This document shows positions 1-64,000 of a stretch of DNA of 64,000 nt, in pieces. The notes under the pieces were generated by a model. The model saw nothing but the letters and a program-made list of their open reading frames with translations. It was not told the origin of the DNA and did no database searches. The stretch is from positions 1-64,000 of the forward strand of contig JACRKC010000086.1 of NCBI GenBank assembly GCA_016235555.1. The letters are read 5' to 3'. Numbering within the stretch: position 1 is the first letter of the stretch; each line of letters starts with the position of its first letter. This DNA is from Verrucomicrobiota bacterium (GTDB lineage: Bacteria > Verrucomicrobiota > Verrucomicrobiia > Opitutales > Opitutaceae). The position numbers and the translations under genes are program-made.

Positions 1-62
1 CGTCCGAATCCCGCCGCTACACCCACGGCCTCGGTTTCCTGACCTCACTTCCTGTTACACCC
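1..62. repeat. Right half of a composite palindromic repeat (family A, arm type 2), cut by the window edge
   Basis: The segment carries CCCGCCGCTACA, then a CTGACCTCACTTCCTG arm, then TTACACCC. This matches the right half of the complete copy at 28663-28800, which also ends CTGACCTCCCTTCCTG plus TTACACCC. The left half lies outside the window. Confidence 0.75.
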
Positions 63-125
63 GTGGTGGGTGATGGGGGCGGCGGGGCGTTGACAGACGC
101 AGAGGATTGGGGCGGGCTGCGGGCG

Positions 126-719
126 ATGGATGAGGCGGAGAAAGAATTTTCGCGGTTGGTCGGCGCGGTGCTGACGCGGTTTTTCGCGCAGAACGGGCGG
201 ACGGCGCCGCCGGACGCGGAAATGGCGGCGTTCGGCGCGCGCCTGTGGTCGATCGTCGGGGAGCGCGGGCTGCCGCGACCGCTGGCGGCGCACGAGAGCG
301 GAGCGCCCGGCGGGATGGCGGAGGAGGAGTGCGCGGCGCTGGTGGCGCGGGTGGTGGGAGGCGCGACGGATGAATGGCTCGCGAACGCGGCGAAGCAGCT
401 CGTGAAGGCGTGTTTTTATCCGGAGTTCAAGGTGTGCCGCGATTCGTGGCGCGAGGTCGCGGCCGACGGCGGGTGCCGGCGGCAGGAGTTGAAGCGGGTG
501 CGGGGGCGCGTGAGCGGGACGCATTGCGTGGATTGTCCGCATTGGGTCGCGCTCCCGGCGGAGGCGCACGAGGTGATGGTGGCAAACGAGTGGCGCGCGG
601 GGGCGGCGGATTTCCGGCGCGACCGCGGCGTGTTTCTGCCCGAAGACTTCCGGGCTTTGCGCCGGTGGTTGCACGCGGAGGCGCGCCGCGGCGGCGGCGG
701 CTGGTGCGGCGACGCATGA
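126..719 (+). CDS. Hypothetical protein, 197 aa, cysteine-containing
   Basis: I do not recognise the family. The start is placed at the ATG opening MDEAEKEF, because the longer upstream extension (from 63) is glycine-rich and overlaps the end of the repeat. The middle of the protein holds several cysteines (CFYPEFKVC, GGC, then HCVDCPHW), which could be a metal site, but no family motif confirms this. There is no signal peptide or membrane segment. It is convergent with the V4R gene pair at 774-2112. The codon pattern (G/C in third positions) supports a real gene. Confidence 0.6.
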   Translation: MDEAEKEFSRLVGAVLTRFFAQNGRTAPPDAEMAAFGARLWSIVGERGLPRPLAAHESGAPGGMAEEECAALVARVVGGATDEWLANAAKQLVKACFYPEFKVCRDSWREVAADGGCRRQELKRVRGRVSGTHCVDCPHWVALPAEAHEVMVANEWRAGAADFRRDRGVFLPEDFRALRRWLHAEARRGGGGWCGDA

Positions 720-773
720 GGCATGCGACGTGGCGCCCGCGGCTGCCTGTCACGAACCCTCGGGGTCGCAACC

Positions 774-1442
774 CTAGACGCGGAGTCGCGCGAGAATGGT
801 GTCGGCGGGCTGCTGGCCGATGAGGGGCCGGATCGGAGCGAGCAGCTCCGGCGCGGCGATCACGAACGTGCAGTGAGGCCCGCCCGCTCCGGCGGGCGGG
901 CCGCGGCGGGCGCAGCCGACCTCGATACAGGCGAGTTGCTGGCCGCTGACGTGCTCGAAGAACCCTTGCAGCAAGCCGGACGGCAGCGCGTCGGTAAACT
1001 GCTCGGCGTCGGGCAGGGCGGCCACGAAGTAGCTGTGGCTGAGGCGGGCGACGACGAAGCCGTAGCTGCCGGCATCACTGAGGTCGAGGCGGAGAATGCC
1101 CCAGCCCTGGGTCGCGAAATGGCGCTCGATCAACAGGACGCAGGTTTCGAGGGGCTGCTCGCCCAAAGGGGGCTGGCCGAGGGCGACAAACTCGCGCTCG
1201 AGCGCGGCGGCGAGCTTGCGGCCGTGCGCGGAGCCGGTCTGTCCGAGCACGTGCGACCAACGGCCGGGTTTCTCGGCGTGGACCACCCGGCGGAGGGCGT
1301 GGGCGAAATTCTCGCTGATCGCCACCATGGGATCGCCGGTGACGGTGCGCAGTCCACCGGCGACGGCGGCCGGCGCCAGCGCCCGCGCCGCGAAGAGCCG
1401 GTCGATTTCCGAGGGCAGCGAGGTGGCGTCAGGCGGAGACAT
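774..1442 (-). CDS. V4R-domain protein (second of a tandem pair), 222 aa
   Basis: The C-terminal part (about residues 55-195) reads as a V4R (4-vinyl-reductase-like) small-molecule-binding domain. It ends in a cysteine motif, ACIEVGC followed by GGPHCTF (C177 and C191), the usual V4R signature. V4R domains are ligand sensors in several regulators; the ligand here is unknown. The start is the ATG at 1442, which overlaps the last 14 bases of the upstream V4R gene, so the two are probably translated together. The frame stays open further upstream, but that stretch lies over the other V4R gene. The pair looks like a diverged duplication. Confidence 0.75.
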   Translation of the reverse strand: MSPPDATSLPSEIDRLFAARALAPAAVAGGLRTVTGDPMVAISENFAHALRRVVHAEKPGRWSHVLGQTGSAHGRKLAAALEREFVALGQPPLGEQPLETCVLLIERHFATQGWGILRLDLSDAGSYGFVVARLSHSYFVAALPDAEQFTDALPSGLLQGFFEHVSGQQLACIEVGCARRGPPAGAGGPHCTFVIAAPELLAPIRPLIGQQPADTILARLRV

Positions 1443-2112
1443 GGCCGAGGGCGGTGAGGCGCTGCCGGACTTCCTCCGCCGGAAGGCGCAGGTGGCGCCA
1501 AGCCTCGACCTGGTCGATTTCCGGGGAGGCGCCGGCGACAAAAAGGCAGTGTGGCAAGCCCAGGGCGGCGCATTGCACTTCGACGGCGTGGCGTTCGGCC
1601 CGCTCGAAAAAACTGAGGGCGCCGGCAAAGAGCCCGGCGTAAAGATCGCAGGCCGGTTCCGTGGGAGGCGTTGCCGCGGCCTCGGCTTGCTCGCGGCGCG
1701 CGGCGGCGGTGGCGGTGTGCGTGACCTCGGCGAGGATGATGCCGCGCGGCAGCCGCGTGAAGCGGCATGCGCCCCAGCCAGCCGCGTCGAGCGGCCCCCA
1801 CCAGGTATCGAGAACGGGTTTTGCATCCATCTGCCAGAGGTCGCGCCCGCCGCCGCCGGGTTCGCCGCGCAGGCGCTGGCCGACCCGCACCATGTCGCGC
1901 AGCGCCCAGTCGAAACCGGTGCAGTAACAGATGTGACGCGCGCTGGCGCCGAATTCGTGGCCCAGGGCCTCGCGCAGATCGGTGAGAAAGGAGAGCGGCA
2001 CCACCGCGGCGCGCTGCCCGTCGGGCTGCCGCACCGCGCCCTCGGCCGGCGCGGTCAGCAGGACGGCGCCGCGGCCGGGCGGGCGACTTTCGGAGGACGG
2101 ACGAAATGACAT
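1429..2112 (-). CDS. V4R-domain protein (first of a tandem pair), 227 aa
   Basis: This is a soluble protein with a V4R-like domain over roughly residues 45-195. The signature VEVQCAALGLPHCLF (C181, C189) sits at the end of the domain, as in other V4R proteins. An additional ICYC motif at 61-64 could contribute to a metal or haem site, which is speculation. It is followed with 14 bp overlap by a second V4R gene on the same strand. It lies 215 bp downstream of a receiver/pseudo-ATPase gene, with a palindromic repeat in between. A role as paired ligand sensors for the neighbouring regulator is plausible from position only. Confidence 0.75.
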   Translation of the reverse strand: MSFRPSSESRPPGRGAVLLTAPAEGAVRQPDGQRAAVVPLSFLTDLREALGHEFGASARHICYCTGFDWALRDMVRVGQRLRGEPGGGGRDLWQMDAKPVLDTWWGPLDAAGWGACRFTRLPRGIILAEVTHTATAAARREQAEAAATPPTEPACDLYAGLFAGALSFFERAERHAVEVQCAALGLPHCLFVAGASPEIDQVEAWRHLRLPAEEVRQRLTALGHVSA

Positions 2113-2225
2113 GACGGACGAGTGATGCCCGGCCGGGTCTTACGCGTGGCTCTGACTGGCCGGGCTTCGGAGCGTGGTCCGCTCGGGCGATGATTCAAGG
2201 GGAATGCGCGTGGCTTCTCCCACCT

Positions 2226-2318
2226 GGGTGCATTTCACTTTTCTGTAATCGACGAGGCGGGAGGCCTCGTCCACGTGGCTGAGGCGTCCCGCCTCAGTCA
2301 GAAAACTGAGATGCGCCC
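2226..2318. repeat. Composite palindromic repeat, family D copy 1
   Basis: The outer arms are GGGTGCATTTCACTTTTCTG (2226-2245) and CAGAAAACTGAGATGCGCCC (2299-2318), which are imperfect reverse complements. Inside are two smaller hairpins built on GAGGCGGGAGGCCTC and GAGGCGTCCCGCCTC. The same outer arms flank an unrelated core at 20498-20652, and a lone arm lies at 31391-31411. Confidence 0.8.
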
Positions 2319-2327
2319 CTCCCACCT

Positions 2328-3821
2328 TCAACCGCGGGCGCGGGCGTCGGCCGTGGCGAGGATCTCGGCCAGGCGCAGGGCGAAGCTGTAGCCCTTTGGC
2401 TCGGTTCGGAAGAGCGCGCGTGCCGTGAGGGGCGCGGCCGGGCGAACCGCCCGGGACGGTGCGGCCACGGCCGCAGGGGCGGTCGTGGTTTCGACGACAT
2501 GGGCGGAGACGACGGGCGAGGCGATGGCCGGCGCCGGTGGCGGGGGGGCGGCCGGTTTTGCGACAAACGGCGAGCGGGTCTGGCGCGGGGCGGCGGCGGT
2601 GTGGCGCAGCGCGGCTGCCAATGCGGCCTCGTCGATTTCGCCGCCGGCCGGTCCGGCGGCGGCGAGCACCACGCGGACCAGTTGATCAAAGTTGCCGGGC
2701 CACGGCTGCGATTCGAGCCATGTGGCCGCCGCGGTGGTGAGCGAATAGGGCTGCGGCTTTTCTGCGGCGAGCGCGCGTTCGTCGAGGAGCCGGCGGACGT
2801 TGGGCAGAATGTCGCCGCGCAGTTCACCCAGCGGCGGCACGTTGATCGTGACGGTGCTGATCTTGTAGAAAAGGGTGTCGTTGAACTGGCCGTTGTCCGC
2901 GAGGTCGGCGAGGCTGGCCGCGGCCGCGAGGACGATGCGGAAGCGCCGGGCGAACGGCTGGAACATCTCCCGGCTGGCCAGCAGCGTCTGCAGGATTTTC
3001 TGCTGGGCCGGCGTGAACGTCTCGACGCCCGTGACCACCAGCGTGCCGGCGTCCTGGGCGAGCAGCGTGGGGGCGAGCACTTCGAGCAGATGCGCGGTGT
3101 CGAACTCCTCCGCGCGGCAGGTCATGACCGGCCCGTCGCGAAAGATGGAGGTCTCGGCGAGATCGCGGGCGATGGCCTCGAACGGGCTGCCCGGCTCGCC
3201 CTGGAGCAGGAGGGCGGTGCGGAAATCGCGCACCTTCCAGAGCCGGTGGGTGAGTTCGCGGAAGGCGTCCGACTGACCGAGGAAATGGCGCGGCGAATAG
3301 GCCAGATCGCCGGCGGACGGCTCGCTGGGCGTGGCGGTGGTGGCGGCGGCAAAGGGGGCGTTGGAACCGGCGCGGCGGGCGGCGGGGAGGGGGGAGAGCG
3401 AGCCTTTGGCCGGCTGGGCCGCGTCCCGGGGTGCCGTGCGGTAGAGCGTGTCGTTGATCTTCTCGATGAGGTTTTTCGGATTCGCGGGCTTGTTGAAAAT
3501 GCCGGCGACGCCCTCCCGGCTGAGCTGGATGGCGAGTTCGAGCGTGAGCGAACCGGAGACGAAGATGACGTGGATCGCCGGGACGATCTTCCGGAGTTCG
3601 TGCATGAACTGCTGGCCGTTCATCCCGGGCAGTTCGTAGTCGATCACGACGAGATCGAAGTGGCGCTCCCGGGCGGCCGCGAGGGCGGTCCGCGGGTGCT
3701 CGTGGGCCGACACCGCGTAGCCCGCCTGCCGGAACAGCAGGCTCTGCATCTCGCGAAAGACCGACGAGTCCTCGACGATGAGGATATGTGCGCGGTTGGA
3801 AACTTTGCCTTCGTCAGCCAT
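2328..3821 (-). CDS. Receiver domain fused to a decayed sigma54-activator-type AAA domain, 497 aa
   Basis: The N-terminal receiver (about 12-128) has acidic E17/D18, phosphoacceptor D61 in VVIDYELPG and K111 in NKP, so it should be phosphorylatable. Residues 175-390 align with the NtrC-type AAA+ core (FYKIS..VTINVPPLGELRGDI, then WPGNFDQL at 374-381). The catalytic parts are lost: the Walker A position reads GEPGSPFE with no GK (208-215), the Walker B position reads LVVTGVET, and there is no GAFTGA loop. The C-terminus is a proline/alanine-rich linker plus about 40 residues with no clear Fis-type HTH. It therefore cannot be a normal sigma54 activator; a phosphorylation-controlled scaffold or interaction protein is more likely. 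It is transcribed divergently from the NarL-type regulator. Confidence 0.8.
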   Translation of the reverse strand: MADEGKVSNRAHILIVEDSSVFREMQSLLFRQAGYAVSAHEHPRTALAAARERHFDLVVIDYELPGMNGQQFMHELRKIVPAIHVIFVSGSLTLELAIQLSREGVAGIFNKPANPKNLIEKINDTLYRTAPRDAAQPAKGSLSPLPAARRAGSNAPFAAATTATPSEPSAGDLAYSPRHFLGQSDAFRELTHRLWKVRDFRTALLLQGEPGSPFEAIARDLAETSIFRDGPVMTCRAEEFDTAHLLEVLAPTLLAQDAGTLVVTGVETFTPAQQKILQTLLASREMFQPFARRFRIVLAAAASLADLADNGQFNDTLFYKISTVTINVPPLGELRGDILPNVRRLLDERALAAEKPQPYSLTTAAATWLESQPWPGNFDQLVRVVLAAAGPAGGEIDEAALAAALRHTAAAPRQTRSPFVAKPAAPPPPAPAIASPVVSAHVVETTTAPAAVAAPSRAVRPAAPLTARALFRTEPKGYSFALRLAEILATADARARG

Positions 3822-4015
3822 CGATCAGGGGTGGTCGTCCCACCGGTTTGGGAGGGTGGGGCGGAAAGGGCGAGCCGTCAAAGTGTGCTTGAACTCCGGT
3901 TGCAGCATGGGAATTGTCTCAATCATCACATTAAGCATTATTGTTTTGCCGCGCATCCGTAGAAGTGCGGAGAGTGTCAAAGCAGTAATGCGTAGCTACC
4001 CGATTTTTCCGCCCA
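3822..4015. promoter_or_regulatory. Divergent intergenic region
   Basis: These 194 bases separate two divergently transcribed response regulators. The segment 3895-4010 is clearly more AT-rich than its surroundings (for example CACATTAAGCATTATTGTTT), so promoters for both genes are expected here. I cannot assign convincing -35/-10 pairs. Confidence 0.45.
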
Positions 4016-4660
4016 ATGCGTAACCTCCGCGTCGCCCTGATCGAAGATGAGACGATGTTTCGTCAACTGATCCTGCTCACGCTGGGCAAGGTGAAGGGGA
4101 TCACGGTCGTCGGGGAATTCGGGCTGGGGAAGCCGGGGCTGGATTTCTGCCTGAAGGACAAGCCGGACATGCTCGTGGTGGATTTGATGCTGCCGGACAT
4201 GAACGGGCTCGACATCGCCCGGGAAGTGCGGCGCGCGCTGCCCGACATGAAGATCCTCGTGATCACGGCCCACCCGAGCGAGCGCCTGCCGGCGGAGCTG
4301 ATGGCGATCGGCGTCAACGGCTATGTCGACAAGACCGAGCCGATCGAATACGTGCTGAGCGCGGTGGAGACGGTGCGGGCGGGCGGAATGTTTTTTGCTT
4401 CGAAGGTGCGCGCCAAGGGGGGCGGCCGGCCGGGTCTGGTGGCGCCGCCGAAGCCGCTGGATGTGCCGCTCACCGAGCGCGAGCAGGAGATCGCGAAGCT
4501 CGTGGCCGCCGGCCAGATGTCCAAGGAAATCGCCGCGCAGCTCAATCTCTCCGTGCGCACGGTGGAGAAACACCGCGCCAACATCATGGAAAAAGTCGGC
4601 GTGCGCGAGGTCGCCAGCCTCACGCGCTGGTGCATCTCGGTCGGGCTGGTCGACACCTGA
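4016..4660 (+). CDS. NarL/FixJ-family response regulator, 214 aa
   Basis: This is a two-domain transcriptional regulator. The receiver (4-120) has E10/D11, phosphoacceptor D56 in VVDLMLPDMNG and K106. A LuxR-type helix-turn-helix follows at about 148-210, with the typical LTEREQEIAKLVAAGQMSKE and RTVEKHRANIMEKVGV. Length and architecture are standard. No cognate kinase is adjacent. A free Hpt protein lies convergently 89 bp downstream, and two hybrid kinases lie within 16 kb, so it may be the end point of a phosphorelay. That link is inference from position and domain logic. Confidence 0.92.
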   Translation: MRNLRVALIEDETMFRQLILLTLGKVKGITVVGEFGLGKPGLDFCLKDKPDMLVVDLMLPDMNGLDIAREVRRALPDMKILVITAHPSERLPAELMAIGVNGYVDKTEPIEYVLSAVETVRAGGMFFASKVRAKGGGRPGLVAPPKPLDVPLTEREQEIAKLVAAGQMSKEIAAQLNLSVRTVEKHRANIMEKVGVREVASLTRWCISVGLVDT

Positions 4661-4748
4661 CGGGGTGCGGAGGGCGGGGCTCCGAAGACTGGATACGGAG
4701 CGAAGCGCGAATTTCACCGCCGGACCGGCGGCCGGCGCGCCGCGGTCC

Positions 4749-5087
4749 TCATGCGTCCACGAAGGCGCGCAACGGGCGGGCGATGTCCTCGAACTCCAGC
4801 GTGATCGCCGCGATATCCTGCGGGGTGACATCGTCGCCGACGGCCCCTTCGAGCCGGGCTTCGAGCCCGGCCATGCGCTGGGAAAGCGCCTGCGCCCCCA
4901 TGAGGCGCGAATTGCTCTTCATGCTGTGGGCGACGCGGTGGCGGTTCTTGCGATCGCCGGATTGCAGCTCGCGGAGCGAGGCGGGGAAGTCCCGCAGAAA
5001 AGTCCGGACGAGCGTCTTCACATTGTCGTCGCCGAGCACTTCGGCGAGCTCGGCTAGGGCCTCGGTGGGCGGGGGCACGGCGGACAT
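4749..5087 (-). CDS. Stand-alone histidine phosphotransfer (Hpt) protein, 112 aa
   Basis: This is a single Hpt four-helix domain. The motif RVAHSMKSNSRLMGA carries the expected phosphorylatable H54 with the downstream K and S/N positions. The start is taken at the ATG of MSAVPPP; a start 12 codons upstream (5123) is also open. Neither has a strong Shine-Dalgarno. Such proteins pass phosphate from the receiver of a hybrid kinase to a response regulator. The neighbour is a convergent NarL-type regulator, and hybrid kinases with terminal receivers are encoded at 6875 and 17570. Confidence 0.88.
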   Translation of the reverse strand: MSAVPPPTEALAELAEVLGDDNVKTLVRTFLRDFPASLRELQSGDRKNRHRVAHSMKSNSRLMGAQALSQRMAGLEARLEGAVGDDVTPQDIAAITLEFEDIARPLRAFVDA

Positions 5088-5194
5088 GCCCGAAAAACCC
5101 AACGAAACGCCCCGCTGGCGCAAAACAAAAATCGCGCGGGGATTGCGCAGGGGCGCAAATCAGACTTTGAGCAACCGCAGTCTCGCGCAGCGAG

Positions 5195-5345
5195 GACCGA
5201 GCATTGCCCAGCGCTTCGGCGCTGGGCTCGCGGGCCGAAAGCACGGAGTCCCGTGAGGGACGACAGACGGACTCTGCCGTCCCTCACGGGACTCTGCCCC
5301 GACGATGAACCCCAAACCCAGCGCTGAAGCGCCGGGCTGGGCTCA
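5195..5345. repeat. Composite palindromic repeat between phzF-like and hpt genes (family F)
   Basis: The outer arms are GCCCAGCGCTTCGGCGCTGG (from 5206) and CCCAGCGCTGAAGCGCCGGG (from 5317), each itself a hairpin. They enclose GAGTCCCGTGAGGGACG (5246-5262) and its reverse complement CGTCCCTCACGGGACTC (5278-5294). The organisation is nested, like families A, B and E, with different sequence. The remaining bases between 5124 and 5389 show no gene. Confidence 0.75.
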
Positions 5346-5389
5346 CCGCGGGTCCAGTTCCTGATTCACGCCCAGTGCGCAGGCCGGGT

Positions 5390-6178
5390 TCAGCAGGAAA
5401 CCGCGCCGCGCAGATAGGTCACCGCGCGTCCCTGCATCCGCACCCGGTCGCCCGCGAGTTCGCACCACAGCTCGCCGCCGCGCGCCGATACCTGCCGCGC
5501 GTGGAGCGCGGTGCGCCCGAGCCGCGCGGCCCAATACGGCATCAGGGTGCAGTGCGCCGAGCCGGTGACCGGATCCTCGGTGATGCCGGCTTCGGGCGCG
5601 AAGAAGCGCGAGACAAAATCGCAGTCGCGCCCCGGTGCCGTCACGATGATCCGGCCGGGCGTGACCGCGGCGAGCGCCGCGTGATCCGGGCGCAGCGCGC
5701 GCACGTCATCCGCGGTCGGGTAGAGGCAGAGCCACATCCGCTCGCTGCGTGCCGTCGATTCCGGCGTGCGGCCGAGCCCGCGCCCGAGCGCCTCGGGCGG
5801 CGCGGCGGGCGCGGCGGGACGCGAGGGGAAATCCATCTCGAGCTTTCCGTCCGCGCGGCGCGTGACGCCGAGCGACCCGGAGCGCGTGTCGAAGATCACG
5901 CCGTCGCCATCCTGTCCGAGTTCGGCGAACAACGCGTGCGCGCTCGCGAGCGTCGCGTGGCCGCAGAGATCGATTTCGATGCGCGGGGTGAACCAGCGCA
6001 GGTGGAAGCGCGCCCCGCCGGTGCGCACGAGGAACGCCGTCTCCGACAGGCCGTGTTCGAACGCCATGCGTTGCATGAGGGCGTCGTCGGGCCAGGCGTC
6101 GAGCGGCACGACGGCGGCGGGGTTGCCGCCGAACGGCCGGTCGGTGAACGCGTCGATCCAGAACAACGGGAGCTTCAT
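5390..6178 (-). CDS. PhzF-family isomerase/epimerase-like protein, 262 aa
   Basis: PhzF-fold proteins have two pseudo-symmetric hot-dog-like halves and catalyse isomerisations; the substrate here is unknown. The N-terminus shows the family signature DAFTDRPFGGNPAAVV, then MQRMAFEHGLSETAFL with the catalytic-type Glu, IDLCGHATLASAH in the first half and EDPVTGSAHCTLMPYW in the second. Length fits the family. The start at 6178 is preceded by a purine-rich GAGAGAGGA, a good ribosome site, so the longer upstream reading is not used. It lies downstream of the GNAT gene on the same strand, about 90 bp away. Confidence 0.9.
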   Translation of the reverse strand: MKLPLFWIDAFTDRPFGGNPAAVVPLDAWPDDALMQRMAFEHGLSETAFLVRTGGARFHLRWFTPRIEIDLCGHATLASAHALFAELGQDGDGVIFDTRSGSLGVTRRADGKLEMDFPSRPAAPAAPPEALGRGLGRTPESTARSERMWLCLYPTADDVRALRPDHAALAAVTPGRIIVTAPGRDCDFVSRFFAPEAGITEDPVTGSAHCTLMPYWAARLGRTALHARQVSARGGELWCELAGDRVRMQGRAVTYLRGAVSC

Positions 6179-6270
6179 GGGAAATCCTCTCTCTTCGTCC
6201 TGCCTCTTCTCCAAAACCGACCGACAAAAGTCGGGGAGGACGGGGAAAGGGAAAGGTTTTCCGCGGTGTG

Positions 6271-6753
6271 CTACGCGTATTGCGCGAGCGCTGCACCGGT
6301 GAGCCGGCAGATCTGCCACTCCTTCAGGCGGCGGGCGCCGAGTGATTCGTAGAACTCGATCGCGGGCTGGTTCCAGTCGAGCACGCTCCATTCCATGCGG
6401 CCGCAGCCGCGCCGCACGGCGAGGCGGGCGAGGTGCAGCAGCAGGGCCTTGCCGTAGCCGCGGCCGCGGAACTCGGGTTTCACGAACAGATCCTCGAGGT
6501 AAAGGCCGGGCCGGGCGAGGAACGTCGAGTAGTTGAAAAAATAGAGCGCGAAGCCGGCGGGGGCGCCGTCGGCGGCGAAGGCAAGCACGCAGTGCGCGAC
6601 CGGCGCGCCGTCCGCCGGGAAGAGCGTGGCGCGCAGTTGCGCCGCGGTGGCCGTGACTTCGGCGGAGAGTTTTTCGTAGTCGGCCAGGGCGCGGATGAAA
6701 TCGAGGATGAGCGGCACGTCGGCCGCGTTGGCGGAGCGGAGGAGCGGGGGCAT
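6271..6753 (-). CDS. GNAT acetyltransferase, diamine/thialysine (SSAT-like) type, 160 aa
   Basis: This is a single GNAT domain. The acetyl-CoA-binding motif A is visible as YLEDLFVKPEFRGRGYGKAL, with R-G-R-G-Y-G for the pyrophosphate. It is preceded by FFNYSTFLARPGLYLEDLFV and followed by WSVLDWNQPAIEFYESLGA, a combination characteristic of the spermidine/spermine and thialysine N-acetyltransferase branch. The start is at MPPLLRSANAADVP; the longer frame upstream is proline-rich and overlaps the divergent kinase promoter. The exact amine substrate cannot be told from sequence. Confidence 0.88.
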   Translation of the reverse strand: MPPLLRSANAADVPLILDFIRALADYEKLSAEVTATAAQLRATLFPADGAPVAHCVLAFAADGAPAGFALYFFNYSTFLARPGLYLEDLFVKPEFRGRGYGKALLLHLARLAVRRGCGRMEWSVLDWNQPAIEFYESLGARRLKEWQICRLTGAALAQYA

Positions 6754-6874
6754 CGGGCGAAGGCCGCGCAAGGGCGCGGCGAAGTCAAGCGGCGGGTGAT
6801 ACGGGGGCGCGGTGCGGGCTTTGCCCCTCGACAAGGCGGAGGGCGGCGGGTTTGGTGGCGGCGGCTCCACTGAC

Positions 6875-9397
6875 ATGATGTTTCCGAATCCCGTGTCGCT
6901 GCCGGTCGCGATCGCCCCCGGGCCCCGATACGCCCTGGCGGGCGTGCTGGCGGCGGCCGTGGTCCTGCTGGGCTGGTGGCTGGTGCGGGCGTGGCGGGCG
7001 CGGACGCGCGAGCTGCGCGAGACGGAGGAGCGCTACCGCGGTTTGTTCGAGCATGGCATCGAGGGCGTCTACGAGAGCCGGCCGGAGGGCGGGTTCCTGC
7101 GGGCCAATCCGGCGATGGCCCGCATGCTCGGCTACGTCAGGCCGGCCGAGCTGCTGCGGCTGACCCCGGCCGAGATGGCGCAGCTTTATCTGTCGGCGTC
7201 GCGGCGGCAGGAGTTTTTCGCCCTGCTCGGGAGCAACGACCGGGTGACGAATTTCGAGTCGGCGGTGCGCCGGCCGGACGGATCGACGATCTGGATCTCG
7301 GAAAACGTGCGCGCGGTGCGGGACGGCACCGGCCGGCTCGCGTATCTGCAGGGCTTCGCGTCCGACGTGACGGCGCACAAGCGGGCCGAACTGGAGTTGC
7401 GCGCGAGCGAGGTGCGCTACCGGATGCTCTTCGAAAACTCGCCGGTGGGGATCGTCGAGCTCAACTCGCTCGACACCATGAAGCGGCTCGAGCAACTGCG
7501 GGCCGAGGGGGTCACGGATCTCGGGGCGTGGCTGCTCGCCCACGCGGGCGAGGCCCGGAGCATCATCGCGCACCTGCCCCTCGCCGGCCTCAATGCGGCG
7601 GCGCTCAAGCTGCTGGGCGCGCACAACCTCGACGAGGTGCGCGGGGCGTTGCCGCGGATTTTCTCCCCGGAGGCGCTGGAGCTGCGGCGGCAGGCGCTGC
7701 TGGCCGTGTGGGCCGGACGCGGGGAGATCGAGGGCGAGACGACCATCACGACGCTCGCCGGGGCGCAGCGGCGCGTCTACGCGCGCTGGTGGATGCCGCA
7801 GGTGGCCGGGCGGCCGCGCGGTGAGCGCACGCAGCTCGCGTTGATCGATCTCACGGCGGTGAAATCGGCCGAGGCGGCGCTTGCGGCGGAGAGCGAGCGG
7901 CTCGCGGTGACGCTGCGGGCGATGACGGAGAGTGTGTTCACCGTGGATTCGGCGGGCATCGTGCAGTTCATCAACGACGCGGCGGGCGCGCTCACGGGCT
8001 GGCCGCCGGCGACCGCGGTCGGACGGCCGCTGGCGGATGTATGCGTGTTGTGCGATGCGAAGACGGACCACCCGATCATCGCGCCGATCGCGACCTCGGT
8101 GGTGGCGGGCCAGCCGGTCGACCTGCCGCCGGGGGCGGCGTTGCGGCCGCGCGACGGGGCGGCGCGCCTCGTCGAAGGCCGGTGCGCGCCGGTGCGCGAT
8201 GCGACGGGCCGGGGACTGGGCGCCGTGCTGGTGTTGCGCGACGTGACGGCGCGATCGCGGCTGGAGGAGGAGATGTTGCGCGCCTCGAAGCTGGAGTCGG
8301 TGGGGGTGCTGGCGGGCGGCATCGCGCACGATTTCAACAACCTGCTCGCGATCATCATGGGCAACCTGACGCTCGCGTTGAACGATGAGGCGACGCGGGT
8401 GGCCGGCGGGCGCTGGCTGAAGGAGGCGGAGCGCGGCACGATCCGGGCCAAGGAGCTCACGCAGCAGCTGCTCACGTTTGCGCGCGGCGGCGATCCGGTG
8501 CGCACGGCGGTGCTGCTGCCCGACGTCGTGCGCGAGGCGGCCGAGTTTGCGCTGCACGGCTCGCCGGTGCGGTGCGAGTTCGACATCGCCGAGGATCTGC
8601 GGCCGGCCGACGCGGACAAGGGCCAGATCGGCCAGGTCGTGCAGAACCTCGTGCTGAACTCGGTGCATGCGATGCCCGGGGGCGGCGTGATCCGGCTGGC
8701 CTTGCGCAACGACCGCGTCGAAGCGGGCGCGGTGCCGCCCCTCGCGGCCGGCGACTACGTCAAGCTGTCCGTGAGCGACACCGGTTGCGGCATCTCGCGC
8801 GAAAATCTGGCGCGCATCTTCGAGCCGTTTTTCACGACCAAGGAGTTTGGCACGGGGCTGGGGCTGGCGACGGTGTTTTCCGTGGTGCAGAAGCATCGCG
8901 GCCACGTGGCGGTCGAATCGGAGGTGGAGCGCGGCTCGACGTTTCATCTGTGGCTGCCGGTGGCCAGGGTGGAACCGCCGCCGGCGGGCAGTTCAGCGGC
9001 GCCGTTCGACCAGCTGGGCGGGCGCGTGCTGTTCATGGACGACGAGGAGCCGATCCGCGAGATGACGGCGGCGCTGTTGAAGCGACTCGGGCTGCAACCG
9101 ACGGTCACGCGGGACGGGGGGGAGGCCGTGCGCGAGTTCGCCCTCGCGCAGATGCGCGGCGAGCCGTTCGACCTCGTGATCATGGACCTCACCGTGCCCG
9201 GCGCGATGGGTGGCGCGGCGGCGATGCAGGAAATCCTGAAACTCGACCCGGGCGCGCGCGGCATCGTGTCGAGCGGGTATTCGAGCGACCCGGTGATGGC
9301 GAATTTCCGGGAACATGGTTTCCGGAGCGCGGTGCCGAAGCCCTACCGGATGGCGGATTTCACGCGCACGCTGCGCGAAGTGCTGGCGGCGAAGTAG
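6875..9397 (+). CDS. Hybrid sensor histidine kinase (TM, three PAS, HisKA, HATPase, receiver), 840 aa
   Basis: After a short N-terminus there is one membrane segment (about 17-38, YALAGVLAAAVVLLGWWLV). It is followed by PAS domains at roughly 48-170, 185-335 and 350-470. The HisKA domain has GIAHDFNN with H485, the NtrB/FixL-like HDFNN subclass. The ATPase domain shows N-box NLVLNSVHAM, DTGCGIS, and GTGLGLATVFSVV. A C-terminal receiver (about 735-838) has DDEE, D771 and K near KPYRM. The start is at the tandem ATGATG (6875/6878). Three PAS domains suggest cytoplasmic signal input. Its receiver could feed the free Hpt at 4749-5087; this is inference. Confidence 0.93.
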   Translation: MMFPNPVSLPVAIAPGPRYALAGVLAAAVVLLGWWLVRAWRARTRELRETEERYRGLFEHGIEGVYESRPEGGFLRANPAMARMLGYVRPAELLRLTPAEMAQLYLSASRRQEFFALLGSNDRVTNFESAVRRPDGSTIWISENVRAVRDGTGRLAYLQGFASDVTAHKRAELELRASEVRYRMLFENSPVGIVELNSLDTMKRLEQLRAEGVTDLGAWLLAHAGEARSIIAHLPLAGLNAAALKLLGAHNLDEVRGALPRIFSPEALELRRQALLAVWAGRGEIEGETTITTLAGAQRRVYARWWMPQVAGRPRGERTQLALIDLTAVKSAEAALAAESERLAVTLRAMTESVFTVDSAGIVQFINDAAGALTGWPPATAVGRPLADVCVLCDAKTDHPIIAPIATSVVAGQPVDLPPGAALRPRDGAARLVEGRCAPVRDATGRGLGAVLVLRDVTARSRLEEEMLRASKLESVGVLAGGIAHDFNNLLAIIMGNLTLALNDEATRVAGGRWLKEAERGTIRAKELTQQLLTFARGGDPVRTAVLLPDVVREAAEFALHGSPVRCEFDIAEDLRPADADKGQIGQVVQNLVLNSVHAMPGGGVIRLALRNDRVEAGAVPPLAAGDYVKLSVSDTGCGISRENLARIFEPFFTTKEFGTGLGLATVFSVVQKHRGHVAVESEVERGSTFHLWLPVARVEPPPAGSSAAPFDQLGGRVLFMDDEEPIREMTAALLKRLGLQPTVTRDGGEAVREFALAQMRGEPFDLVIMDLTVPGAMGGAAAMQEILKLDPGARGIVSSGYSSDPVMANFREHGFRSAVPKPYRMADFTRTLREVLAAK

Positions 9398-9457
9398 CGC
9401 CCGACGGCGGTGGCTCGCTGGTTGCACTGGCGGCGGGTTGCTGCATGTTCGGCGCCC

Positions 9458-9892
9458 ATGAAACGCTGGCTGACCCTTCTGCTTCTCGCGGGTTTTGCGG
9501 GTGCGCTCGTGCGCGGCGCGGCGGACGAGGGCCTGCGGGCGAGCAAACCGGAGGTGCGGAAGGCGGTCATCGCGGTGATCGAGGCGCAGCTCGCGGCGTT
9601 TCGCGGCGGGGATTTCAACAAGGCCTACAGTTTTGCCGCGGCGGAGCTCAGGGCGCAGAAACCGATCCAGCTTTTCATGAGCATCGTGCGGTCGAGCTAT
9701 CCGGAAATCTGGACGAACCGGCGGGCCGAGTGCGGCGTCGTGCGCGACAACGGCACCCTGGCCAGGCTGCTGGTGACCGTTTCCGGCCAGGACGGCGAGG
9801 CCACTTACGACTACACGCTCGTGCGCGAACGCGCCGGGTGGCGGATCCGCGACGTGCTCCGCCACGAGCCGAAGAAGGCGCAGAAAGTGTGA
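9458..9892 (+). CDS. Exported DUF4864-like protein, 144 aa
   Basis: A signal peptide is visible (MKRWLTLLLLAGFAGALVRG, cleavage near RGAAD). The mature part has the pattern AVIEAQLAAFRGGDFNKAYSFAA..ELRAQ, which I recognise from DUF4864, ending in a DYTLVRERAGWRIRDV segment. The fold is probably NTF2-like. Function is unknown. The start is the ATG that directly opens the signal peptide. It follows the hybrid kinase by 60 bp on the same strand and may be co-transcribed with it. Confidence 0.75.
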   Translation: MKRWLTLLLLAGFAGALVRGAADEGLRASKPEVRKAVIAVIEAQLAAFRGGDFNKAYSFAAAELRAQKPIQLFMSIVRSSYPEIWTNRRAECGVVRDNGTLARLLVTVSGQDGEATYDYTLVRERAGWRIRDVLRHEPKKAQKV

Positions 9893-9933
9893 ACCGGGTC
9901 CGGCGTCCGCCGGGTGCCGCGCGCCGGGGAGGG

Positions 9934-10067
9934 TGTGACTCAAACTGAGGTCAGTGATTTGTAGCGGCGGTCTATGACCGCCGAACGAATCCCCTTGGCG
10001 CAACGACGGCGGTCACAGTCCGCCGCTACAACCGAGGCATTCGAGAACCGACCTCAGTTTGAGTTAC
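9934..10067. repeat. Composite palindromic repeat, family A copy with type 1 arms
   Basis: The outer arms TGTGACTCAAACTGAGGTCA and its counterpart ACCTCAGTTTGAGTTAC (ending 10067) are reverse complements. Inside sits the hairpin core TGTAGCGGCGGTCTATGACC at about 9960, and its inverted partner CGGCGGTCACAGTCCGCCGC near 10006. Another full copy with the same arms is at 59736-59869. It separates the DUF4864-like gene from the Wsp-type operon. Confidence 0.9.
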
Positions 10068-10185
10068 GCCGCGCCGGGGGGGGGGCCGGCGCGTCGTTCC
10101 TTGCGTTGATTCGCGCGGCCGCCACAGTGGGGCGACTGGCGGACCGGCCGCTGGTGCCGCCCCGTTGTCCGCCTCCCGCCGCATT

Positions 10186-11898
10186 ATGAAAAACCTCTCC
10201 ATCTCCCAACGCCTGTTCGCCCTGCTCGGTGCGCTCGTGGGCGCCCTGGCGCTGGCGCTCGTCATCGTGATCCGGGCCGAAGTGCGCAGTCGCGAGGCGG
10301 TCGACCAGCGCGAAAACACGCTGACGGGGGCCGATCGCATCCGCTACGACATGCTCCAGATGAGCGATGCCATGCGCGGCATGCTCGTGGAAGCGGCGCC
10401 CGAGGCGGAGCGGCAGCGCAAGATCGCCGCCGACGAGGATCTCGTGAAGGCTGTCGCCGAGACCAAGGCGCTGCTGGCCGAGCATCCGGAAGCCGTGCGG
10501 GCGCTGGAGGCCATCGGCGAGTTCGACGACAAGAAGCTCAACCAGCTCGAGAACCAGTTCATGGATCTCGCCGTGAAGGATCGCGCGGCGGCGCTGGCGT
10601 TCTACGCCGCGAGCTACCTGCCGGCCCGGACCGAGCAGGACAAGCTGGTGGCGAATTTCATCGCGCTGGCGCGGGCCGAGACCGGCGCGGAGGTCGAGCA
10701 GGCGGCAAGGAGCCGCAATGCGGCGCTCTGGGGCGGCGCGTTCCTGCTGCTGCTCGGGATCGGCGCCGGCGTCTGGCTGGCCCGTTCGCTCAGCCGCCCG
10801 GTGCAGGCGCTGGCGGCGGCCGCCGTGGTCGTGAGCGAGGGCGATCTGTCGGTCGCCCTGCCGGTGCGCGACTCGACCGACGAGATCGGCCAGCTCACGC
10901 AGGCGTTTGCGCGGCTGGTGGCGGCGCTGCGGTCGTTCAGCGACGCCGCGAACCGCGTGGCCGCGGGCGACCTCACGGTCGAGTTCAAGCCGCAGTCCGC
11001 GCGCGATGTGATGGGCAACGCGCTCGCCGAGATGGCCCGCAAACTCGGCGGGCTCGTGGGCGAGGTGCAGCGTTCGAGCGTGGCCGTGTCGGCCGCGATC
11101 AACGAGGTGGCCGCGACCGCGAAGCAGCAGCAGACGACGGCCAACGAGGTGGCCGCGACGACGACGGAGATCAGCGCGACGGCGAAGGAGATTTCCGCGA
11201 CATCGAAGGATCTGGCGCAGACCGTGGCGCACGTGAGCGAGGGGGCGCAGCAGGCGGCGGCGCTGGCCGACAACGGCCGCGAGTCCATCGGGCGCATGGA
11301 CGAGACGATGCGGCGGGTGACGGAGGCGGCCGGCGGCATCAACTCGCGGCTGACCGTGCTCAACGACAAGGCGGCCAACATCGGCTCGGTGGTGACGACC
11401 ATCGCCAAGGTGGCCGACCAGACCAACCTGCTTTCCCTCAATGCGGCGATCGAGGCGGAAAAGGCGGGCGAATACGGCCGCGGTTTCGCGGTCGTGGCCA
11501 CGGAAATCCGGCGGCTCGCCGACCAGACCGCGGCGGCCACGGTGGACATCGAGCAACTGGTGAAGGAAATCCAGAGTGCGGTCACCGCCGGCGTGATGGG
11601 GATGGACAAATTCTCCGAGGAAGTTCGCCGGGGCGTGACCGACGTGGAGAAGGTGGCCGGGCAGCTCGCGCAGATCATCCAGCACGTGCAGTCGATCACG
11701 CCGCGCATCGGCGCGGTGAGCGAGGGCATGCAGGCGCAGTCGACGGGCGCGCAGCAGATCAGCGAGGCGCTCGGGCAGCTCGGCGAGGCGGCGCGGCAGA
11801 CCGCCGAATCGCTGCGGCAGAGCAACGAGACGGTGCAGCGGCTCGACGAGGTGTCGCGCGGTCTGCGGGCGGGCACGGAGAAGTTCAAGACGCGATAG
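10186..11898 (+). CDS. wspA: WspA-like methyl-accepting chemotaxis receptor, 570 aa
   Basis: This is the signal-input receptor of a Wsp-type array. There is a membrane segment at 11-29, a helical periplasmic domain of about 150 residues, and a second membrane segment near 183-202. Tandem HAMP units follow ([10 protein letters not shown].., then [11 protein letters not shown]), then a long signalling coiled coil. The receptor tip [20 protein letters not shown] and [17 protein letters not shown] are intact. The start is the ATG at MKNLSISQ. It is the first gene of a seven-gene run, all in order wspA-B-C-D-E-F plus output. Periplasmic length and gene order fit WspA rather than a flagellar chemotaxis receptor. 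Confidence 0.93.
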
Positions 11899-11919
11899 CC
11901 GGCGCGCGCGTCCCCGCCG

Positions 11920-12387
11920 ATGTTGTTTCTGCTCTTCCAACTCGGGGCCGACCGCTACGCGCTTCCGGCCGCGGAGGTGGCCGAGGTGCTGCCGTTGGTG
12001 GCGCTCAAGGGCGTGCCGGGCGCGCCGGCGGGCGTGGCGGGCCTGATCGACTACCGCGGCACCGCGGTGCCCGTGATCGACCTGTGCGCCTTGGCGCTGG
12101 GCCGGGCGGCGGCGCGGCGCGTGAGCACGCGCGTGCTGATGGTGCGCCACCCGCTCGCGCGCGGCGACGGGCGGCTGCTCGGCGTGATCGTGGAGCGCGC
12201 CACGGAGACGCTGGCACGTGCGCCGGGGGATTTCCAGGCCACGGGCCTCGCGGGCGAAGGCGCGCGCTACCTCGGCCCCGTGGTGCACGATCCGCGCGGG
12301 CTCATCCAGCGGGTGGAAATCGGCGCGCTGCTCACGCCGGCGCTGCGCGCGGCGTTGTTTCCGCCGGAAACGGAGGCGGTGCGATGA
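11920..12387 (+). CDS. wspB: CheW-like adaptor (WspB position), 155 aa
   Basis: This is a single CheW domain: FQLGADRYALPAAEVAEVLP at the start, then GVAGLIDYRGTAVPVIDL in the position of the CheW NLRG/P-I-DL motif. It couples receptor and CheA-type kinase in the array. It begins 21 bp after the receptor, and its end overlaps the CheR gene by 4 bp (ATGA). Two CheW genes flanking cheR is the Wsp arrangement. Confidence 0.9.
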   Translation: MLFLLFQLGADRYALPAAEVAEVLPLVALKGVPGAPAGVAGLIDYRGTAVPVIDLCALALGRAAARRVSTRVLMVRHPLARGDGRLLGVIVERATETLARAPGDFQATGLAGEGARYLGPVVHDPRGLIQRVEIGALLTPALRAALFPPETEAVR

Positions 12388-13613
12388 ACCTCGCGGCAAT
12401 CGAAACCTGGCTGCAGGAGCACGCCGGTCTCGTGCCCGCGAGCCTCGGACCCGGCGCGGTGGCCCGCGCATTGCGTGATCGAGCCGCCGATACGCGTTGC
12501 ACCGGGGTCGAGGAGTATTTCGGGCGGCTGATGAACGACGCGACCGAACAGCAGGAGTTCATCGACCGGGTGATCGTGCCCGAGACGTGGTTCTTCCGCG
12601 ACCGGCCGGCGCTGGATGCGCTCGCGCGCCACGTGGCGGAAACCTGGGGGCCGGCGCATCCGGGGGGAACGTTCCGGGCGTTGTGCGTGCCGTGTTCGAC
12701 GGGGGAGGAGCCCTACTCGCTGGCGATGGCGCTGGCGCTGGCGGACTGGCCGCTGGCGCGCGTGCGCATCGAGGCGGTCGACATCAGCCGCGGCGGCCTG
12801 GCGCGGGCGCGGGAGGGGCGCTTCGGGCGGAATTCGTTTCGCGGGAGCGAGCCGGCGTTTCGCGACGGGTTCATGACGCCGGTCGGGGCCGAGTCGTGGC
12901 GCGTCAACGAAGCGGTGCGCGCGTGCGTGGCGTTCGAGGCGGGGAACCTGCTCGCGCCGGATTTCGCGGCGGGCCGCGGCAGCTACGATGCGGTGCTGTG
13001 CCGCAACCTGCTCATCTATTTCGACCGGCCCACGCAGGATCGCGCGGTGCGCGTGCTGGAGCGGTTGCTCGCGCCCGGGGCGTGGATCGCGGTCGGGCCG
13101 GCGGAGCCGGTGCTGCTGTTCCAGCACGGCTTCAAGGCGCTGAAGGTCGAGGGCGGTTTCCTGTTGCACAAGCCGCCGCCGGAGCCGGCCGCGCCGCCGC
13201 GCGCGATACCGCCGCGGGGGAGCGCGCCTGCGCCGGTGCGCGCGTCCGCGCCGCGCCCGGCAGTGCGGCCGCCGAAACCCGCGCCGGTGGCCGTGCCGCC
13301 GGACCTGACGCTCGCGCGCGTGCAGCAGCTCGCCGATGCCGGCCGGCTGCGCGAAGCGGACGAGGCGGGCGGGCAGCTGCTCCAGCGCGACGGGGCGACG
13401 CCGGCGCTGCTGTTCCTGCTCGCGGTCGTGGCCGAGGCGGCGGGTGACGTGCGCCGCGCGGAGGCGTTTTTCCGCAAGACGCTCTACCTCGCGCCGCGGC
13501 ACACGGAAGCGCTCGCGCACCTGGCGCTGCTGGCGGAGAAGCACGGCGATGCGCGCGCGGCGCGGGTGTTGCGTGAACGCGCGCAGCGCGCGCTCGGGCA
13601 GGAGGCCGTATGA
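12384..13613 (+). CDS. wspC: CheR methyltransferase with C-terminal TPR (WspC-like), 409 aa
   Basis: This SAM-dependent enzyme methylates receptor glutamates. The N-terminal CheR helical part contains FIDRVIVPETWFFRD. The SAM-binding core shows CVPCSTGEEPYSLAMAL, then VDISRGGL and YDAVLCRNLLIYFD. After about residue 275 comes a proline/alanine linker. A TPR-like C-terminus follows (LTLARVQQLADAGRLREADE, then a second repeat with AEAFFRKTLYLAPRH), matching the WspC architecture. The start ATG overlaps the preceding CheW by 4 bp. Confidence 0.93.
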   Translation: MNLAAIETWLQEHAGLVPASLGPGAVARALRDRAADTRCTGVEEYFGRLMNDATEQQEFIDRVIVPETWFFRDRPALDALARHVAETWGPAHPGGTFRALCVPCSTGEEPYSLAMALALADWPLARVRIEAVDISRGGLARAREGRFGRNSFRGSEPAFRDGFMTPVGAESWRVNEAVRACVAFEAGNLLAPDFAAGRGSYDAVLCRNLLIYFDRPTQDRAVRVLERLLAPGAWIAVGPAEPVLLFQHGFKALKVEGGFLLHKPPPEPAAPPRAIPPRGSAPAPVRASAPRPAVRPPKPAPVAVPPDLTLARVQQLADAGRLREADEAGGQLLQRDGATPALLFLLAVVAEAAGDVRRAEAFFRKTLYLAPRHTEALAHLALLAEKHGDARAARVLRERAQRALGQEAV

Positions 13614-14254
13614 GCGGAGCCGCGGCGCACGACTGCTGGAAACGCATCGGCACCTGGGGCGACCGGTCGTGCCCGGAGCTCAAGCTGCACATCCACTGCC
13701 GCAACTGCCCCGTCTACTCCGAGGCGGCGGCGCGGCTGCTGGACGCGCCCGTGCCCGAGGCCTATCTCGCGCAGAACGCCCGGCACTACGCACAGGCCAA
13801 GACCGTGGCGCGGCCCGGCACGCGATCGGCGGTCATCTTCCGCCTCGCGGGCGAATGGCTGGCGCTGCCGACCGCGGTCTTCCGCGAAATCGCCACGCCG
13901 CGGCCGGTGCATTCGCTGCCGCACCGTCGCGACCGGGTCGTGCTCGGCGTGGCCAACATCCGCGGCGAACTGCTCGTGTGCGTGTCGCTCGCCGCCGCGC
14001 TCGGCATCCCCGGACAGGCGCCCGCGGGGCTGCGGCTCGCGGTGATGGCGCGCGAGGGCGCGCGCTTCGTGTTTCCCGCCGACGAGGTGGCGGGCCTGCA
14101 CCGGTTCGACGACGCCGACCTCGCGCCCGTGCCGGCGACGCTCGCGCACGCCCAGGCGGTCTACACCCGCGGCATCCTCGGCTGGAACGGCCGGCCCGTC
14201 GGCGTGCTCGACGACCAACTCCTCTTCCACACGTTGAACCGCAGCCTCGCATGA
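13610..14254 (+). CDS. wspD: CheW-like adaptor with N-terminal cysteine cluster (WspD-like), 214 aa
   Basis: This is the second CheW of the array. The first 40 residues carry the WspD-type cysteine motif: CWKRIGTWGDRSC, then HIHCRNCPVYS, giving four cysteines and two histidines that could bind metal. The CheW domain follows (about 75-210), with GVANIRGELLVCVSLA. It overlaps both neighbours by 4 bp. The function of the cysteine cluster is not known to me. Confidence 0.92.
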   Translation: MSGAAAHDCWKRIGTWGDRSCPELKLHIHCRNCPVYSEAAARLLDAPVPEAYLAQNARHYAQAKTVARPGTRSAVIFRLAGEWLALPTAVFREIATPRPVHSLPHRRDRVVLGVANIRGELLVCVSLAAALGIPGQAPAGLRLAVMAREGARFVFPADEVAGLHRFDDADLAPVPATLAHAQAVYTRGILGWNGRPVGVLDDQLLFHTLNRSLA

Positions 14255-16527
14255 GCCAGGGCCTCTCCGACATGTCGATGACCGAGCTCTTCCGCCTCGA
14301 GGCGGAGACGGCGCTCGCCGCGATCACCGACGGCCTGCTCGCGCTCGAGCAGGGCGACACGTCGCACCTCGAGGCGATGATGCGCGCGGCGCACTCGCTG
14401 AAGGGCGCGGCGCGCATCGTGGGTTTCGCGGCCGCCGTGCAGGCATCGCACGCGATGGAGGACTGCTTCGTGGCGGCGCAGCGCGGCGAAGTCGCGCTCG
14501 GCCGCGCCCACATCGACCGGCTGCTCGTCGGCGTCGATCTGCTCGGCCGCATCGCGAAATCCACCGAAGCCGAGGTTGCGCAATGGGACCGCGAGAAACG
14601 TCCGGAAGTGGACGCGTTTCTCGCCTCGCTCAAGAACGTCCCGGAGGAAGGCACGGCGACGCCCGCGCCACCGCCGGCCTCCGCCCACGCGCCGGAGCCG
14701 GTGACCGCTCCCGCGGCGGCACCGGACCCGGTGGCGACGGAACAGAAGGCGAGTGACGGCCCGAAGGCCGGCGACTCGCGCGTGCTGCGCGTCACCGCGG
14801 ACAACCTCAACCGCCTGCTCGGGCTCGCGGGCGAGTCGCTGGTGGAGTCGCGCTGGCTGCGGCCTTATGGTGCCGCGGTGCTGCGGCTGAAGCGCATGCA
14901 CCACGACCTCACGCTGTCGCTGGATCAACTGCGCGACCGGCTGGCGGCCGGCACGCCCGACGAGCGGGTGAAGGAGGCGTTCGTCGAGTCGCAGCGCCGG
15001 CTGGCGCTGTGCCGCGACTATCTGGCGGAGCGGTTGGTGGAGCTCGACACGTTCGACCGGCGCTCGACCAACCTGGCGCACCGCCTTTACGGCGAGGCGC
15101 TCGCGGTGCGGATGCGGCCGTTTGCGGACGGCATCGCGGGGTTTCCGCGCATGGTGCGCGATGTCGCCCGGCAGCTCGGCAAGGAGGTGAAGCTCACCGT
15201 GCAGGGCCAGGACACGCAGGTGGACCGCGACATCCTCGAAAAACTCGAGGCACCGCTCGGGCACCTGCTGCGCAACTCCGTGGACCACGGCATCGAGTCC
15301 GCCGGCGAGCGTGCCGCCGCGGGCAAGCCCCCCGCCGGCGCGATCCGGCTGGAGGCGCGGCACCGCGCCGGCGTGCTGCTCATCACCGTGAGCGACGACG
15401 GGCGCGGCGCCGATCTCGAAAAGATCCGTGCGGCGGTCCTCCGCCGGAAGCTCGTCTCCGCCGGGATGGCGCCGAAGCTGAGCGAGGCGGAGTTGCTGGA
15501 GTTTCTGTTCCTGCCGGGTTTCACGGTGAAGGAGGCCGTGACGGAAATTTCCGGTCGCGGCGTGGGCCTCGATGTCGTGCAGAGCATGGTGAAGGGCGTG
15601 CGCGGCACGGTGCGCGTGATCTCGACGCCGGGGCAGGGGATGCGTTTTCAACTGCAGCTGCCGCTGACGCTCTCGGTCGTGCGCGCGCTGCTGGTCGAGA
15701 TCGGCGGCGAGCCCTACGCGGTGCCGCTCGGATTCATCGCGCGCACGGTGCGCGTGCCGCAGAGCGGGGTCGCGTCGACCGAGGGCCGGCAGCATTTCGC
15801 GATGGACGGACGGCGCGTGGGCCTGGTGTCGGCGCACCAGTTGCTCGGGCGCGAGGGCGCGCCGCCGGGCGACGAGCTGCCGGTGGTGGTCATCGGCGAG
15901 GGCGAGCACCGCTACGGCGTGGTCGTCGACCGGTTCGTGGGCGAGCGCGAACTGGTCGTGCAGCCGCTCGATCCGCGGCTGGGCAAGATCAAGGACATCG
16001 CCGCCGGCGCGTTGATGGAAGACGGCGCCCCGGTGCTGATCCTTGACGTCGAGGATCTCGTGCGCTCGGTGGAGAAGTTTGCGCTCGCGGGGCAGTTGAG
16101 TGCGGTGCACACGGCGGGGCACGCGCACACGGCGGCGGCGCGCAAGCGCGTGCTGGTCGTCGACGACTCGCTCACGGTGCGCGAACTGGAGCGCAAGCTG
16201 CTCGAGTCGCGCGGTTACGCGGTCGAGGTGGCGGTGGACGGCATGGACGGCTGGAACGCCGTGCGCACGGGCGCGTTCGCCCTCGTCATCACCGACGTGG
16301 ACATGCCGCGGCTCGATGGCATCGAGCTCACCAAGCTCATCAAGCAGGATGCCAAGCTGCGCGCGCTGCCGGTGATGATCGTCTCCTACAAGGACCGCGA
16401 GGAGGACCGGCGCCGCGGGCTCGAGGCGGGCGCCGACTATTATCTCACCAAGGGCAGCTTCCACGACGAGACGATGCTGCATGCCGTGGCCGACCTGATC
16501 GGCGCGGCGCAGGAGGCGCCCGCATGA
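14251..16527 (+). CDS. wspE: CheA-type histidine kinase with C-terminal receiver (WspE-like), 758 aa
   Basis: The domains in order are as follows. The Hpt domain has H48 in [15 protein letters not shown] linker rich in A and P covers about 130-175. The dimerisation/HATPase core has [23 protein letters not shown] and [10 protein letters not shown] CheW-like regulatory domain covers about 465-600. A receiver covers about 630-750 with DDS and phosphoacceptor D682 in ITDVDMPR. This is the WspE architecture, with the receiver on the same chain as the kinase. The start ATG overlaps the CheW gene by 4 bp. It should phosphorylate its own receiver, the CheB-type enzyme and the receiver-bearing output protein at 17570. 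Confidence 0.94.
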
Positions 16528-17573
16528 GGCTCGCGCTCGTCAACGACCTCGGCCTGGCCGTGGAGGCGATGCGCCGCGCGCTGGCCGCCGCACCGCAGCA
16601 CACCGTCGCGTGGACCGCGCGCGACGGCGCCGAGGCCGTGCAGAAATGCGCCGCCGACCGCCCCGACCTCATCCTGATGGACCTCATCATGCCGGTGATG
16701 GACGGCGTGGAGGCCACGCGCCGGATCATGCGCGACACGCCGTGCGCCATCCTGGTGGTGACCGCCACGGTGGACGGCAACACGAGCCGCGTGTTCGATG
16801 CGCTGGGTGCGGGGGCGCTCGACGCCGTCAACACGCCGACGCTCTCCGGTCCCGAAGCCGAGGCCAACGCCCGTGCGCTGCTCGCGAAAATCGAGGTGCT
16901 GGGCCGGCTGATCGATCACTCCGACACGGAAACGCGCCTGCCGTTTCCCGTGCCGCCGCCGGTCGGCGCCGCCGGCCGGCGCTGGCTGTTTGCGATCGGC
17001 TCCTCGGCGGGCGGGCCGTCCGCGCTGGCCGAGCTTTTCAGTCATTTTTCGCCCGCGCTGCCCGCGGCGGTGGTGGTCGTGCAGCACCTCGACGAGACCT
17101 TTGCGGCCGGGCTGGCCGACTGGCTCGGCCAACAGAGCTCGATCCCGGTGCGGCTCGCACGCGAGGGCGATGCGCCCGAGCCCGGCGTGGTGCTGCTGCC
17201 CGGCCGGGCCGACCACCTCGTGCTCACCGCGGCCGGCAGCCTCGCCTACACCCCGCACCCGGCGGACTACGCCTACCGGCCGTCGGTGGACGTGTTTTTC
17301 GAGAGCGTGGCCCGGCATTGGAAGGGCGGGGCCGCGGGCGTGATTCTCACCGGCATGGGCCGCGACGGCGCGCGCGGTCTCAAGAAAATGCGCGAGGCCC
17401 GCTTCTCCACCATCGCGCAGGATCGCGCCACCTCCGCGGTCTACGGCATGCCCAAGGCCGCGGCCGAACTCGGCGCCGCCGAACACATCCTGTCGCTCGC
17501 CCGGATCGGACCGGCATTGCGCCAGCTGCTCGAATCCCCCACGCTCCCTCCCGCCACCTTCCGCTCCCCATGA
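16524..17573 (+). CDS. wspF: CheB-type receptor methylesterase (WspF-like), 349 aa
   Basis: The receiver (1-120) has D53 in [13 protein letters not shown]. The methylesterase domain (about 150-345) keeps the Ser-His-Asp triad: S161 in GSSAGG, H188 in VVQHLD, D281 in GMGRDGA. It removes methyl groups placed by the CheR-TPR protein, resetting the array. It overlaps CheA by 4 bp and the downstream hybrid kinase by 4 bp, so the operon continues without a break into the unusual output gene. Confidence 0.94.
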
Positions 17574-19642
17574 GCCTCCCGAATCCCTCGCACCGGCTCC
17601 CGATGCATTATTCCATGATGGTGCTGCTCGTCGACGATCAGGCGATCGTGGCCGAGGCCGTGCGGCGCGCCCTGGCGAACCTGGCCGACGTGGATTTCCA
17701 CTACTGTCCGCACGGCACCGAGGCCGTGGGCGTGGCGACGCAGCTCAAACCCACCGTGATTCTCCAGGATCTCGTGATGCCGGGCATCGACGGGCTCGAT
17801 CTGCTGAAACTCTACCGGGCCAACCCCGCCACGCGCGACGTGCCCGTGATCGTGCTCTCGACCAAGGAGGATCCGAAGGTGAAGGCGCAGGCGTTCGAAC
17901 TCGGCGCCAACGACTACCTCGTCAAGCTCCCGGACCGGATGGAACTGACCGCGCGCATCCGGTTCCACTCGGAGTTCTACCTCAACCAGCTCCAGCGCGA
18001 CGAGGCCTACCGCGCCCTGCGCGAGAGCCAGCAGCAGCTCGTCGACAACAACACCGCGCTGATTTCGCTCAACCAGAAGCTGGAGGAGGCCACGCGGGCG
18101 AAGTCGGAGTTCCTCGCCAACATGAGCCACGAAATCCGCACGCCGATGAACGGCGTGATCGGCATGACCACGCTGCTGCTCGACACGCCGCTGACCGCGG
18201 ACCAGCGCGAGTTCGTGGAGATCATCCGCAGCTCCGGCGAGAGCCTGCTCACGATCATCAACGACATCCTCGACTTCTCGAAGATCGAGTCCGGCAAGAT
18301 CGAGCTTGAGACGCACCCCTACAACCTGCGGCAGTGCGTGGAGGAAGCGGTCGAACTGCTCGCGCCGAAGGCCGCCGACAAGGGCCTCGATCTCGTCGTG
18401 CTGATCGATCCCGACGTGCCGGCGGTCGTGATCGGCGACGTCACGCGGCTGCGCCAGGTGCTGGTCAACCTGATCGGCAACGCGGTGAAGTTCACCGACC
18501 GCGGCGAAGTGGTGGTGTCGGCGGGCCCGGGCGCCGGCGCCGGGGCGGACGAACTCGGGCTGCATTTCACCGTGGCCGACACCGGCATCGGCATCCCGCC
18601 GGAGAAACAGGACCGGCTGTTCCAGTCGTTCACGCAGGTGGACAGCTCGACCACGCGGCATTTCGGCGGCACGGGGCTCGGGCTGGCGATCAGCAAGCGG
18701 CTCACGCAGTTGATGGGCGGCACGATGTGGGTGGAGAGCACGGCGGGGCAGGGCGCGAAGTTTCATTTCAGCATCACGGTGCGGCCCGGGGCGTCGGACA
18801 CGCCGGGCTGGCGGCACGGGCCGCAGGTGCTGCGGGGCAAGCGCATCCTGCTGATCGAGGACAACGCGGCGCAGCGCCGGGCGCTGGCGCAGTTCGCCGA
18901 GTTGTGGGGCATGGAGCTGGTGGAGACCGAGAGCGTGGCGGCGGCCGAGCAGCGGCTCGGCACGCGTTTCGACGTCGTGCTGCTCGACGGCGAGCTGCTG
19001 GGCGCCGATGCGGCCCGCACGCTCGCCCGGCTGCGCGCGCTGCCGGGCGCCAGCGACGCGAGCACGTTGCTGCTCTCGGCCCGGCGCCTGCATGGCGGCG
19101 AAGCCACGGCGCTCGGCGCCGCCGCCGCGATCCTAAAACCGGTGCGGCCCGAGCCGCTGCTCGAGGCGATCGTGCGCGCGCTGACGGGCGCACGGCAGCA
19201 GGAGAAACGGGCGCCGGCGTCGTCACCATTCGACGGCACGCTCGCCGAGCGGCTGCCGCTGCGGCTGCTGCTCGCCGACGACAACAACGTGAACCAGAAG
19301 GTGGCGCTCATGTTGTTGAAACGGCTCGGCTACACGGCCGACGCCGTGGCCAACGGCCTCGAGGCGGTCCAGGCGCTCGAGGCCAAGCCCTACGATCTCA
19401 TCCTGCTCGACGTGCAGATGCCGGAGATGGATGGCTACGAGGCGGCCCGACGCATCCGCGCCAAATGGGCGGACCGCGAGGCGGAGCGCCCGCGCATCGT
19501 GGCGATGACGGGCAACGCGATGCTCGGCGACCGCGAGAAATGCCTCGAAGCCGGCATGGACGACTACATCTCCAAGCCGGTGCGCGTGGAGGAACTCAAG
19601 GCGGCGCTGGAAAATTGGGGCGCCGCCCGCGCGGCGAGTTAG
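17570..19642 (+). CDS. Wsp output protein: WspR-like receiver fused to a hybrid histidine kinase with two more receivers, 690 aa
   Basis: Residues 17-160 closely resemble the WspR receiver and stalk as I remember them: [32 protein letters not shown] with D67, [21 protein letters not shown], and [17 protein letters not shown]. In WspR this leads into GGDEF. Here it leads into a HisKA domain ([13 protein letters not shown]187), a full HATPase ([35 protein letters not shown]), a second receiver (D473) and a third receiver (D614 in [14 protein letters not shown]). There is no GGDEF, EAL or HD-GYP domain. The output is therefore probably a phosphorelay. It overlaps cheB by 4 bp. The stop TAG is the first triplet of a palindromic repeat. 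Confidence 0.93.
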
Positions 19643-19797
19643 AGGCGGTCATGCACTTTTCTCCGGGAAGACGCACGGGTTCCGAGGTCGGGCAGGTCTG
19701 TGATCTGCCTTTTCCCGCGGTGAGTGTTCGCCGGGCAGGTCACAGGCCTGCCCGACTCCCAGCCGCCGCTCCGCGCCAAGTTCACGACCGCCTCTAG
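19640..19797. repeat. Composite palindromic repeat (family E) starting at the hybrid-kinase stop codon
   Basis: The outer arms are TAGAGGCGGTCATGCACTTT and AAGTTCACGACCGCCTCTA (ending 19797). The inner hairpin arms are GTCGGGCAGGTCTGTGATCT and GGTCACAGGCCTGCCCGAC. The leading TAG is the stop codon of the hybrid kinase. It fills most of the gap to the rhomboid gene. Confidence 0.88.
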
Positions 19798-19806
19798 GCG
19801 CGGGCC

Positions 19807-20484
19807 ATGTTGCCGCTCGCCGATACCGCGAAGCAGAAGCGCCCGCCGGTCGTCACGATCCTCCTGATCGCGGCGAACCTCGGGGTGTTTGCGTGGCAGG
19901 TGTGGATGATGTTCGATCGCGGAGAGAAAGTGCTCGCGGGCTTCGTGACCGAGCACGCGCTGGTGCCGGCGCGCATCGTGGCCCACTTCGCGGAGGGCGC
20001 GCAGTGGCAGACGGTGCTCACGCACATGTTCCTGCACGGCAGCGTGGGGCATGTGCTGTCGAACATGTGGTTTCTGTGGCTCTTCGGCGGCAATGTGGAG
20101 GACCGGCTGGGCGCGGTGAAATACCTGTTGTTCTATGTGGCGGCGGGCGTGGTCGCGGCGGCCGCCCAGTTCATCACCGAGCCGGGCGCGGCGGTGCCGA
20201 TGGTCGGGGCGAGCGGGGCGATTTCCGGCGTGCTCGGAGCCTATTTGATTTTGTTTCCGACGGCGTGGGTGTGGACGCTGGTGCCGTGGTTCGTGCCGAT
20301 CGTGCCGGTGCCGGCGGCGGTGTTTCTCGTGCTGTGGTTTGTGGTGCAGGCGTTCAACGGCGTGGGCGCGCTCGCCGCGGGCGTGGCCGGTGGCGTCGCG
20401 TGGTGGGCGCACGCGGGCGGGTTCGTGGCCGGCGTGGCGATGATCCTCTGGGCCAAGGGTGCGGGATGGGTGCGGAGGAAGTAG
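19807..20484 (+). CDS. Rhomboid-family intramembrane serine protease, 225 aa
   Basis: This is an integral membrane protein with about six hydrophobic segments. Rhomboid landmarks are present: HMFLHGSVGHVLSNMWFLW with the conserved HxxxN-type segment, the nucleophile Ser in GASGAISGVLGAY, and a C-terminal histidine in WWAHAGGFVAG. It should cleave membrane-spanning substrates. The start is the ATG 9 bp after the upstream repeat. It appears to be a single-gene unit; the substrate is unknown. Confidence 0.92.
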   Translation: MLPLADTAKQKRPPVVTILLIAANLGVFAWQVWMMFDRGEKVLAGFVTEHALVPARIVAHFAEGAQWQTVLTHMFLHGSVGHVLSNMWFLWLFGGNVEDRLGAVKYLLFYVAAGVVAAAAQFITEPGAAVPMVGASGAISGVLGAYLILFPTAWVWTLVPWFVPIVPVPAAVFLVLWFVVQAFNGVGALAAGVAGGVAWWAHAGGFVAGVAMILWAKGAGWVRRK

Positions 20485-20497
20485 CGTGGACTGGGCG

Positions 20498-20652
20498 GGG
20501 GCGCATCTGAGTTTTCTGCAATGCGTCCGCACCGCAGGGGTGGGCCGGGCGCTCCGCGCACGGCCAGCGCGTGGCGATGGCCGCTCGTTCCTGGCCGCCC
20601 GCGGAGCGGCCGGCCCACCTTTCGGCTTGCTGCAAGAAAGTGAGATGCGCCC
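20498..20652. repeat. Composite palindromic repeat, family D copy 2
   Basis: The outer arms are GGGCGCATCTGAGTTTTCTG and its counterpart AAGAAAGTGAGATGCGCCC (ending 20652). Between them is a longer inverted repeat built on GGTGGGCCGGGCGCTCCGCG and CGCGGAGCGGCCGGCCCACC. The outer arms match copy 1 at 2226-2318, but the interior does not. The 20485-20778 gap holds no gene. Confidence 0.85.
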
Positions 20653-20778
20653 ACCGGGCGGGATTAGCCCCCTGCCTCCTTGACGGGCACCGGTGCGGGC
20701 GCAGTGTCATGGCGATCGTTCTGTCGGCAGTTCGCAGCCAGCCTGCCGCGACCGAGGCCGGCACCCAGCCCCACCCAC

Positions 20779-23103
20779 ATGGCCCAAGATGTCTTCGTCA
20801 GTCACGCGAGTGACGACCACGCGGTCGCGATGCAAGTGTGCGATCTGCTGGAGCAACGCGGGGTGCGTTGCTGGATCGCGCCGCGGAATGTCAGCGCCGG
20901 AGCCGTGTGGGACGAGGCGATCCTCGACGCCATCGAGGGAGCCGGCGTCTTCCTGCTGATCCTGTCCGCGCGGGCCAACGAGTCGGCGTTCGTCAAGAAC
21001 GAGGTCAACCGGGCGTTTGCCGACGGAAAGCCGATCATCACCTTCCGCGTCGAGGACGTGATGCCGGGGCGTTCGCTCCAGCTCTACCTGGCGCGACATC
21101 ACTGGACCGACGCCTTTCCGCCGCCCGTCGAGCCGCACCTCGATCAACTCGCGGCGTCGATCGTCAAGCTCCTCAGCCCGGCCGCGGAGAACTCGCCGAC
21201 CGTCAGCGTCCCCGACCGGAAGGAGGCCCCGCGGCCCCCGCCCGCTCCCCGGCCGGTGGCGCCGGGGATCGGTTTCCGGCGTTGGGGCATCCTCGGGGCA
21301 GTGCTGGGCGGTGTGATCATCGGTGGTGCGGCGATGTGGATGCTGAGACCGGCGCCCCCACAGCCGGCCGTCACGCGATCCACGTTTCTGCTCGCCGAGG
21401 GGCAAGTGCTCCCCACGGGCGTTTCCCATCACCTCGACATTTCACCGGACGGCACCGGGATGGTCTATGCGGCGGATAACCGGCTCTACCTGCGTTCGCT
21501 GTCGGAGTTCGAAGCCAAGCCAATGCCGGGATCCGAGGTGACGAATGCCGGAGATGCCGTCTTCTCGCCGGATGGCCGGTCGATTGCGTTTACGGGAGGC
21601 ACGTCGACCGATTTTGCGCTCAGGCGGATCAGCGTCACCGGCGGTGCGACCGTGACTCTATGCCAAACGGGAGGACAAACCTCAGGAATGAACTGGGGTC
21701 CCGATGGCATCGTTTTTTCCATCGGCAGGCAGATCAGCCGGGTGTCGGCTGACGGCGGCACCCCGGAGAAGTTGGTCGATCTCACGAGCGGGGAACAAGC
21801 GGCCGGGCCGCAAATGCTGCCCGATGGCCAGACCGTGCTCTTTTCGGTCGCGACCCGGGTGGGTTCGGATCCGTATGATTGGGAGAAGGCGAAGATCGTG
21901 GCCCAGCGGGTGAAGTCCGGCGAGCGCAAGGTCATCATCGAAGGCGGAACTGATGCCCAGTATCTGCCGACCGGCCACCTCGCTTTTGCCCGCGACGGCG
22001 TGATCTTCGCCGTCGCGTTCGATGCGAAACGTTTGGCCGCGACCGGGAGCCCGGTGCCCGTCGCGGAAGGCGTCAAGCGGTCATCGTCCATGGTCCGTCG
22101 CCTCGCCCAATTCCGAGTCTCGGCCAACGGCACGGCGATCTACTTTCCCGGCCCGGCTTCTTCGACGGGCGGCGTCCTCGGCGTCGGGTTGTTCGATCGC
22201 AAGGGAGCCGCTGAGCTGCTCAAGGTGGCCCGGGGCTCGTATGAGCATCCCCGGCTGTCGCCGGATGGTCAGCGAATCGCGTTCGGCAGCGAGAGTGGCG
22301 CGATTTGGATCTACGATCTGGCGGGAAAGAGTGCGGTGCGGCGGTTGACGGTCGATGGGCAGGGCAACAATCGCTACCCGATCTGGTCGGCCGACAGCCA
22401 GCGGGTGACCTTCCAGTCGAACCGGGAGAAGGACCGAGGAATTTTTTGGCAGCGGGCGGATGGATCCGGGGCGGCGGAGCGGCTGGTAACCGCCGAGGAG
22501 GGGACGGAATTGGTGCCGGAGTCCTGGTCGCCGGATGGCGGTTGGTTGCTGTATTGCGTCTTTGGCAGGGACCAGACGTCGACGCTTTGGGTGTGGTCCA
22601 AGGAAGACCGCAAGGCCGAAACGTTTGGGACGGTGAAGTCAGCCGGACGCATCTTCACAGGCGCGGTGTTCTCACCGGACGGCAAGTGGGTGGCCTATAC
22701 GGTGGGTGACGAAGCCGTGCAGCGAAGCCGCGCGGTCTACGTCCAGCCCTTTCCGGCCACGGGCGCCAAATACAAGATCTCAAAGGACGCGGATGATGGC
22801 CACCATCCGCTCTGGTCGCCGGACGGGAAGGAGTTGTTTTTCACTCCCGGGCCCGGCAGTCCGCTCGAGGCGGTGGCCGTCTCGACGCAGCCGGCCTTCT
22901 CCTTCGGCGAGTCCGGCAAGGTGGCCCGGCGGTTCCTTGCTCTCGGGCCATCTTATCCTCGCCCGTGGGACATCAGTCGCGATGGCCAGCGCTTTCTCGG
23001 TCTGAGCGAATCGCAGACCGACGGGTTGGTGGCACAGGACCAGCAAATTCGCGTCGTGGTCAACTGGTTTGAGGAGCTGAAGCGGAAGGTGCCGGTGAAG
23101 TAG
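20779..23103 (+). CDS. TIR-domain protein with a membrane segment and TolB/WD40-like beta-propeller, 774 aa
   Basis: Residues 3-135 form a TIR domain: DVFVSHASDDHAVAMQVCDL, RGVRCWIAPRNVSAG, then SAFVKNEVNRAF with E75 in the place of the catalytic glutamate of NAD-cleaving TIRs. One membrane helix follows at about 169-189. The remainder (200-765) is a beta-propeller of TolB/PD40-type blades, with repeated SPDG motifs (ISPDGTGMVYA, FSPDGRSIAFTG, WSPDGGWLLYC, FSPDGKWVAYT, WSPDGKELFFTPG). The start is at MAQDVFVSH. The propeller would be extracytoplasmic and the TIR cytoplasmic. The architecture resembles membrane Ser/Thr kinases with TolB propellers in which TIR replaces the kinase. Confidence 0.9.
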   Translation: MAQDVFVSHASDDHAVAMQVCDLLEQRGVRCWIAPRNVSAGAVWDEAILDAIEGAGVFLLILSARANESAFVKNEVNRAFADGKPIITFRVEDVMPGRSLQLYLARHHWTDAFPPPVEPHLDQLAASIVKLLSPAAENSPTVSVPDRKEAPRPPPAPRPVAPGIGFRRWGILGAVLGGVIIGGAAMWMLRPAPPQPAVTRSTFLLAEGQVLPTGVSHHLDISPDGTGMVYAADNRLYLRSLSEFEAKPMPGSEVTNAGDAVFSPDGRSIAFTGGTSTDFALRRISVTGGATVTLCQTGGQTSGMNWGPDGIVFSIGRQISRVSADGGTPEKLVDLTSGEQAAGPQMLPDGQTVLFSVATRVGSDPYDWEKAKIVAQRVKSGERKVIIEGGTDAQYLPTGHLAFARDGVIFAVAFDAKRLAATGSPVPVAEGVKRSSSMVRRLAQFRVSANGTAIYFPGPASSTGGVLGVGLFDRKGAAELLKVARGSYEHPRLSPDGQRIAFGSESGAIWIYDLAGKSAVRRLTVDGQGNNRYPIWSADSQRVTFQSNREKDRGIFWQRADGSGAAERLVTAEEGTELVPESWSPDGGWLLYCVFGRDQTSTLWVWSKEDRKAETFGTVKSAGRIFTGAVFSPDGKWVAYTVGDEAVQRSRAVYVQPFPATGAKYKISKDADDGHHPLWSPDGKELFFTPGPGSPLEAVAVSTQPAFSFGESGKVARRFLALGPSYPRPWDISRDGQRFLGLSESQTDGLVAQDQQIRVVVNWFEELKRKVPVK

Positions 23104-23157
23104 CGCGGGTGAAGAGGCGCGCGTGGGTGCGAGGGAAACAGCCGGGAAGCCCGCCAG

Positions 23158-23252
23158 AATCTTTCTCTTTCCTCTTTCTCCACAGCGAATCAAAGCCGGA
23201 CTCGGTCTGACGAAAGAGAAAGATAAAGAGGAAAGAGAAAGAGGCGCGGCGG
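23158..23252. repeat. Polypurine/polypyrimidine inverted repeat between convergent genes
   Basis: The left arm CTTTCTCTTTCCTCTTTCTC (from about 23162) pairs with the right arm GAGAAAGATAAAGAGGAAAG (from about 23215), so a long hairpin forms in the gap between the TIR gene and pilT. It may act as a bidirectional terminator, though it lacks a clean terminal T-tract. No gene is seen in 23104-23265. Confidence 0.6.
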
Positions 23253-23265
23253 CGAGGCCTCCCGC

Positions 23266-24342
23266 TCAATGCCCGCCGTCGAGGTCGCCGGGTTTCAGCA
23301 TGGCGGCGAAGGGGGCTTTGTTGGAGGCCTTCATGTAGGCCTCCTTGGCCTCGATGGTGCCGTCGGTCACGCGGGCCATGAGGCTGTTGTCCATCGTGAT
23401 CATGCCGTCGGCGCCGCTGCTCTCGATGATCGACTTGATGTTGGCGATCTGGCCCGAGCGGATCGTGTTCGGCAGCGCTTCGTGCGTGAGGAGGATTTCG
23501 TGCACGGCGCAGCGGCCCTTCGGGATTTTTTTGCAGAGGAGCTGGGCGACGACGCCGGCGAGGCAGCTCGAGAGCATCACGCGCGCCTGGTTCTGCTCGT
23601 CGGCGGGGAAGGTGTTGATGATGCGGTCGACGGTCTTCGGGGCGTTGTTGGTGTGGAGCGTGCCGAACACGAGCATGCCCATCGAGGCGCAGGAGAGGGC
23701 GAGGCGGATGGTCTCGAGTTCGCGCATTTCGCCGAGGAGCACGATGTCGGGGTCGTGGCGCATCGCGCCCTTGAGCGCGGCGGCGAACGACTGCGTGTGC
23801 TCGCCGACTTCGCGGTGCACGATCACGGACTTTTTGATCGGATGCACGAACTCGATCGGGTCCTCGATGGTGATGATGTGCTTGGCGAGGTTGTCGTTGA
23901 TGTAGTCGATCATCGCGGCGAGCGTGGTCGACTTGCCGGAGCCGGTCGGGCCGGTGACGACGACGAGGCCTTGGTCGAGGTGGCAAAGTTTCTTGAGGGC
24001 CTCGGGGAGGTTGAGCTGGGAGAACGAAATGATCTTCGCGGGAATCTGCCGGAAGACCGCGGCCTGGCCCCAGTGGTTGTAGAGGTAGTTGCCGCGGAAG
24101 CGCGCCACGCCGGGAATCTCGTGGGCAAGGTCGAGGTCGCGGCGATCGAGAAAATCCTGCCAGCGTTTGGGCGGGCAGATTTCCTTGAGGAGTGATTCCA
24201 TCGTGGCGGCGTCGAGCGGCGTGTCGCTCATGGCCTGAAGGGAGCCGGAGGCGCGCGTCTTCGGCGGCAGGCCGACGGTGAGGTGCAGGTCGGACCCGCC
24301 CTTATCGAGCATTTGTTTGAGGAGAGCGTCGATGGCGGCCAT
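23266..24342 (-). CDS. pilT: PilT-type retraction ATPase, 358 aa
   Basis: This is a hexameric ATPase that powers pilus retraction. It shows GSDLHLTVG near the N-terminus, Walker A GPTGSGKSTT, the Asp box IITIEDPIEFVH, Walker B MRHDPDIVLLGEMREL and the His box LVFGTLHTNNAPKTVDRIIN. Length matches PilT. The last residues (DLDGGH) follow a normal PilT C-terminus. It lies 8 bp downstream of a small coupled gene and then a second PilT-like gene, all on the minus strand. Confidence 0.94.
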   Translation of the reverse strand: MAAIDALLKQMLDKGGSDLHLTVGLPPKTRASGSLQAMSDTPLDAATMESLLKEICPPKRWQDFLDRRDLDLAHEIPGVARFRGNYLYNHWGQAAVFRQIPAKIISFSQLNLPEALKKLCHLDQGLVVVTGPTGSGKSTTLAAMIDYINDNLAKHIITIEDPIEFVHPIKKSVIVHREVGEHTQSFAAALKGAMRHDPDIVLLGEMRELETIRLALSCASMGMLVFGTLHTNNAPKTVDRIINTFPADEQNQARVMLSSCLAGVVAQLLCKKIPKGRCAVHEILLTHEALPNTIRSGQIANIKSIIESSGADGMITMDNSLMARVTDGTIEAKEAYMKASNKAPFAAMLKPGDLDGGH

Positions 24343-24350
24343 GGTTATTT

Positions 24351-24644
24351 CTAGCGATTTAGCTCGGTGAGATTTCCGTGGACGAATGAATCAGTGGTTG
24401 CCCGTGCTCGCCAACTTCCCGAGCAGCGTTCAAGGGCTACTGCGATACCAGTGAACTCAGTTTCAGAGTCTTCCATGAAGGCAAACAAGTGCAGGCCCTC
24501 CTCTGGGCTGAGTCTTTCGAGCCGCAAGACATAGTAACAATCATCATTCGGATCACCGCTCCAACCTTGTGCATTGAAGTCACACCAAACGGCGGGCAGC
24601 GACAATTGTGCTTCGCGAGACATGGATCTTGCGAGCACGCTCAT
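24351..24644 (-). CDS. Small hypothetical protein between two PilT-type genes, 97 aa
   Basis: Its ATG overlaps the TGA of the upstream PilT-like gene by one base (TGATG), and it ends 8 bp before pilT, so it is almost certainly translated in this operon. It has no signal peptide or membrane helix. A central acidic stretch (GDPNDDCYYVLRLERL, FMEDSETEFTG) is followed by a short basic segment. I recognise no family. The base composition is visibly lower in GC than its neighbours, which could mean acquisition. A role with the pilus motor is only suggested by position. Confidence 0.7.
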   Translation of the reverse strand: MSVLARSMSREAQLSLPAVWCDFNAQGWSGDPNDDCYYVLRLERLSPEEGLHLFAFMEDSETEFTGIAVALERCSGSWRARATTDSFVHGNLTELNR

Positions 24645-26065
24645 CACGAAATTTTGCTCTTCAGCACGCGGTTCGCGATGTTGAGTTTGGCGACGTCGGC
24701 GGGGATTTTTTTCTCCTGCCAGAGGCCGTAGACGACGTTGTCCATGAGGCACATTCCTTCCTTGATGCCGGTCTCCATCGTGTTGCGCAGGCCGGCGGAT
24801 TTGCCTTCGCGGATCAGGTTTTGAATCGCGGTGTTGCTGACGAGAATCTCGCACGCGAGCACGACGCCGCCGTCGGTCGAGGGGAGGAGGCGTTGGCAGA
24901 CGACGCCGCGGAGGCTCTCGGCCACGCTCGCGCGGATCTGCGCCTGTTGCGCGGGCGAGAACACGTCGAGCAGACGGTTGAGGGTCGTCGAGGCGTCGGC
25001 AGTGTGCATCGTGCCGATGACAAGGTGGCCGGTCTCGGAGGCGCTGATGGCCATCTCGATGGTCTCGAGGTCGCGGAGTTCGCCGATGACGATGATGTCG
25101 GGGTCTTCACGGAGGGCGCCCTTGAGGGCGGTGAAGAATGACTTCGTGTGCGTGCCGGCTTCGCGTTGGGTGACGTTGCAGCCTTTGGCGGGTTGGACGA
25201 CCTCGATGGGGTCTTCGACGGTGATGATATGGTCGGTGCGCGTCTCGTTAAGGTAGGCGACCATCGAGGCGAGCGTGGTGGTCTTGCCGGAGCCGACGGG
25301 ACCGGTGACGAGAATGAGTCCGTTGTGATAGGACAGCATCTTCTTGATCGTCTCGAAGTGCTTGGTGAAACCGAGGTCGGCGAGCGGGCGGACTTCCTCG
25401 GGCACCATGCGATAGGCGCCGGCCGCGCCGTTCTTGTGGAACATCAGGTTGACGCGGTAGCGGTCGCTGCCGCTGAGGGCCAAGGCGTAGTCGAGGTCCT
25501 TTTTTTCGAGGTAGTTTTTTTTCTGCGCCTCGATGAGGAGAATGGTGTTGAGGCGGAGGGCGTCGTCGGCGGGAAGGATGTAGTCGGAGAGATAGGAGAG
25601 CGCGCGGTTTTTGCGGATGAAGGGGCGGGCGTTGGTGGAGAGGTGGAGGTCGGAGGCGCCGTAGCGGGCGGTGTCCTTGAGGAGCTGGCGGAGGCCGGCG
25701 GCGAGCGCGGCGTCGTCGAGGGCGGGGATGGTGTCGAAAGCGAATTTGGGGGCGCCACCGGGAGCGCGCGGCCCGGCGGGCGTGGATTTCGCGGCGGCGG
25801 TGGGCGCGGCGAAGGGAGCCTGCGTCTCGCTCTCGGCAAACGGATCACTGGCGGGCGGGCCTTTTTCGCCCTTGGCGAGGGCGAGTTCGGCGAGTTTTTC
25901 CAAGGTCTCGACGTCGGTGACGGAGCCGGCGTCGATGAGTTCCTGGGCCACGGACATCAGATCGGCATCGTCGCCGAGCGTGGCGCGGACGTTGACGATT
26001 TGCGGGCGGGTGAAGAGGCCTTGGTCGAGGCCGAGCCGGGCGAGCCAGAGGACGTCGTTGTTCAT
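24644..26065 (-). CDS. PilT/PilU-like ATPase with extra N-terminal domain, 473 aa
   Basis: This is a second type IV pilus retraction-type ATPase. About 110 residues precede the core: a helical segment (LARLGLDQGLFTRPQIVNVR) and an A/P-rich linker. The core has ASDLHLST, Walker A GPVGSGKTTTLAS, IITVEDPIEVVQP, Walker B EDPDIIVIGELRDLE and His box LVIGTMHTADASTTLNRLLD. All catalytic motifs are intact. The start is the ATG at MNNDVLWLARLG. It heads a three-gene unit with the 97-aa protein and pilT. Paired PilT paralogues often act together (PilT/PilU), so a PilU-like accessory motor is a fair guess. Confidence 0.9.
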   Translation of the reverse strand: MNNDVLWLARLGLDQGLFTRPQIVNVRATLGDDADLMSVAQELIDAGSVTDVETLEKLAELALAKGEKGPPASDPFAESETQAPFAAPTAAAKSTPAGPRAPGGAPKFAFDTIPALDDAALAAGLRQLLKDTARYGASDLHLSTNARPFIRKNRALSYLSDYILPADDALRLNTILLIEAQKKNYLEKKDLDYALALSGSDRYRVNLMFHKNGAAGAYRMVPEEVRPLADLGFTKHFETIKKMLSYHNGLILVTGPVGSGKTTTLASMVAYLNETRTDHIITVEDPIEVVQPAKGCNVTQREAGTHTKSFFTALKGALREDPDIIVIGELRDLETIEMAISASETGHLVIGTMHTADASTTLNRLLDVFSPAQQAQIRASVAESLRGVVCQRLLPSTDGGVVLACEILVSNTAIQNLIREGKSAGLRNTMETGIKEGMCLMDNVVYGLWQEKKIPADVAKLNIANRVLKSKIS

Positions 26066-26206
26066 GCGCAGCGGGTGGGGAGCGCGCGGAGCTTGGCGGC
26101 GGGGGTGGGGCAAGCCAAGCGTGAAGGCGGCGGAGGTTCCGCGAAATCTTCGGTGGCGGGTTGGGAACCGATTGCGCGTGGTGCGAATCCAAGCCACCAC
26201 TGCACC

Positions 26207-26602
26207 ATGAACTCAAACTCCCTCCGCCGGTCCGCGGCTGCGTCGCTCGTGATTGTTTCGCTGCTTTGTTCCTCCGGCTGCGTGGCCGTGGTGGCTGGGG
26301 CCGGCGCCGGCGCGGCGGTCGCCTATGTGCGCGGCGATCTCGATGCGATGCTCGATGCGGGGCTGGACAAGTCGTTGCGCGCGGCGAATCGCGCGATCGA
26401 ACAGCTCAAATTCGCCAAGATCAGCCAGAAGGAGGATGCGTTGATCGCGATTTTGGTCGCGCGCAACGCGGCGGACAAAAAGATCGAGATCCGGTTCGAG
26501 AAGCAGAGCGAGACGGTGACGAAGGTGAAGATTCGCGTCGGGACGTTTGGCGACGAGGTGCTGTCGGTGGCGATCCTCGACAAGGTGAAGGCGAACCTGT
26601 GA
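26207..26602 (+). CDS. DUF3568-like lipoprotein, 131 aa
   Basis: A lipoprotein signal is present, with hydrophobic SLVIVSLLCSSGC and C25 as the lipidation site. It is followed by a glycine/alanine segment (VVAGAGAGAAVAYVRGD), as in DUF3568 proteins. The mature part is charged, with the pattern RAANRAIEQLKFAKISQKED. Function is unknown. It is transcribed divergently from the PilT-like operon (141 bp gap). Confidence 0.8.
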   Translation: MNSNSLRRSAAASLVIVSLLCSSGCVAVVAGAGAGAAVAYVRGDLDAMLDAGLDKSLRAANRAIEQLKFAKISQKEDALIAILVARNAADKKIEIRFEKQSETVTKVKIRVGTFGDEVLSVAILDKVKANL

Positions 26603-26611
26603 GGCGGCCGG

Positions 26612-26686
26612 GCTGTAGCGGCGGTCTATGACCGCCGAGCGAGCGACGTTGGTCTTCCGTCGGCGGTCATAGACCGCCGCTACAGC
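26612..26686. repeat. Family A hairpin pair without long outer arms
   Basis: The segment opens GCTGTAGCGGCGGTCTATGA (from 26612) and closes with the reverse complement TCATAGACCGCCGCTACAGC (ending 26686), a nearly perfect inverted repeat. This copy lacks the TGTGAC arms. It provides the stop codon of the convergent VOC gene (TAG at 26682-26680 on the minus strand). Confidence 0.92.
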
Positions 26687-27462
26687 GGGGCGATGGTCAG
26701 CGGGATGCCGTCGGGATCGCGGAGCGATTGCGTGGCGGCCGGGCCGTGGCGCGCGAAGGTGGCTTCGGCGAGTCCGAGGGCGCCGGCGGGTTGCGGGGTG
26801 CGCGGGTGACCCCAGGTATTGAGGGCGACGTGATGGTGGTAGCCATCGGCGGCGAGGAAGCGGGCGCCGGGGTAGGTGCCCTGCATCAACGCCATCCCAA
26901 GCGTGTCGCGATAAAACGCGTCGCTGCGGGCGAGGTTCGTCACGCGCAGGTGCAGGTGACCCCAGCGGGCGCCGGCGAGCGGAGTCGCTGGAGCCGGAGT
27001 CGCGCTGGCGAGCAGCGAGTCGATGTCGAGGGCGGCGGTGACCATGGCGAGCTGGCCGGCGGTGTCGAAGGGCCACGCGTCGCGCGGTCGGTCGGCGTAG
27101 AATTCGAGGCCGTTGTTTTCCGGATCGCGCAGGTAGATGGCCTCGCTCACGCCGTGATCGGAGAAGCCGTCGAATTCGGTGCCGCGCTCCGCGGCGAAGC
27201 GCAGCCAGGCGCCGAGGGCGGCGCGCGAGGGCAGGAGGAGCGCGGCGTGGAAAAGGCCGGCGGCATCGCGGGGCGCGGGTGGTGCGGCGCGGTCTTCGGA
27301 GAGCGTGAGGATCGCGGGGGCATCCGCAGTGGCGGCCAGTTGCGCATCGGTGGCGGACTGGCGGGCGACGACGAAGCCGAGTTGCTCCGTGTAGAAGCGC
27401 ACGCTGCGCGTGAGGCCGGCGACGCGCAGGTGGATGGAGCGAAGTTCGAGGGACGGGTTCAT
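26680..27462 (-). CDS. VOC-family dioxygenase/glyoxalase-like protein (CatE-like), 260 aa
   Basis: Two vicinal-oxygen-chelate halves are visible. The first is SIHLRVAGLTRSVRFYTEQL, with LRDPENNGLEFYADRP. The second is WGHLHLRVTNLARSDAFYRD, with YHHHVALNTWG. This is the arrangement of catechol-2,3-dioxygenase-like CatE proteins. Probable metal ligands are the His in IHLRV/LHLRV and the Glu in LEFYAD. The substrate is unknown. It overlaps the AzoR-like gene upstream by 4 bp, so the two form an operon behind the Rrf2 regulator. Its TAG stop is part of the family A hairpin. Confidence 0.88.
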   Translation of the reverse strand: MNPSLELRSIHLRVAGLTRSVRFYTEQLGFVVARQSATDAQLAATADAPAILTLSEDRAAPPAPRDAAGLFHAALLLPSRAALGAWLRFAAERGTEFDGFSDHGVSEAIYLRDPENNGLEFYADRPRDAWPFDTAGQLAMVTAALDIDSLLASATPAPATPLAGARWGHLHLRVTNLARSDAFYRDTLGMALMQGTYPGARFLAADGYHHHVALNTWGHPRTPQPAGALGLAEATFARHGPAATQSLRDPDGIPLTIAPL

Positions 27463-28097
27463 GCGGCGCGGGCGAGCTGGGTGACGGTGGTTTGCGCCTC
27501 GGCGAGGGCAGCGGGACCGGCGGGATTGCCGGCGTTGAGCGAATGGGCGTAGACGAATTGCACGTCGGTGATGCCGATGAAGCCGAGCACGGCGCGGAGG
27601 TAGGGTTCGAGGAAATTGTAAGCGCCGCCGGGGGTGCCGGGGCGGAAATCACTGCCACTGGAGACGATGATGAGCGCGCGTTTGCCTTTCGCGAGTCCGT
27701 CGAAACCGGCTGCACCCATGGCGAAGGTGCGGCCCACGCGCACGATCTGGTCGATCCAGGCTTTGAGCGCGGCGGGGAAGGAGAGGTTGTGGATCGGCGT
27801 GGTGATGACGAGCTGGTCGGCGGCGAGCAGTTCGTCGACGTAGCGGTTGGAGACAGCGATGGCGTCGCGGGCGGCGGGCGATTGTTCGGCGGCGGGGGCA
27901 AAGGCGCCTTCGACCCAGGCCTCGGTGAGGAAAGGCGGGGGTTCGCGGCCGATGTCGTGCGTGATCACGCGGCCGGCGGGATGGGCGGCGCGCCATTCGG
28001 CGAGGAATTGTTCGCCGAGGCGGCGGCTTTGGGAACGCGCGCCGCGGGGGCTGGCGTCGAGGTGGAGGAGGGTGGCGGTGGTGGTGACGGTGCTCAT
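27459..28097 (-). CDS. azoR: FMN-dependent NADH:quinone oxidoreductase / azoreductase (AzoR-like), 212 aa
   Basis: This flavodoxin-fold enzyme reduces quinones and azo compounds with NAD(P)H. Visible motifs are LHLDASPRGARSQSRRLGEQF for FMN phosphate binding, TTPIHNLSFPAALKAWIDQI, and SSGSDFRPGTPGGAYNFLEP near the flavin. These are typical of AzoR. The start is the ATG at MSTVTTTATLLHLD. A palindrome like that upstream of the Rrf2 gene lies 18 bp before the start, so control by that repressor is likely. It overlaps the VOC gene. Confidence 0.92.
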   Translation of the reverse strand: MSTVTTTATLLHLDASPRGARSQSRRLGEQFLAEWRAAHPAGRVITHDIGREPPPFLTEAWVEGAFAPAAEQSPAARDAIAVSNRYVDELLAADQLVITTPIHNLSFPAALKAWIDQIVRVGRTFAMGAAGFDGLAKGKRALIIVSSGSDFRPGTPGGAYNFLEPYLRAVLGFIGITDVQFVYAHSLNAGNPAGPAALAEAQTTVTQLARAA

Positions 28098-28115
28098 GAC
28101 ACGATTGGATATAAT

Positions 28116-28132
28116 GGAACTACAATGGTTAC
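28116..28132. promoter_or_regulatory. Candidate Rrf2 operator upstream of azoR-like gene
   Basis: The bottom strand reads GTAACCATTGTAGTTCC. It matches the palindrome before the Rrf2 gene (GTAACCACAAATGTTAC) at the outer positions, with the pattern GTAACCA-N5-GTT-N-C. It lies just upstream of the azoR-like start codon, in the only AT-rich part of the region. Confidence 0.6.
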
Positions 28133-28150
28133 AGTTTAGGCGAAAAAAAC

Positions 28151-28585
28151 TCAGTGTTTCCCGGTGCAGACAGGACGGAGCTGCTGATGGATGTCGGCGA
28201 GGGTGACGCGGGCGAGTTCGGCCTCCATGCTGGCCTGGGCCTTGACGTAGATGCCGTGGAGGATCGTGCCGATCTTGGCGCCGACGGGGCATTTGTGGTT
28301 GGGCACGAAGTGGTCGAGGCCGCGGTGGGGCCGCTCCTCGACCGCACGGTAGATGTCGCGAAGCGAGATGTTCTCGGGAGTGCTGGCGAGCGAGAAGCCG
28401 CCCGTGACGCCCTTGGTGGCGGTGACGAGGTGGGCCTTGACGAGGGCGGAGAGGAGGCGGCGGATCACGACCGGGTTGGTGTCGACGCTCGACGCGATCT
28501 CCGCGGACGGCACCGCGGCGCCCTGGCGGTAGGCCAGATAGGCGAGCATGTGCACGCTGGCGGCGAAGCGGGTGTTTCCGGTCAT
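28151..28585 (-). CDS. Rrf2-family transcriptional regulator, 144 aa
   Basis: An N-terminal winged helix is present: RFAASVHMLAYLAYRQG, SAEIASSVDTNPVVIRRLLS, then GVTGGFSLASTPENISLRDI with the family wing. It resembles the YwnA/Rrf2 group. The central HKCPVGAKI carries a single cysteine, with another near the C-terminus (PVC), not the three-cysteine Fe-S cluster of IscR, so thiol or electrophile sensing is possible. It precedes azoR and the VOC gene on the same strand, and a 17-bp palindrome lies between its start and the upstream repeat. Confidence 0.92.
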   Translation of the reverse strand: MTGNTRFAASVHMLAYLAYRQGAAVPSAEIASSVDTNPVVIRRLLSALVKAHLVTATKGVTGGFSLASTPENISLRDIYRAVEERPHRGLDHFVPNHKCPVGAKIGTILHGIYVKAQASMEAELARVTLADIHQQLRPVCTGKH

Positions 28586-28593
28586 GGCTTAAT

Positions 28594-28610
28594 GTAACCA
28601 CAAATGTTAC
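28594..28610. promoter_or_regulatory. Candidate Rrf2 autoregulatory operator
   Basis: GTAACCACAAATGTTAC is an inverted repeat (GTAAC-N7-GTTAC) 9 bp upstream of the Rrf2 start codon. A related half-palindrome occurs before azoR at 28116-28132. The site is in an AT-rich island, as expected for a promoter/operator. Confidence 0.65.
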
Positions 28611-28662
28611 TATTTGGCCGGAAGTCAAGCGGGAGTTTTTTTCGCCGTGGCGCCGGCCGGAG

Positions 28663-28800
28663 GTGTGACAGGAAGTGCGTCAGCCAGCTGTCGCGGCGGT
28701 CTGTGACCGCCGGCGAACCTCCAGCATCCCTCCGTCGGCGGTCACAGACCGCCGCTACAACCAAGGCCTCCATTTGCTGACCTCCCTTCCTGTTACACCC
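28663..28800. repeat. Composite palindromic repeat, family A complete copy with type 2 arms
   Basis: The outer arms are GTGTGACAGGAAGTGCGTCA and CTGACCTCCCTTCCTG with TTACACCC (ending 28800). The core hairpins are TCGCGGCGGTCTGTGACCGC and its inverted partner GCGGTCACAGACCGCCGCTA. The core is shared with 9934-10067 and 59736-59869, but the outer arms differ. It lies in the gap between the Rrf2 and helicase genes. Confidence 0.9.
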
Positions 28801-28874
28801 GCCAGCCGGGGGGCGGAAAACCTGTGGTTGCAATGCCCGGGGTTTCGTCGAGGCTGGCGCGCTTACATTACGTC

Positions 28875-30539
28875 ATGCTGAAGAAAATATTTGCGAAGCT
28901 GCGCGCCACGCTCGCGCCTTCGCGCGAAAAGAAGGCCGCTCACGAAGAGAGCGGCAAAGGTGCTTCCCACTCGAAGTCTCACTCCGGCGGAGCGCATCCG
29001 CACCGCGGCGAGGGCCGTCGCGAACGCAGCCACGGGGGGCACGGCGAGCGCTCCCAGGGACACGGCAAAGCCCACGAACCCCGCGAGTCGCGCGACTCCC
29101 GCGGGCACGCGCACGGAACCGGCGGCGGGCATGATTCCCGCGGACGCCACGACGATCGCGGCGGACGCGGTGGTGGCGGCGGGCGCGGCCTGCACTCGCG
29201 TTCCGGCGGCGGGGGCCGCGGTGGTCCTCACGGCGAGAAGCGCGAGCGGCCGATGATCGACAAGACATTCGATCACCCGCGCACGACGGACGTGAAACCG
29301 GCGCAGCCGGTCGACGTGCCGAAGATGGACACGGAGTTTTCCAAGCTCGGGCTCAGCGACGCGCTCGCGTTTGCCGTGCAGGAGATGGGCTACGTGACGC
29401 CGACGCCGATCCAGGCGCAGGCGATCCCGGTGGTGTTGCGCGGCGGCGATGTGATCGGGTCGGCGCAGACGGGCACGGGCAAGACGGCGGCCTTCGCGCT
29501 GCCGATCATCCAGCGGCTCGGCGGGCACGGCGCGTTGCGGTGTCTGATTCTCGAGCCGACGCGCGAGCTGGCGTTGCAGGTCGAGGAGGCGTTTCAAAAA
29601 TACGCCAAGTTCACCGATCTCCGGGTGACGATCGTTTACGGCGGCGTGGGCTACGGGAAGCAGGAAGACGATCTGCGCCGCGGCATGGACATCCTCGCGG
29701 CGACGCCGGGCCGTCTGCTCGACCACCTGGAGCGCGGCAACTGCGCGCTCGATCGGATCGACATCCTCGTGCTCGACGAGGTGGACCGCATGCTCGACAT
29801 GGGCTTCCTGCCTGACGTGAAGCGCATCGTGCAAAAATGTCCGAAGAACCGGCAGACGCTGTTCTTCACCGCCACGCTGCCGCCGGAAATCGAACAGCTG
29901 GCGAGCTGGGCGCTGCACGATCCGGTGAAGGTCGAGATCGGCCGCGTGCGTTCGCCGGCGGAGACGGTTTCGCACGGCTTCTACCCGGTCGTGGCGTCGC
30001 AGAAATTCGAGCTGCTGCAACTGCTGCTCGAGCGCACCGAGTTCAAGAGCGTGATCATTTTCTGCCGCACGCGCATGGGCGCGGATCGCATCGCGCACCG
30101 GCTCAAGGCGACCGGCCACACCGTGGGTGTGATGCACTCCGATCGCAGCCAGCGCGAGCGCATCGAGGCGCTCGACGGCTTCAAGACCGGCAAATTCGAA
30201 GTGCTCGTCGCGACCGACATCGCGGCGCGCGGCCTCGATATCGCGGGCGTCTCGCACGTGGTGAACTACGACGTGCCGGAAAATCCCGAGGACTACGTGC
30301 ACCGCATCGGCCGCACGGGCCGCGCGCAGAACACCGGTGACGCGTTCACGCTCGTGACCGAGGAGGACGTGCGCGACGCGCGCAGCATCGAGCGCTACAT
30401 GGGCAAGAGCGTGGAGCGGAAAAAAGTCGAAGGATTCGAATACATTTACTCCGCGCTCTTCGACGAGAAGGCGCTGGCCGAGACCGCGGCCGCGGCCGTG
30501 AAGCCGGTGAGCCGGCTGCACCGCGGGATGCGGCGGTGA
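28875..30539 (+). CDS. DEAD-box RNA helicase (DEVD variant) with long Gly/Arg/His-rich N-terminus, 554 aa
   Basis: The helicase core (about 155-530) holds all motifs: Q-motif GYVTPTPIQAQAIP, I AQTGTGKT, Ia PTRELALQ, Ib TPGR, II DEVD in place of DEAD, III FTATL (the usual SAT position), then ATDIAARGLDI and HRIGRTGRA. The first 130 residues are disordered and rich in G, R, H and S (HDSRGRHDDRGGRGGGGG), an RNA-binding type of tail normally found at the C-terminus of RhlE-like helicases. The start is the ATG at MLKKIFAKLRATL. It is a single-gene unit. Confidence 0.92.
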   Translation: MLKKIFAKLRATLAPSREKKAAHEESGKGASHSKSHSGGAHPHRGEGRRERSHGGHGERSQGHGKAHEPRESRDSRGHAHGTGGGHDSRGRHDDRGGRGGGGGRGLHSRSGGGGRGGPHGEKRERPMIDKTFDHPRTTDVKPAQPVDVPKMDTEFSKLGLSDALAFAVQEMGYVTPTPIQAQAIPVVLRGGDVIGSAQTGTGKTAAFALPIIQRLGGHGALRCLILEPTRELALQVEEAFQKYAKFTDLRVTIVYGGVGYGKQEDDLRRGMDILAATPGRLLDHLERGNCALDRIDILVLDEVDRMLDMGFLPDVKRIVQKCPKNRQTLFFTATLPPEIEQLASWALHDPVKVEIGRVRSPAETVSHGFYPVVASQKFELLQLLLERTEFKSVIIFCRTRMGADRIAHRLKATGHTVGVMHSDRSQRERIEALDGFKTGKFEVLVATDIAARGLDIAGVSHVVNYDVPENPEDYVHRIGRTGRAQNTGDAFTLVTEEDVRDARSIERYMGKSVERKKVEGFEYIYSALFDEKALAETAAAAVKPVSRLHRGMRR

Positions 30540-30540
30540 A

Positions 30541-30650
30541 GGTGGAACGCGTTGACCCCAACGCGCGGGTTTGAAGGTGGGAGCGGGTTTACCCCGCGAC
30601 TCGTCGGGGCATAAAGCCCCTCCCACAAAAGCGCGTTGAGAGCGACGCGC
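30541..30650. repeat. Nested repeat: family B arms enclosing a family C hairpin
   Basis: The outer arm GGTGGAACGCGTTGACCCCA starts at 30541, and a degenerate partner GCGCGTTGAGAGCGACGCG ends at about 30650. Inside, GTGGGAGCGGGTTTACCCCG and CGGGGCATAAAGCCCCTCCC form a second inverted repeat. The inner element recurs next to a family B arm at 61863-61930. It occupies the gap between the convergent helicase and aquaporin genes. Confidence 0.85.
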
Positions 30651-30656
30651 GCCGCC

Positions 30657-31274
30657 TCACTCCGTCCCGTTCACGAATTTATAGGCCAGCGCCGCGACGA
30701 ATGCGCCGGCGAGGTCGGACCCGACGTAGACCGCGAGCTGCTTGGCGGACTCGAGGCCCATCGTGAAGACGCCGAGGCCGACCGCGGGATTGAACGCCCC
30801 GCCGGACACGCCGCCGACGGCGAAGGCGCCCGTCATCACCGTCATGCCGATGGCGAGGCCGTAGAAGGAGTTGCCCGCGGTGCCCTTCGCGGTGGCGACG
30901 TTGAGCACGACCCAGGCGAGGGCGAACGTGAAGAGAAACTCGACGATGACCGACGGCACCGTGCCGTGCAGCGCGGGGGTGGCGGCGCGGGTGCCGAGGA
31001 GGAAATTCACGATGAGCGCGGCGACGACGCCAGCGGCGAGTTGCGCGGCCCAGTAAGGCACGACGTCGGCCTTGTCGCACTTGCCGCGGAGGAAGACGGC
31101 GAGCGTGACGGCGGGGTTGAAGTGTGCACCCGAGACGTGGCCGCCGGCGAAAATCATGACCATGAGCGCCGCGCCGATCGCGAGCGGGGCGGGCGCGGCG
31201 CCGGTGCGCACGGCCATGCCGACGGTGAAGACGAGGAAGAACGTGCCGATGAACTCGACGAGGTATTTTTTCAT
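30657..31274 (-). CDS. Aquaporin (MIP family), 205 aa
   Basis: This is a six-helix channel with two half-helices carrying NPA boxes, SGAHFNPAVTLA and SGGAFNPAVGLG. The start MKKYLVEFIGTFFLVFTVGM is typical of bacterial MIP channels. Length is slightly short but complete. The aromatic/arginine filter cannot be assigned confidently without alignment, so water versus glycerol selectivity is left open. It is a single-gene unit with a 223-bp upstream gap that contains a lone family D arm. Confidence 0.93.
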   Translation of the reverse strand: MKKYLVEFIGTFFLVFTVGMAVRTGAAPAPLAIGAALMVMIFAGGHVSGAHFNPAVTLAVFLRGKCDKADVVPYWAAQLAAGVVAALIVNFLLGTRAATPALHGTVPSVIVEFLFTFALAWVVLNVATAKGTAGNSFYGLAIGMTVMTGAFAVGGVSGGAFNPAVGLGVFTMGLESAKQLAVYVGSDLAGAFVAALAYKFVNGTE

Positions 31275-31390
31275 GGGAAGCGGAGGTTGGAGGACGGAGA
31301 CGAACCGCGGCGAGCGCAACGCCGGCGCCCGCGAAAGACAACGCGAATTCGGTCCGGGCACCGATCCGGCGGAACGGCGTATCGCGGCGT

Positions 31391-31411
31391 CAGAAAACGG
31401 AGATGCGCGCC
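31391..31411. repeat. Solitary family D arm
   Basis: CAGAAAACGGAGATGCGCGC resembles the right arm of the family D elements (CAGAAAACTGAGATGCGCCC). No left arm is seen nearby. The rest of the aquaporin/HAD gap (31275-31497) shows no gene. Confidence 0.55.
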
Positions 31412-31497
31412 CGGCGGAGACGTGACGGAGCCGCGCCGGCGGCGGGCAAGATTCGCGTTGCGTTGCACGCCCGCTGCTGTGGCGTGGTCGATTTCGC

Positions 31498-32094
31498 ATG
31501 AAACTCGACATCCCGCCGGGCGATTTCGCCGGCTACATTTTCGACCTCGATGGCACGCTCGTCGACACGATGCCGCTGCATTACCGGGCGTGGGACCAGG
31601 CGATGCAGGCGGCAGGGTTGCAGTGCCAGCTCGACGAGGAGTTGTTCTATTCGCTGGGCGGCGTGCCCACGCTGAAGGTCGCGGAACTCATCGGCCGGCA
31701 CTACGGCCTGAAGGTCGATCCGCACGCGATTTTCGATCACAAGGAGACTCTGTTCAAAGCGCTGCAAAAGGACGCGAAGCTGATCGAGCCGGTGGTCGCG
31801 ATCGCACGGCGCGTGGCGGCGACGCATCCGGTGAGCATCGCGTCGGGCGGGCCGCGGGAGATCGTGCGGCGGTCGCTCGAGTTGTCGGGGCTGGCGCCGT
31901 TGTTCAAGGTGGTGGTGAGTGCCGACGACGTGACCCACGGGAAACCGGCGCCGGACATGTTTCTGCTCGCGGCCAGGCAGATGGGCGTGGAGCCGACGCG
32001 ATGCCTGGTGTTTGAGGACGCGGAGCCGGGCATGCGCGCGGCGGTCGCGGCGGGGATGCGCTATGTGAAGGTGCCGAGCCGGACGAAGAAGTAG
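31498..32094 (+). CDS. HAD-superfamily phosphatase, beta-phosphoglucomutase/YqaB-like, 198 aa
   Basis: HAD subfamily IA motifs are present: motif I FDLDGTLVDTMPLHYRAW with the nucleophile Asp, a cap domain, motif II SIASGGPRE, Lys in THGKPAPDMFLLAA, and motif IV FEDAEPGMRAAVAAG. The motif I context (DTMPLHYRAW) is that of YqaB/beta-PGM-like sugar phosphatases. The exact sugar phosphate cannot be told. It is convergent with the next gene (1 bp gap). Confidence 0.9.
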   Translation: MKLDIPPGDFAGYIFDLDGTLVDTMPLHYRAWDQAMQAAGLQCQLDEELFYSLGGVPTLKVAELIGRHYGLKVDPHAIFDHKETLFKALQKDAKLIEPVVAIARRVAATHPVSIASGGPREIVRRSLELSGLAPLFKVVVSADDVTHGKPAPDMFLLAARQMGVEPTRCLVFEDAEPGMRAAVAAGMRYVKVPSRTKK

Positions 32095-32095
32095 T

Positions 32096-33217
32096 TCACT
32101 TCGGGTCGTCGTAGCGGCGGAGCGTGAGGGTGTCGCCGACGGAGAGCTTGGCGGTCGCGGCGGCGTCGCCGAAGTTGCGCGCGAGCCAGACGAAGCCGTC
32201 GGCGTTCGGGAAGACGACCCAGTCGCCGCGCTTCACGCTGTTGAAATCGATGCCGTAGCGCACGCGGTAGGTTTCCCCACCGACAATGAGTTGGAGGTAG
32301 TGCAGCGGTGCTACGGTGAGGGCGGCGAAGTCGGCGGGTTGGGCGTTGAGGGAAACGTTGCCGTAGACCGCGGAGATTTCGGTGACGCGCGCCTCGAAGC
32401 CGCGGCCGTCGGGATGCGCGGTGACCTGCGTGGGTAGCGGCGCCGGGGGAACGGTCGCGTCGAAGTAGGTGGTGCCGGTGGGGGGCTTCGGCACGGCGTC
32501 GTGGCCGCGGTCGAGCCAGGCGTTGAGGGCGCGGAGGGCGGCGAGGCGTTCGTGCTGGTTGACATTCACGTGGCCGTCGCGGGCCACGGTAAAGAGAACC
32601 GGACGGAGTTCAGGATCGTCGCGCGGGACTTGTTTCGCGGAAACGTAGGCGCGCGGGGCGGAGATTTCGCTCTGGTTGGCGAGGAACAGCAGGGGGATGC
32701 GGGGAAGGAGCGAAGTGCCGACGGCAGCGGAGTTTTCCTGCAGCGTAAGCGCAGGACCGAGGGCGATGGCTCCGGCGTAGAGCGCCCGGCCGAGGTCGTC
32801 GCGAACCGGGTCGCGCTCGGCGATGAGGGTGGCAATGAGGCCGCCCATCGACTCGCCTTCGACGAGCACACGGCCGGGCGCGCCGAATTTTTTCGCGATG
32901 TGGGCGCGAAGGGCGTCGAGATCGGCGATCGCGTCGGCGACGATGATGCCGTTGCGACGGTAACTCGTCTTCGCGACGATCCAGCCCTCGTCGAGGAGCG
33001 TGCGGTAGGCGAGGTGCCCGGGGTGGAGATCGGCGACCAGCGGGCGATCCTCGGCGCGATAGCCGTGGGCGAGGAGCAGCAGGCGCTGGTTCCATATCCG
33101 GGTGCGGGCGAGGGTGAACTTGGCACCGTCGATCTCGCCGGTCTCGATCAGGACGGCGGGTGCGGCGGCGACGGCGGCGGCACACGTGATGAGAAAAATG
33201 AGCAGGTGGCGAGGCAC
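32096..33217 (-). CDS. Exported alpha/beta hydrolase, 373 aa
   Basis: A signal peptide-like N-terminus (RHLLIFLITCAAAVAAAP) follows a GTG codon at 33217; an ATG at 33268 would add 17 charged residues in front, so GTG is preferred but uncertain. The hydrolase core has LLLLAHGYRAEDR as oxyanion region, nucleophile VEGESMGGLIATL, and a late DGHVNVNQHERL that may supply the catalytic His. The C-terminal 120 residues form an SAM-hydroxide-adenosyl-like or other beta domain that I do not recognise (GDWVVFPNADGFVWLARNFG). The substrate is unknown. It is divergent from hisC. Confidence 0.78.
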   Translation of the reverse strand: MPRHLLIFLITCAAAVAAAPAVLIETGEIDGAKFTLARTRIWNQRLLLLAHGYRAEDRPLVADLHPGHLAYRTLLDEGWIVAKTSYRRNGIIVADAIADLDALRAHIAKKFGAPGRVLVEGESMGGLIATLIAERDPVRDDLGRALYAGAIALGPALTLQENSAAVGTSLLPRIPLLFLANQSEISAPRAYVSAKQVPRDDPELRPVLFTVARDGHVNVNQHERLAALRALNAWLDRGHDAVPKPPTGTTYFDATVPPAPLPTQVTAHPDGRGFEARVTEISAVYGNVSLNAQPADFAALTVAPLHYLQLIVGGETYRVRYGIDFNSVKRGDWVVFPNADGFVWLARNFGDAAATAKLSVGDTLTLRRYDDPK

Positions 33218-33271
33218 GGCAGTAGTTGAATCTGCTTTCGCGCAGGTGGCGAATCGTGTTCGAGTCATCGG

Positions 33272-34378
33272 ATGAATTACGAGTCACTCGCCAAACCCTC
33301 CGTGCTCACACAGCCGGTCTACGAACCGGGCAAACCGATCGAATACGTGGCGCGCGAGCTAGGGCTCGACCCGGCGACGATCATCAAGCTGGCGTCGAAC
33401 GAGAATCCGTGGGGACCGTCGCCGCGGGCGGTCGAGGCGGCGAAGCGCGCGATCGAGGCGGGGGAGCTTTACCCGGATGGCGGCTGCTTTGAACTGCGCG
33501 CGAAGCTGGCGGCAAAGTGGGGTCTGAAAGCGGAGCAGTTCGTGATCGGCAACGGCTCCAATGAAATCATCGAGCTGCTCGGGCACGTGTTTGTCGGGCC
33601 CGGCGACGAGGTTGTCATGGGGGCGCCGGCGTTCGTGGTCTACAAGCTCGTCACGCTGCTCTTCGGTGCGAAGGCGATCGAGGTGCCGTTGGTGAATTGG
33701 CGGCACGATTTGCACAAGATTGCGGCGGCGATCACCCCGCGCACGAAGCTGGTTTACGTGTGCACGCCGAACAATCCGACGGGCACGGCGAACACGGAAG
33801 CGGAGATTGTGGCGTTCGTGCGCGGGCTGCCGGACCATGTGGTCGCGGTGGTCGACGAGGCGTATGCGGAGTTTGTGCTGCGGGCGCCGGATCTGCGTCC
33901 GCTCATCGCGGAAGGGCGGAAGGTGGTGTGCCTGCGGACATTCTCGAAAATCTATGGACTCGCGTCGCTGCGCGTGGGCTACGGTTACGCGAGCACCGAA
34001 GTGTGCGCGTTGCTGAATCGCGTGCGGCAGCCGTTTAACGTGAACGCCATCGCGCAGGCGGCGGCGCTGGCAGCGCTCGACGACGCGGAGTTTGCGGAAA
34101 AAACGGCGCGCGAAAACCGCGCCGGGCTCGTGCAGCTCGAGCAAGGGTGTCGCGAGCTCGGGCTGGAATTCGTGCCGAGCGTGGCGAATTTCATGCTGGT
34201 GCGGGTGGGCGATGGGTTGAGCGTATTCGATGCGCTGCAGAGGCGCGGGTTGATTGTGCGGCCGGTGAAAAGCTACGGCCTGCCTGAATGGGTTCGAGTC
34301 ACAGTCGGGACCCGCGTGCAAAACGAGCGCTTGCTCGCCGAGCTTGGGACGGTGTGTCCGTCGCGCAGTCGGCCCTGA
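33272..34378 (+). CDS. hisC: Histidinol-phosphate aminotransferase, 368 aa
   Basis: This is a fold-type I PLP aminotransferase of histidine biosynthesis. It shows KLASNENPWGPSP and YPDGGCFELRAKLA near the N-terminus, NGSNEIIELL, CTPNNPTGT, VVDEAYAEF, and the PLP lysine in RTFSKIYGLASLRVGYG. Length and motifs are those of HisC. No other his gene is adjacent. It starts 54 bp from the divergent hydrolase. It precedes the exopolysaccharide set by a 417-bp gap. Confidence 0.93.
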   Translation: MNYESLAKPSVLTQPVYEPGKPIEYVARELGLDPATIIKLASNENPWGPSPRAVEAAKRAIEAGELYPDGGCFELRAKLAAKWGLKAEQFVIGNGSNEIIELLGHVFVGPGDEVVMGAPAFVVYKLVTLLFGAKAIEVPLVNWRHDLHKIAAAITPRTKLVYVCTPNNPTGTANTEAEIVAFVRGLPDHVVAVVDEAYAEFVLRAPDLRPLIAEGRKVVCLRTFSKIYGLASLRVGYGYASTEVCALLNRVRQPFNVNAIAQAAALAALDDAEFAEKTARENRAGLVQLEQGCRELGLEFVPSVANFMLVRVGDGLSVFDALQRRGLIVRPVKSYGLPEWVRVTVGTRVQNERLLAELGTVCPSRSRP

Positions 34379-34795
34379 AGCAAGGGACGCATCCGTTGGA
34401 GCCAATCAGTAGGGAGCAGTTGTCGGCGCCGGTCGAGCGACGCGAGCGGCATGGGTTGTGCAGGCCTTGTGGATTTGGACTTATTGGGTGACTTTCCTCG
34501 GGCTGGACTGCCTCATCGGGGGCGTGCAGCACGACCCTGCAAGGCAAAACAGCGGTCTAATCGTGGTCCGGTAGGTCGAAAAATTTTCCCGCAAAATTCG
34601 CTTGAAGCGGTAATTCGGTTGCGTTTTGCTCTGCTTGTCTCTCGTCTAATTTATCACCGTCGCCAATGATCTCACACTGTTTGGTCCTGCCTGCTGTGCG
34701 GTAATTATTGCGACATCCCAACCGTCTCTGCGGCACGAATTCTGCGATTCTTCCGTCGAGCGTCTCTATCAATCGATACCAACACTACTACGCAA
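34379..34795. promoter_or_regulatory. Long AT-richer intergenic region before the exopolysaccharide genes
   Basis: These 417 bases have no convincing gene. Composition drops well below the surrounding GC from about 34550 on (for example AAAAATTTTCCCGCAAAATT), which suggests promoter and regulatory DNA for the barrel gene that follows. A weak TTGCTC / TAATTT pair with 16-bp spacing lies at 34626-34653, but I would not rely on it. Confidence 0.4.
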
Positions 34796-35929
34796 ATGAA
34801 GAATTACTCCCGACTCGTTATCGCGTTGGCGGCATTGACTGCCGCTACTCACGCGGCGCCGTTCTTGGCCATCGGTGATGGAGCCGAGCTGTTCGCTACA
34901 GGCACTTTGGGCGTGCGGGCGGACGACAACATCTTCTTGGATGCCAAGGCCACCAGCGACACCATATTTGACATCAACCCCGGGTTGACCCTTGAGTTCG
35001 GCAAGAACGCTGAGCTGAAGGGGTCGCTGGCGATCATTGATTCGTTTGCGAACTATTCTGATCACAGCTCGTTGAATACGAATCTGTTTTCAGCCGACTT
35101 CAACGCCAACTTTGACGATGGCAAGACGAAGCTCAGTTTCAATGCTGGCTACCATGAAATGAACCAGAACACGGTAGATACGGCTCTGGCTGCTGGTGGC
35201 AAATTGACTCGTCGCGATCAGTTCGTAGTTGGGACCAAGGGTGAAGTGGAGATCTCGCAGATCACGTCGGTGGCCGCTGGCGTCAATTTCGACCATATGA
35301 ACTACAAGGTTTCGGGCTACGGTGATACCGACGAGCTGAAGGTGCCGGTCAATTTTTACTACAAGTGGACGCCTAAGACGGACATCAGCTTGGGCTACAG
35401 CTATAGCAACTACCAGACGACGATTGGTCAGGATTCGAACGATCACTTCTTCAGCGTCGGTCTCCGCGGTGAAGTCCTCCCCTTGCTCAAGGGTGAAATC
35501 GCGGTGGGTGTTGACCAACGCAACATTTCCGGTGGCAGTTCCAAGACCGATCCCGGCCTGACCGCCAACCTCACGTATGAGTATTCTCCGAAGACCACAC
35601 TGACATTTACGGCGGGCAATAACCACGGCACCTCGCCGCAGGGTGCACAGCAGAAGAATTTTTCGTTGGGTGGCAAAGTTAATGTCGCGATTGATTCTGC
35701 GTGGTCCGTTGATGGTGGCTTGAATTGGCGCAACATTGCCTATTCCCGCTTTGGCGCCGCCGGACCCCACGAGGATGACTATGTGGAAGGCACTGTTGGC
35801 GCCGGCTATATCGTGAACTCGTGGGTCAAAATCAAGGCGGACTACACATATCGCAACAATAGTTCCAACACCGGTGCAGGAGAGTTCACCGGCAACGTGT
35901 TCACTCTTTCGGCTAGCCTCCGCTACTAA
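34796..35929 (+). CDS. Outer-membrane beta-barrel protein of an exopolysaccharide locus, 377 aa
   Basis: A signal peptide (YSRLVIALAALTAATHA) is followed by many alternating amphipathic strands and a C-terminal aromatic residue (SASLRY), typical of outer-membrane barrels. It resembles the putative beta-barrel porin type found beside polysaccharide export genes, for example GVRADDNIFLD and FSVGLRGEVLPLLKG. It probably forms or supports an export pore. Base composition is lower in GC than the window average. A clear terminator follows at 35960, so it may be transcribed separately from the Wza-like gene. Confidence 0.82.
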   Translation: MKNYSRLVIALAALTAATHAAPFLAIGDGAELFATGTLGVRADDNIFLDAKATSDTIFDINPGLTLEFGKNAELKGSLAIIDSFANYSDHSSLNTNLFSADFNANFDDGKTKLSFNAGYHEMNQNTVDTALAAGGKLTRRDQFVVGTKGEVEISQITSVAAGVNFDHMNYKVSGYGDTDELKVPVNFYYKWTPKTDISLGYSYSNYQTTIGQDSNDHFFSVGLRGEVLPLLKGEIAVGVDQRNISGGSSKTDPGLTANLTYEYSPKTTLTFTAGNNHGTSPQGAQQKNFSLGGKVNVAIDSAWSVDGGLNWRNIAYSRFGAAGPHEDDYVEGTVGAGYIVNSWVKIKADYTYRNNSSNTGAGEFTGNVFTLSASLRY

Positions 35930-35959
35930 GCAAGGTTCTGATAGCTTGACCAATTTAAG

Positions 35960-35994
35960 ACGGAAGAGGGCCTTTTGGTCTTCTTCCGTTTTTT
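35960..35994 (+). terminator. Rho-independent terminator after the barrel gene
   Basis: The stem ACGGAAGA pairs with TCTTCCGT around a GGGCCTTTTGGTCT loop region, followed directly by a run of T (TTTTTT). It lies 30 bp after the barrel stop and just before the Wza-like start. Confidence 0.8.
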
Positions 35995-36013
35995 GTCTCT
36001 GACACTTATTTGT

Positions 36014-36661
36014 ATGCTTAGAGTGCCACTTGTTGCGATTGCAGCTCTCACTTTTGCCGGCACGTCCCTGATGGCGGCCCAAGCTGATGCTGCGCTCAAA
36101 GATCGTGCGCCGGTTGGGGCCAGGGAAAGGAAGCGCTCGGAGTTCTCAAAGGTCGATTACGTGTTACAGCCCCTCGATATTTTAAAGGTTCAGGTGTTGC
36201 AGGAGGAGGAAATCAATCGACTGGGCGAGGTTCGTATTTCTCAAGAATATACCATCAATCTCCCGCTCATTGGCGCGGTAGATCTGAAGGGCAAGACCGC
36301 TCAACAGGCCCGCGAGATCATTCGGGAGCGCTACGACCGCGACTACCTTGTCGATCCCCAAGTGCAGTTGCAGGTGATCGAATACGGCAAACGCTTCGTC
36401 AACGTCATCGGTCAGGTCAACAAGCCTGGCGAAGTGCAATTCCCACAGGAGGAGGGGCTGACATTGGTGGAGGCCATTTCCCGTGCGGGCGGCCAGACCC
36501 GATTGGCCAACCTGAAAAAGGTCGTATTAAAACGGACTAATTTCGATGGGACGGTCGACGTTTCGACGATTAATGTCGAGGATCTCATGAAAACCGAGAG
36601 CACGGATACCTATCCGTTGAGACCGGGTGATGTCATCACTGTCCCGGAACGTTCGATCTAA
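36014..36661 (+). CDS. Polysaccharide export protein, Wza-like (periplasmic/outer membrane), 215 aa
   Basis: A signal peptide is present (VAIAALTFAGTSLMAAQA), without a lipobox cysteine. A Poly_export domain follows (YVLQPLDILKVQVLQEEEIN, VRISQEYTINLPLIGAVDL, GKTAQQAREIIRERY), then one SLBB domain (NVIGQVNKPGEVQFPQEEGL, TLVEAISRAGGQTRLANLKK). It is shorter than E. coli Wza and lacks its C-terminal amphipathic helix, so a partner in the outer membrane, perhaps the adjacent barrel, would be needed. The start at 36014 places the signal peptide correctly. The tyrosine kinase gene follows after 20 bp. Confidence 0.9.
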   Translation: MLRVPLVAIAALTFAGTSLMAAQADAALKDRAPVGARERKRSEFSKVDYVLQPLDILKVQVLQEEEINRLGEVRISQEYTINLPLIGAVDLKGKTAQQAREIIRERYDRDYLVDPQVQLQVIEYGKRFVNVIGQVNKPGEVQFPQEEGLTLVEAISRAGGQTRLANLKKVVLKRTNFDGTVDVSTINVEDLMKTESTDTYPLRPGDVITVPERSI

Positions 36662-36681
36662 CCGTCTCCCGCATCCAACCG

Positions 36682-38910
36682 ATGGACTCATCAGAAAAAC
36701 AAACCCAGCAGGGTGGCGGCAGCGGCTACGGCTACAACTACGGCGGTTATTCGGCGTCCGGCTATGGTTACGGCTACGGCGACGGCGGAAACAGCTCGGG
36801 CGTTCAACGCAGCTTTCAAGACTACCTGCTGATCCTGCGGGAACGCGTCTGGTATGTGGTTGTGGTGTTCCTCGTCGTTTTTTCGAGTTCGTTGGTTTAC
36901 ACGCTGAGCAGCCCGAAGATTTACCAGTCGGCGGCCACTGTGCAGATATTCCGGCGGGATCCGAATGTCGTTCAGGTCCAGCAGGTGATGGACAACGACA
37001 TCCGGTCTGCGGAAGATCTGAACACGCAGATCAAAATTCTCGAGAGCGTCAGCATCGTGCAAAATGTGGCCCAGCGTCTGACCGGAGATGACCTGCGGGC
37101 CTTTCTTGCGCCCTATGAGCGCACTCCGGCCGACACCGCATTTGTCGCCGACCTCCTCTACAAAAACCGCAAGGTGGTTCCGCAACGGCTGACCTTGGTG
37201 GTCAATGTCACCTACCAGCATCCGGATCGGTTTGTCGCGGCCAAGGTCGCGAATTTTTTCGTCGATGAATACATCGACCACAACAAGAAGCTGCGCATGG
37301 ACGACTCGGTGAAGGCCTACGAGAATCTCAAGCAGCCGGCCGAGGAACAGCGCCGCAAAGTCGACCAGATCCAGCAGCGGCTGCAGGAATATAAGGAAAA
37401 GAGCGGAGCCATTTCGCTGGATAGTCGCAAGGACATCGTCAACGAGACGCTCAAGGCCATCAACCTTGAGGCCACCAAGGTCGCGCAGCTTCTCAATGTC
37501 GCCGATAACCGTCTCAACCAGGTCAAGGAACGCCGCGAGAAGGGGCTCGATCTCACCGAGCTGCCGTTCATCGCCTCCCAGCCCATCATCGCGCAGTTGC
37601 TCACTCGCCGGGCGGAGCAGCAGATTGTCATCGCGTCCCTAGGCAAGCGCTACCGCAAGCTGCACCCCGAGATGATCAAGACCGCCTCGTCGCTGGATCA
37701 GACCGAGCGCGAGCTCAAAAAGGCCATCGACACCGCGTGCGCGCAGGTGGAGGCGGAGCATCAGGCGGCGGTCCGTCAGGACGAGCAGGTCAAGGCGGAC
37801 CTCGCGAAGCAAAAGGAAGAGTCGATCAACCTCGAGCGGCTGGCCCTCGACTACACCAAGAACGAGCGGGAATTGAAGACGAACGAGGCGCTGCTCCAGA
37901 GCCTGTCGTCCCGCTCGCTCGAAACGATGCTCACTGGCGCGATCTCGACCCAAAACGCGCGCATCGTGGATCGCGCGGCGCCCGCACCCGAGAGCAAGCC
38001 CATCTCCCCGAATATCCCGCTCAACCTTGGCTTGGGCGTCGTCGGCGGTCTTGGCCTCGGTCTCGCCTTCGCCTTCTTCGTTGCGTTCATCGACGACCGG
38101 GTGAAGAGCTCCTACGACATTGAGGGGGTGGTCGGGCTGCCGCTGATCGGCATCATACCCCAGATCAAACGCATGGAGGCCACCGACAAGGCGCAGATCG
38201 TGTTGAACAACGCCGACCGCCAGGTGGCGGAGGCCTTTTTGACCTTGCACTCGAGTCTGCGACTGAAGGACGAGAGTAAGAACGCGAAGGCCATTCTCAC
38301 CACGAGCACGATTCCCGGCGAGGGCAAATCGTTCACGACCACCAATCTCGCCCTTACCTTTGCCGCGCACGGAGAAAAGGTGATCGTGATTGATTGTGAC
38401 TTGCGTAAGCCCAACGTCCACAAGTCCTTCAAGATCGAAAACCTCAGGGGATTGATCGACATCTGCGCGGGCAAGGCGAAGTTCGAGGACGTAGTCGTGC
38501 GCGGGCCGCACGCCAATCTTGACATCCTGCCCGCCGGCGGTCGTGCGAAGAATCCGACCCAGATCCTCAACAGCAAAGCGTTCGAGCTCCTCATCTCCGA
38601 TCTCAAGAAGCGTTATGATCGCGTCTTCGTGGACACGCCGCCGCTGGCTGCGGTGAGCGATGCGCTCATCATCCTGCCCCTGATGGATGGTTCGATCTTC
38701 ACGATCTTCTTCAACAAGGTGCGCCGCAAAGCCGCGCAGTTCGCCGCCAAGCGTCTGCTCGATGCCAACGTGCCGAACTTCGGTGCCGTGCTCAACGGCC
38801 TCAACCTTGCGGTCTCCGGCTACTACTACGCCCAATACTACGACAAATCCTACAAGGACTACTATGTCGTGATGGCGAAGCAGGAAGAAACGAGCCCGGA
38901 ACGCGATTAG
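36682..38910 (+). CDS. Wzc-like polysaccharide co-polymerase / BY-kinase, 742 aa
   Basis: This is an inner-membrane chain-length regulator and tyrosine kinase. The domains in order are a Gly/Tyr-rich N-terminal tail (residues 13-36, GYGYNYGGY and similar), TM1 near 55-75, a Wzz domain and a long periplasmic coiled coil. TM2 is near 446-472 (GLGLAFAFFVAFIDD). The kinase has Walker A IPGEGKSFTTTNLA (about 545-558), Walker A' VIVIDCDLRKP and Walker B RVFVDTPPL. The C-terminal tyrosine cluster is YYYAQYYDKSYKDYY. It should autophosphorylate in trans on these tyrosines. It pairs with the Wza-like gene upstream. Confidence 0.94.
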   Translation: MDSSEKQTQQGGGSGYGYNYGGYSASGYGYGYGDGGNSSGVQRSFQDYLLILRERVWYVVVVFLVVFSSSLVYTLSSPKIYQSAATVQIFRRDPNVVQVQQVMDNDIRSAEDLNTQIKILESVSIVQNVAQRLTGDDLRAFLAPYERTPADTAFVADLLYKNRKVVPQRLTLVVNVTYQHPDRFVAAKVANFFVDEYIDHNKKLRMDDSVKAYENLKQPAEEQRRKVDQIQQRLQEYKEKSGAISLDSRKDIVNETLKAINLEATKVAQLLNVADNRLNQVKERREKGLDLTELPFIASQPIIAQLLTRRAEQQIVIASLGKRYRKLHPEMIKTASSLDQTERELKKAIDTACAQVEAEHQAAVRQDEQVKADLAKQKEESINLERLALDYTKNERELKTNEALLQSLSSRSLETMLTGAISTQNARIVDRAAPAPESKPISPNIPLNLGLGVVGGLGLGLAFAFFVAFIDDRVKSSYDIEGVVGLPLIGIIPQIKRMEATDKAQIVLNNADRQVAEAFLTLHSSLRLKDESKNAKAILTTSTIPGEGKSFTTTNLALTFAAHGEKVIVIDCDLRKPNVHKSFKIENLRGLIDICAGKAKFEDVVVRGPHANLDILPAGGRAKNPTQILNSKAFELLISDLKKRYDRVFVDTPPLAAVSDALIILPLMDGSIFTIFFNKVRRKAAQFAAKRLLDANVPNFGAVLNGLNLAVSGYYYAQYYDKSYKDYYVVMAKQEETSPERD

Positions 38911-38926
38911 CGTTTTCCGTCCCTGA

Positions 38927-39907
38927 TTACCGCGCGGCGGCGCGGCTCAGCCGGTCGTTGATTGCCGCTGCGAGCCCCTTCCCCCGGGCGCGCTCGACGT
39001 GAATCCGCCGGAAGCCGCTTTGATCGAGCCGGCGCAGCAGCGCAAATAAACGCCGGGCGGCGCCGCTTAGGTCACCGCGGATATCCAGCCAGAAGACGTT
39101 GCGGCCGTGTCCGGCCGCGGGGCGCGCAAGAAAAACCCAGGCGTCCGCGGTAGCCCGCCTCACCGGCAGGTGGTCGTGCAGCAGGACCGGCGTTCGCGGG
39201 CTGTAGTGCCGTTTCATCATTCCGGGTGCAAGTTGCGGCGCGCCGCGCCGCGACCGATTGGCTTGCGCCACGGCTCGGCCCAGTATCCGCTCCAGTTCCG
39301 CCACTGTGACGGCACCTGGCCGCAGGAGCCGCGGTCGATGCGGGTCGCGGAGGTCGATGATCGTGGACTCGAGGCCGATTGAGCAGGGGCCACCGTTGAG
39401 CACGTAGCCGATTTTCCGCCCGAGTCCTTGGACGACGTGGTCGGCCGTGGTCGGACTGATGTAACCAAAGGGGTTGGCACTGGGAGCCGCGAGCGGAAGT
39501 CGTGTCTTCCGTAGCAGCGCACGCAGCGCGGGGTGGGCGGGCACGCGCACGGCCACACTTGGGCGTCCGGCCGTCACGATAGCTGGAATCACATCGCGTT
39601 TGGGCAGAACCATCGTCAAAGGTCCTGGCCAGAATTTGGCGGCCAGACGCAACGCGTCCGGATTGGTGTGGGCGATCGTATCGAGCTCCGCGACTGAGTA
39701 AATGTGAACGATCAACGGATCCTCAGTGGGGCGGTCCTTCGCGCGGAAGATTCGCCGGCAGGCGGCTGGATCGAGGGCGTTGGCGGCCAAGCCGTAGACT
39801 GTTTCGGTCGGGACACCCACCAACTCGCCACGTTGCAGGGCGGCCGCCAGGCGCGACAGGCTGCGCGGCGTGGGGCGGAAGATGCGAGCAAGCGGGCTCC
39901 GTGGCAT
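38927..39907 (-). CDS. tsaC: L-threonylcarbamoyladenylate synthase (Sua5 type), 326 aa
   Basis: This enzyme makes threonylcarbamoyl-AMP for the t6A37 modification of ANN-reading tRNAs. The YrdC domain shows VPTETVYGLAANALD, FRAKDRPTEDPLIVH, FWPGPLTMVL, SVAVRVPAH, LPLAAPSANPFGYISPT and GLESTIIDL. A C-terminal Sua5 domain follows after APGMMKRHYSPRTPV, so this is the long Sua5 form. It lies downstream of rpsR, with a terminator in between. Confidence 0.93.
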   Translation of the reverse strand: MPRSPLARIFRPTPRSLSRLAAALQRGELVGVPTETVYGLAANALDPAACRRIFRAKDRPTEDPLIVHIYSVAELDTIAHTNPDALRLAAKFWPGPLTMVLPKRDVIPAIVTAGRPSVAVRVPAHPALRALLRKTRLPLAAPSANPFGYISPTTADHVVQGLGRKIGYVLNGGPCSIGLESTIIDLRDPHRPRLLRPGAVTVAELERILGRAVAQANRSRRGAPQLAPGMMKRHYSPRTPVLLHDHLPVRRATADAWVFLARPAAGHGRNVFWLDIRGDLSGAARRLFALLRRLDQSGFRRIHVERARGKGLAAAINDRLSRAAAR

Positions 39908-39913
39908 GGCACG

Positions 39914-39942
39914 AAAAAAGCCGGAGCGGTGACACTCCGGCC
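39914..39942 (-). terminator. Rho-independent terminator after rpsR
   Basis: On the minus strand GCCGGAG-TGTCACCG-CTCCGGC is followed by TTTTTT. The stem is 7 bp and GC-rich. It lies 26 bp after the S18 stop and just before the Sua5 start codon. Confidence 0.88.
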
Positions 39943-39967
39943 GAAATGCGGGGCAAGGCAGACGGCC

Positions 39968-40162
39968 CTACTGGGCAAGCAGCATGTTGCGCGCGTGTTT
40001 GAGCGTCTTGGTGACGGCGCGCTGGTGCTTGGCGGAGAGATGGGTGTATTTTCGCGGCAGAATCTTGCCGGTGTCGGTGACGTAGTGCCGCATGACCTCC
40101 GGCGTCGTGAAAGGAATTTCCGCGGGCGTGGGAGTCTGCTGCTTCTGCTCGGTGGTGCTCAT
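39968..40162 (-). CDS. rpsR: 30S ribosomal protein S18, 64 aa
   Basis: The core S18 sequence is recognisable: LRHYVTDTGKILPRKYTHLS in variant form (MRHYVTDTGKILPRKYTHLS), followed by AKHQRAVTKTLKHARNMLL. It is a small-subunit protein of the platform that binds with S6. The N-terminal tail is rich in Q, T and P. At 64 residues it is a little shorter than E. coli S18. No rpsF/rplI neighbours are present, so it is a stand-alone copy. It has no obvious Zn-binding CxxC. Confidence 0.93.
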   Translation of the reverse strand: MSTTEQKQQTPTPAEIPFTTPEVMRHYVTDTGKILPRKYTHLSAKHQRAVTKTLKHARNMLLAQ

Positions 40163-40272
40163 GTCTTGAAAGGGAGGGGAGAAGGTGGGCCGCGGGAGTG
40201 CGGTGTCAACCCGCATTTTGGAGTGGAAAATGGCTTCGTTTGCCCGGACTTTCCGAGCCCTTGCACCATGCC

Positions 40273-40348
40273 GTCCCCGTAGCTCAACTGGATAGAGCAG
40301 CGGTTTCCTAAACCGCGCATCCCGGTTCAAGTCCGGGCGGGGATACCA
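40273..40348 (+). tRNA. tRNA-Arg (anticodon CCU), CCA encoded
   Basis: The cloverleaf closes: acceptor GTCCCCG with CGGGGAT (one G-T at the end), D-arm AGCTCAACTGGATAGAGCA, anticodon stem GCGGT/ACCGC with loop TTCCTAA giving CCT, and T-arm CCCGG-TTCAAGT-CCGGG. The CCA end is genomic. It is 76 nt long. Confidence 0.96.
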
Positions 40349-40393
40349 TGGGCGCTGGGCCGTCGTTGCGGCGACGTCATGGGTGCGAGGTGG

Positions 40394-43300
40394 TCAGGGT
40401 CTTTCGTCGACCGGTGCAATCTTGCCGTTAATTCGAACGGAGGCACCTGCGGGGGAAACGGACACCGGCACCGAGAATTCCCACGGGAAATCTCGATCAA
40501 CGAACTCCGACCGGTCGGTCGGAGTGGATTCGAGGGTGAGCGTGGCCTGGTGCAGCTGGTCGGGCGCGGCTGCGACGTAGACATAGCGGACCGGTGGTGC
40601 TGCGGGTGCCGCCACTGTCGTCTCCAACGCTGCGAGGTTTGTGCCGCCGACGCGAATGTGTCGCCAAGCTGCGGCTGTCGGTCGGGTCAGCTTTTCCGGG
40701 GGTGGCATCCGATGAGTCGGGATGTCGATCCGGGTCTGGTCGATTGTGATTGTGGCGATGCCGAGTGGGCCGAGTTCCAGCCTCGTGGCCGCGGCAGCGG
40801 TCAGCGTTGTGGTTCGTGGGGCAAGCGCCGCCGGAACGGAGTGTCACTTCCGCGCCCGCCAGACTGCGGCCCAGCGCCTTGGCGTCGAAACCCACCCGCA
40901 CGCGCTGGCTGCCGGTCGATTGATTGAGCAGGACGACGTGAAATTTCCCGGCGCCGTGCGCGAGCACCCGGTCGATGAGGACGTTATCCACGGTCGCGGC
41001 CGTGCGGTGGAGCCACGGCCAGGCCGGGTCCGAATAGACTCTTCCGGGCGCATGGCCGCGCAGCCGGTTGTCGAACCAGACATAACCGCACTGTCGCACC
41101 GACGGAAATGTGACGGCGCCATGGGAGCGCACCTCGACATCCGTAAACAAGTAGTCGAGCACGTAGGCCGCGAAGGGCGGGATGTGATGAACGTAAAGCC
41201 AGGTCACGTCCGGCCCCGTTTGCGGATAGTCGGTGCGCTGATGCCAGTCGGTGAACCCATCGAGGTAGTAACCCGGATAGTTGCCGAAACGACCGATCGT
41301 CGCGTTGCGCGCTGCGGTCCGGAAAGTCGCGTCGCCCGTCAGCGCCGCGAGGCGCAGGAGATTCGGCGCCCACGTGTTCATCGTGATGGGAGCGCAGTGG
41401 CCGACGCGCGAATAGGTGCTCGGTTGCTCCGCGCCCAGTCCCACCTGGCTGACTTGCCAGGCGGGCACGCGCTTCTCCGGCAGCCGCGCGGGTGGCAGAT
41501 CGAATTTCGCCAGCTCGTCGGCGGGCTGTTGATCACCTTCGACGAAACCCATCCGGTAGCGCTTGTCGCCCTTCCACCAGACGCGTGCGGCGCTGACATA
41601 TTGGTTGTGAGCGTGGATGGTTGTCCCGGCATCCGGGATGAGTGGCTGCGTCCAGAGTGTGGTGACGAGCCATCGGGCGCCCTCTGCGGCGGCGTCGAGA
41701 AACCGCCGCTCGGCGGTCGATTCATAGAGGTGAAGCAAGCCCTCCCAGTCTGGCAGGAAACTGACGTTGACGAAAGGGACGGGGCCGAGGTCCTTGCTCG
41801 GCAGGCGAGTCAGGTTGGCTGCGATGTAGCGGTCGGCACTTGCGATCGCTTCGTCGCGCCAGCGCGCCTCGCCGGTCAGGCGAAACAGGGCCAGGGCGTC
41901 TTCGAATGGTTGGATGTGACTGTTGCTCCGCGTGAGTCGGGCGCGGCCGCCTTCGTCGAAGCACGCCTCGCCGAAAGCCGGAGTGAGGCCGTGGGTCATC
42001 TCGTAGGCGCCGGCGAAGACCGCGGCACCGTAGGCGGGGATCGGACCGCGCATGGCTTGGTGGCGGTAGTAGTTCGAGCCGATCTCCCGTTCGGCGGCGA
42101 AGTGCGGGCTCGGCCGGGAGAGGAGGAATTCCAAGGCCGGCCGGGCGAAGCGCTCGTAAATCGCCGGGTCGCCGGTCAGGAGGTAGAAGCTGAGGTAGGT
42201 GAGGGGCGAGGCGTGCGTCACGACGTTGCGGCTCTCGATGTTCCACGGGCCTTTCGCCCGGACGTTCCAGCCCGCGGATTTTTCGTCGCGCAGCAGATCG
42301 AGCAGGTTGAGCGCAGCGTCGGACAACGACGCCGTCACGGGCTGCCGGTAATCGCGCAGGTTGAAATCCTCCTGTGCGACCGCCTGGTAGGCGCGATACC
42401 AGTCGCCGGACTCGATCCGCACGCGGAAACGAGCACGCACCACGTGGCGGCCGGCTGCTTCACTGCCCGGCTGACCGAGCACCGGCGAGTAGATCAGCGG
42501 TTGCGCGAGGCCTGACTCGTTGCGGAGGCCGAGCGCAAACCGGGAGTTGTCCGCCGCCGGCCACTCGAAGGGAATCTCCGCCGGCTCGGCCACGAGCGCG
42601 TAGGCGATGCCCGCTTTTTGCACCAGCGCGATGGGCGTGGGCGTCTGCGCATTCTGCAGCAGCACCGGCTGCGCCGGGAAGCGCTTTCCGTGATACATCA
42701 GGGGCAAAAGCAGGAAGTCCGCCTCGCCGGGCGGCAACGCCACGAGGCCATGATAACCCAGTGAGACCCAGCCCGGCGCACTCGGCGTGAACTCGAGCGA
42801 TAGTTGCGCCTCCGATCGATCCCCGGGCAGGTGCCAGCGTGCGGTCAGCCGTCCGGCGGCGAGCGGCGGAAATTCCAATACGACCGTGCGCGCATCCACT
42901 TGGAGGGCGCGGATCGGACGTGACGCAAAGCACCGGGCCGATGCCCAGGGGGCGGTGGATGGCCCGAGGCGGCTTTGCACCGACGCGCCGCCCGCGCCAT
43001 ACACCACGGTCGGACTGAATCCGATGTCCCAGGACGGGAACACTTGTCCGGCCGGGAGGTGCGGCCGGGCGTCGATTGGTCGGACGAGCACCCGGTAGCC
43101 TTCGGCGCCGGGGTTGCCGGTCACCGGTTGCCAGCCGGTGCCGGTCCGGCAGGCCGCCTCCATGGTGATCGCCGGCCCGGCGGACGAGGTCGCCCCGCGG
43201 AACGCGATGCGGAGCCGATCGTTGGCGAGCGTCGCCGCCACCGGGCCGCCCACGCTGGACAAGGGAGGCGGCAGGATGGCGCCCGCCCCCTCGTCCAGCT

Positions 43301-43850
43301 TCGCCTCGAGCGGCGTGGTGGTTGCGGGCTGCGCCTTGATTTGGGCCGGCAGGCCCTTGGGTGCGAAGGCCGGATCATCGCTGAGGAGGAGGGCGTCGCA
43401 TCGGGCCGAGCCCGTGTGGCTCTCGCCGATGACGACCAGCGCTGGACCGGCGGGAAGCTCAAACCAACCACCGTCCTCCCATTCCCAACCGCCGAGGCCG
43501 TCGCGACCGTGGCGACCAAAGACGACCGCTGAACGTTGCGTCCCGAGGCGAACCGTAAAATGGCGGATACCCGGGCGGTCGTGCGGGAAATCCTTGCTGC
43601 GCACCCACAGCCGCCAGCGGCCGGCGTGCGGAAGCACGATGGCTCCCGCCGCGGGCGCGATGCTCCCGCGCGGCGGCGCGACCAGGAAGCCCGGCGCGGC
43701 GTTGGGCTCCTGGGTGCTTTGCCAGCCGCCGGGGGCCTCGAGTTTTTCGGCTTCCAGCAACAAGGAGGCCGCGCGCCCTCCGCTCGCTCCCGCCAGCAGC
43801 CCGAACAGGGCTGCGACCCGGCGCGCGACGGACCACTTTGCGAGAGGCAT
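40394..43850 (-). CDS. Large exported protein with alpha-helical barrel-like region, probable carbohydrate-related; frameshifted near the 3' end
   Basis: An export signal follows the start (MPLAKWSVARRVAALFGLLA, cleavage near GRAAS). Residues to about 500 look beta-rich, and the middle (550-950) is helical with repeats like those of (alpha/alpha) barrel sugar enzymes (SFYLLTGDPAIYERFARPAL, FRLTGEARWRDEAIASADRY). I cannot place it in a CAZy family. In the main frame the chain after AGAEVTLRSGG becomes a meaningless R/H/P-rich tail ending at 40497. A coherent sequence (LELGPLGIATITI, VRYVYVAAAPDQLHQATLTL) continues in another frame to 40394. One extra base near 40830-40848 explains this, as a real mutation or an assembly error. 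Confidence 0.72.
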
Positions 43851-44020
43851 ACGAGCATTCTCCCGGCTGCGATCGCTGGCTGCAAGCCGAGGACCGCCGT
43901 TGGTCTTTGGGCGGGGTGCCGCGTCGGGCGGTCCGGCCCCGTGCAGCTTTTGTCCAATTCTCGTCATCCGCTGATGCGGGCTTGCCGCGAGGGCCGTTAG
44001 CTCGCTCTGTTGAGCCCGTC

Positions 44021-45250
44021 ATGCGTCCGAAAAAAGTCGCCTTTCTCACCGCTGGCGGGCTCGCGCCCTGCCTCAACGCCGCGCTCGGCGGCCTCATCAC
44101 CCGCTACACGGAAGTCGCGCCGGAGATCGAGCTGTTGTGCTATCGCGCGGGTTACAAGGGCCTGCTGCTCGGCGAGAGTATCGTGGTGACGGCCAAGGAG
44201 CGTGCCGCCGCCCAGATCCTCGTGCGTCATGGCGGCAGCGCCATCGGCAACAGCCGCGTCAAGCTCACCAACGTCAAGGACTGCCTGAAGCGCGGCCTGA
44301 TCAAGGAGGGGCAGGATCCGCTGAAGGTCGCGGCGGACCAGTTGGTGCGCGACGGCGTCGATGTGCTGCACACGATCGGCGGCGACGACACCAATACGAC
44401 GGCGGCCGATCTCGCGGCCTACCTGGCGAAGAACAATTACCAACTGACCGTCATCGGCCTGCCCAAGACCATCGATAACGACGTCGTGCCCATCCGCCAG
44501 AGCCTCGGCGCCTACACCGCGGCCGATCAGGGCGCGGTTTTCTTCGATCATGTCGTGGCGGAATACGGCGCCAACCCGCGGATGCTCATCATCCACGAAG
44601 TCATGGGCCGCAATTGCGGCTGGCTCACCGCGGCGACCGCGCGCGAGTATCTGCGCCGGCTGGATCGCGCCGAGTTCGTCCCCGGCCTCGGGCTTAGCCG
44701 CGAACACATCGCGATCCACGGTCTCTACATTCCGGAACTCGCGCTCGATGTCGCGGCCGAGGCGCAACGCCTTCGCGCGATCATGGACCGGCTCGGCAAC
44801 ATCAATCTCTTTATCAGCGAGGGCGCGGGCGTGGAGAGCATCGTCGCCGAGATGACGGCGCGTGGACAGGAAGTTCCGCGCGACGCCTTTGGTCACGTGA
44901 AACTCGACGCCATCAATCCCGGGAAGTGGTTCGGCGATCAGTTCGCCAAGATGATCGGCGCCGAAAAAGTGCTCGTGCAGAAGAGCGGCTATTTCTCGCG
45001 CGCCGCACCGGCCAACATCGCCGACGTCGCCTTGATCCGCGATTGCGTGCACCACGCGATCGAATGCGCCCTGCGCCGCGAGAGCGGTGTCGTGGGCCAT
45101 GACGAGGAGCGGGGCGATGCGCTTCGGGCCATCGAGTTTGCGCGCATCAAGGGCGGAAAGCCCTTTGACGTGAGCGTCGGCTGGTTCCGGCAGATGCTCG
45201 CCGGCATCGGCCAGCCGGCGGGTGCCGCGGCCAGGCCGGCCGCGCACTGA
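44021..45250 (+). CDS. pfp: Pyrophosphate-dependent 6-phosphofructokinase, 409 aa
   Basis: This glycolytic enzyme phosphorylates fructose-6-phosphate. The PFK fold is clear: FLTAGGLAPCLNAALGG, GGDDTNTTAADLA, LPKTIDNDV and MGRNCGWLTAATA. The second Asp of GGDD (D123) and the Lys of PKTIDND (K149) are the residues that mark PPi- rather than ATP-using enzymes. The reaction would be reversible and save ATP. Monocistronic by position. The C-terminus after about residue 395 is a short A/P tail. Confidence 0.92.
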   Translation: MRPKKVAFLTAGGLAPCLNAALGGLITRYTEVAPEIELLCYRAGYKGLLLGESIVVTAKERAAAQILVRHGGSAIGNSRVKLTNVKDCLKRGLIKEGQDPLKVAADQLVRDGVDVLHTIGGDDTNTTAADLAAYLAKNNYQLTVIGLPKTIDNDVVPIRQSLGAYTAADQGAVFFDHVVAEYGANPRMLIIHEVMGRNCGWLTAATAREYLRRLDRAEFVPGLGLSREHIAIHGLYIPELALDVAAEAQRLRAIMDRLGNINLFISEGAGVESIVAEMTARGQEVPRDAFGHVKLDAINPGKWFGDQFAKMIGAEKVLVQKSGYFSRAAPANIADVALIRDCVHHAIECALRRESGVVGHDEERGDALRAIEFARIKGGKPFDVSVGWFRQMLAGIGQPAGAAARPAAH

Positions 45251-45432
45251 TCCGACGCGATTCCGCTCTCCTGGTAACGGCGTCCGCCCCGCGCCGTCTT
45301 GGGCTGCGTATTTACCCCCGATTCGCAAGCGCGCGCTGGACAAAGCCGGTGCGCGCTTGAGAATGCCCCGATCCCAAGTCATTGATCGCCCCGTTGCACC
45401 CGGACGCGGTCAGTTCTCCCCGTTGCCCCAAC

Positions 45433-48400
45433 ATGAAAAAGAATTTGCTGCTTCTCGCCGCGGCCGGCTTGGCCCTTGCCGGCTTTCGATCGCCCGCCGC
45501 CGAGTTCAACCAGCGTCTGGCCAACCTCTCGACCCGCACCCAGGTCGGCTCCGGGGCCAACATCGCCGTCGTCGGCTTCGTGGTCGGTCCCGGCTCCCCC
45601 AAGAATGTGCTCATTCGCGCGATCGGCCCGGGTCTCGCCTCGCTCGGTGTCGCCGGAGCCAACACCGATCCCCGCATCGATCTCTACGCCGCCCAAGCCG
45701 ATGGTTCGAGCCGGCTGATCCTGGCCAACGACAACTGGAACACCACCGTCGCCCCGGCCGGGGCGGCCAATGCCGCCACGTTCTCCGCCGTCGGCGCGTT
45801 TGGCCTGACCAACAACAGCCGCGACGCCGCGCTCCTCGCGACGCTCGCGCCCGGTTCCTACACCGCTCAGGTCAGCGGTGTCGGCACCGCCAATGGCATC
45901 GCGCTCCTCGAAGTCTACGATGTGTCCGGCGCCGCCCGCCTGATGAACCTTTCCACCCGGGCCAACGTCGGCACCGGCGCCGGGATTTTGATCTCTGGTA
46001 TTTCGATCGCCGCCGACAATGGCCGCCGGCAGATTCTCGTGCGCGCGGCCGGCCCGGCCTTGGCGGCGTTCGGCGTGCAGGGGGCGATTTCCGATCCGAC
46101 CATCGCGATCATCGACGGCACCAACAACCAGATCGCATCGAATGACAATTGGGACGAAAACGCCGCGTCGCTTTCCGCGGCCTTCGCGAAATCCGGCGCT
46201 TTCGCCTTCGCCGCCGGCTCCAAGGATGCCGCGGTCATCACGGACCTCGCGCCCGGCAACTACACCATCCAGGTGAGCGGCGTCAATGGTGCGACCGGCG
46301 GTGCCCTGGTCGAAGTCTACGACATCACACCCGATCAGCTGCCCACCGTCACCGTCGCGGCGACGAACCCCACGACCGATACCCGGGGCGGGGCGCCCGG
46401 CGTTTACACCATCGCCCGCACCGGCACGACCACTTCGCCGTTGACGGTGTATCTTTCCGCCGGCGGCACCGCGCTCGCCGGCTTCGACTACACGGCGCTG
46501 CCCGGCAGCGTCACGATTCCCGCGGGAGCGAGCAGCGTCACCCTCAACCTCGCGCCCCGCACGGATGGCGCCACCGACGCCATCAGCCGCAGCGCCACCG
46601 TCGCGCTCGTGCCCGGCGCGGGTTATTCGATCGGCGCGGCTAGCGTGGCCTCGGTCACGATTTTCTACAACCCCGGCACCAACTACATCGCCTCGCTGCG
46701 GGCCCCCGCCAGCGCGACGGCGTCGACGGCGTTTGGCACGGCCACCATCCAGCTCAGCGGCGACGGCGCGTTTGCGATGGTGAACGTCAATTTCTCCAAC
46801 CTCAGCTCGCCGCAGACGGTCGCCTACCTCCGCTACGGCAATCCCGGCGAAGTCGGCAGCGAAATTCTCCGCCTGCCCAACGGTCAGGTGACCGGCGTGC
46901 GCTGGGATTTTGGCGCGAGCGGTGCGCTCACCTCCGCCGATCTGGTCAACGCGCTGAAGGACGGCCGCATCTTCCTGAGCATCGAGTCCGCCACCTACCC
47001 CGCGGGCGAACTCCGCGGCGCCTTCATTCAAAACAGCGCCACGCTCCTCTTCGCCCCGCCGGTGGCGCCGCCCGCCCTTGCCGACGGCCCGCTCACCGCG
47101 ACCGAGGTTTCACGTTTCCTGACCCAGACCACCTTCGGCCCCACCAGGGCGGAAATCGACGCGCTCACCGGCAAACGCCTCGCCGACCTCAACAACTGGA
47201 TCACCACCCAACTCGCGGCCAGGCCTTCGCTGCACCTTGATGCCGTGGATGACGACTTCCGCACCTACACCGCGGTCGGCGAAAATCCCCAGTATTCCCA
47301 GCAGAACCGCCAGGCCGCGTGGTGGAAACTCTCACTGACCGCCCCCGACCAGCTCCGCCAGCGCGTCGCTTTCGCGCTCAGCCAGATTTTCGTCGTCTCC
47401 GACGTGAACGGCACGCTCTTCAACAACGCCCGCAGCCTCTCCAATTACTACGACATCCTCGTGCGCGGCGCGTCCGGTAATTTCCGCCAGATCCTCGAGG
47501 AGGTCACCCGCAGCCCGATCATGGGCGTCTACCTCAGCCACCTGCGCAACGGCAAGGCCACCTTCAATGCGCGGGGCGAACTCGTCACCTACCCCGACGA
47601 GAACTACGCGCGCGAGATCATGCAGCTTTTCACCATCGGGCTGAATCAACTCCAGCCCGACGGCACCCTGCGGCTCGATCCGACCGGACTCCCGATCCCG
47701 ACCTACGACAACAAGACCATCACCGAGATGGCCAAGGTCTTCACCGGGTGGGCGTTTTCCTCCGACACGACCAACGCCAACAATTTCCGTGGCGCCGCCA
47801 CCAACTATCTCGCGCCGATGGTCGTGTTCCCCACCTTCCACGAGACCGGTGCCAAGACCATTTTCAACGGCATCCAGCTCCCCGCCAACCAGCCGGGCGA
47901 AAAGGATCTCAAGGACACGCTCGACGCGCTCTTCAACCACGCCAACACCGCGCCCTTCATTTCGCGCCAGCTCATCCAGCGTCTTGTGACCAGCAATCCC
48001 AGTCCCGGCTACGTCCATCGCGTCGCCCAGGCCTTCGCTGACAACGGCAGCGGCGTCCGCGGCGACATGACCGCCGTGGTGCGTGCCGTGCTCATGGACT
48101 ACGAGGCGCGCTCCGGGGCCGTCGCCGCCACCGCCAGTTTCGGCAAACTCCGCGAACCCCTGCTCCGCGTCACGGCGTTGTTGCGTGCGTTCGGGGCCAC
48201 CGCCAACACCGGCCGCTACGCGATCTTCAACCCCGAGGGCAACCTCGCCCAGGCCGCCCTCCGCGCGCAGACCGTCTTCAACTTCTTCGAGCCCTATTTC
48301 GTGCAGCCCGGCGTGCTCGCCGCCGCGGGCCTCTACGCGCCCGAGTATCAGATCATGACGGACACGACGGCCATCTCCGTCCCGAACCAGCTCTGGACCT

Positions 48401-48708
48401 ACGTCTACTCCAGCCGCTCCGGCGCGTTCGGCGGCGCCACCGCGGCCAACCTCGCCGAGACCACCGTCGGCTTCAGCTGGGACAACTCCATGCTCGCACT
48501 CGCCCGCACCCCGCAGGTGCTGGTCGATCAACTCAACCTCCTGCTCGCCGGCGGCGGTCTGCCGAAGGCGATCACCGACCGGATCGTCACCGCGATCAAC
48601 GCGATGCCGGCCAATACCGCCACCACCTACAACACCAGCGACCTCGAACGCCTCCGCTCGGCGATCTACCTCACGGTCAGCATCCCGCAGGGTGCGATCC
48701 AGAAATGA
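45433..48708 (+). CDS. Secreted DUF1800 protein with two N-terminal repeat modules, Calx-beta-like and CHRD-like domains, 1091 aa
   Basis: A signal peptide (NLLLLAAAGLALAGFRSPAA) is followed by two copies of a module of about 130 residues (LIRAIGPGLASLGVAG..., then LVRAAGPALAAFGVQG...). Each ends in a SKDAA/SRDAA...APG-Y-T..V-G...LVEVYD pattern. A Calx-beta-like part (FDYTALPGSVTIPAGASSVT) and a CHRD-like part (LRAPASATASTAFGTATIQL) follow. From about residue 560 the DUF1800 domain begins (SRFLTQTTFGPTRAEIDALT, DENYAREIMQLFTIGL, KVFTGWAF). DUF1800 is widespread in verrucomicrobia and planctomycetes, usually beside DUF1501; the activity is unknown. It forms an operon with the DUF1501 gene. Confidence 0.9.
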   Translation: MKKNLLLLAAAGLALAGFRSPAAEFNQRLANLSTRTQVGSGANIAVVGFVVGPGSPKNVLIRAIGPGLASLGVAGANTDPRIDLYAAQADGSSRLILANDNWNTTVAPAGAANAATFSAVGAFGLTNNSRDAALLATLAPGSYTAQVSGVGTANGIALLEVYDVSGAARLMNLSTRANVGTGAGILISGISIAADNGRRQILVRAAGPALAAFGVQGAISDPTIAIIDGTNNQIASNDNWDENAASLSAAFAKSGAFAFAAGSKDAAVITDLAPGNYTIQVSGVNGATGGALVEVYDITPDQLPTVTVAATNPTTDTRGGAPGVYTIARTGTTTSPLTVYLSAGGTALAGFDYTALPGSVTIPAGASSVTLNLAPRTDGATDAISRSATVALVPGAGYSIGAASVASVTIFYNPGTNYIASLRAPASATASTAFGTATIQLSGDGAFAMVNVNFSNLSSPQTVAYLRYGNPGEVGSEILRLPNGQVTGVRWDFGASGALTSADLVNALKDGRIFLSIESATYPAGELRGAFIQNSATLLFAPPVAPPALADGPLTATEVSRFLTQTTFGPTRAEIDALTGKRLADLNNWITTQLAARPSLHLDAVDDDFRTYTAVGENPQYSQQNRQAAWWKLSLTAPDQLRQRVAFALSQIFVVSDVNGTLFNNARSLSNYYDILVRGASGNFRQILEEVTRSPIMGVYLSHLRNGKATFNARGELVTYPDENYAREIMQLFTIGLNQLQPDGTLRLDPTGLPIPTYDNKTITEMAKVFTGWAFSSDTTNANNFRGAATNYLAPMVVFPTFHETGAKTIFNGIQLPANQPGEKDLKDTLDALFNHANTAPFISRQLIQRLVTSNPSPGYVHRVAQAFADNGSGVRGDMTAVVRAVLMDYEARSGAVAATASFGKLREPLLRVTALLRAFGATANTGRYAIFNPEGNLAQAALRAQTVFNFFEPYFVQPGVLAAAGLYAPEYQIMTDTTAISVPNQLWTYVYSSRSGAFGGATAANLAETTVGFSWDNSMLALARTPQVLVDQLNLLLAGGGLPKAITDRIVTAINAMPANTATTYNTSDLERLRSAIYLTVSIPQGAIQK

Positions 48709-48751
48709 ACCGTCGTTCCCGCGCGCTGCAGCTCTCTCACTCCTTCCCGGC

Positions 48752-50197
48752 ATGAACCCCAAGACCCACGCCCCCGATCTTTCCCGTCGCAAGTTTCTTG
48801 GCGCCTGCTGCGCCTCCGTCGGCGCCACCGGCCTGCTCTCCGCCCTCGCGCAACTCCGCCTCATCGGCGCCGTCGCGAGCCCGCAGAACGGCTCCGCCGC
48901 GACTCCGCCCGTCGCCGCCGCGCCGCAGCCCGACTTCAAGGCCCTCGTCTGCCTCTTCCTCGCCGGCGGCAACGATGCCAACAACCTCATCATCCCGACC
49001 GACCCCACCAACTACGCCGCCTACTCGGCCGGCCGCGGCGTGCTGTCGCTCCCGCAAAACGCGGTCCTGCCCATCACGCCCCGGACCAACGACGGTCGCA
49101 CCTGGGGCCTGCACCCCGCGATGCCCGAACTCAAGGCCCTCTTCGATCAGGGAAAATTCGCGGTCCTCGCCAACGTCGGCACGCTCGCGTATCCGCTCAC
49201 GCAGGCCCAATACAACAACGGCTCCGTCCCGCGTCCGCTCCAGCTCTTCTCCCACAACGACCAGCAGGTCGAGTGGATGAGCAGCATTCCGGACAAGGCG
49301 TTCACCACGGGCTGGGGCGGCCGGCTCGCGGATCTCACCAACGCGTTCAACACCAACCCGCGCGTGTCGATGTCGATCACGCTCAACGGCCAGAACTCGT
49401 TTCAAGTCGGCAAGAACGTCGCCCAATATGCGGTCAGCACGGCCGGTGCGATTTCGCTGCTCACCGGCGGCGCCAGCACGCAGGCCAACACCGCGCGCAC
49501 CAGCGCGATGAACGACGCGCTCGCCGCCCAGAACGCCAACCTCTTCGAGACCGCGTTCGCCGGCCTCACCGGCGGGGCGGTCTCCAACAGCGCGCTGCTC
49601 GCCAGCGTGGTGAGCGGCAACAGCCCTTTCGCCACCCAGTTCAACGGCGTCAATTCCAGCCTCGGCCAGCAGCTCCACATGGTCGCCCGGCTCGTCAACG
49701 CCCAGCAGACCCTCAACCTCAAGCGCCAGGTCTTCTTCGTCCGCATCGGCGGCTTCGATCTGCACGACAACCAGGTTGTCATCGGCAACACGGTCTCCGG
49801 CGCGCACGCCAACCTCTTCCGCGACATCAGCCTTTCGCTCAACGCCTTTTACCGCGCCCTCAGTTCCGTCGGCGCCGAGAACAACGTCACCGTCTTCACC
49901 GCGTCCGATTTCGGCCGCACCTACAACACCAACGGCGATGGCTCCGACCACGGCTGGGGCTCCCACCACTTCATCCTCGGCGGCGCCGTGCAGGGCGGCG
50001 ACATCTACGGCCGGATGCCCACCTTCGCGATCGGCGGCCCCGACGACACCGGCCGCGGTCGCTGGATTCCCACGACGAGCGTCGACGAATACGCCGCCAC
50101 GCTCGCGCGCTGGTTCGGTGTGAGCGCGACCGATTTGCCGACCGTCCTCCCGAACCTCGGCCGCTTCGCCAAGCCTGACCTCGGCTTTCTGGGGTAG
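48752..50197 (+). CDS. DUF1501 protein with Tat-type signal, 481 aa
   Basis: The N-terminus has a twin-arginine-like signal, LSRRKFLGACCASVGATGLL. The DUF1501 domain, related to the alkaline-phosphatase/sulfatase fold, shows LVCLFLAGGNDANNLIIPTD, GLHPAMPELKALFDQGK, FFVRIGGFDLHDNQ, TVFTASDFGRTYNTNGDGSD and HGWGSHHFILGGAV. The D/H-rich segments may bind metal. It lies 43 bp after the DUF1800 gene, the usual partner. The stop TAG at 50195 begins a hairpin repeat (family G). Confidence 0.92.
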   Translation: MNPKTHAPDLSRRKFLGACCASVGATGLLSALAQLRLIGAVASPQNGSAATPPVAAAPQPDFKALVCLFLAGGNDANNLIIPTDPTNYAAYSAGRGVLSLPQNAVLPITPRTNDGRTWGLHPAMPELKALFDQGKFAVLANVGTLAYPLTQAQYNNGSVPRPLQLFSHNDQQVEWMSSIPDKAFTTGWGGRLADLTNAFNTNPRVSMSITLNGQNSFQVGKNVAQYAVSTAGAISLLTGGASTQANTARTSAMNDALAAQNANLFETAFAGLTGGAVSNSALLASVVSGNSPFATQFNGVNSSLGQQLHMVARLVNAQQTLNLKRQVFFVRIGGFDLHDNQVVIGNTVSGAHANLFRDISLSLNAFYRALSSVGAENNVTVFTASDFGRTYNTNGDGSDHGWGSHHFILGGAVQGGDIYGRMPTFAIGGPDDTGRGRWIPTTSVDEYAATLARWFGVSATDLPTVLPNLGRFAKPDLGFLG

Positions 50198-50219
50198 GGC
50201 CGGTCTCCGACCGGCCCCG
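50195..50219. repeat. Short hairpin repeat (family G) at the DUF1501 stop codon
   Basis: TAGGGCCGGTCTCCGACCGG followed by CCCC forms a perfect hairpin with the core GTC-TCC-GAC. Its first three bases are the stop codon of the DUF1501 gene. Similar hairpins with other stems are at 59306, 59596 and 59682. Confidence 0.85.
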
Positions 50220-50223
50220 ACGT

Positions 50224-50787
50224 ATGCGTTCACGCGTTGTCTTCGCCATCGCCGCCGCGATCCTCCTCGGACTCGCGGCGTGGTTTTTTCTGAAGGAGGG
50301 GCCGGCTGTCCCCGGCCGGCCTGGGTTGCCGCTCCCCTCCGCCGCCACGCCCACCACGTCCACCGCGCGTCCGATCGAAAATCAGAAATCGAAAACCGAA
50401 GATTCTCCATCGCTCTCCGGCTACAGCGACCTCGCCGCCGAACTCAACGCTCCCGCCGGCACCATCCGCCGCGATCTCGAAATCCTCCACGAGATTTTCG
50501 CCACGTTTCAGACCAACTTCCCGCGCACCGGCAATCCCGTCGGCGAAAACGCCGAGATCACCGCCGCGCTCCTCGGCGCCAACGCGCACCGCTTTGCCTT
50601 CATCCGACCCGGCCATCGCGCCCTCAACGCCCGCGGCGAACTCGTCGACCGGTGGGGCACGCCCTTCCGCTTTCACCAGCTCAGCGGCACGCAGATGGAG
50701 ATTCGCTCGGCGGGACCCGATGGGAAGTTCGGCACATCCGACGATGCGGAGTTTTCTCCGGGCGGCTCCGCGCCGGCCCCGCGTTGA
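50224..50787 (+). CDS. Membrane-anchored protein upstream of the pseudopilin genes, 187 aa
   Basis: One N-terminal membrane helix is visible (VVFAIAAAILLGLAAWFFL). The following linker (KEGPAVPGRPGLPLP) is encoded by a GGCCGG hairpin repeat at 50297-50321. The rest is helical, then ends in RWGTPFRFHQLSGTQMEIRS and GPDGKFGTSDDAEFS. That ending is much like the calcium-loop C-terminus of GspG-type pseudopilins (WGTPY.., GPDG..GT-DD). It has no prepilin cleavage motif. It is probably an accessory to the secretion system that follows; function unknown. Confidence 0.75.
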   Translation: MRSRVVFAIAAAILLGLAAWFFLKEGPAVPGRPGLPLPSAATPTTSTARPIENQKSKTEDSPSLSGYSDLAAELNAPAGTIRRDLEILHEIFATFQTNFPRTGNPVGENAEITAALLGANAHRFAFIRPGHRALNARGELVDRWGTPFRFHQLSGTQMEIRSAGPDGKFGTSDDAEFSPGGSAPAPR

Positions 50788-51000
50788 ACACATCGCCCGC
50801 CCGTGCTCCGCAACTTTTCCGGGGCGCGCTCGTCTGGTCCGCTGCTCGCGCTCCCGCGAGTATCTCCCATGCGCCACGATTCGTCGTCGCGCCAGCCCCG
50901 AAGTCCACGCTGCGATCGTTGCCGGGTTTCCGCCCTCCGGGGAACATTCTCCGCGTATCCGCGTCCTCGACAACCGGGCGTCAGGCCTCATCCTTTCACC

Positions 51001-51477
51001 ATGCGTCTCCGTTTTTCCCCCCGTCTGCCTCGCTACGCCTTGCGGGCCTTCACGCTACTCGAAATTCTCGTCGTCCTCGCGATCATCGGCCTGCTCGCCG
51101 GCCTCGCGATCACCAACATCGACAAGATCTTCGGCGGCGCGCAGATCACCACCGCCCAGCTCTTCGTGAAGGAGACCATGAAGACCGCGCTCACCACCTA
51201 CCGCATCAGCCTCGGCGACTACCCGTCGACCGCCGACGGTCTGCAGGCCCTCATCACGCCGCCGTCCAGCAAGGCCGACCGCTGGCGTGGTCCCTACATC
51301 ACCGACTCGAAGGTCCCGCTCGATCCGTGGGGTGAGCCCTACCAATACGCCTATCCTGGCAAGCGCAACAAGTCCGGCTACGACGTCTGGTCCAAGGGAC
51401 CCGACAAGCAGGACGGCACCGAAGACGACATCGGCAATTGGGATGGCGGCTCCGCCGTGGCCGACGCGCCGAAATGA
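51001..51477 (+). CDS. gspG: Type II secretion major pseudopilin GspG, 158 aa
   Basis: The class III prepilin leader MRLRFSPRLPRYALRA is cleaved before FTLLEILVVLAIIGLLAGLA, with Ala instead of the usual Gly at -1. E5 is present. The globular part shows the GspG pattern TYRISLGDYPSTADGLQAL, LDPWGEPYQYAYPG, and a calcium-type SKGPDKQDGTEDDIGNW. It forms the main shaft of the pseudopilus. It starts a run gspG-H-I-J-K-L-M. The 213-bp gap upstream (50788-51000) shows no gene or clear signal. Confidence 0.95.
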   Translation: MRLRFSPRLPRYALRAFTLLEILVVLAIIGLLAGLAITNIDKIFGGAQITTAQLFVKETMKTALTTYRISLGDYPSTADGLQALITPPSSKADRWRGPYITDSKVPLDPWGEPYQYAYPGKRNKSGYDVWSKGPDKQDGTEDDIGNWDGGSAVADAPK

Positions 51478-51515
51478 CCGGTCGCGCCCGCCGCTTGATG
51501 CACTTGAGCAAACAT

Positions 51516-51650
51516 CCCCGGAGCCAGCTCCGGGGCCTTGGAACCAGACCGCCATGGTCCGCACCCGACATCGCTCGTCTCGTGGCACGGGTCTCCTGAC
51601 CCGTGATTCCCTTCGCCACGGGTTGGGAGACTCGTGGCACCCGGGCGGGC
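51516..51650. repeat. Two hairpin repeats between and within gspG-gspH
   Basis: CCCCGGAGCCAGCTCCGGGG (51516-51535) is a perfect palindrome. It is followed by CTCGTGGCACGGGTCTCCTG (from 51579) and related inverted copies (CACGGGTTGGGAGACTCGTG ending near 51648). The second element lies inside the predicted leader of GspH. Confidence 0.8.
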
Positions 51651-52231
51651 GGGTTCGCCAGTCACCTTTCCGGGCGTCGACCGGATTCACGCTCCTCGAA
51701 ATCCTGCTCGCCATCGCGATCATCGCGCTGATCGGCACGGTCCTCATCGGCGGCGGCGCCAACCTGCTCGCGGAGAAACCGGCCACGGTTGACGAGGTGT
51801 TCGACAAAGCGGTGCAGGAAGCCCGCAAGCTCGCGCTCAAGTCCGGCCAGGATGTCCGTCTCGCCTTCAAGCGCGACCTCGACTCGCGCCGTTTTACCCT
51901 CATCGACAGCGCCGCGCCCTCCGTCGCGGTCGATGCCTTCGCCGCGGTGCCCGACCCCAACGCCGGCGTGCTGGCCGAATTTCCCGTGCCCAACGCCGGC
52001 GATCTCGAAGTCACGTTTCTCTCCACGCAGAAGGGCGGGAACATGATTCTGGTGGGCGGCGTCGCGGTCGAGACCACCACCGTGCCCTACGCGACGTTTT
52101 ACCCCGACGGCACCTGCAGTCCGTTTCGCGCCCAGTTCATGCGAAACGGCGCCACCCACATCACCGCCATCGATCCGTGGACGTGCGCGCGCATGCTCAA
52201 ACCGGTCGACCCCAACGCGCCCGCGCCGTGA
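51554..52231 (+). CDS. gspH: Type II secretion minor pseudopilin GspH, 225 aa
   Basis: The prepilin motif STG/FTLLEILLAIAIIALIG is clear, with E5 present. With the ATG at 51554 the leader would be 44 residues, much longer than usual, because its coding DNA consists of the hairpin repeat (SSRGTGLLTRDSL...). A TTG at about 51623 would give a shorter leader of about 21. The mature part (VFDKAVQEARKLALKSGQDV, YATFYPDGTCSPFRAQF) fits GspH/FimT. It ends overlapping gspI (TGATG). Confidence 0.88.
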   Translation: MVRTRHRSSRGTGLLTRDSLRHGLGDSWHPGGRVRQSPFRASTGFTLLEILLAIAIIALIGTVLIGGGANLLAEKPATVDEVFDKAVQEARKLALKSGQDVRLAFKRDLDSRRFTLIDSAAPSVAVDAFAAVPDPNAGVLAEFPVPNAGDLEVTFLSTQKGGNMILVGGVAVETTTVPYATFYPDGTCSPFRAQFMRNGATHITAIDPWTCARMLKPVDPNAPAP

Positions 52232-52698
52232 TGCCCGCCCGCCGCTCCACCTCCGCCTTCACGCTGCTCGAGGTGCTCATGGCCCTCGTGATCTTCGCGT
52301 TTGCCGCCACGATTCTCGCCGGCACCTACCTCAACGTGCTCAACAGTTACGAGATTGTCGCACGCGGCAACGTCGTCGATTCCGATCTCGCCTACGCGCG
52401 CTCGATCGTGCTCGCCGAACCCGACGTGACCAAGCTCGAGAAAGGCGGCGAGTTTGCCACCGCCGATGGCCGCAACGTCCGTTGGAGTGTCGAGATTTTG
52501 CCGACCACCGTGGCGGACCTGTTCACCGTCAACTTTACGTGTGACTTGGGGGACAGTGGCGGCGGGGAGGCGCGCAAAGCCACCGAGACCTTCACGGTCT
52601 TCCGTCCCACGTGGTCGGTCGATCCCGCCGCGCGCGGCCAGCTCAAGCAGGACTCGAAGAATCGCATCCTCGAGTTTCAGGCGAAGAAAACCTCATGA
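52231..52698 (+). CDS. gspI: Type II secretion minor pseudopilin GspI, 155 aa
   Basis: A short leader (MPARRSTSA) precedes FTLLEVLMALVIFAFAATIL, with E5 and Ala at -1. A GspI-like body follows. It forms the tip complex with GspJ and GspK. Start and stop overlap with gspH (1 bp) and gspJ (4 bp), showing tight coupling. The assignment rests mainly on order and the leader motif. Confidence 0.88.
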   Translation: MPARRSTSAFTLLEVLMALVIFAFAATILAGTYLNVLNSYEIVARGNVVDSDLAYARSIVLAEPDVTKLEKGGEFATADGRNVRWSVEILPTTVADLFTVNFTCDLGDSGGGEARKATETFTVFRPTWSVDPAARGQLKQDSKNRILEFQAKKTS

Positions 52699-53348
52699 AC
52701 CGGCGCCCGCGACCATCCGGCTTCACCATGCTCGAGATTCTCCTCGCGCTGGCGCTCGTGGGCATGCTGCTCGTCGCGCTCAACACCTTTGTCTTTTCGA
52801 TGGGCGAGTTGTGGGGGCAGGGCACCGATGCGCGCTTGTTCCAACGCCATGTCGGGGCGGTCACCCGGTTCCTCGAGCACGAGTTTCGCGCGGCCGTGCT
52901 CCCGCCCGCCGTGGCGGCGAATGCGACGCCGATCGCGCTGCAGGAAATCCAGCCCCAGGGCGGCGCGACCGAAAAGCTGCTCACCTTCGATCTCCCGGCC
53001 GGCAGCCGGCTGATCGCGTGGCCCGAGCGGCCCCTGCCCGAGGTTGTGTGCTCGCTGCAAGCGCGCGAGAGCGAGGGCCTGGTCCTGTTGTGGCACTCCC
53101 GCCTCGAGAAGAACTTCGACACCGATCCGCCGCGCGAGACGCTCGTCACCCCGTGGGTCACGAAACTCGCCTACGATTACTACGATCCGGACTTCAACCG
53201 CTGGTCCACCGAGACCACGCTGAAGCAGGATAACACCGGCAATCCGCTCCCGCCGCAGCGCCTGCGCCTCAAGTTCACCTACGGCAAGCTGACGAGCGAG
53301 AGCGTCGTCACGCTGCCCGCGCCCACCCGCGCGCTGCCGCTGTTCTGA
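52695..53348 (+). CDS. gspJ: Type II secretion minor pseudopilin GspJ, 217 aa
   Basis: The leader MNRRPRPSG is followed by FTMLEILLALALVGMLLVAL, with E5 and the canonical Gly at -1. The body has a long N-terminal helix (RLFQRHVGAVTRFLEHEFRA) and a beta domain with YDYYDPDFNRWSTE, which resembles the GspJ pattern. It overlaps gspI by 4 bp and lies 3 bp before gspK. Confidence 0.88.
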   Translation: MNRRPRPSGFTMLEILLALALVGMLLVALNTFVFSMGELWGQGTDARLFQRHVGAVTRFLEHEFRAAVLPPAVAANATPIALQEIQPQGGATEKLLTFDLPAGSRLIAWPERPLPEVVCSLQARESEGLVLLWHSRLEKNFDTDPPRETLVTPWVTKLAYDYYDPDFNRWSTETTLKQDNTGNPLPPQRLRLKFTYGKLTSESVVTLPAPTRALPLF

Positions 53349-53351
53349 GCC

Positions 53352-54611
53352 ATGCGCCTGATGAACCCAAGAGCTTCCGAGGTGGAGCGCGTTGACCCCA
53401 ACGCGCTTTCAGGACGTGCGCCTACCCCGAGCGCGTTGGGGTCAACGCGTTCCCCCCGCCGCGCCTCCGTCCTCGTGATCGTGATGATCACCCTGCTCTT
53501 CGCGTCCTTCGCGCTCGTGGCCTTCATCGAACGCGCGACCAACGACCTCATCGTCGATCAACGCGAGGCTGAGACGCGCCGGCTCCGCCGCGAGGCCTAC
53601 TCGGCCCTCGAGGTCACGCTCGCCGTCCTGGAGGATTTTCGCGAAGTCGGCGGCGGCCTCCACAGTCCCGCCGAGGGTTGGTCCGATCCGCTCACCTGGG
53701 CCGGCTACACGCCCACCGAAGAGCGCAAGGTCGAGATCGCGTTCGAGGACGAGAGCGGGAAGATTTCCCTGCCCCGCGCCGATGCCCAGGTGCTGTCACG
53801 CCTCTTCCAGTCGTGGGAGATTTCGCAGAACGATTCCGACTCGCTGGCCGACGCCCTCATGGGCTGGATGCAGCGCGACTACACATACCGCACGGCCGTC
53901 ACACCCGACTACGACACCGGCGCCATTCCCTACGAGCCGCCCGGCCGCCCGCTGCGCTCGTTCCACGAACTCGCCGCCATTGCCGTCGTCCGCGAAAAAT
54001 TCTACGACACGGAGGGCCGCCCGAACGACCTCTGGCGCCGTTTTGCCGGCGCGGTGTCATTGCTGAACTTTCCCAAGCCGAATCTCAACGGCGCCCGCGC
54101 CGATTCCCTCGTCGCGCTCGGCCAGTATGATCTCACCGCGCAGCAGAATCTCTCCGACTACCTCGCCGGCTCGGGCGCGTATCTGGCGCAGGGGCCGGGC
54201 TACTTCCGCAATGTGGGCGATGCCGCCCGCCTGACCGGCGTCGGGGGCAACGCCAATGCCTTCGGCACCACCATCAGCGCGCTTCGCATCACGGTCACGG
54301 TCATCGACGGCCAGTCCCGCTTCCGGCTTTCGGCGGTGGTGACCCCGCGGGGTGGGGGAGCGACGGCGGTCACCGCGACTGCAACTTCCACCCGCACCCG
54401 TGCGTCAGCCGCGTCGACGCGCAACACTTCCCAGCAGCAGACTCAACAATCCACGGCCCAGCAAACCGCCGCCCAAGCCGCCCAGCGGGCCGGCTCCGAC
54501 ACCAAGGCCTCCGCGACGATCCGCGATCTCAAATATCCATTTACGCTCTTGGAAATTCGGGAAAACGATGAGATTGCTTCCCTTCCACCGTCTCCGCCCG
54601 CCCAGATCTGA
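53352..54611 (+). CDS. gspK: Type II secretion minor pseudopilin GspK-like, 419 aa
   Basis: GspK caps the pseudopilus tip. A hydrophobic segment SVLVIVMITLLFASFALVAF follows RRA, lacking Glu at +5 as is normal for GspK. A body with a helix-rich domain follows (SDSLADALMGWMQRD, FHELAAIAVVREKFYD, NLNGARADSLVALG). The 38 residues before the cleavage site are unusually long and largely encoded by a family B repeat (VERVDPNALS ... ALGSTRS). The C-terminal 90 residues carry a T/A/Q-rich low-complexity stretch. Confidence 0.85.
   Translation: MRLMNPRASEVERVDPNALSGRAPTPSALGSTRSPRRASVLVIVMITLLFASFALVAFIERATNDLIVDQREAETRRLRREAYSALEVTLAVLEDFREVGGGLHSPAEGWSDPLTWAGYTPTEERKVEIAFEDESGKISLPRADAQVLSRLFQSWEISQNDSDSLADALMGWMQRDYTYRTAVTPDYDTGAIPYEPPGRPLRSFHELAAIAVVREKFYDTEGRPNDLWRRFAGAVSLLNFPKPNLNGARADSLVALGQYDLTAQQNLSDYLAGSGAYLAQGPGYFRNVGDAARLTGVGGNANAFGTTISALRITVTVIDGQSRFRLSAVVTPRGGGATAVTATATSTRTRASAASTRNTSQQQTQQSTAQQTAAQAAQRAGSDTKASATIRDLKYPFTLLEIRENDEIASLPPSPPAQI
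53388..53453. repeat. Family B palindromic repeat inside the gspK leader
   Basis: GGTGGAGCGCGTTGACCCCA (from 53391) and its inverted partner GCGCGTTGGGGTCAACGCGT (ending 53450) form a hairpin of about 60 bp. It is in frame within the N-terminal leader of the GspK-like gene. Other copies are at 30541, 57664, 58739 and 61863. Confidence 0.92.
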
Positions 54612-54613
54612 AC

Positions 54614-55786
54614 ATGGCCTCGTTCCTTAGCACGCTCCGCGCCGGTCCTCCGCCGCCCAAGGTCGCGCTCCTGCCCGACGGCCTGTTCTTCACGCGCCCG
54701 GTGGCCGTGACCGCCGGGGCCACGCCGGCCGAGGCGGTCTCGCAGATCGAACTCGCGCTCGAGGCGGTGTCGCCGTTTCCGCTCACGCAACTCTACTACG
54801 GCTACCACTGGCAACCCGGCTCCGCGCACGCCTTGGTCTACGCGGCCTATCGCCGTCGGTTTACGACTGATCAGACGGCCTCGTGGGCGGATACGGATCT
54901 CGTGCTGCCCGCCTTCGCCACCCTGCTCGGGGCCAGGATCGAGCCGGCGACCACCGTGGTGCTCGCCTCGGCCGAGGGCCTGACCGCAGTGCATTGGGGA
55001 CCGGACGAAGTGCCGGGCGGAGTGTTGTTCCGCCCCTTTCCGTCCTCCGCGGCCGAGGAATCCGAGGCGTCGATGGCGCAGTCATCCGCCGATCGCGAAC
55101 GGCTCCGCGACGAGCTGGTGCGCTCGTTCGAAGGCAGCCGCCGCGTGATCGAACTCGACGCTCCCCCGGCGGCCCAGCCCACCCATCGCGATCGCGATTA
55201 CACTTTCCGCAGCGGCGAACTCACCTCCCGCCTGCCGGCGACCGTCACCACCGCGCTCGATGTGCGCGACAAGGGCGATCTCGCCGCGTTGCGCGGTGCC
55301 CGGCAGCGTGACGTTGTCCTCTGGCGCATCACGCTCGGCTGCGCGGCGGCTTTCCTGCTGCTCGCCGTCGGCGAACTCGCACTCCAGGGCGGCAGACAGT
55401 GGCAGAAAGTCCGCGGACTGAAGCAGCGCAGCCAGCAGCCCACCGTGGAGAAGATCATGGCGTCCCAGTCGCTCGCCTACCGGATCGACGAACTCGCCAC
55501 CAAGCGCCTGCTGCCCTTCGAGATGATCGTGATCATCTCCGGCAAGAAGGGGGACATCCAGCTCACGCGCGCCTACACCAAGAAGGAAAAGGGCCTCTAC
55601 ACGATCTTCGTCGACGCCAAGACCAACAACGCCGCGCAGATTCCAGTCTTCAAGACGGCGCTGAAGCAGCTGCCTGAATGCGACAACGTGGAATCCATCG
55701 ATGAACGCATTCGCAACGAGACCGCCACCTTCACGCTCATCGTCACGTTCAAGCCCGACGCCGTGAAGCCCAGCTCCCCGATATGA
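54614..55786 (+). CDS. gspL: Type II secretion GspL-like / PilM-PilN-like inner membrane protein, 390 aa
   Basis: The cytoplasmic N-terminal half (1-230) has a weak actin-like pattern (VALLPDGLFFTRPV, TVVLASAEGLTAVHWG). A single membrane helix follows at about 238-255 (ITLGCAAAFLLLAVGELAL), then a periplasmic ferredoxin-like part. The topology is that of GspL, which links the ATPase to the pseudopilus. Sequence identity to known GspL is not obvious by eye; the call rests on topology and position between gspK and a gspM-like gene. It overlaps the latter by 4 bp. Confidence 0.75.
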   Translation: MASFLSTLRAGPPPPKVALLPDGLFFTRPVAVTAGATPAEAVSQIELALEAVSPFPLTQLYYGYHWQPGSAHALVYAAYRRRFTTDQTASWADTDLVLPAFATLLGARIEPATTVVLASAEGLTAVHWGPDEVPGGVLFRPFPSSAAEESEASMAQSSADRERLRDELVRSFEGSRRVIELDAPPAAQPTHRDRDYTFRSGELTSRLPATVTTALDVRDKGDLAALRGARQRDVVLWRITLGCAAAFLLLAVGELALQGGRQWQKVRGLKQRSQQPTVEKIMASQSLAYRIDELATKRLLPFEMIVIISGKKGDIQLTRAYTKKEKGLYTIFVDAKTNNAAQIPVFKTALKQLPECDNVESIDERIRNETATFTLIVTFKPDAVKPSSPI

Positions 55787-56316
55787 TCCGCACGATCCGC
55801 GCCCTTTTCCTCGGCCGGCTGCTTCGCGAGAAGCTGCTGCTCGTCGCGTTCGCCGCCATCGGCGCGTTGTGGTGGCTGTCGGCCTTCAGCTCGCGGCTCG
55901 GCGCGTTCAACCTGCAGCAGCGCCGCACCACGCTCTCGCTCAAGGAACAGCAGCAGTGGCTCGACAACCGGAAGGCCATCGAAACTTCCGCCGAAAAGGC
56001 CGCCGCCAAACTCGAGGCCGCCAAGACGCTCGACGGCTCCCGGCTCCTCGCCACCGTCAACACCATCGCCCGCGAAGCGGGCCTCAAGAACACCTCGAGC
56101 GGCAGCCCGAATGCGCAAAGCAGCGGCCAGTTCTCGATCCACACCCTCGACTACACCGTCATCCGGGCGGATTGGGAATCGCTGACGAAGTTCTACGCCG
56201 CCCTCCAGCAGCGTTCGCCCTACATCGGGATCGAGCACGTCCAGATCACGGCCGATCCCACCGGCACGCAACTTACCCTCGCGTTGCGTGTCTCCTCGGT
56301 CGAAATCACCCGCTGA
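55783..56316 (+). CDS. gspM: Type II secretion GspM-like protein, 177 aa
   Basis: One N-terminal membrane helix (LLLVAFAAIGALWWLSAF) is followed by a coiled-coil segment (SLKEQQQWLDNRKAIETSAE) and a small periplasmic alpha/beta domain. This is the GspM/PilO-like layout. It is the last gene of the secretion run in this window. GspC, D, E and F are not present here and must lie elsewhere. Confidence 0.75.
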   Translation: MIRTIRALFLGRLLREKLLLVAFAAIGALWWLSAFSSRLGAFNLQQRRTTLSLKEQQQWLDNRKAIETSAEKAAAKLEAAKTLDGSRLLATVNTIAREAGLKNTSSGSPNAQSSGQFSIHTLDYTVIRADWESLTKFYAALQQRSPYIGIEHVQITADPTGTQLTLALRVSSVEITR

Positions 56317-56472
56317 CGCGGCGGTTTCGTCCGGATCGCGGCACCGGTGCCCGGTCCGGCGCATCGCCGCGGCTCGCCGGAGATTTTCCAAATGATCCGT
56401 TACCTTTGTCCCGTTGCCGTGCGTCCTCGGTGCCGCCACTCCACCGTGACCGCTCCAACTGTGCCTTCCGCG

Positions 56473-57642
56473 ATGAAATCCGTTTCGTTTTCCGTCACGC
56501 GCCCCCTGCTGCTGGCCGGGTTGCTCGCCTGGCTCACGCCGCGCGCCACCCGCGCCGAAAATTCCCTCGCCTACAAATTCGAGGACTACCGCGAGGCCGA
56601 CGGCCGCATCGCCGTGCGCACCCAGGGCGCCTTTCTCGAGCAGAGTCTCGGCACGGAGATGCACCTCAAGCTCTCCGGCCTGCTCGATACCATCACCGGC
56701 GCCACCCCCACCGGCGAACCCGCTCCCGCCGGCAGCGACCAGGTCGGCACGAGCCTTCTTCACCAGGAGCGCCGCAAAGCCTGGAGCGCCGATCTCTCCC
56801 GGCAGTTCGGCCGCTACAACCTCGCCCTCGGCGGCGCCAACAGCCGCGAAAGCGACTACGTCTCCAACGGCTGGTCGATGAACCTGCTCACCGACTTCAA
56901 CCAGAAGAACACCACGCTGCTCCTCGGTTACGCCGGCACCGACGACAAAATCAAAATTTTCTACAACACCCGCCTCCCGCGCCATCACAAGCACACCAAC
57001 GACGCCATCGTCGGCCTCACGCAGCTCCTCGACCCGCGCACCTCCGTCACGCTCAACCTCACGTGGGGCCGCGCCGCCGGTTTCCTCAGCGATCCCTACA
57101 AGCTCGTGCAGAAAAACACGCAGATTTTTCCCGGCGTGTTCCTCCCGCTCACCTTCGGCGAAAACCGCCCGCAATACCGCGAAAAGTGGGTCGCGTTCGC
57201 CGGCTACAACCGCACCTTCCCCGACCAGCGTGGCGCGTTGGAGGCGAGCTACCGTTTCTACACCGACACCTTCGATGTCGACGCGCACACGCTCGACCTC
57301 GCGTGGTTCCAGCGCGTCGGCGAGAAATTCATCCTGCGCCCCGGCGTGCGCATCTACGAGCAGCGCGCCGCCCGCTTCTACGTTTACAATCTCAACAACT
57401 CGCCGCTCACGCCCGTTTCCAGCACGCCGCGCCCGGACGGCCCGTTCTACTCGTCGGATTTCCGGCTCTCCGAGATGCGCACCTTCACCTACGGTCTGAA
57501 GGGCATCTGGAACGTGACCGACACGTTCGCGCTCGACCTCGCCCTCGAGCAATACGACATGCACGGCCTCGACGGCCTCACGCCCCGGAGCGCCTACGCC
57601 AACGCCCGCATCGTCACCGCCGGCGTGAAATACACGTGGTGA
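56473..57642 (+). CDS. Outer-membrane DUF3570 protein, 389 aa
   Basis: A signal peptide (VTRPLLLAGLLAWLTPRATRA) is followed by a beta-barrel-like protein with the start of DUF3570 (NSLAYKFEDYREADGRIAVR, LLDTITGATPTG) and a C-terminal aromatic (VKYTW). It is followed by genes for an ApbE flavin transferase, a TlpA-like thioredoxin and a DUF4266 lipoprotein, a set I recognise as a recurring neighbourhood. It probably sits in the outer membrane as part of an extracytoplasmic redox function. Confidence 0.88.
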   Translation: MKSVSFSVTRPLLLAGLLAWLTPRATRAENSLAYKFEDYREADGRIAVRTQGAFLEQSLGTEMHLKLSGLLDTITGATPTGEPAPAGSDQVGTSLLHQERRKAWSADLSRQFGRYNLALGGANSRESDYVSNGWSMNLLTDFNQKNTTLLLGYAGTDDKIKIFYNTRLPRHHKHTNDAIVGLTQLLDPRTSVTLNLTWGRAAGFLSDPYKLVQKNTQIFPGVFLPLTFGENRPQYREKWVAFAGYNRTFPDQRGALEASYRFYTDTFDVDAHTLDLAWFQRVGEKFILRPGVRIYEQRAARFYVYNLNNSPLTPVSSTPRPDGPFYSSDFRLSEMRTFTYGLKGIWNVTDTFALDLALEQYDMHGLDGLTPRSAYANARIVTAGVKYTW

Positions 57643-57663
57643 ACCGGCGGCCAACAGTTCCGG

Positions 57664-57747
57664 GGGTGGAGCGCGTTGACCCCAACGCGCTTTCAGGATT
57701 TCCGCTCCCCGCCAAACCAGCGCGTTGAGGTCAACTCGCTCCACCTC
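57664..57747. repeat. Family B palindromic repeat ending at the apbE start codon
   Basis: GGTGGAGCGCGTTGACCCCA (from 57665) pairs with GCGCGTTGAGGTCAACTCGC, whose CTCCACCTC end touches the ATG at 57748. The ApbE start thus directly abuts the repeat, and the arm's bottom-strand GAGGTGGAG provides no ribosome site on the sense strand. Confidence 0.9.
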
Positions 57748-58731
57748 ATGCCCGTCGTCGCCCAATCGCACCGCCCGCCGCCCGCCGTCCCCACGGGCCC
57801 GGCGGTGCCGTTGCGCCAGCTCGCCTTCCGCGCGCTCGGGACGCAGTGCGAGGTGCAGTATGCCGCGGCGAACGATGTGCAGGCCGGCGGCTTCGAGCGC
57901 GCCGCCGTCGCGTGGGTGAACGCCTTCGAGGCGAAGTATTCGCGCTTCCGCGCCGACAGCCTGGTCAGCCGCATCAACGCCGCCGCCGGCCGCGAATGGG
58001 TCGCCATCGATGCGGAGATGGAGGGTCTGTTCCAACTCTGCGACACGCTCCACTTCATGACCCAGGGCGTGCTCGATCCCACCGCGCTGCCGTTGCTGCG
58101 GCTCTGGGACTACAAGGCCGCGACGCCGCGCCTCCCCACGGACACGGAGATTGCCGCCGCGCTCGCGCTCGTCGGCTGGAAAAAAGTCCAGCGTGCCCCC
58201 GGAAAAGTTTTTCTCCCGTCGCCCGGCATGGCGCTCGATTTCGGCGGCTTCGGCAAGGAATACGCCGTCGACGTCGTGGCGCAGATCGCGCTCGACCACG
58301 GCATCGCCAGCGCCCTGGTGGATTTCGGCCACGACATCCGTGCCCTCAGCGCACCTCCGGGCCGTCCCGCGTGGCACATCGGTCTCGAAGATCCGCAGCG
58401 CCCCGGCGCCGCGGCCGGCAGCATCGGCGTGGTGGGGAAGGGCGTCGCCTCGTCCGGCGATTACCTGCGCAGCTTCACGATCGGAGGCAAACGCTACGGC
58501 CACATCGTCGATCCGCGCACGGGCCGGCCGGTCGCCAACGGCTGCGTGCAGGCCACCGTGATCGCCGGCACCTGCCTGCAAGCCGGCGTGCTCTCGACCA
58601 CGGCGTTCGTGCTCGGCGTGCCGCGTGGCATCGAGTTCATCCAGGCGGTGCCCGGCGCCGAGGGATTGATCCTGACAGATAAGGCGCGCGCGCAAACCCG
58701 CGGATTTTTCAACTATGTCGCTACGAACTGA
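57748..58731 (+). CDS. apbE: FAD:protein FMN transferase (ApbE family), 327 aa
   Basis: ApbE attaches FMN covalently to Thr/Ser of exported proteins. The family motifs are present: FRALGTQCEVQYAA, FEAKYSRFRADSLVSRIN, GMALDFGGFGKEYAVDVVAQ, LVDFGHDIRAL, VASSGDYLRSFTIGGKRYGH and HIVDPRTGRPV. No clear signal peptide is visible with the chosen start, which immediately follows the repeat, so the original 5' end may have been altered. The frame overlaps the TlpA-like gene by 17 bp. Confidence 0.92.
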   Translation: MPVVAQSHRPPPAVPTGPAVPLRQLAFRALGTQCEVQYAAANDVQAGGFERAAVAWVNAFEAKYSRFRADSLVSRINAAAGREWVAIDAEMEGLFQLCDTLHFMTQGVLDPTALPLLRLWDYKAATPRLPTDTEIAAALALVGWKKVQRAPGKVFLPSPGMALDFGGFGKEYAVDVVAQIALDHGIASALVDFGHDIRALSAPPGRPAWHIGLEDPQRPGAAAGSIGVVGKGVASSGDYLRSFTIGGKRYGHIVDPRTGRPVANGCVQATVIAGTCLQAGVLSTTAFVLGVPRGIEFIQAVPGAEGLILTDKARAQTRGFFNYVATN

Positions 58732-59302
58732 TCGATTTCCGAGGTGGAGCGCGTTGACCCCAACGCGCTTTCTCCGCTCGCGACTGCTCCAGCGCGTTGG
58801 GATCAACGCGCTCCACCTCGCCGGCGTGCTGGCGCTCGCTTGCGTCGCCATCGCCCGCGCCGACGTGAAAGTCGGCGACACCTTCCCCGCCTTCGCCGCC
58901 GCCGGCGTCGTCGATCTCGCCGGCGGCACGCTGCCCGCGACCGCGGGCCAGGTGGTGCTCGTCGATTTCTGGGCGTCGTGGTGCGCGCCGTGCAAGGCGT
59001 CGTTCCCCGCGATGGCGAAACTCCACACCGATTTCGCCTCGCGCGGACTCGTCATCGCCGCCGTGAGCATCGACGAGAAGCCCGCCGCCGCCGCGAGCTT
59101 CGCGAAGAAACTCGCCCCGCCGTTCGCCACGCTGCACGACCGCACGCAGGCGCTCGTGAAACAGGTCGTCGTTCCCACCATGCCCACCACCTACCTGCTC
59201 GACCGCACCGGCAAGGTGCGCTTTGTGCACGAAGGCTTCCACGGCGACGCCTCCGACAAGCTCCTCCGCAAAGAAATCGAGTCGCTCCTCGCCGAAAAGT
59301 AG
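58715..59302 (+). CDS. TlpA-like thioredoxin with repeat-encoded signal region, 195 aa
   Basis: The thioredoxin domain has the active site FWASWCAPCKASFPAM, the cis-proline region VVVPTMPTTYLLDR and typical length. The N-terminal 50 residues form an export signal (INALHLAGVLALACVAIARA). Residues 9-35 are encoded by a family B repeat (WSALTPTRF ... QRVGINALHL), so half of the signal sequence comes from repeat DNA. It probably keeps the exported partners reduced. The start overlaps apbE. Confidence 0.9.
   Translation: MSLRTDRFPRWSALTPTRFLRSRLLQRVGINALHLAGVLALACVAIARADVKVGDTFPAFAAAGVVDLAGGTLPATAGQVVLVDFWASWCAPCKASFPAMAKLHTDFASRGLVIAAVSIDEKPAAAASFAKKLAPPFATLHDRTQALVKQVVVPTMPTTYLLDRTGKVRFVHEGFHGDASDKLLRKEIESLLAEK
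58739..58820. repeat. Family B palindromic repeat inside the tlpA-like signal sequence
   Basis: GAGGTGGAGCGCGTTGACCC (from 58741) and GGGATCAACGCGCTCCACCT (to 58818) are inverted. It lies in frame within the N-terminal coding region of the thioredoxin gene. Confidence 0.92.
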
Positions 59303-59305
59303 CAG

Positions 59306-59330
59306 TAGGGCGGGGTCTTCGACCCGCCCT
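59306..59330. repeat. Short hairpin repeat (family G) after the tlpA-like gene
   Basis: TAGGGCGGGGTCTTCGACCC plus GCCCT forms a hairpin with the core GTC-TTC-GAC, 4 bp after the stop codon. It may act as a transcript stabiliser or weak terminator. Confidence 0.8.
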
Positions 59331-59360
59331 CTCTTCCGCTCTCGTTCAATTTTCTCCGCC

Positions 59361-59597
59361 ATGAAAAAATTCTTCGCTCTCCTTCTCCTCCTCTCCACCG
59401 CCGCGCTCTTCACCGGCTGCACCGGCAGCGCCAGCCTCGTCCGCGTCAAACCCTGGGAACGTGCCGCGCTTGCCGACTACACGATGAACCCCGGCCGCGA
59501 TCCACTCGCCACCGCGATGGCCGAGCATGTGTATTTCTCCCGCGAGACCGCCACCGGCGGACGCGGAGTCGGGGGCAGCGGGTGCGGGTGTAATTGA
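59361..59597 (+). CDS. DUF4266 small lipoprotein, 78 aa
   Basis: A lipoprotein signal (FFALLLLLSTAALFTGC) is followed by the DUF4266 pattern VRVKPWERAALADYTMN, then PLATAMAEHVYFSRETATGG. The C-terminus GGRGVGGSGCGCN is glycine- and cysteine-rich and highly characteristic. The repeated SRE..TGGRG region may be a substrate for modification, for instance flavinylation by the ApbE encoded two genes upstream, but this is inference. Its TGA stop overlaps the start of a hairpin repeat. Confidence 0.88.
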   Translation: MKKFFALLLLLSTAALFTGCTGSASLVRVKPWERAALADYTMNPGRDPLATAMAEHVYFSRETATGGRGVGGSGCGCN

Positions 59598-59722
59598 GCG
59601 GTCGGAATCCGACCGCTCATCCTGAGCGAGCAACGCGAGCGAAGGATCCATCACCCGCCGCGCCCCCCCACCGCTCTGTGGTAGGCCAGTCTCCGACTGG
59701 CCCCGTCCGGTCCGACGACCGG
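59596..59722. repeat. Cluster of short hairpin repeats (family G)
   Basis: Three hairpins follow the DUF4266 gene: GAGCGGTCGGAATCCGACCG (from 59596, continuing CTC), TAGGCCAGTCTCCGACTGGC (from 59682) and CCGGTCCGACGACCGG (59707-59722). Between them is CCTGAGCGAGCAACGCGAGC, also repeat-like. No gene is seen in 59598-59735. Confidence 0.75.
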
Positions 59723-59735
59723 ACCTGCTCCCGGG

Positions 59736-59869
59736 TGTGACTCAAACTGAGTTCAGTGATTTGTAGCGGCGGTCTATGACCGCCGGCGTGGCGCCAAGGG
59801 GATTCGTTCGGTGGTCCTAGACCGCCGCTACAACCGAGGCATTCGAGAACTGACATCAGTTTGAGTTAC
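59736..59869. repeat. Composite palindromic repeat, family A second copy with type 1 arms
   Basis: The outer arms TGTGACTCAAACTGAGTTCA and ACATCAGTTTGAGTTAC (ending 59869) are inverted; the core again has TTGTAGCGGCGGTCTATGAC and GGTCCTAGACCGCCGCTACA. It is nearly identical to 9934-10067, including CCAAGGGGATTCGTTCG in the loop (CGAACGAATCCCCTTGG in the other copy), which is inverted relative to that copy. Confidence 0.92.
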
Positions 59870-59958
59870 ACTCCCTGCTCCTCCCCCGCCAAAAGTGCAT
59901 TGTCTCGCCCGCCGTGTCGTCCATCGTCCGGTGCAGCGTCTCTCCCCCCGCCCCCGCA

Positions 59959-61848
59959 ATGAAGTTTCCTGCTGCGCTTCGCCGCCGGCTCCACTGGCTT
60001 AATTTCCCCGGCGCGCTCCTCGTCGCGTTCCTGCAACGCGCCCCCGTGCTCCGCACCGCCGCCGGTGCCGCCGAAGGCGGACTGATCGCGCCGGCCGGCG
60101 CGATCCTGCGCGCTGCGTTTGCGACTACGGCCTCGCTCGGCGCGCTGCACACCCTCGCCGGCGCCACGCAGGTCGTCGTGACCGCGACCTCCGTCAACGT
60201 CCCCGTCGATACTCCGATCACGCCCGTGAGTTTCGTCACCACGGGCGCGCCCACCATCGCGTTGTCCTACCGCATCACCGGTTTGCCACCGGGCCTGACG
60301 GTGCCGGGCTTCAACACCGCCACCGGCATCCTCAACATCTCGAACCCGACCGGCTCCGGCCAGATCACCGGCACGCCCACCATCGCCGGCAGCTATCCCG
60401 TCACCCTGCAAGCCTGGGAATTTTCCAACGCCACCGGCAGCTTCAGCCAGACCATCACCGTTCTCTTCACCGTCTCCGCCGCTTCCGCGACCGGCCAGCC
60501 GCGCATCACCGCCCAACCCGCGAGCGTCGTCACCGTCGTCGGGCAGTCGGTGACCTTCAGCGTTGGCGTCACCGCCAACCCCGCGGCCACCTACCAGTGG
60601 TTCAAGGAAGGCATCCCGATCGCCGGCGCGAATGGCGCATCCTTCACGATCGCCGACGCCAAGCTCAGCGACGCCGCGAATTATCGCGTCAACGTCACCA
60701 ACACCTTCGGCACCGTGCAGAGCGCCGCGGCGACGTTGACCGTCAATGCCGCGGCCACTCCGCCGGTGTTCACCGCCCATCCGCAGGCGGTCACCGTCGC
60801 GACCGGCGCGACCATCGTCCTGAGCGGGACGGCCGCGGCGGTCCCCACGCCGCTCTACCAGTGGTGGCTCGGCGCGAAACCCGTGGCCGGCGCGACGCAG
60901 CCGACCCTCGTGCTCACCGGCGCCGCCGCCGTCGCCGGCAGCTACACGCTCGTCGCCACCAACGACGTCAGCTTCACCACCAGCAACGCCGCCGTCGTCA
61001 CGATCACGAACACCGCCAACCCCGGCCGCCTCATCAACCTCTCCATCCTCACGGCGCTCACCGCCGGCGAGACGATGACCATGGGCGCCGCGGTCGGCGG
61101 CGCCGGCACCGCGGGCACGCGCGCCGTGCTCGCGCGCGCCGCCGGCCCCTCGCTCGCGCAACTCGGCGTGGGCAACGTCCTACCCGATCCGCGTCTGACC
61201 GTCGTCGTGCAAGGCAGCGGCGCCGTCATCGCGCAGAACAACGACTGGGGCTCCGATGCCAGCCTGCTCGCCGCGACGTTCTCCCAGGTCGGCGCGTTCC
61301 CCTACACCTCCAGCCAGTCGCGCGACGCCGCCATCCTGTTGCAGGCGCTGTCCGCCGGCAATTACACGTTTCAAGTCAGCGACAACTCGCCCGCCGCCGC
61401 CGGCACCGCCATCGCCGAGCTCTATGATGCCGGCTCGCTCAGTGCCGGCCCCGCGCCCGCGCCCCGCCTGATCAATGTTTCGGTGTTGAAGCAAATCGCC
61501 CCCGCCGGCTCCCTCACCGCCGGATTTTATGTCGGCGGCGATACCGCCAAGACCGTGCTCATCCGCGCCATCGGCCCCGGCCTCACTCCCCTCGGCGTCG
61601 GCGGCACCATGCCCGACCCGCGCCTGGCGCTCAACCGCGGCTCCACCAAGATCGCCGAAAACGACGACTGGGGCGGCGGCGCCCAGCTCACCACGGTGGC
61701 GAAAAGCGTCGGCGCCTTCGCGATCGACGACACCGCAAGCCGCGACGCCATGCTGCTCGCCACGCTTGCGCCGGGTAGCTACAACGCCGTCGTCAGCCCG
61801 GCGAATACCGGCGGCATCGCGCTGGTGGAAATCTACGAGGTGCCCTGA
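59959..61848 (+). CDS. Large exported Ig-like protein with two C-terminal repeat modules, 629 aa
   Basis: The N-terminus (1-70) is unusual: WLNFPGALLVAFLQRAPVLR, then LRAAFATTASLGALHTLAGA. It is shared with the next gene and is not a normal signal peptide. It is followed by a putative Ig-like domain (GLPPGLTVPGFNTATGILNI) and Ig-like domains with the pattern ITAQPASVVTVVGQSVTFSV...YQWFKEG. Two copies of the 130-residue module follow (LARAAGPSLAQLGVGNVLPD; LIRAIGPGLTPLGVGGTMPD), ending LVEIYEVP. It is probably an exported surface protein. The start at 59959 keeps the conserved N-terminus. Confidence 0.85.
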   Translation: MKFPAALRRRLHWLNFPGALLVAFLQRAPVLRTAAGAAEGGLIAPAGAILRAAFATTASLGALHTLAGATQVVVTATSVNVPVDTPITPVSFVTTGAPTIALSYRITGLPPGLTVPGFNTATGILNISNPTGSGQITGTPTIAGSYPVTLQAWEFSNATGSFSQTITVLFTVSAASATGQPRITAQPASVVTVVGQSVTFSVGVTANPAATYQWFKEGIPIAGANGASFTIADAKLSDAANYRVNVTNTFGTVQSAAATLTVNAAATPPVFTAHPQAVTVATGATIVLSGTAAAVPTPLYQWWLGAKPVAGATQPTLVLTGAAAVAGSYTLVATNDVSFTTSNAAVVTITNTANPGRLINLSILTALTAGETMTMGAAVGGAGTAGTRAVLARAAGPSLAQLGVGNVLPDPRLTVVVQGSGAVIAQNNDWGSDASLLAATFSQVGAFPYTSSQSRDAAILLQALSAGNYTFQVSDNSPAAAGTAIAELYDAGSLSAGPAPAPRLINVSVLKQIAPAGSLTAGFYVGGDTAKTVLIRAIGPGLTPLGVGGTMPDPRLALNRGSTKIAENDDWGGGAQLTTVAKSVGAFAIDDTASRDAMLLATLAPGSYNAVVSPANTGGIALVEIYEVP

Positions 61849-62109
61849 GCCGGAACCTCGCCGCCGAGGTGGAGCGCGTTGACCTCAACGCGCTTTTTAT
61901 GGGAGGCGCTTTACGCCCCGACGAGTCGCGAATCCGCCTGGGTTCGTGTCTGGCCGGGCGGGTTCCGTGGCATTTTTCCGCCGATTGATCCCAGAGGCGT
62001 CGCGGCAAATTGGAAATATTTTACGGTTCCGAGCGTCACAAACGCCGCGGGCGCCGGTCAACCAAGGCCGGCGCTCCTCGTGCGAGTCGCCATCGCAACG
62101 ATTCTTTCC
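61849..62109. repeat. Gap with a family B arm and a family C arm
   Basis: The gap holds GAGGTGGAGCGCGTTGACCT (61866-61885) without its inverted partner, then GGGAGGCGCTTTACGCCCCG (61901-61920), which resembles the inner element at 30571-30625. The rest of the gap is AT-richer (for example AAATTGGAAATATTTTACGG at about 62009), which may be the promoter of the next gene. Confidence 0.7.
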
Positions 62110-63984
62110 ATGAAGCTGCTCTCCTCCCTCTGGCTGCGCTGCCACTGGCTCCACCTGCCCGGCGCGGTCCTGATCGCCCTGCTGCAACGCACTCCGGTGC
62201 TGCGCCTCGCCACGCTCGCCGAGGAGCGCCTTGCGAGTTCGCCGCTCGGCAGCGTGCTCCGCTCGGCGTTCGCCACGACCGCTTCGCTCGGCGTGCTGCA
62301 CACCCTCGCGGGAGCCACGCAGCTCACCGCGTCCACCGCCAGCCCGCTCCGGGCGACGGTCGGCACGGCCATCCCGACCGTGGCCATGACGGTGACTGGT
62401 GCGCAGACTCCGCCCGGTTCGTTTCTCGTCACCGGGCCGATTCCCGCCGGTCTGGCCATTTCCGGACTCACCGGCAATGGCGGCACTTTCAACGGCGCGA
62501 CCCTCACCATGACCGGCACGCCGACAGCGGCCGGCACCTATGCGATGACGATCCGGGCTTGGGAGAAAGCCAACCGCACCGGCGACGTGTCCAGCAACTT
62601 CACCTACACCGTCGTCGTGTCCGCGCCGGCTTCCGCCGCCCCCTCGATCTCCGCCCAACCGGCCAGTCGCACCGTCGATGCCGGTGCGAGCGTGACCTTC
62701 GCGGTCACCGCCAGCGGCTCGCCGGCGCCTGTCTATCAATGGCTCAAGGACGGTGCGACCCTCGCGGCCGCCACCAACGCCACGCTCACCATCGCGGGCG
62801 CGCAGCCCACCGATGCCGGCACCTACACCGTCGTCGTCTCCAATCCCAGCGGCTCGCTCACCAGCAGCGCCGCCGTGCTCACCGTCAACGTGCCCACCAC
62901 GACGACCCCGGTGACGTTCGCCGCCCAGCCCGCGGCGCAGGTCGTCACCGCCGGCAGCACCGTCGTGTTCAACGCCCCCGCCACCGGCGCGACCAGCTAT
63001 CAATGGAACCGCAACGGCACCGCCGTCGCCGGCGCCACCTCCCCCATGCTCGTCGTGAACGGCGCCACCGCGGCGCAGGCCGGCACCTACACGGTCGTCG
63101 CCAGCAACGGCGCCACGTCGGTCACCAGCAACGCCGCCGCCCTCACGCTCGCGACGGCCGCCCCCGTCGACATCGGCCACATCGTCAACCTCTCCATCCT
63201 CACGCCGCTCGCCCTGGGCGAGACGATGACGATGGGCACCGTGCTCGGCGGCGCCGGCACGGTCGGCAACAAGGCTCTGCTCGCCCGCGTCGCGGGCCCG
63301 TCACTCGCGCCCCTCGGCGTCGCCGGCGTGCTGCCCGATCCGCAGATGTCGCTCGTCGCCGCCGGCGCCAGCGCGCCCGTCGCCACCAACAACGACTGGC
63401 TCGGCGCCCCCTCGCTCAGCACCGCGTTCGCCCAGGTCGGCGCCTTCGCCTACATGTCGTCCTTCTCGAAGGACGCCGCCCTCTACCAACCCGCGCTCGC
63501 CCCCGGCGGCTACAGCGTGCTCGTGAGCGACGCCACCGGCGCCGCCGGCACCGTGATCGCCGAACTCTACGACGAGACGCCGAGCAGCGCCTTCACCGCC
63601 ACCACGCCGCGCCTCATCAACGTCTCCGTCCTGAAAAACATCGCCACGGGGGCGACGCTCACCGCCGGCTTCGTGATCGGCGGCACTACGTCGCGCACCG
63701 TGCTGGTCCGGGCCATCGGCCCCGGACTCGCGCAATTCGGCCTCTCCGACTTCATGGCTGATCCCAAGCTCGTGCTCTCCGGCGTGACCGCGAGCAACGA
63801 CAACTGGGGCGGCGATCCGCAGATCACCGCCGCGGGCAATGCCGTCGGCGCCTTCGCGATCGCCGCCGCGGCCAGCAAGGACGCCATGCTCCTCGTCACG
63901 CTCCCGCCCGGCGCCTACACCGCGCAGGTCAGCGGCACCGGCCCCGGCGGCACCGCGATCGTCGAAGTCTACGAAGTGCCCTGA
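62110..63984 (+). CDS. Large exported Ig-like protein, paralogue of the preceding one, 624 aa
   Basis: It has the same layout: an N-terminus WLHLPGAVLIALLQRTPVLR and LRSAFATTASLGVLHTLAGA. A putative Ig-like part follows (VTGPIPAGLAISGLTG, AAGTYAMTIRAWEKANRTGD), then Ig-like domains (SAQPASRTVDAGASVTFAVT; AAQPAAQVVTAGSTVVFNAP). Two modules end the chain (LARVAGPSLAPLGVAGVLPD; LVRAIGPGLAQFGLSDFMAD) with EVYEVP at the C-terminus. It is a tandem duplicate that has diverged. Function is unknown. Confidence 0.87.
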   Translation: MKLLSSLWLRCHWLHLPGAVLIALLQRTPVLRLATLAEERLASSPLGSVLRSAFATTASLGVLHTLAGATQLTASTASPLRATVGTAIPTVAMTVTGAQTPPGSFLVTGPIPAGLAISGLTGNGGTFNGATLTMTGTPTAAGTYAMTIRAWEKANRTGDVSSNFTYTVVVSAPASAAPSISAQPASRTVDAGASVTFAVTASGSPAPVYQWLKDGATLAAATNATLTIAGAQPTDAGTYTVVVSNPSGSLTSSAAVLTVNVPTTTTPVTFAAQPAAQVVTAGSTVVFNAPATGATSYQWNRNGTAVAGATSPMLVVNGATAAQAGTYTVVASNGATSVTSNAAALTLATAAPVDIGHIVNLSILTPLALGETMTMGTVLGGAGTVGNKALLARVAGPSLAPLGVAGVLPDPQMSLVAAGASAPVATNNDWLGAPSLSTAFAQVGAFAYMSSFSKDAALYQPALAPGGYSVLVSDATGAAGTVIAELYDETPSSAFTATTPRLINVSVLKNIATGATLTAGFVIGGTTSRTVLVRAIGPGLAQFGLSDFMADPKLVLSGVTASNDNWGGDPQITAAGNAVGAFAIAAAASKDAMLLVTLPPGAYTAQVSGTGPGGTAIVEVYEVP

Positions 63985-64000
63985 ACGAGTCGTGGACGAG

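Follow-up and report, generated by a model that had tools for sequence, protein, structure and literature searches.

Palindromic repeats within protein-coding sequence are already known from Rickettsia and Opitutus. The Rickettsia palindromic elements (RPEs) are in-frame palindromes in unrelated proteins, some of them N-terminal and expressed (PMC3733652), and RPE-4 and RPE-6 correspond to CGTC repeats. In Opitutus terrae, intragenic REPs of the GTAG type are short palindromes, often dimers, that lie in frame in uvrA and in RNA helicase genes (PMC3733652). Those situated at N-termini have been taken as possibly extragenic, and many N-terminal REPs were argued to be so through misannotated starts (Di Nocera et al. 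2013, PMC3733652). The setting in which REPINs were defined is extragenic space (Bertels and Rainey 2011, PMC3116915).

We describe here a clear new case, a palindromic element within the tlpA gene of a Verrucomicrobiota bacterium, located in a 64,000-nt stretch of DNA (the window). As in O. terrae, copies of the element are present in UvrA-like and helicase-like genes, and by sequence the host belongs to the same broad Verrucomicrobia group, but the outer ends are GAGGTGGAG (GAGG) and not GTAG or CGTC. Moreover, whereas the N-terminal repeats of O. terrae may be extragenic, the start of tlpA is fixed here by its relatives. The element resembles RPEs in being palindromic and in frame in unrelated predicted proteins; it differs from them in sequence and phylum. 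We found no earlier report of a REP inside a signal peptide in the open-access text.

The palindromic element

The element consists of two inverted 27-nt half-sites with a spacer between them (GAGGTGGAGCGCGTTGACCCCAACGCGCT, spacer, inverted copy). Allowing up to three mismatches there are 363 half-sites in the 8.03 Mb genome (185 forward and 178 reverse), spread over many contigs and both strands, and none with a reversed control, so the repeat in tlpA is far beyond what chance would give. The tlpA copy belongs to a set of 27 strict pairs, and the half-site was also found in 19 of 56 other genomes searched. We surveyed 733 kb, mostly fetched around known copies, with the help of a model of codon usage trained on the genome itself, and read 149 elements, 107 of which are pairs. 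Among the 214 ends of these pairs the 27-nt body is highly conserved and the spacers are variable; the outer ends read (G/A)(A/G)GGTGGAGCGCG in the logo, with no terminal GTAG or CGTC. Folded as RNA, a stretch of 141 nt with the tlpA copy gives a single long hairpin (-71.8 kcal/mol, z -6.3).

The inverted doublet with short spacer and hairpin (107 pairs in 733 kb) and the high copy number genome-wide (363 half-sites) are as in REPINs with RAYT (PMC3116915), while the terminal tetranucleotide of the GTAG/CGTC REP superfamily is not present. In-frame insertion into unrelated genes and absence from their orthologues, as for RPEs, is seen in tlpA, a TolC-type gene and mnmA. The genome has ten Y1_Tnp matches, but no transposase is bordered by the element at the eight loci examined, the nearest approach being one half-site about 1.1 kb away (L068); mobilisation in trans is probable. 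A second palindromic family is present in the window (TGTAGCGGCGGTCTATGACCGCCG..., at 9960-10030, 26614-26684, 28689-28759 and 59762-59832), and since it is GTAG-tagged it resembles the published O. terrae REPs.

The tlpA leader and its relatives

Table 1. Features of the apbE-tlpA region and of a further element copy in the window
Feature	Position	Strand	Basis or remark
Element copy in type II secretion system (T2SS) protein K-like leader	53379..53458	.	ORF from ATG 53352; T2SSK_1st 9.6e-10
Second element copy, spacer flush against apbE ATG	57663..57747	.	Outside ApbE
apbE, FMN transferase family, orthodox start	57748..58731	+	ApbE 5.6e-72; start comparison with relatives
tlpA, TlpA/ResA-like thioredoxin	58715..59302	+	Redoxin 1.3e-19, AhpC-TSA 1.8e-19
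Predicted signal peptide coding region	58715..58861	+	49 codons; cleavage expected at ARA/DV; relatives aligned
REPIN-like palindromic element in tlpA	58741..58819	.	79 bp, encodes residues 10-35; ends from 214-end logo
Left half-site GGTGGAGCGCGTTGACCCCAACGCGCT	58743..58769	+	Exact match
Right inverted half-site	58791..58817	-	1 mismatch
Ancestral hydrophobic core and c-region LAGVLALACVAIARA	58817..58861	+	Aligns with G026 LALPLALACAAFARA

The tlpA ATG overlaps the TGA of apbE (58729-58731) by 17 nt; that the start overlaps apbE had been noted in the first-pass annotation. That annotation also assigned TlpA residues 9-35 to the repeat; the repeat is real and in frame, and encodes residues 10-35 (RWSALTPTRFLRSRLLQRVGINALHL) together with the third base of codon 9. 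There is no stop codon in the tlpA frame through the element. The leader is MSLRTDRFP[RWSALTPTRFLRSRLLQRVGINALHL]AGVLALACVAIARA followed by DVKVGD, where the bracketed stretch is repeat-encoded, and the first Leu codon of the ancestral core LAGVLALACVAIARA is the last codon of the element. With its arginine-rich insert the n-region is 34 residues long and has a charge of +6; this charge, a core Kyte-Doolittle (KD) value of 3.02 and the ARA/DV site are those of a Sec signal peptide, as judged by simple scoring only. The proposal that the repeat forms half of the signal holds by length (26 of 49 aa), but the alignments show that the export-driving core is, like the cleavage site, ancestral.

Relatives without the repeat share the tlpA ATG and its overlap with the end of apbE. 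This ATG lies inside the conserved ApbE C-terminal motif GFFNYV, so that part of its conservation is due to ApbE. The close genera have ordinary signal peptides of 20-24 aa, compared with 49 aa in the window; examples are MSPRLKTLLALPLALACAAFARA/DLKVGD (G026), MSLRIKILLALVALAGVARG/EVKIGE (G025) and MWLRTRIVSCVSLVLAAAAAIRA/DVKVGD (G023). Alignment with such relatives, which the first-pass annotation had proposed as a check, thus shows an unchanged start codon and a signal peptide that is normal and lacks the repeat. In the DNA alignment the element of the window falls where the relatives go straight on from the start region to the h-region, and the net gain relative to G026 is +78 nt, or 26 codons; the element was thus inserted in frame between the n-region and the h-region. 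The insertion at this site is not conserved in any other genome compared, and in a scan of genome contigs the TlpA homologues recovered were all distant, with none from a congener. From the repeat itself, its frame, the shared start and the repeat-free state of the relatives, we put at roughly 0.85 the probability that a mobile REPIN-like element inserted in frame into the 5′ end of tlpA, between the n-region and the ancestral core.

The 5′ end of tlpA appears from these sequences to have been extended repeatedly in this family. One example is G031 (L081), where the TlpA leader has 45 residues compared with about 23. The insertion there is not the same repeat, and derives from another REP-like sequence, of which G031 has 11 approximate copies. 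A second example is three species of the genus g27 (L075, L076 and L080) with in-frame leaders of ~104-110 residues from the same ATG, an extension of ~80 codons, for which the real start is uncertain. Two of these three leaders are 91% alike in DNA, and a search for repeats within them gave only 45-bp partial matches elsewhere.

Consequences for TlpA and choice of start

The insertion could have damaged tlpA, so that TlpA is made in low amounts or fails to be exported and the gene is decaying into a pseudogene. The element adds a very stable hairpin (z -6.3) 26 nt after the tlpA ATG that could hamper translation, and the 34-residue n-region is longer than in any repeat-free relative examined. 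However, the ORF and CxxC motif of mature TlpA are intact, and the mature part is 81% identical to that of G025, with differences of 21/12/61 by codon position; the dominance of third-position changes indicates purifying selection. Neither is the mature part accelerated, being as close to each relative as the relatives are to each other. The same kind of leader is present in a second gene (the TolC-type gene, below), and there are other long leaders at this site in other genera. A very recent insertion would show no decay yet, but on balance we consider damage unlikely.

A misannotated start, with translation from TTG 58754 or GTG 58826 and the repeat wholly or partly in the 5′ untranslated region, is the objection raised to N-terminal REPs in general (Di Nocera et al. 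2013), and both codons are indeed present in frame. We looked for a start downstream of the repeat that would give a normal signal peptide and found none; the sole in-frame start codon between the repeat and the mature domain, GTG 58826, was rejected because its product, MLALACVAIARA, has a leader of just 12 aa that lacks an n-region and any charge ahead of the core. TTG 58754 is inside the repeat and could be a start, but would still keep 21 or 22 repeat-encoded residues. Furthermore, G025 and G026 have no ATG, GTG or TTG near enough for a signal peptide other than the overlapping ATG. We therefore regard a misplaced start as quite improbable, and retain the ATG at 58715 and with it the in-frame insertion.

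The repeat upstream of apbE

A further copy of the element ends at 57747 and abuts the apbE ATG at 57748, as had been noticed on first reading, where it was counted as a second adoption of repeat DNA as a protein N-terminus within about 1 kb. The ApbE N-terminus is in register with those of its relatives (window MPVVAQSHRPPPA, G025 MAVIAQSHRPPPA), most of which have a start at the corresponding position, ATG or GTG, 26-28 residues before FxALGT and with similar termini. The copy is therefore an untranslated 5′ spacer outside the protein, and the claim of a double adoption does not stand. A true second N-terminal case is present elsewhere in the genome, in the TolC-type gene. In the window, a possible second case is the leader of the T2SS protein K-like ORF (MRLMNPRASEVERVDPNALSGRAPTPSALGSTRSPRRASVLVIVMITLLF, 53352-53458), in which the element is read in another frame than in tlpA.

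Other copies in the genome

Most of the surveyed copies are outside coding sequence. Of about 96 non-edge pairs, fifteen (12 by a second criterion) are open and in frame inside coding sequence. The intragenic hosts, housekeeping proteins among them, include MnmA, a UvrA-like protein, an ABC ATPase, a protein kinase, a lipoate ligase-like protein, a GT9 glycosyltransferase and a FecR protein, as well as a helicase-like gene. One example is the mnmA copy (G000:C19:85075-85143; L006), which is in frame and located at a gap in the alignment to a solved MnmA.

Among pairs upstream of genes, 20 are closed by a stop codon in or after the element, 18 have a start codon after it, and five have a start only upstream; tlpA is counted among the 18 because of its GTG. 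In all five of the start-only-upstream cases a hydrophobic stretch follows the element. These encode a TolC-type outer membrane efflux protein, a PhoD-like phosphatase, a DUF6702 protein, a YCF48/BNR-repeat protein and one protein with no Pfam match. In the TolC-type gene (G000:C26:101055-102437; L009, L115) the element forms the n-region of the signal peptide in the same frame and orientation as in tlpA, the leader being MKNRTTVP[RWSALTPTRFLRSRILKRVEVNALHL]IAIAFAAAITSAADA, and there is no start codon after the repeat. A G007 relative of this protein, 44% identical, begins MNGSTAPLRRKSWTWRVPALLMLLPGAFLRA and has an n-region without the element.

Secretory leaders might be a preferred refuge, with the palindrome a recurrent building block of n-regions across the genome, as its translations are arginine-rich and it would land where the peptide is later cut off. 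We hold this only tentatively and think it rather doubtful, since the enrichment in leaders is suggestive and not proved, coming from a small sample with predicted starts and with some classes assigned by eye.

Start codons also tend to follow closely on the element, with 13 of 33 downstream ATGs within 120 nt being 0-6 nt past its end (e.g. 57747/57748, and C1:32735; L148). The outer end GAGG looks like the core of a Shine-Dalgarno sequence, so the element may target ribosome-binding sites for insertion, and short intergenic spacers could also explain the clustering. That the tlpA insertion is a selected regulatory change, with the hairpin or extended n-region tuning translation, coupling to apbE or the rate of export, would fit this clustering and the strong hairpin beside a translationally overlapping start, but the clustering may come from short spacers and the insertion is conserved in no other genome compared, and we think such a role very unlikely.

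Discussion

The preferred reading remains an in-frame insertion into the signal peptide. A REPIN-like element, mobilised in trans and probably by a RAYT-like transposase, would have transposed by chance into the junction between a short basic n-region (MSLR...) and the hydrophobic core, with the net +78 nt keeping the frame. This would have lengthened the signal peptide from 20-24 to 49 aa and given it a 34-residue n-region of charge +6. Cleavage by signal peptidase should still occur at ARA/DV, in which case the insert would be lost and mature TlpA left unchanged, and the element presumably survived because the affected part is removed. Export of the long leader is suggested by the strongly basic n-region, intact core and, by simple scoring, good cleavage site, and the insertion is probably neutral. 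More broadly, the n-regions of signal peptides, together with surface loops, appear to be permissive landing sites for the element, other copies being in frame in the TolC-type signal peptide, in more leaders of exported type and within about a dozen conserved genes.

What is new here is the evidence from orthologues for one N-terminal insertion that is translated in a signal peptide, which for tlpA answers the published objection that N-terminal REPs reflect misannotated starts. It is also a warning that REP-rich genomes of the group to which the host belongs may have wrongly placed starts and signal peptides in their annotation. tlpA offers a concrete and testable case in which selfish palindromic DNA forms part of an export signal and the repeat-free state is seen in relatives, and it suggests why N-terminal insertions may be tolerable: the peptide is removed.
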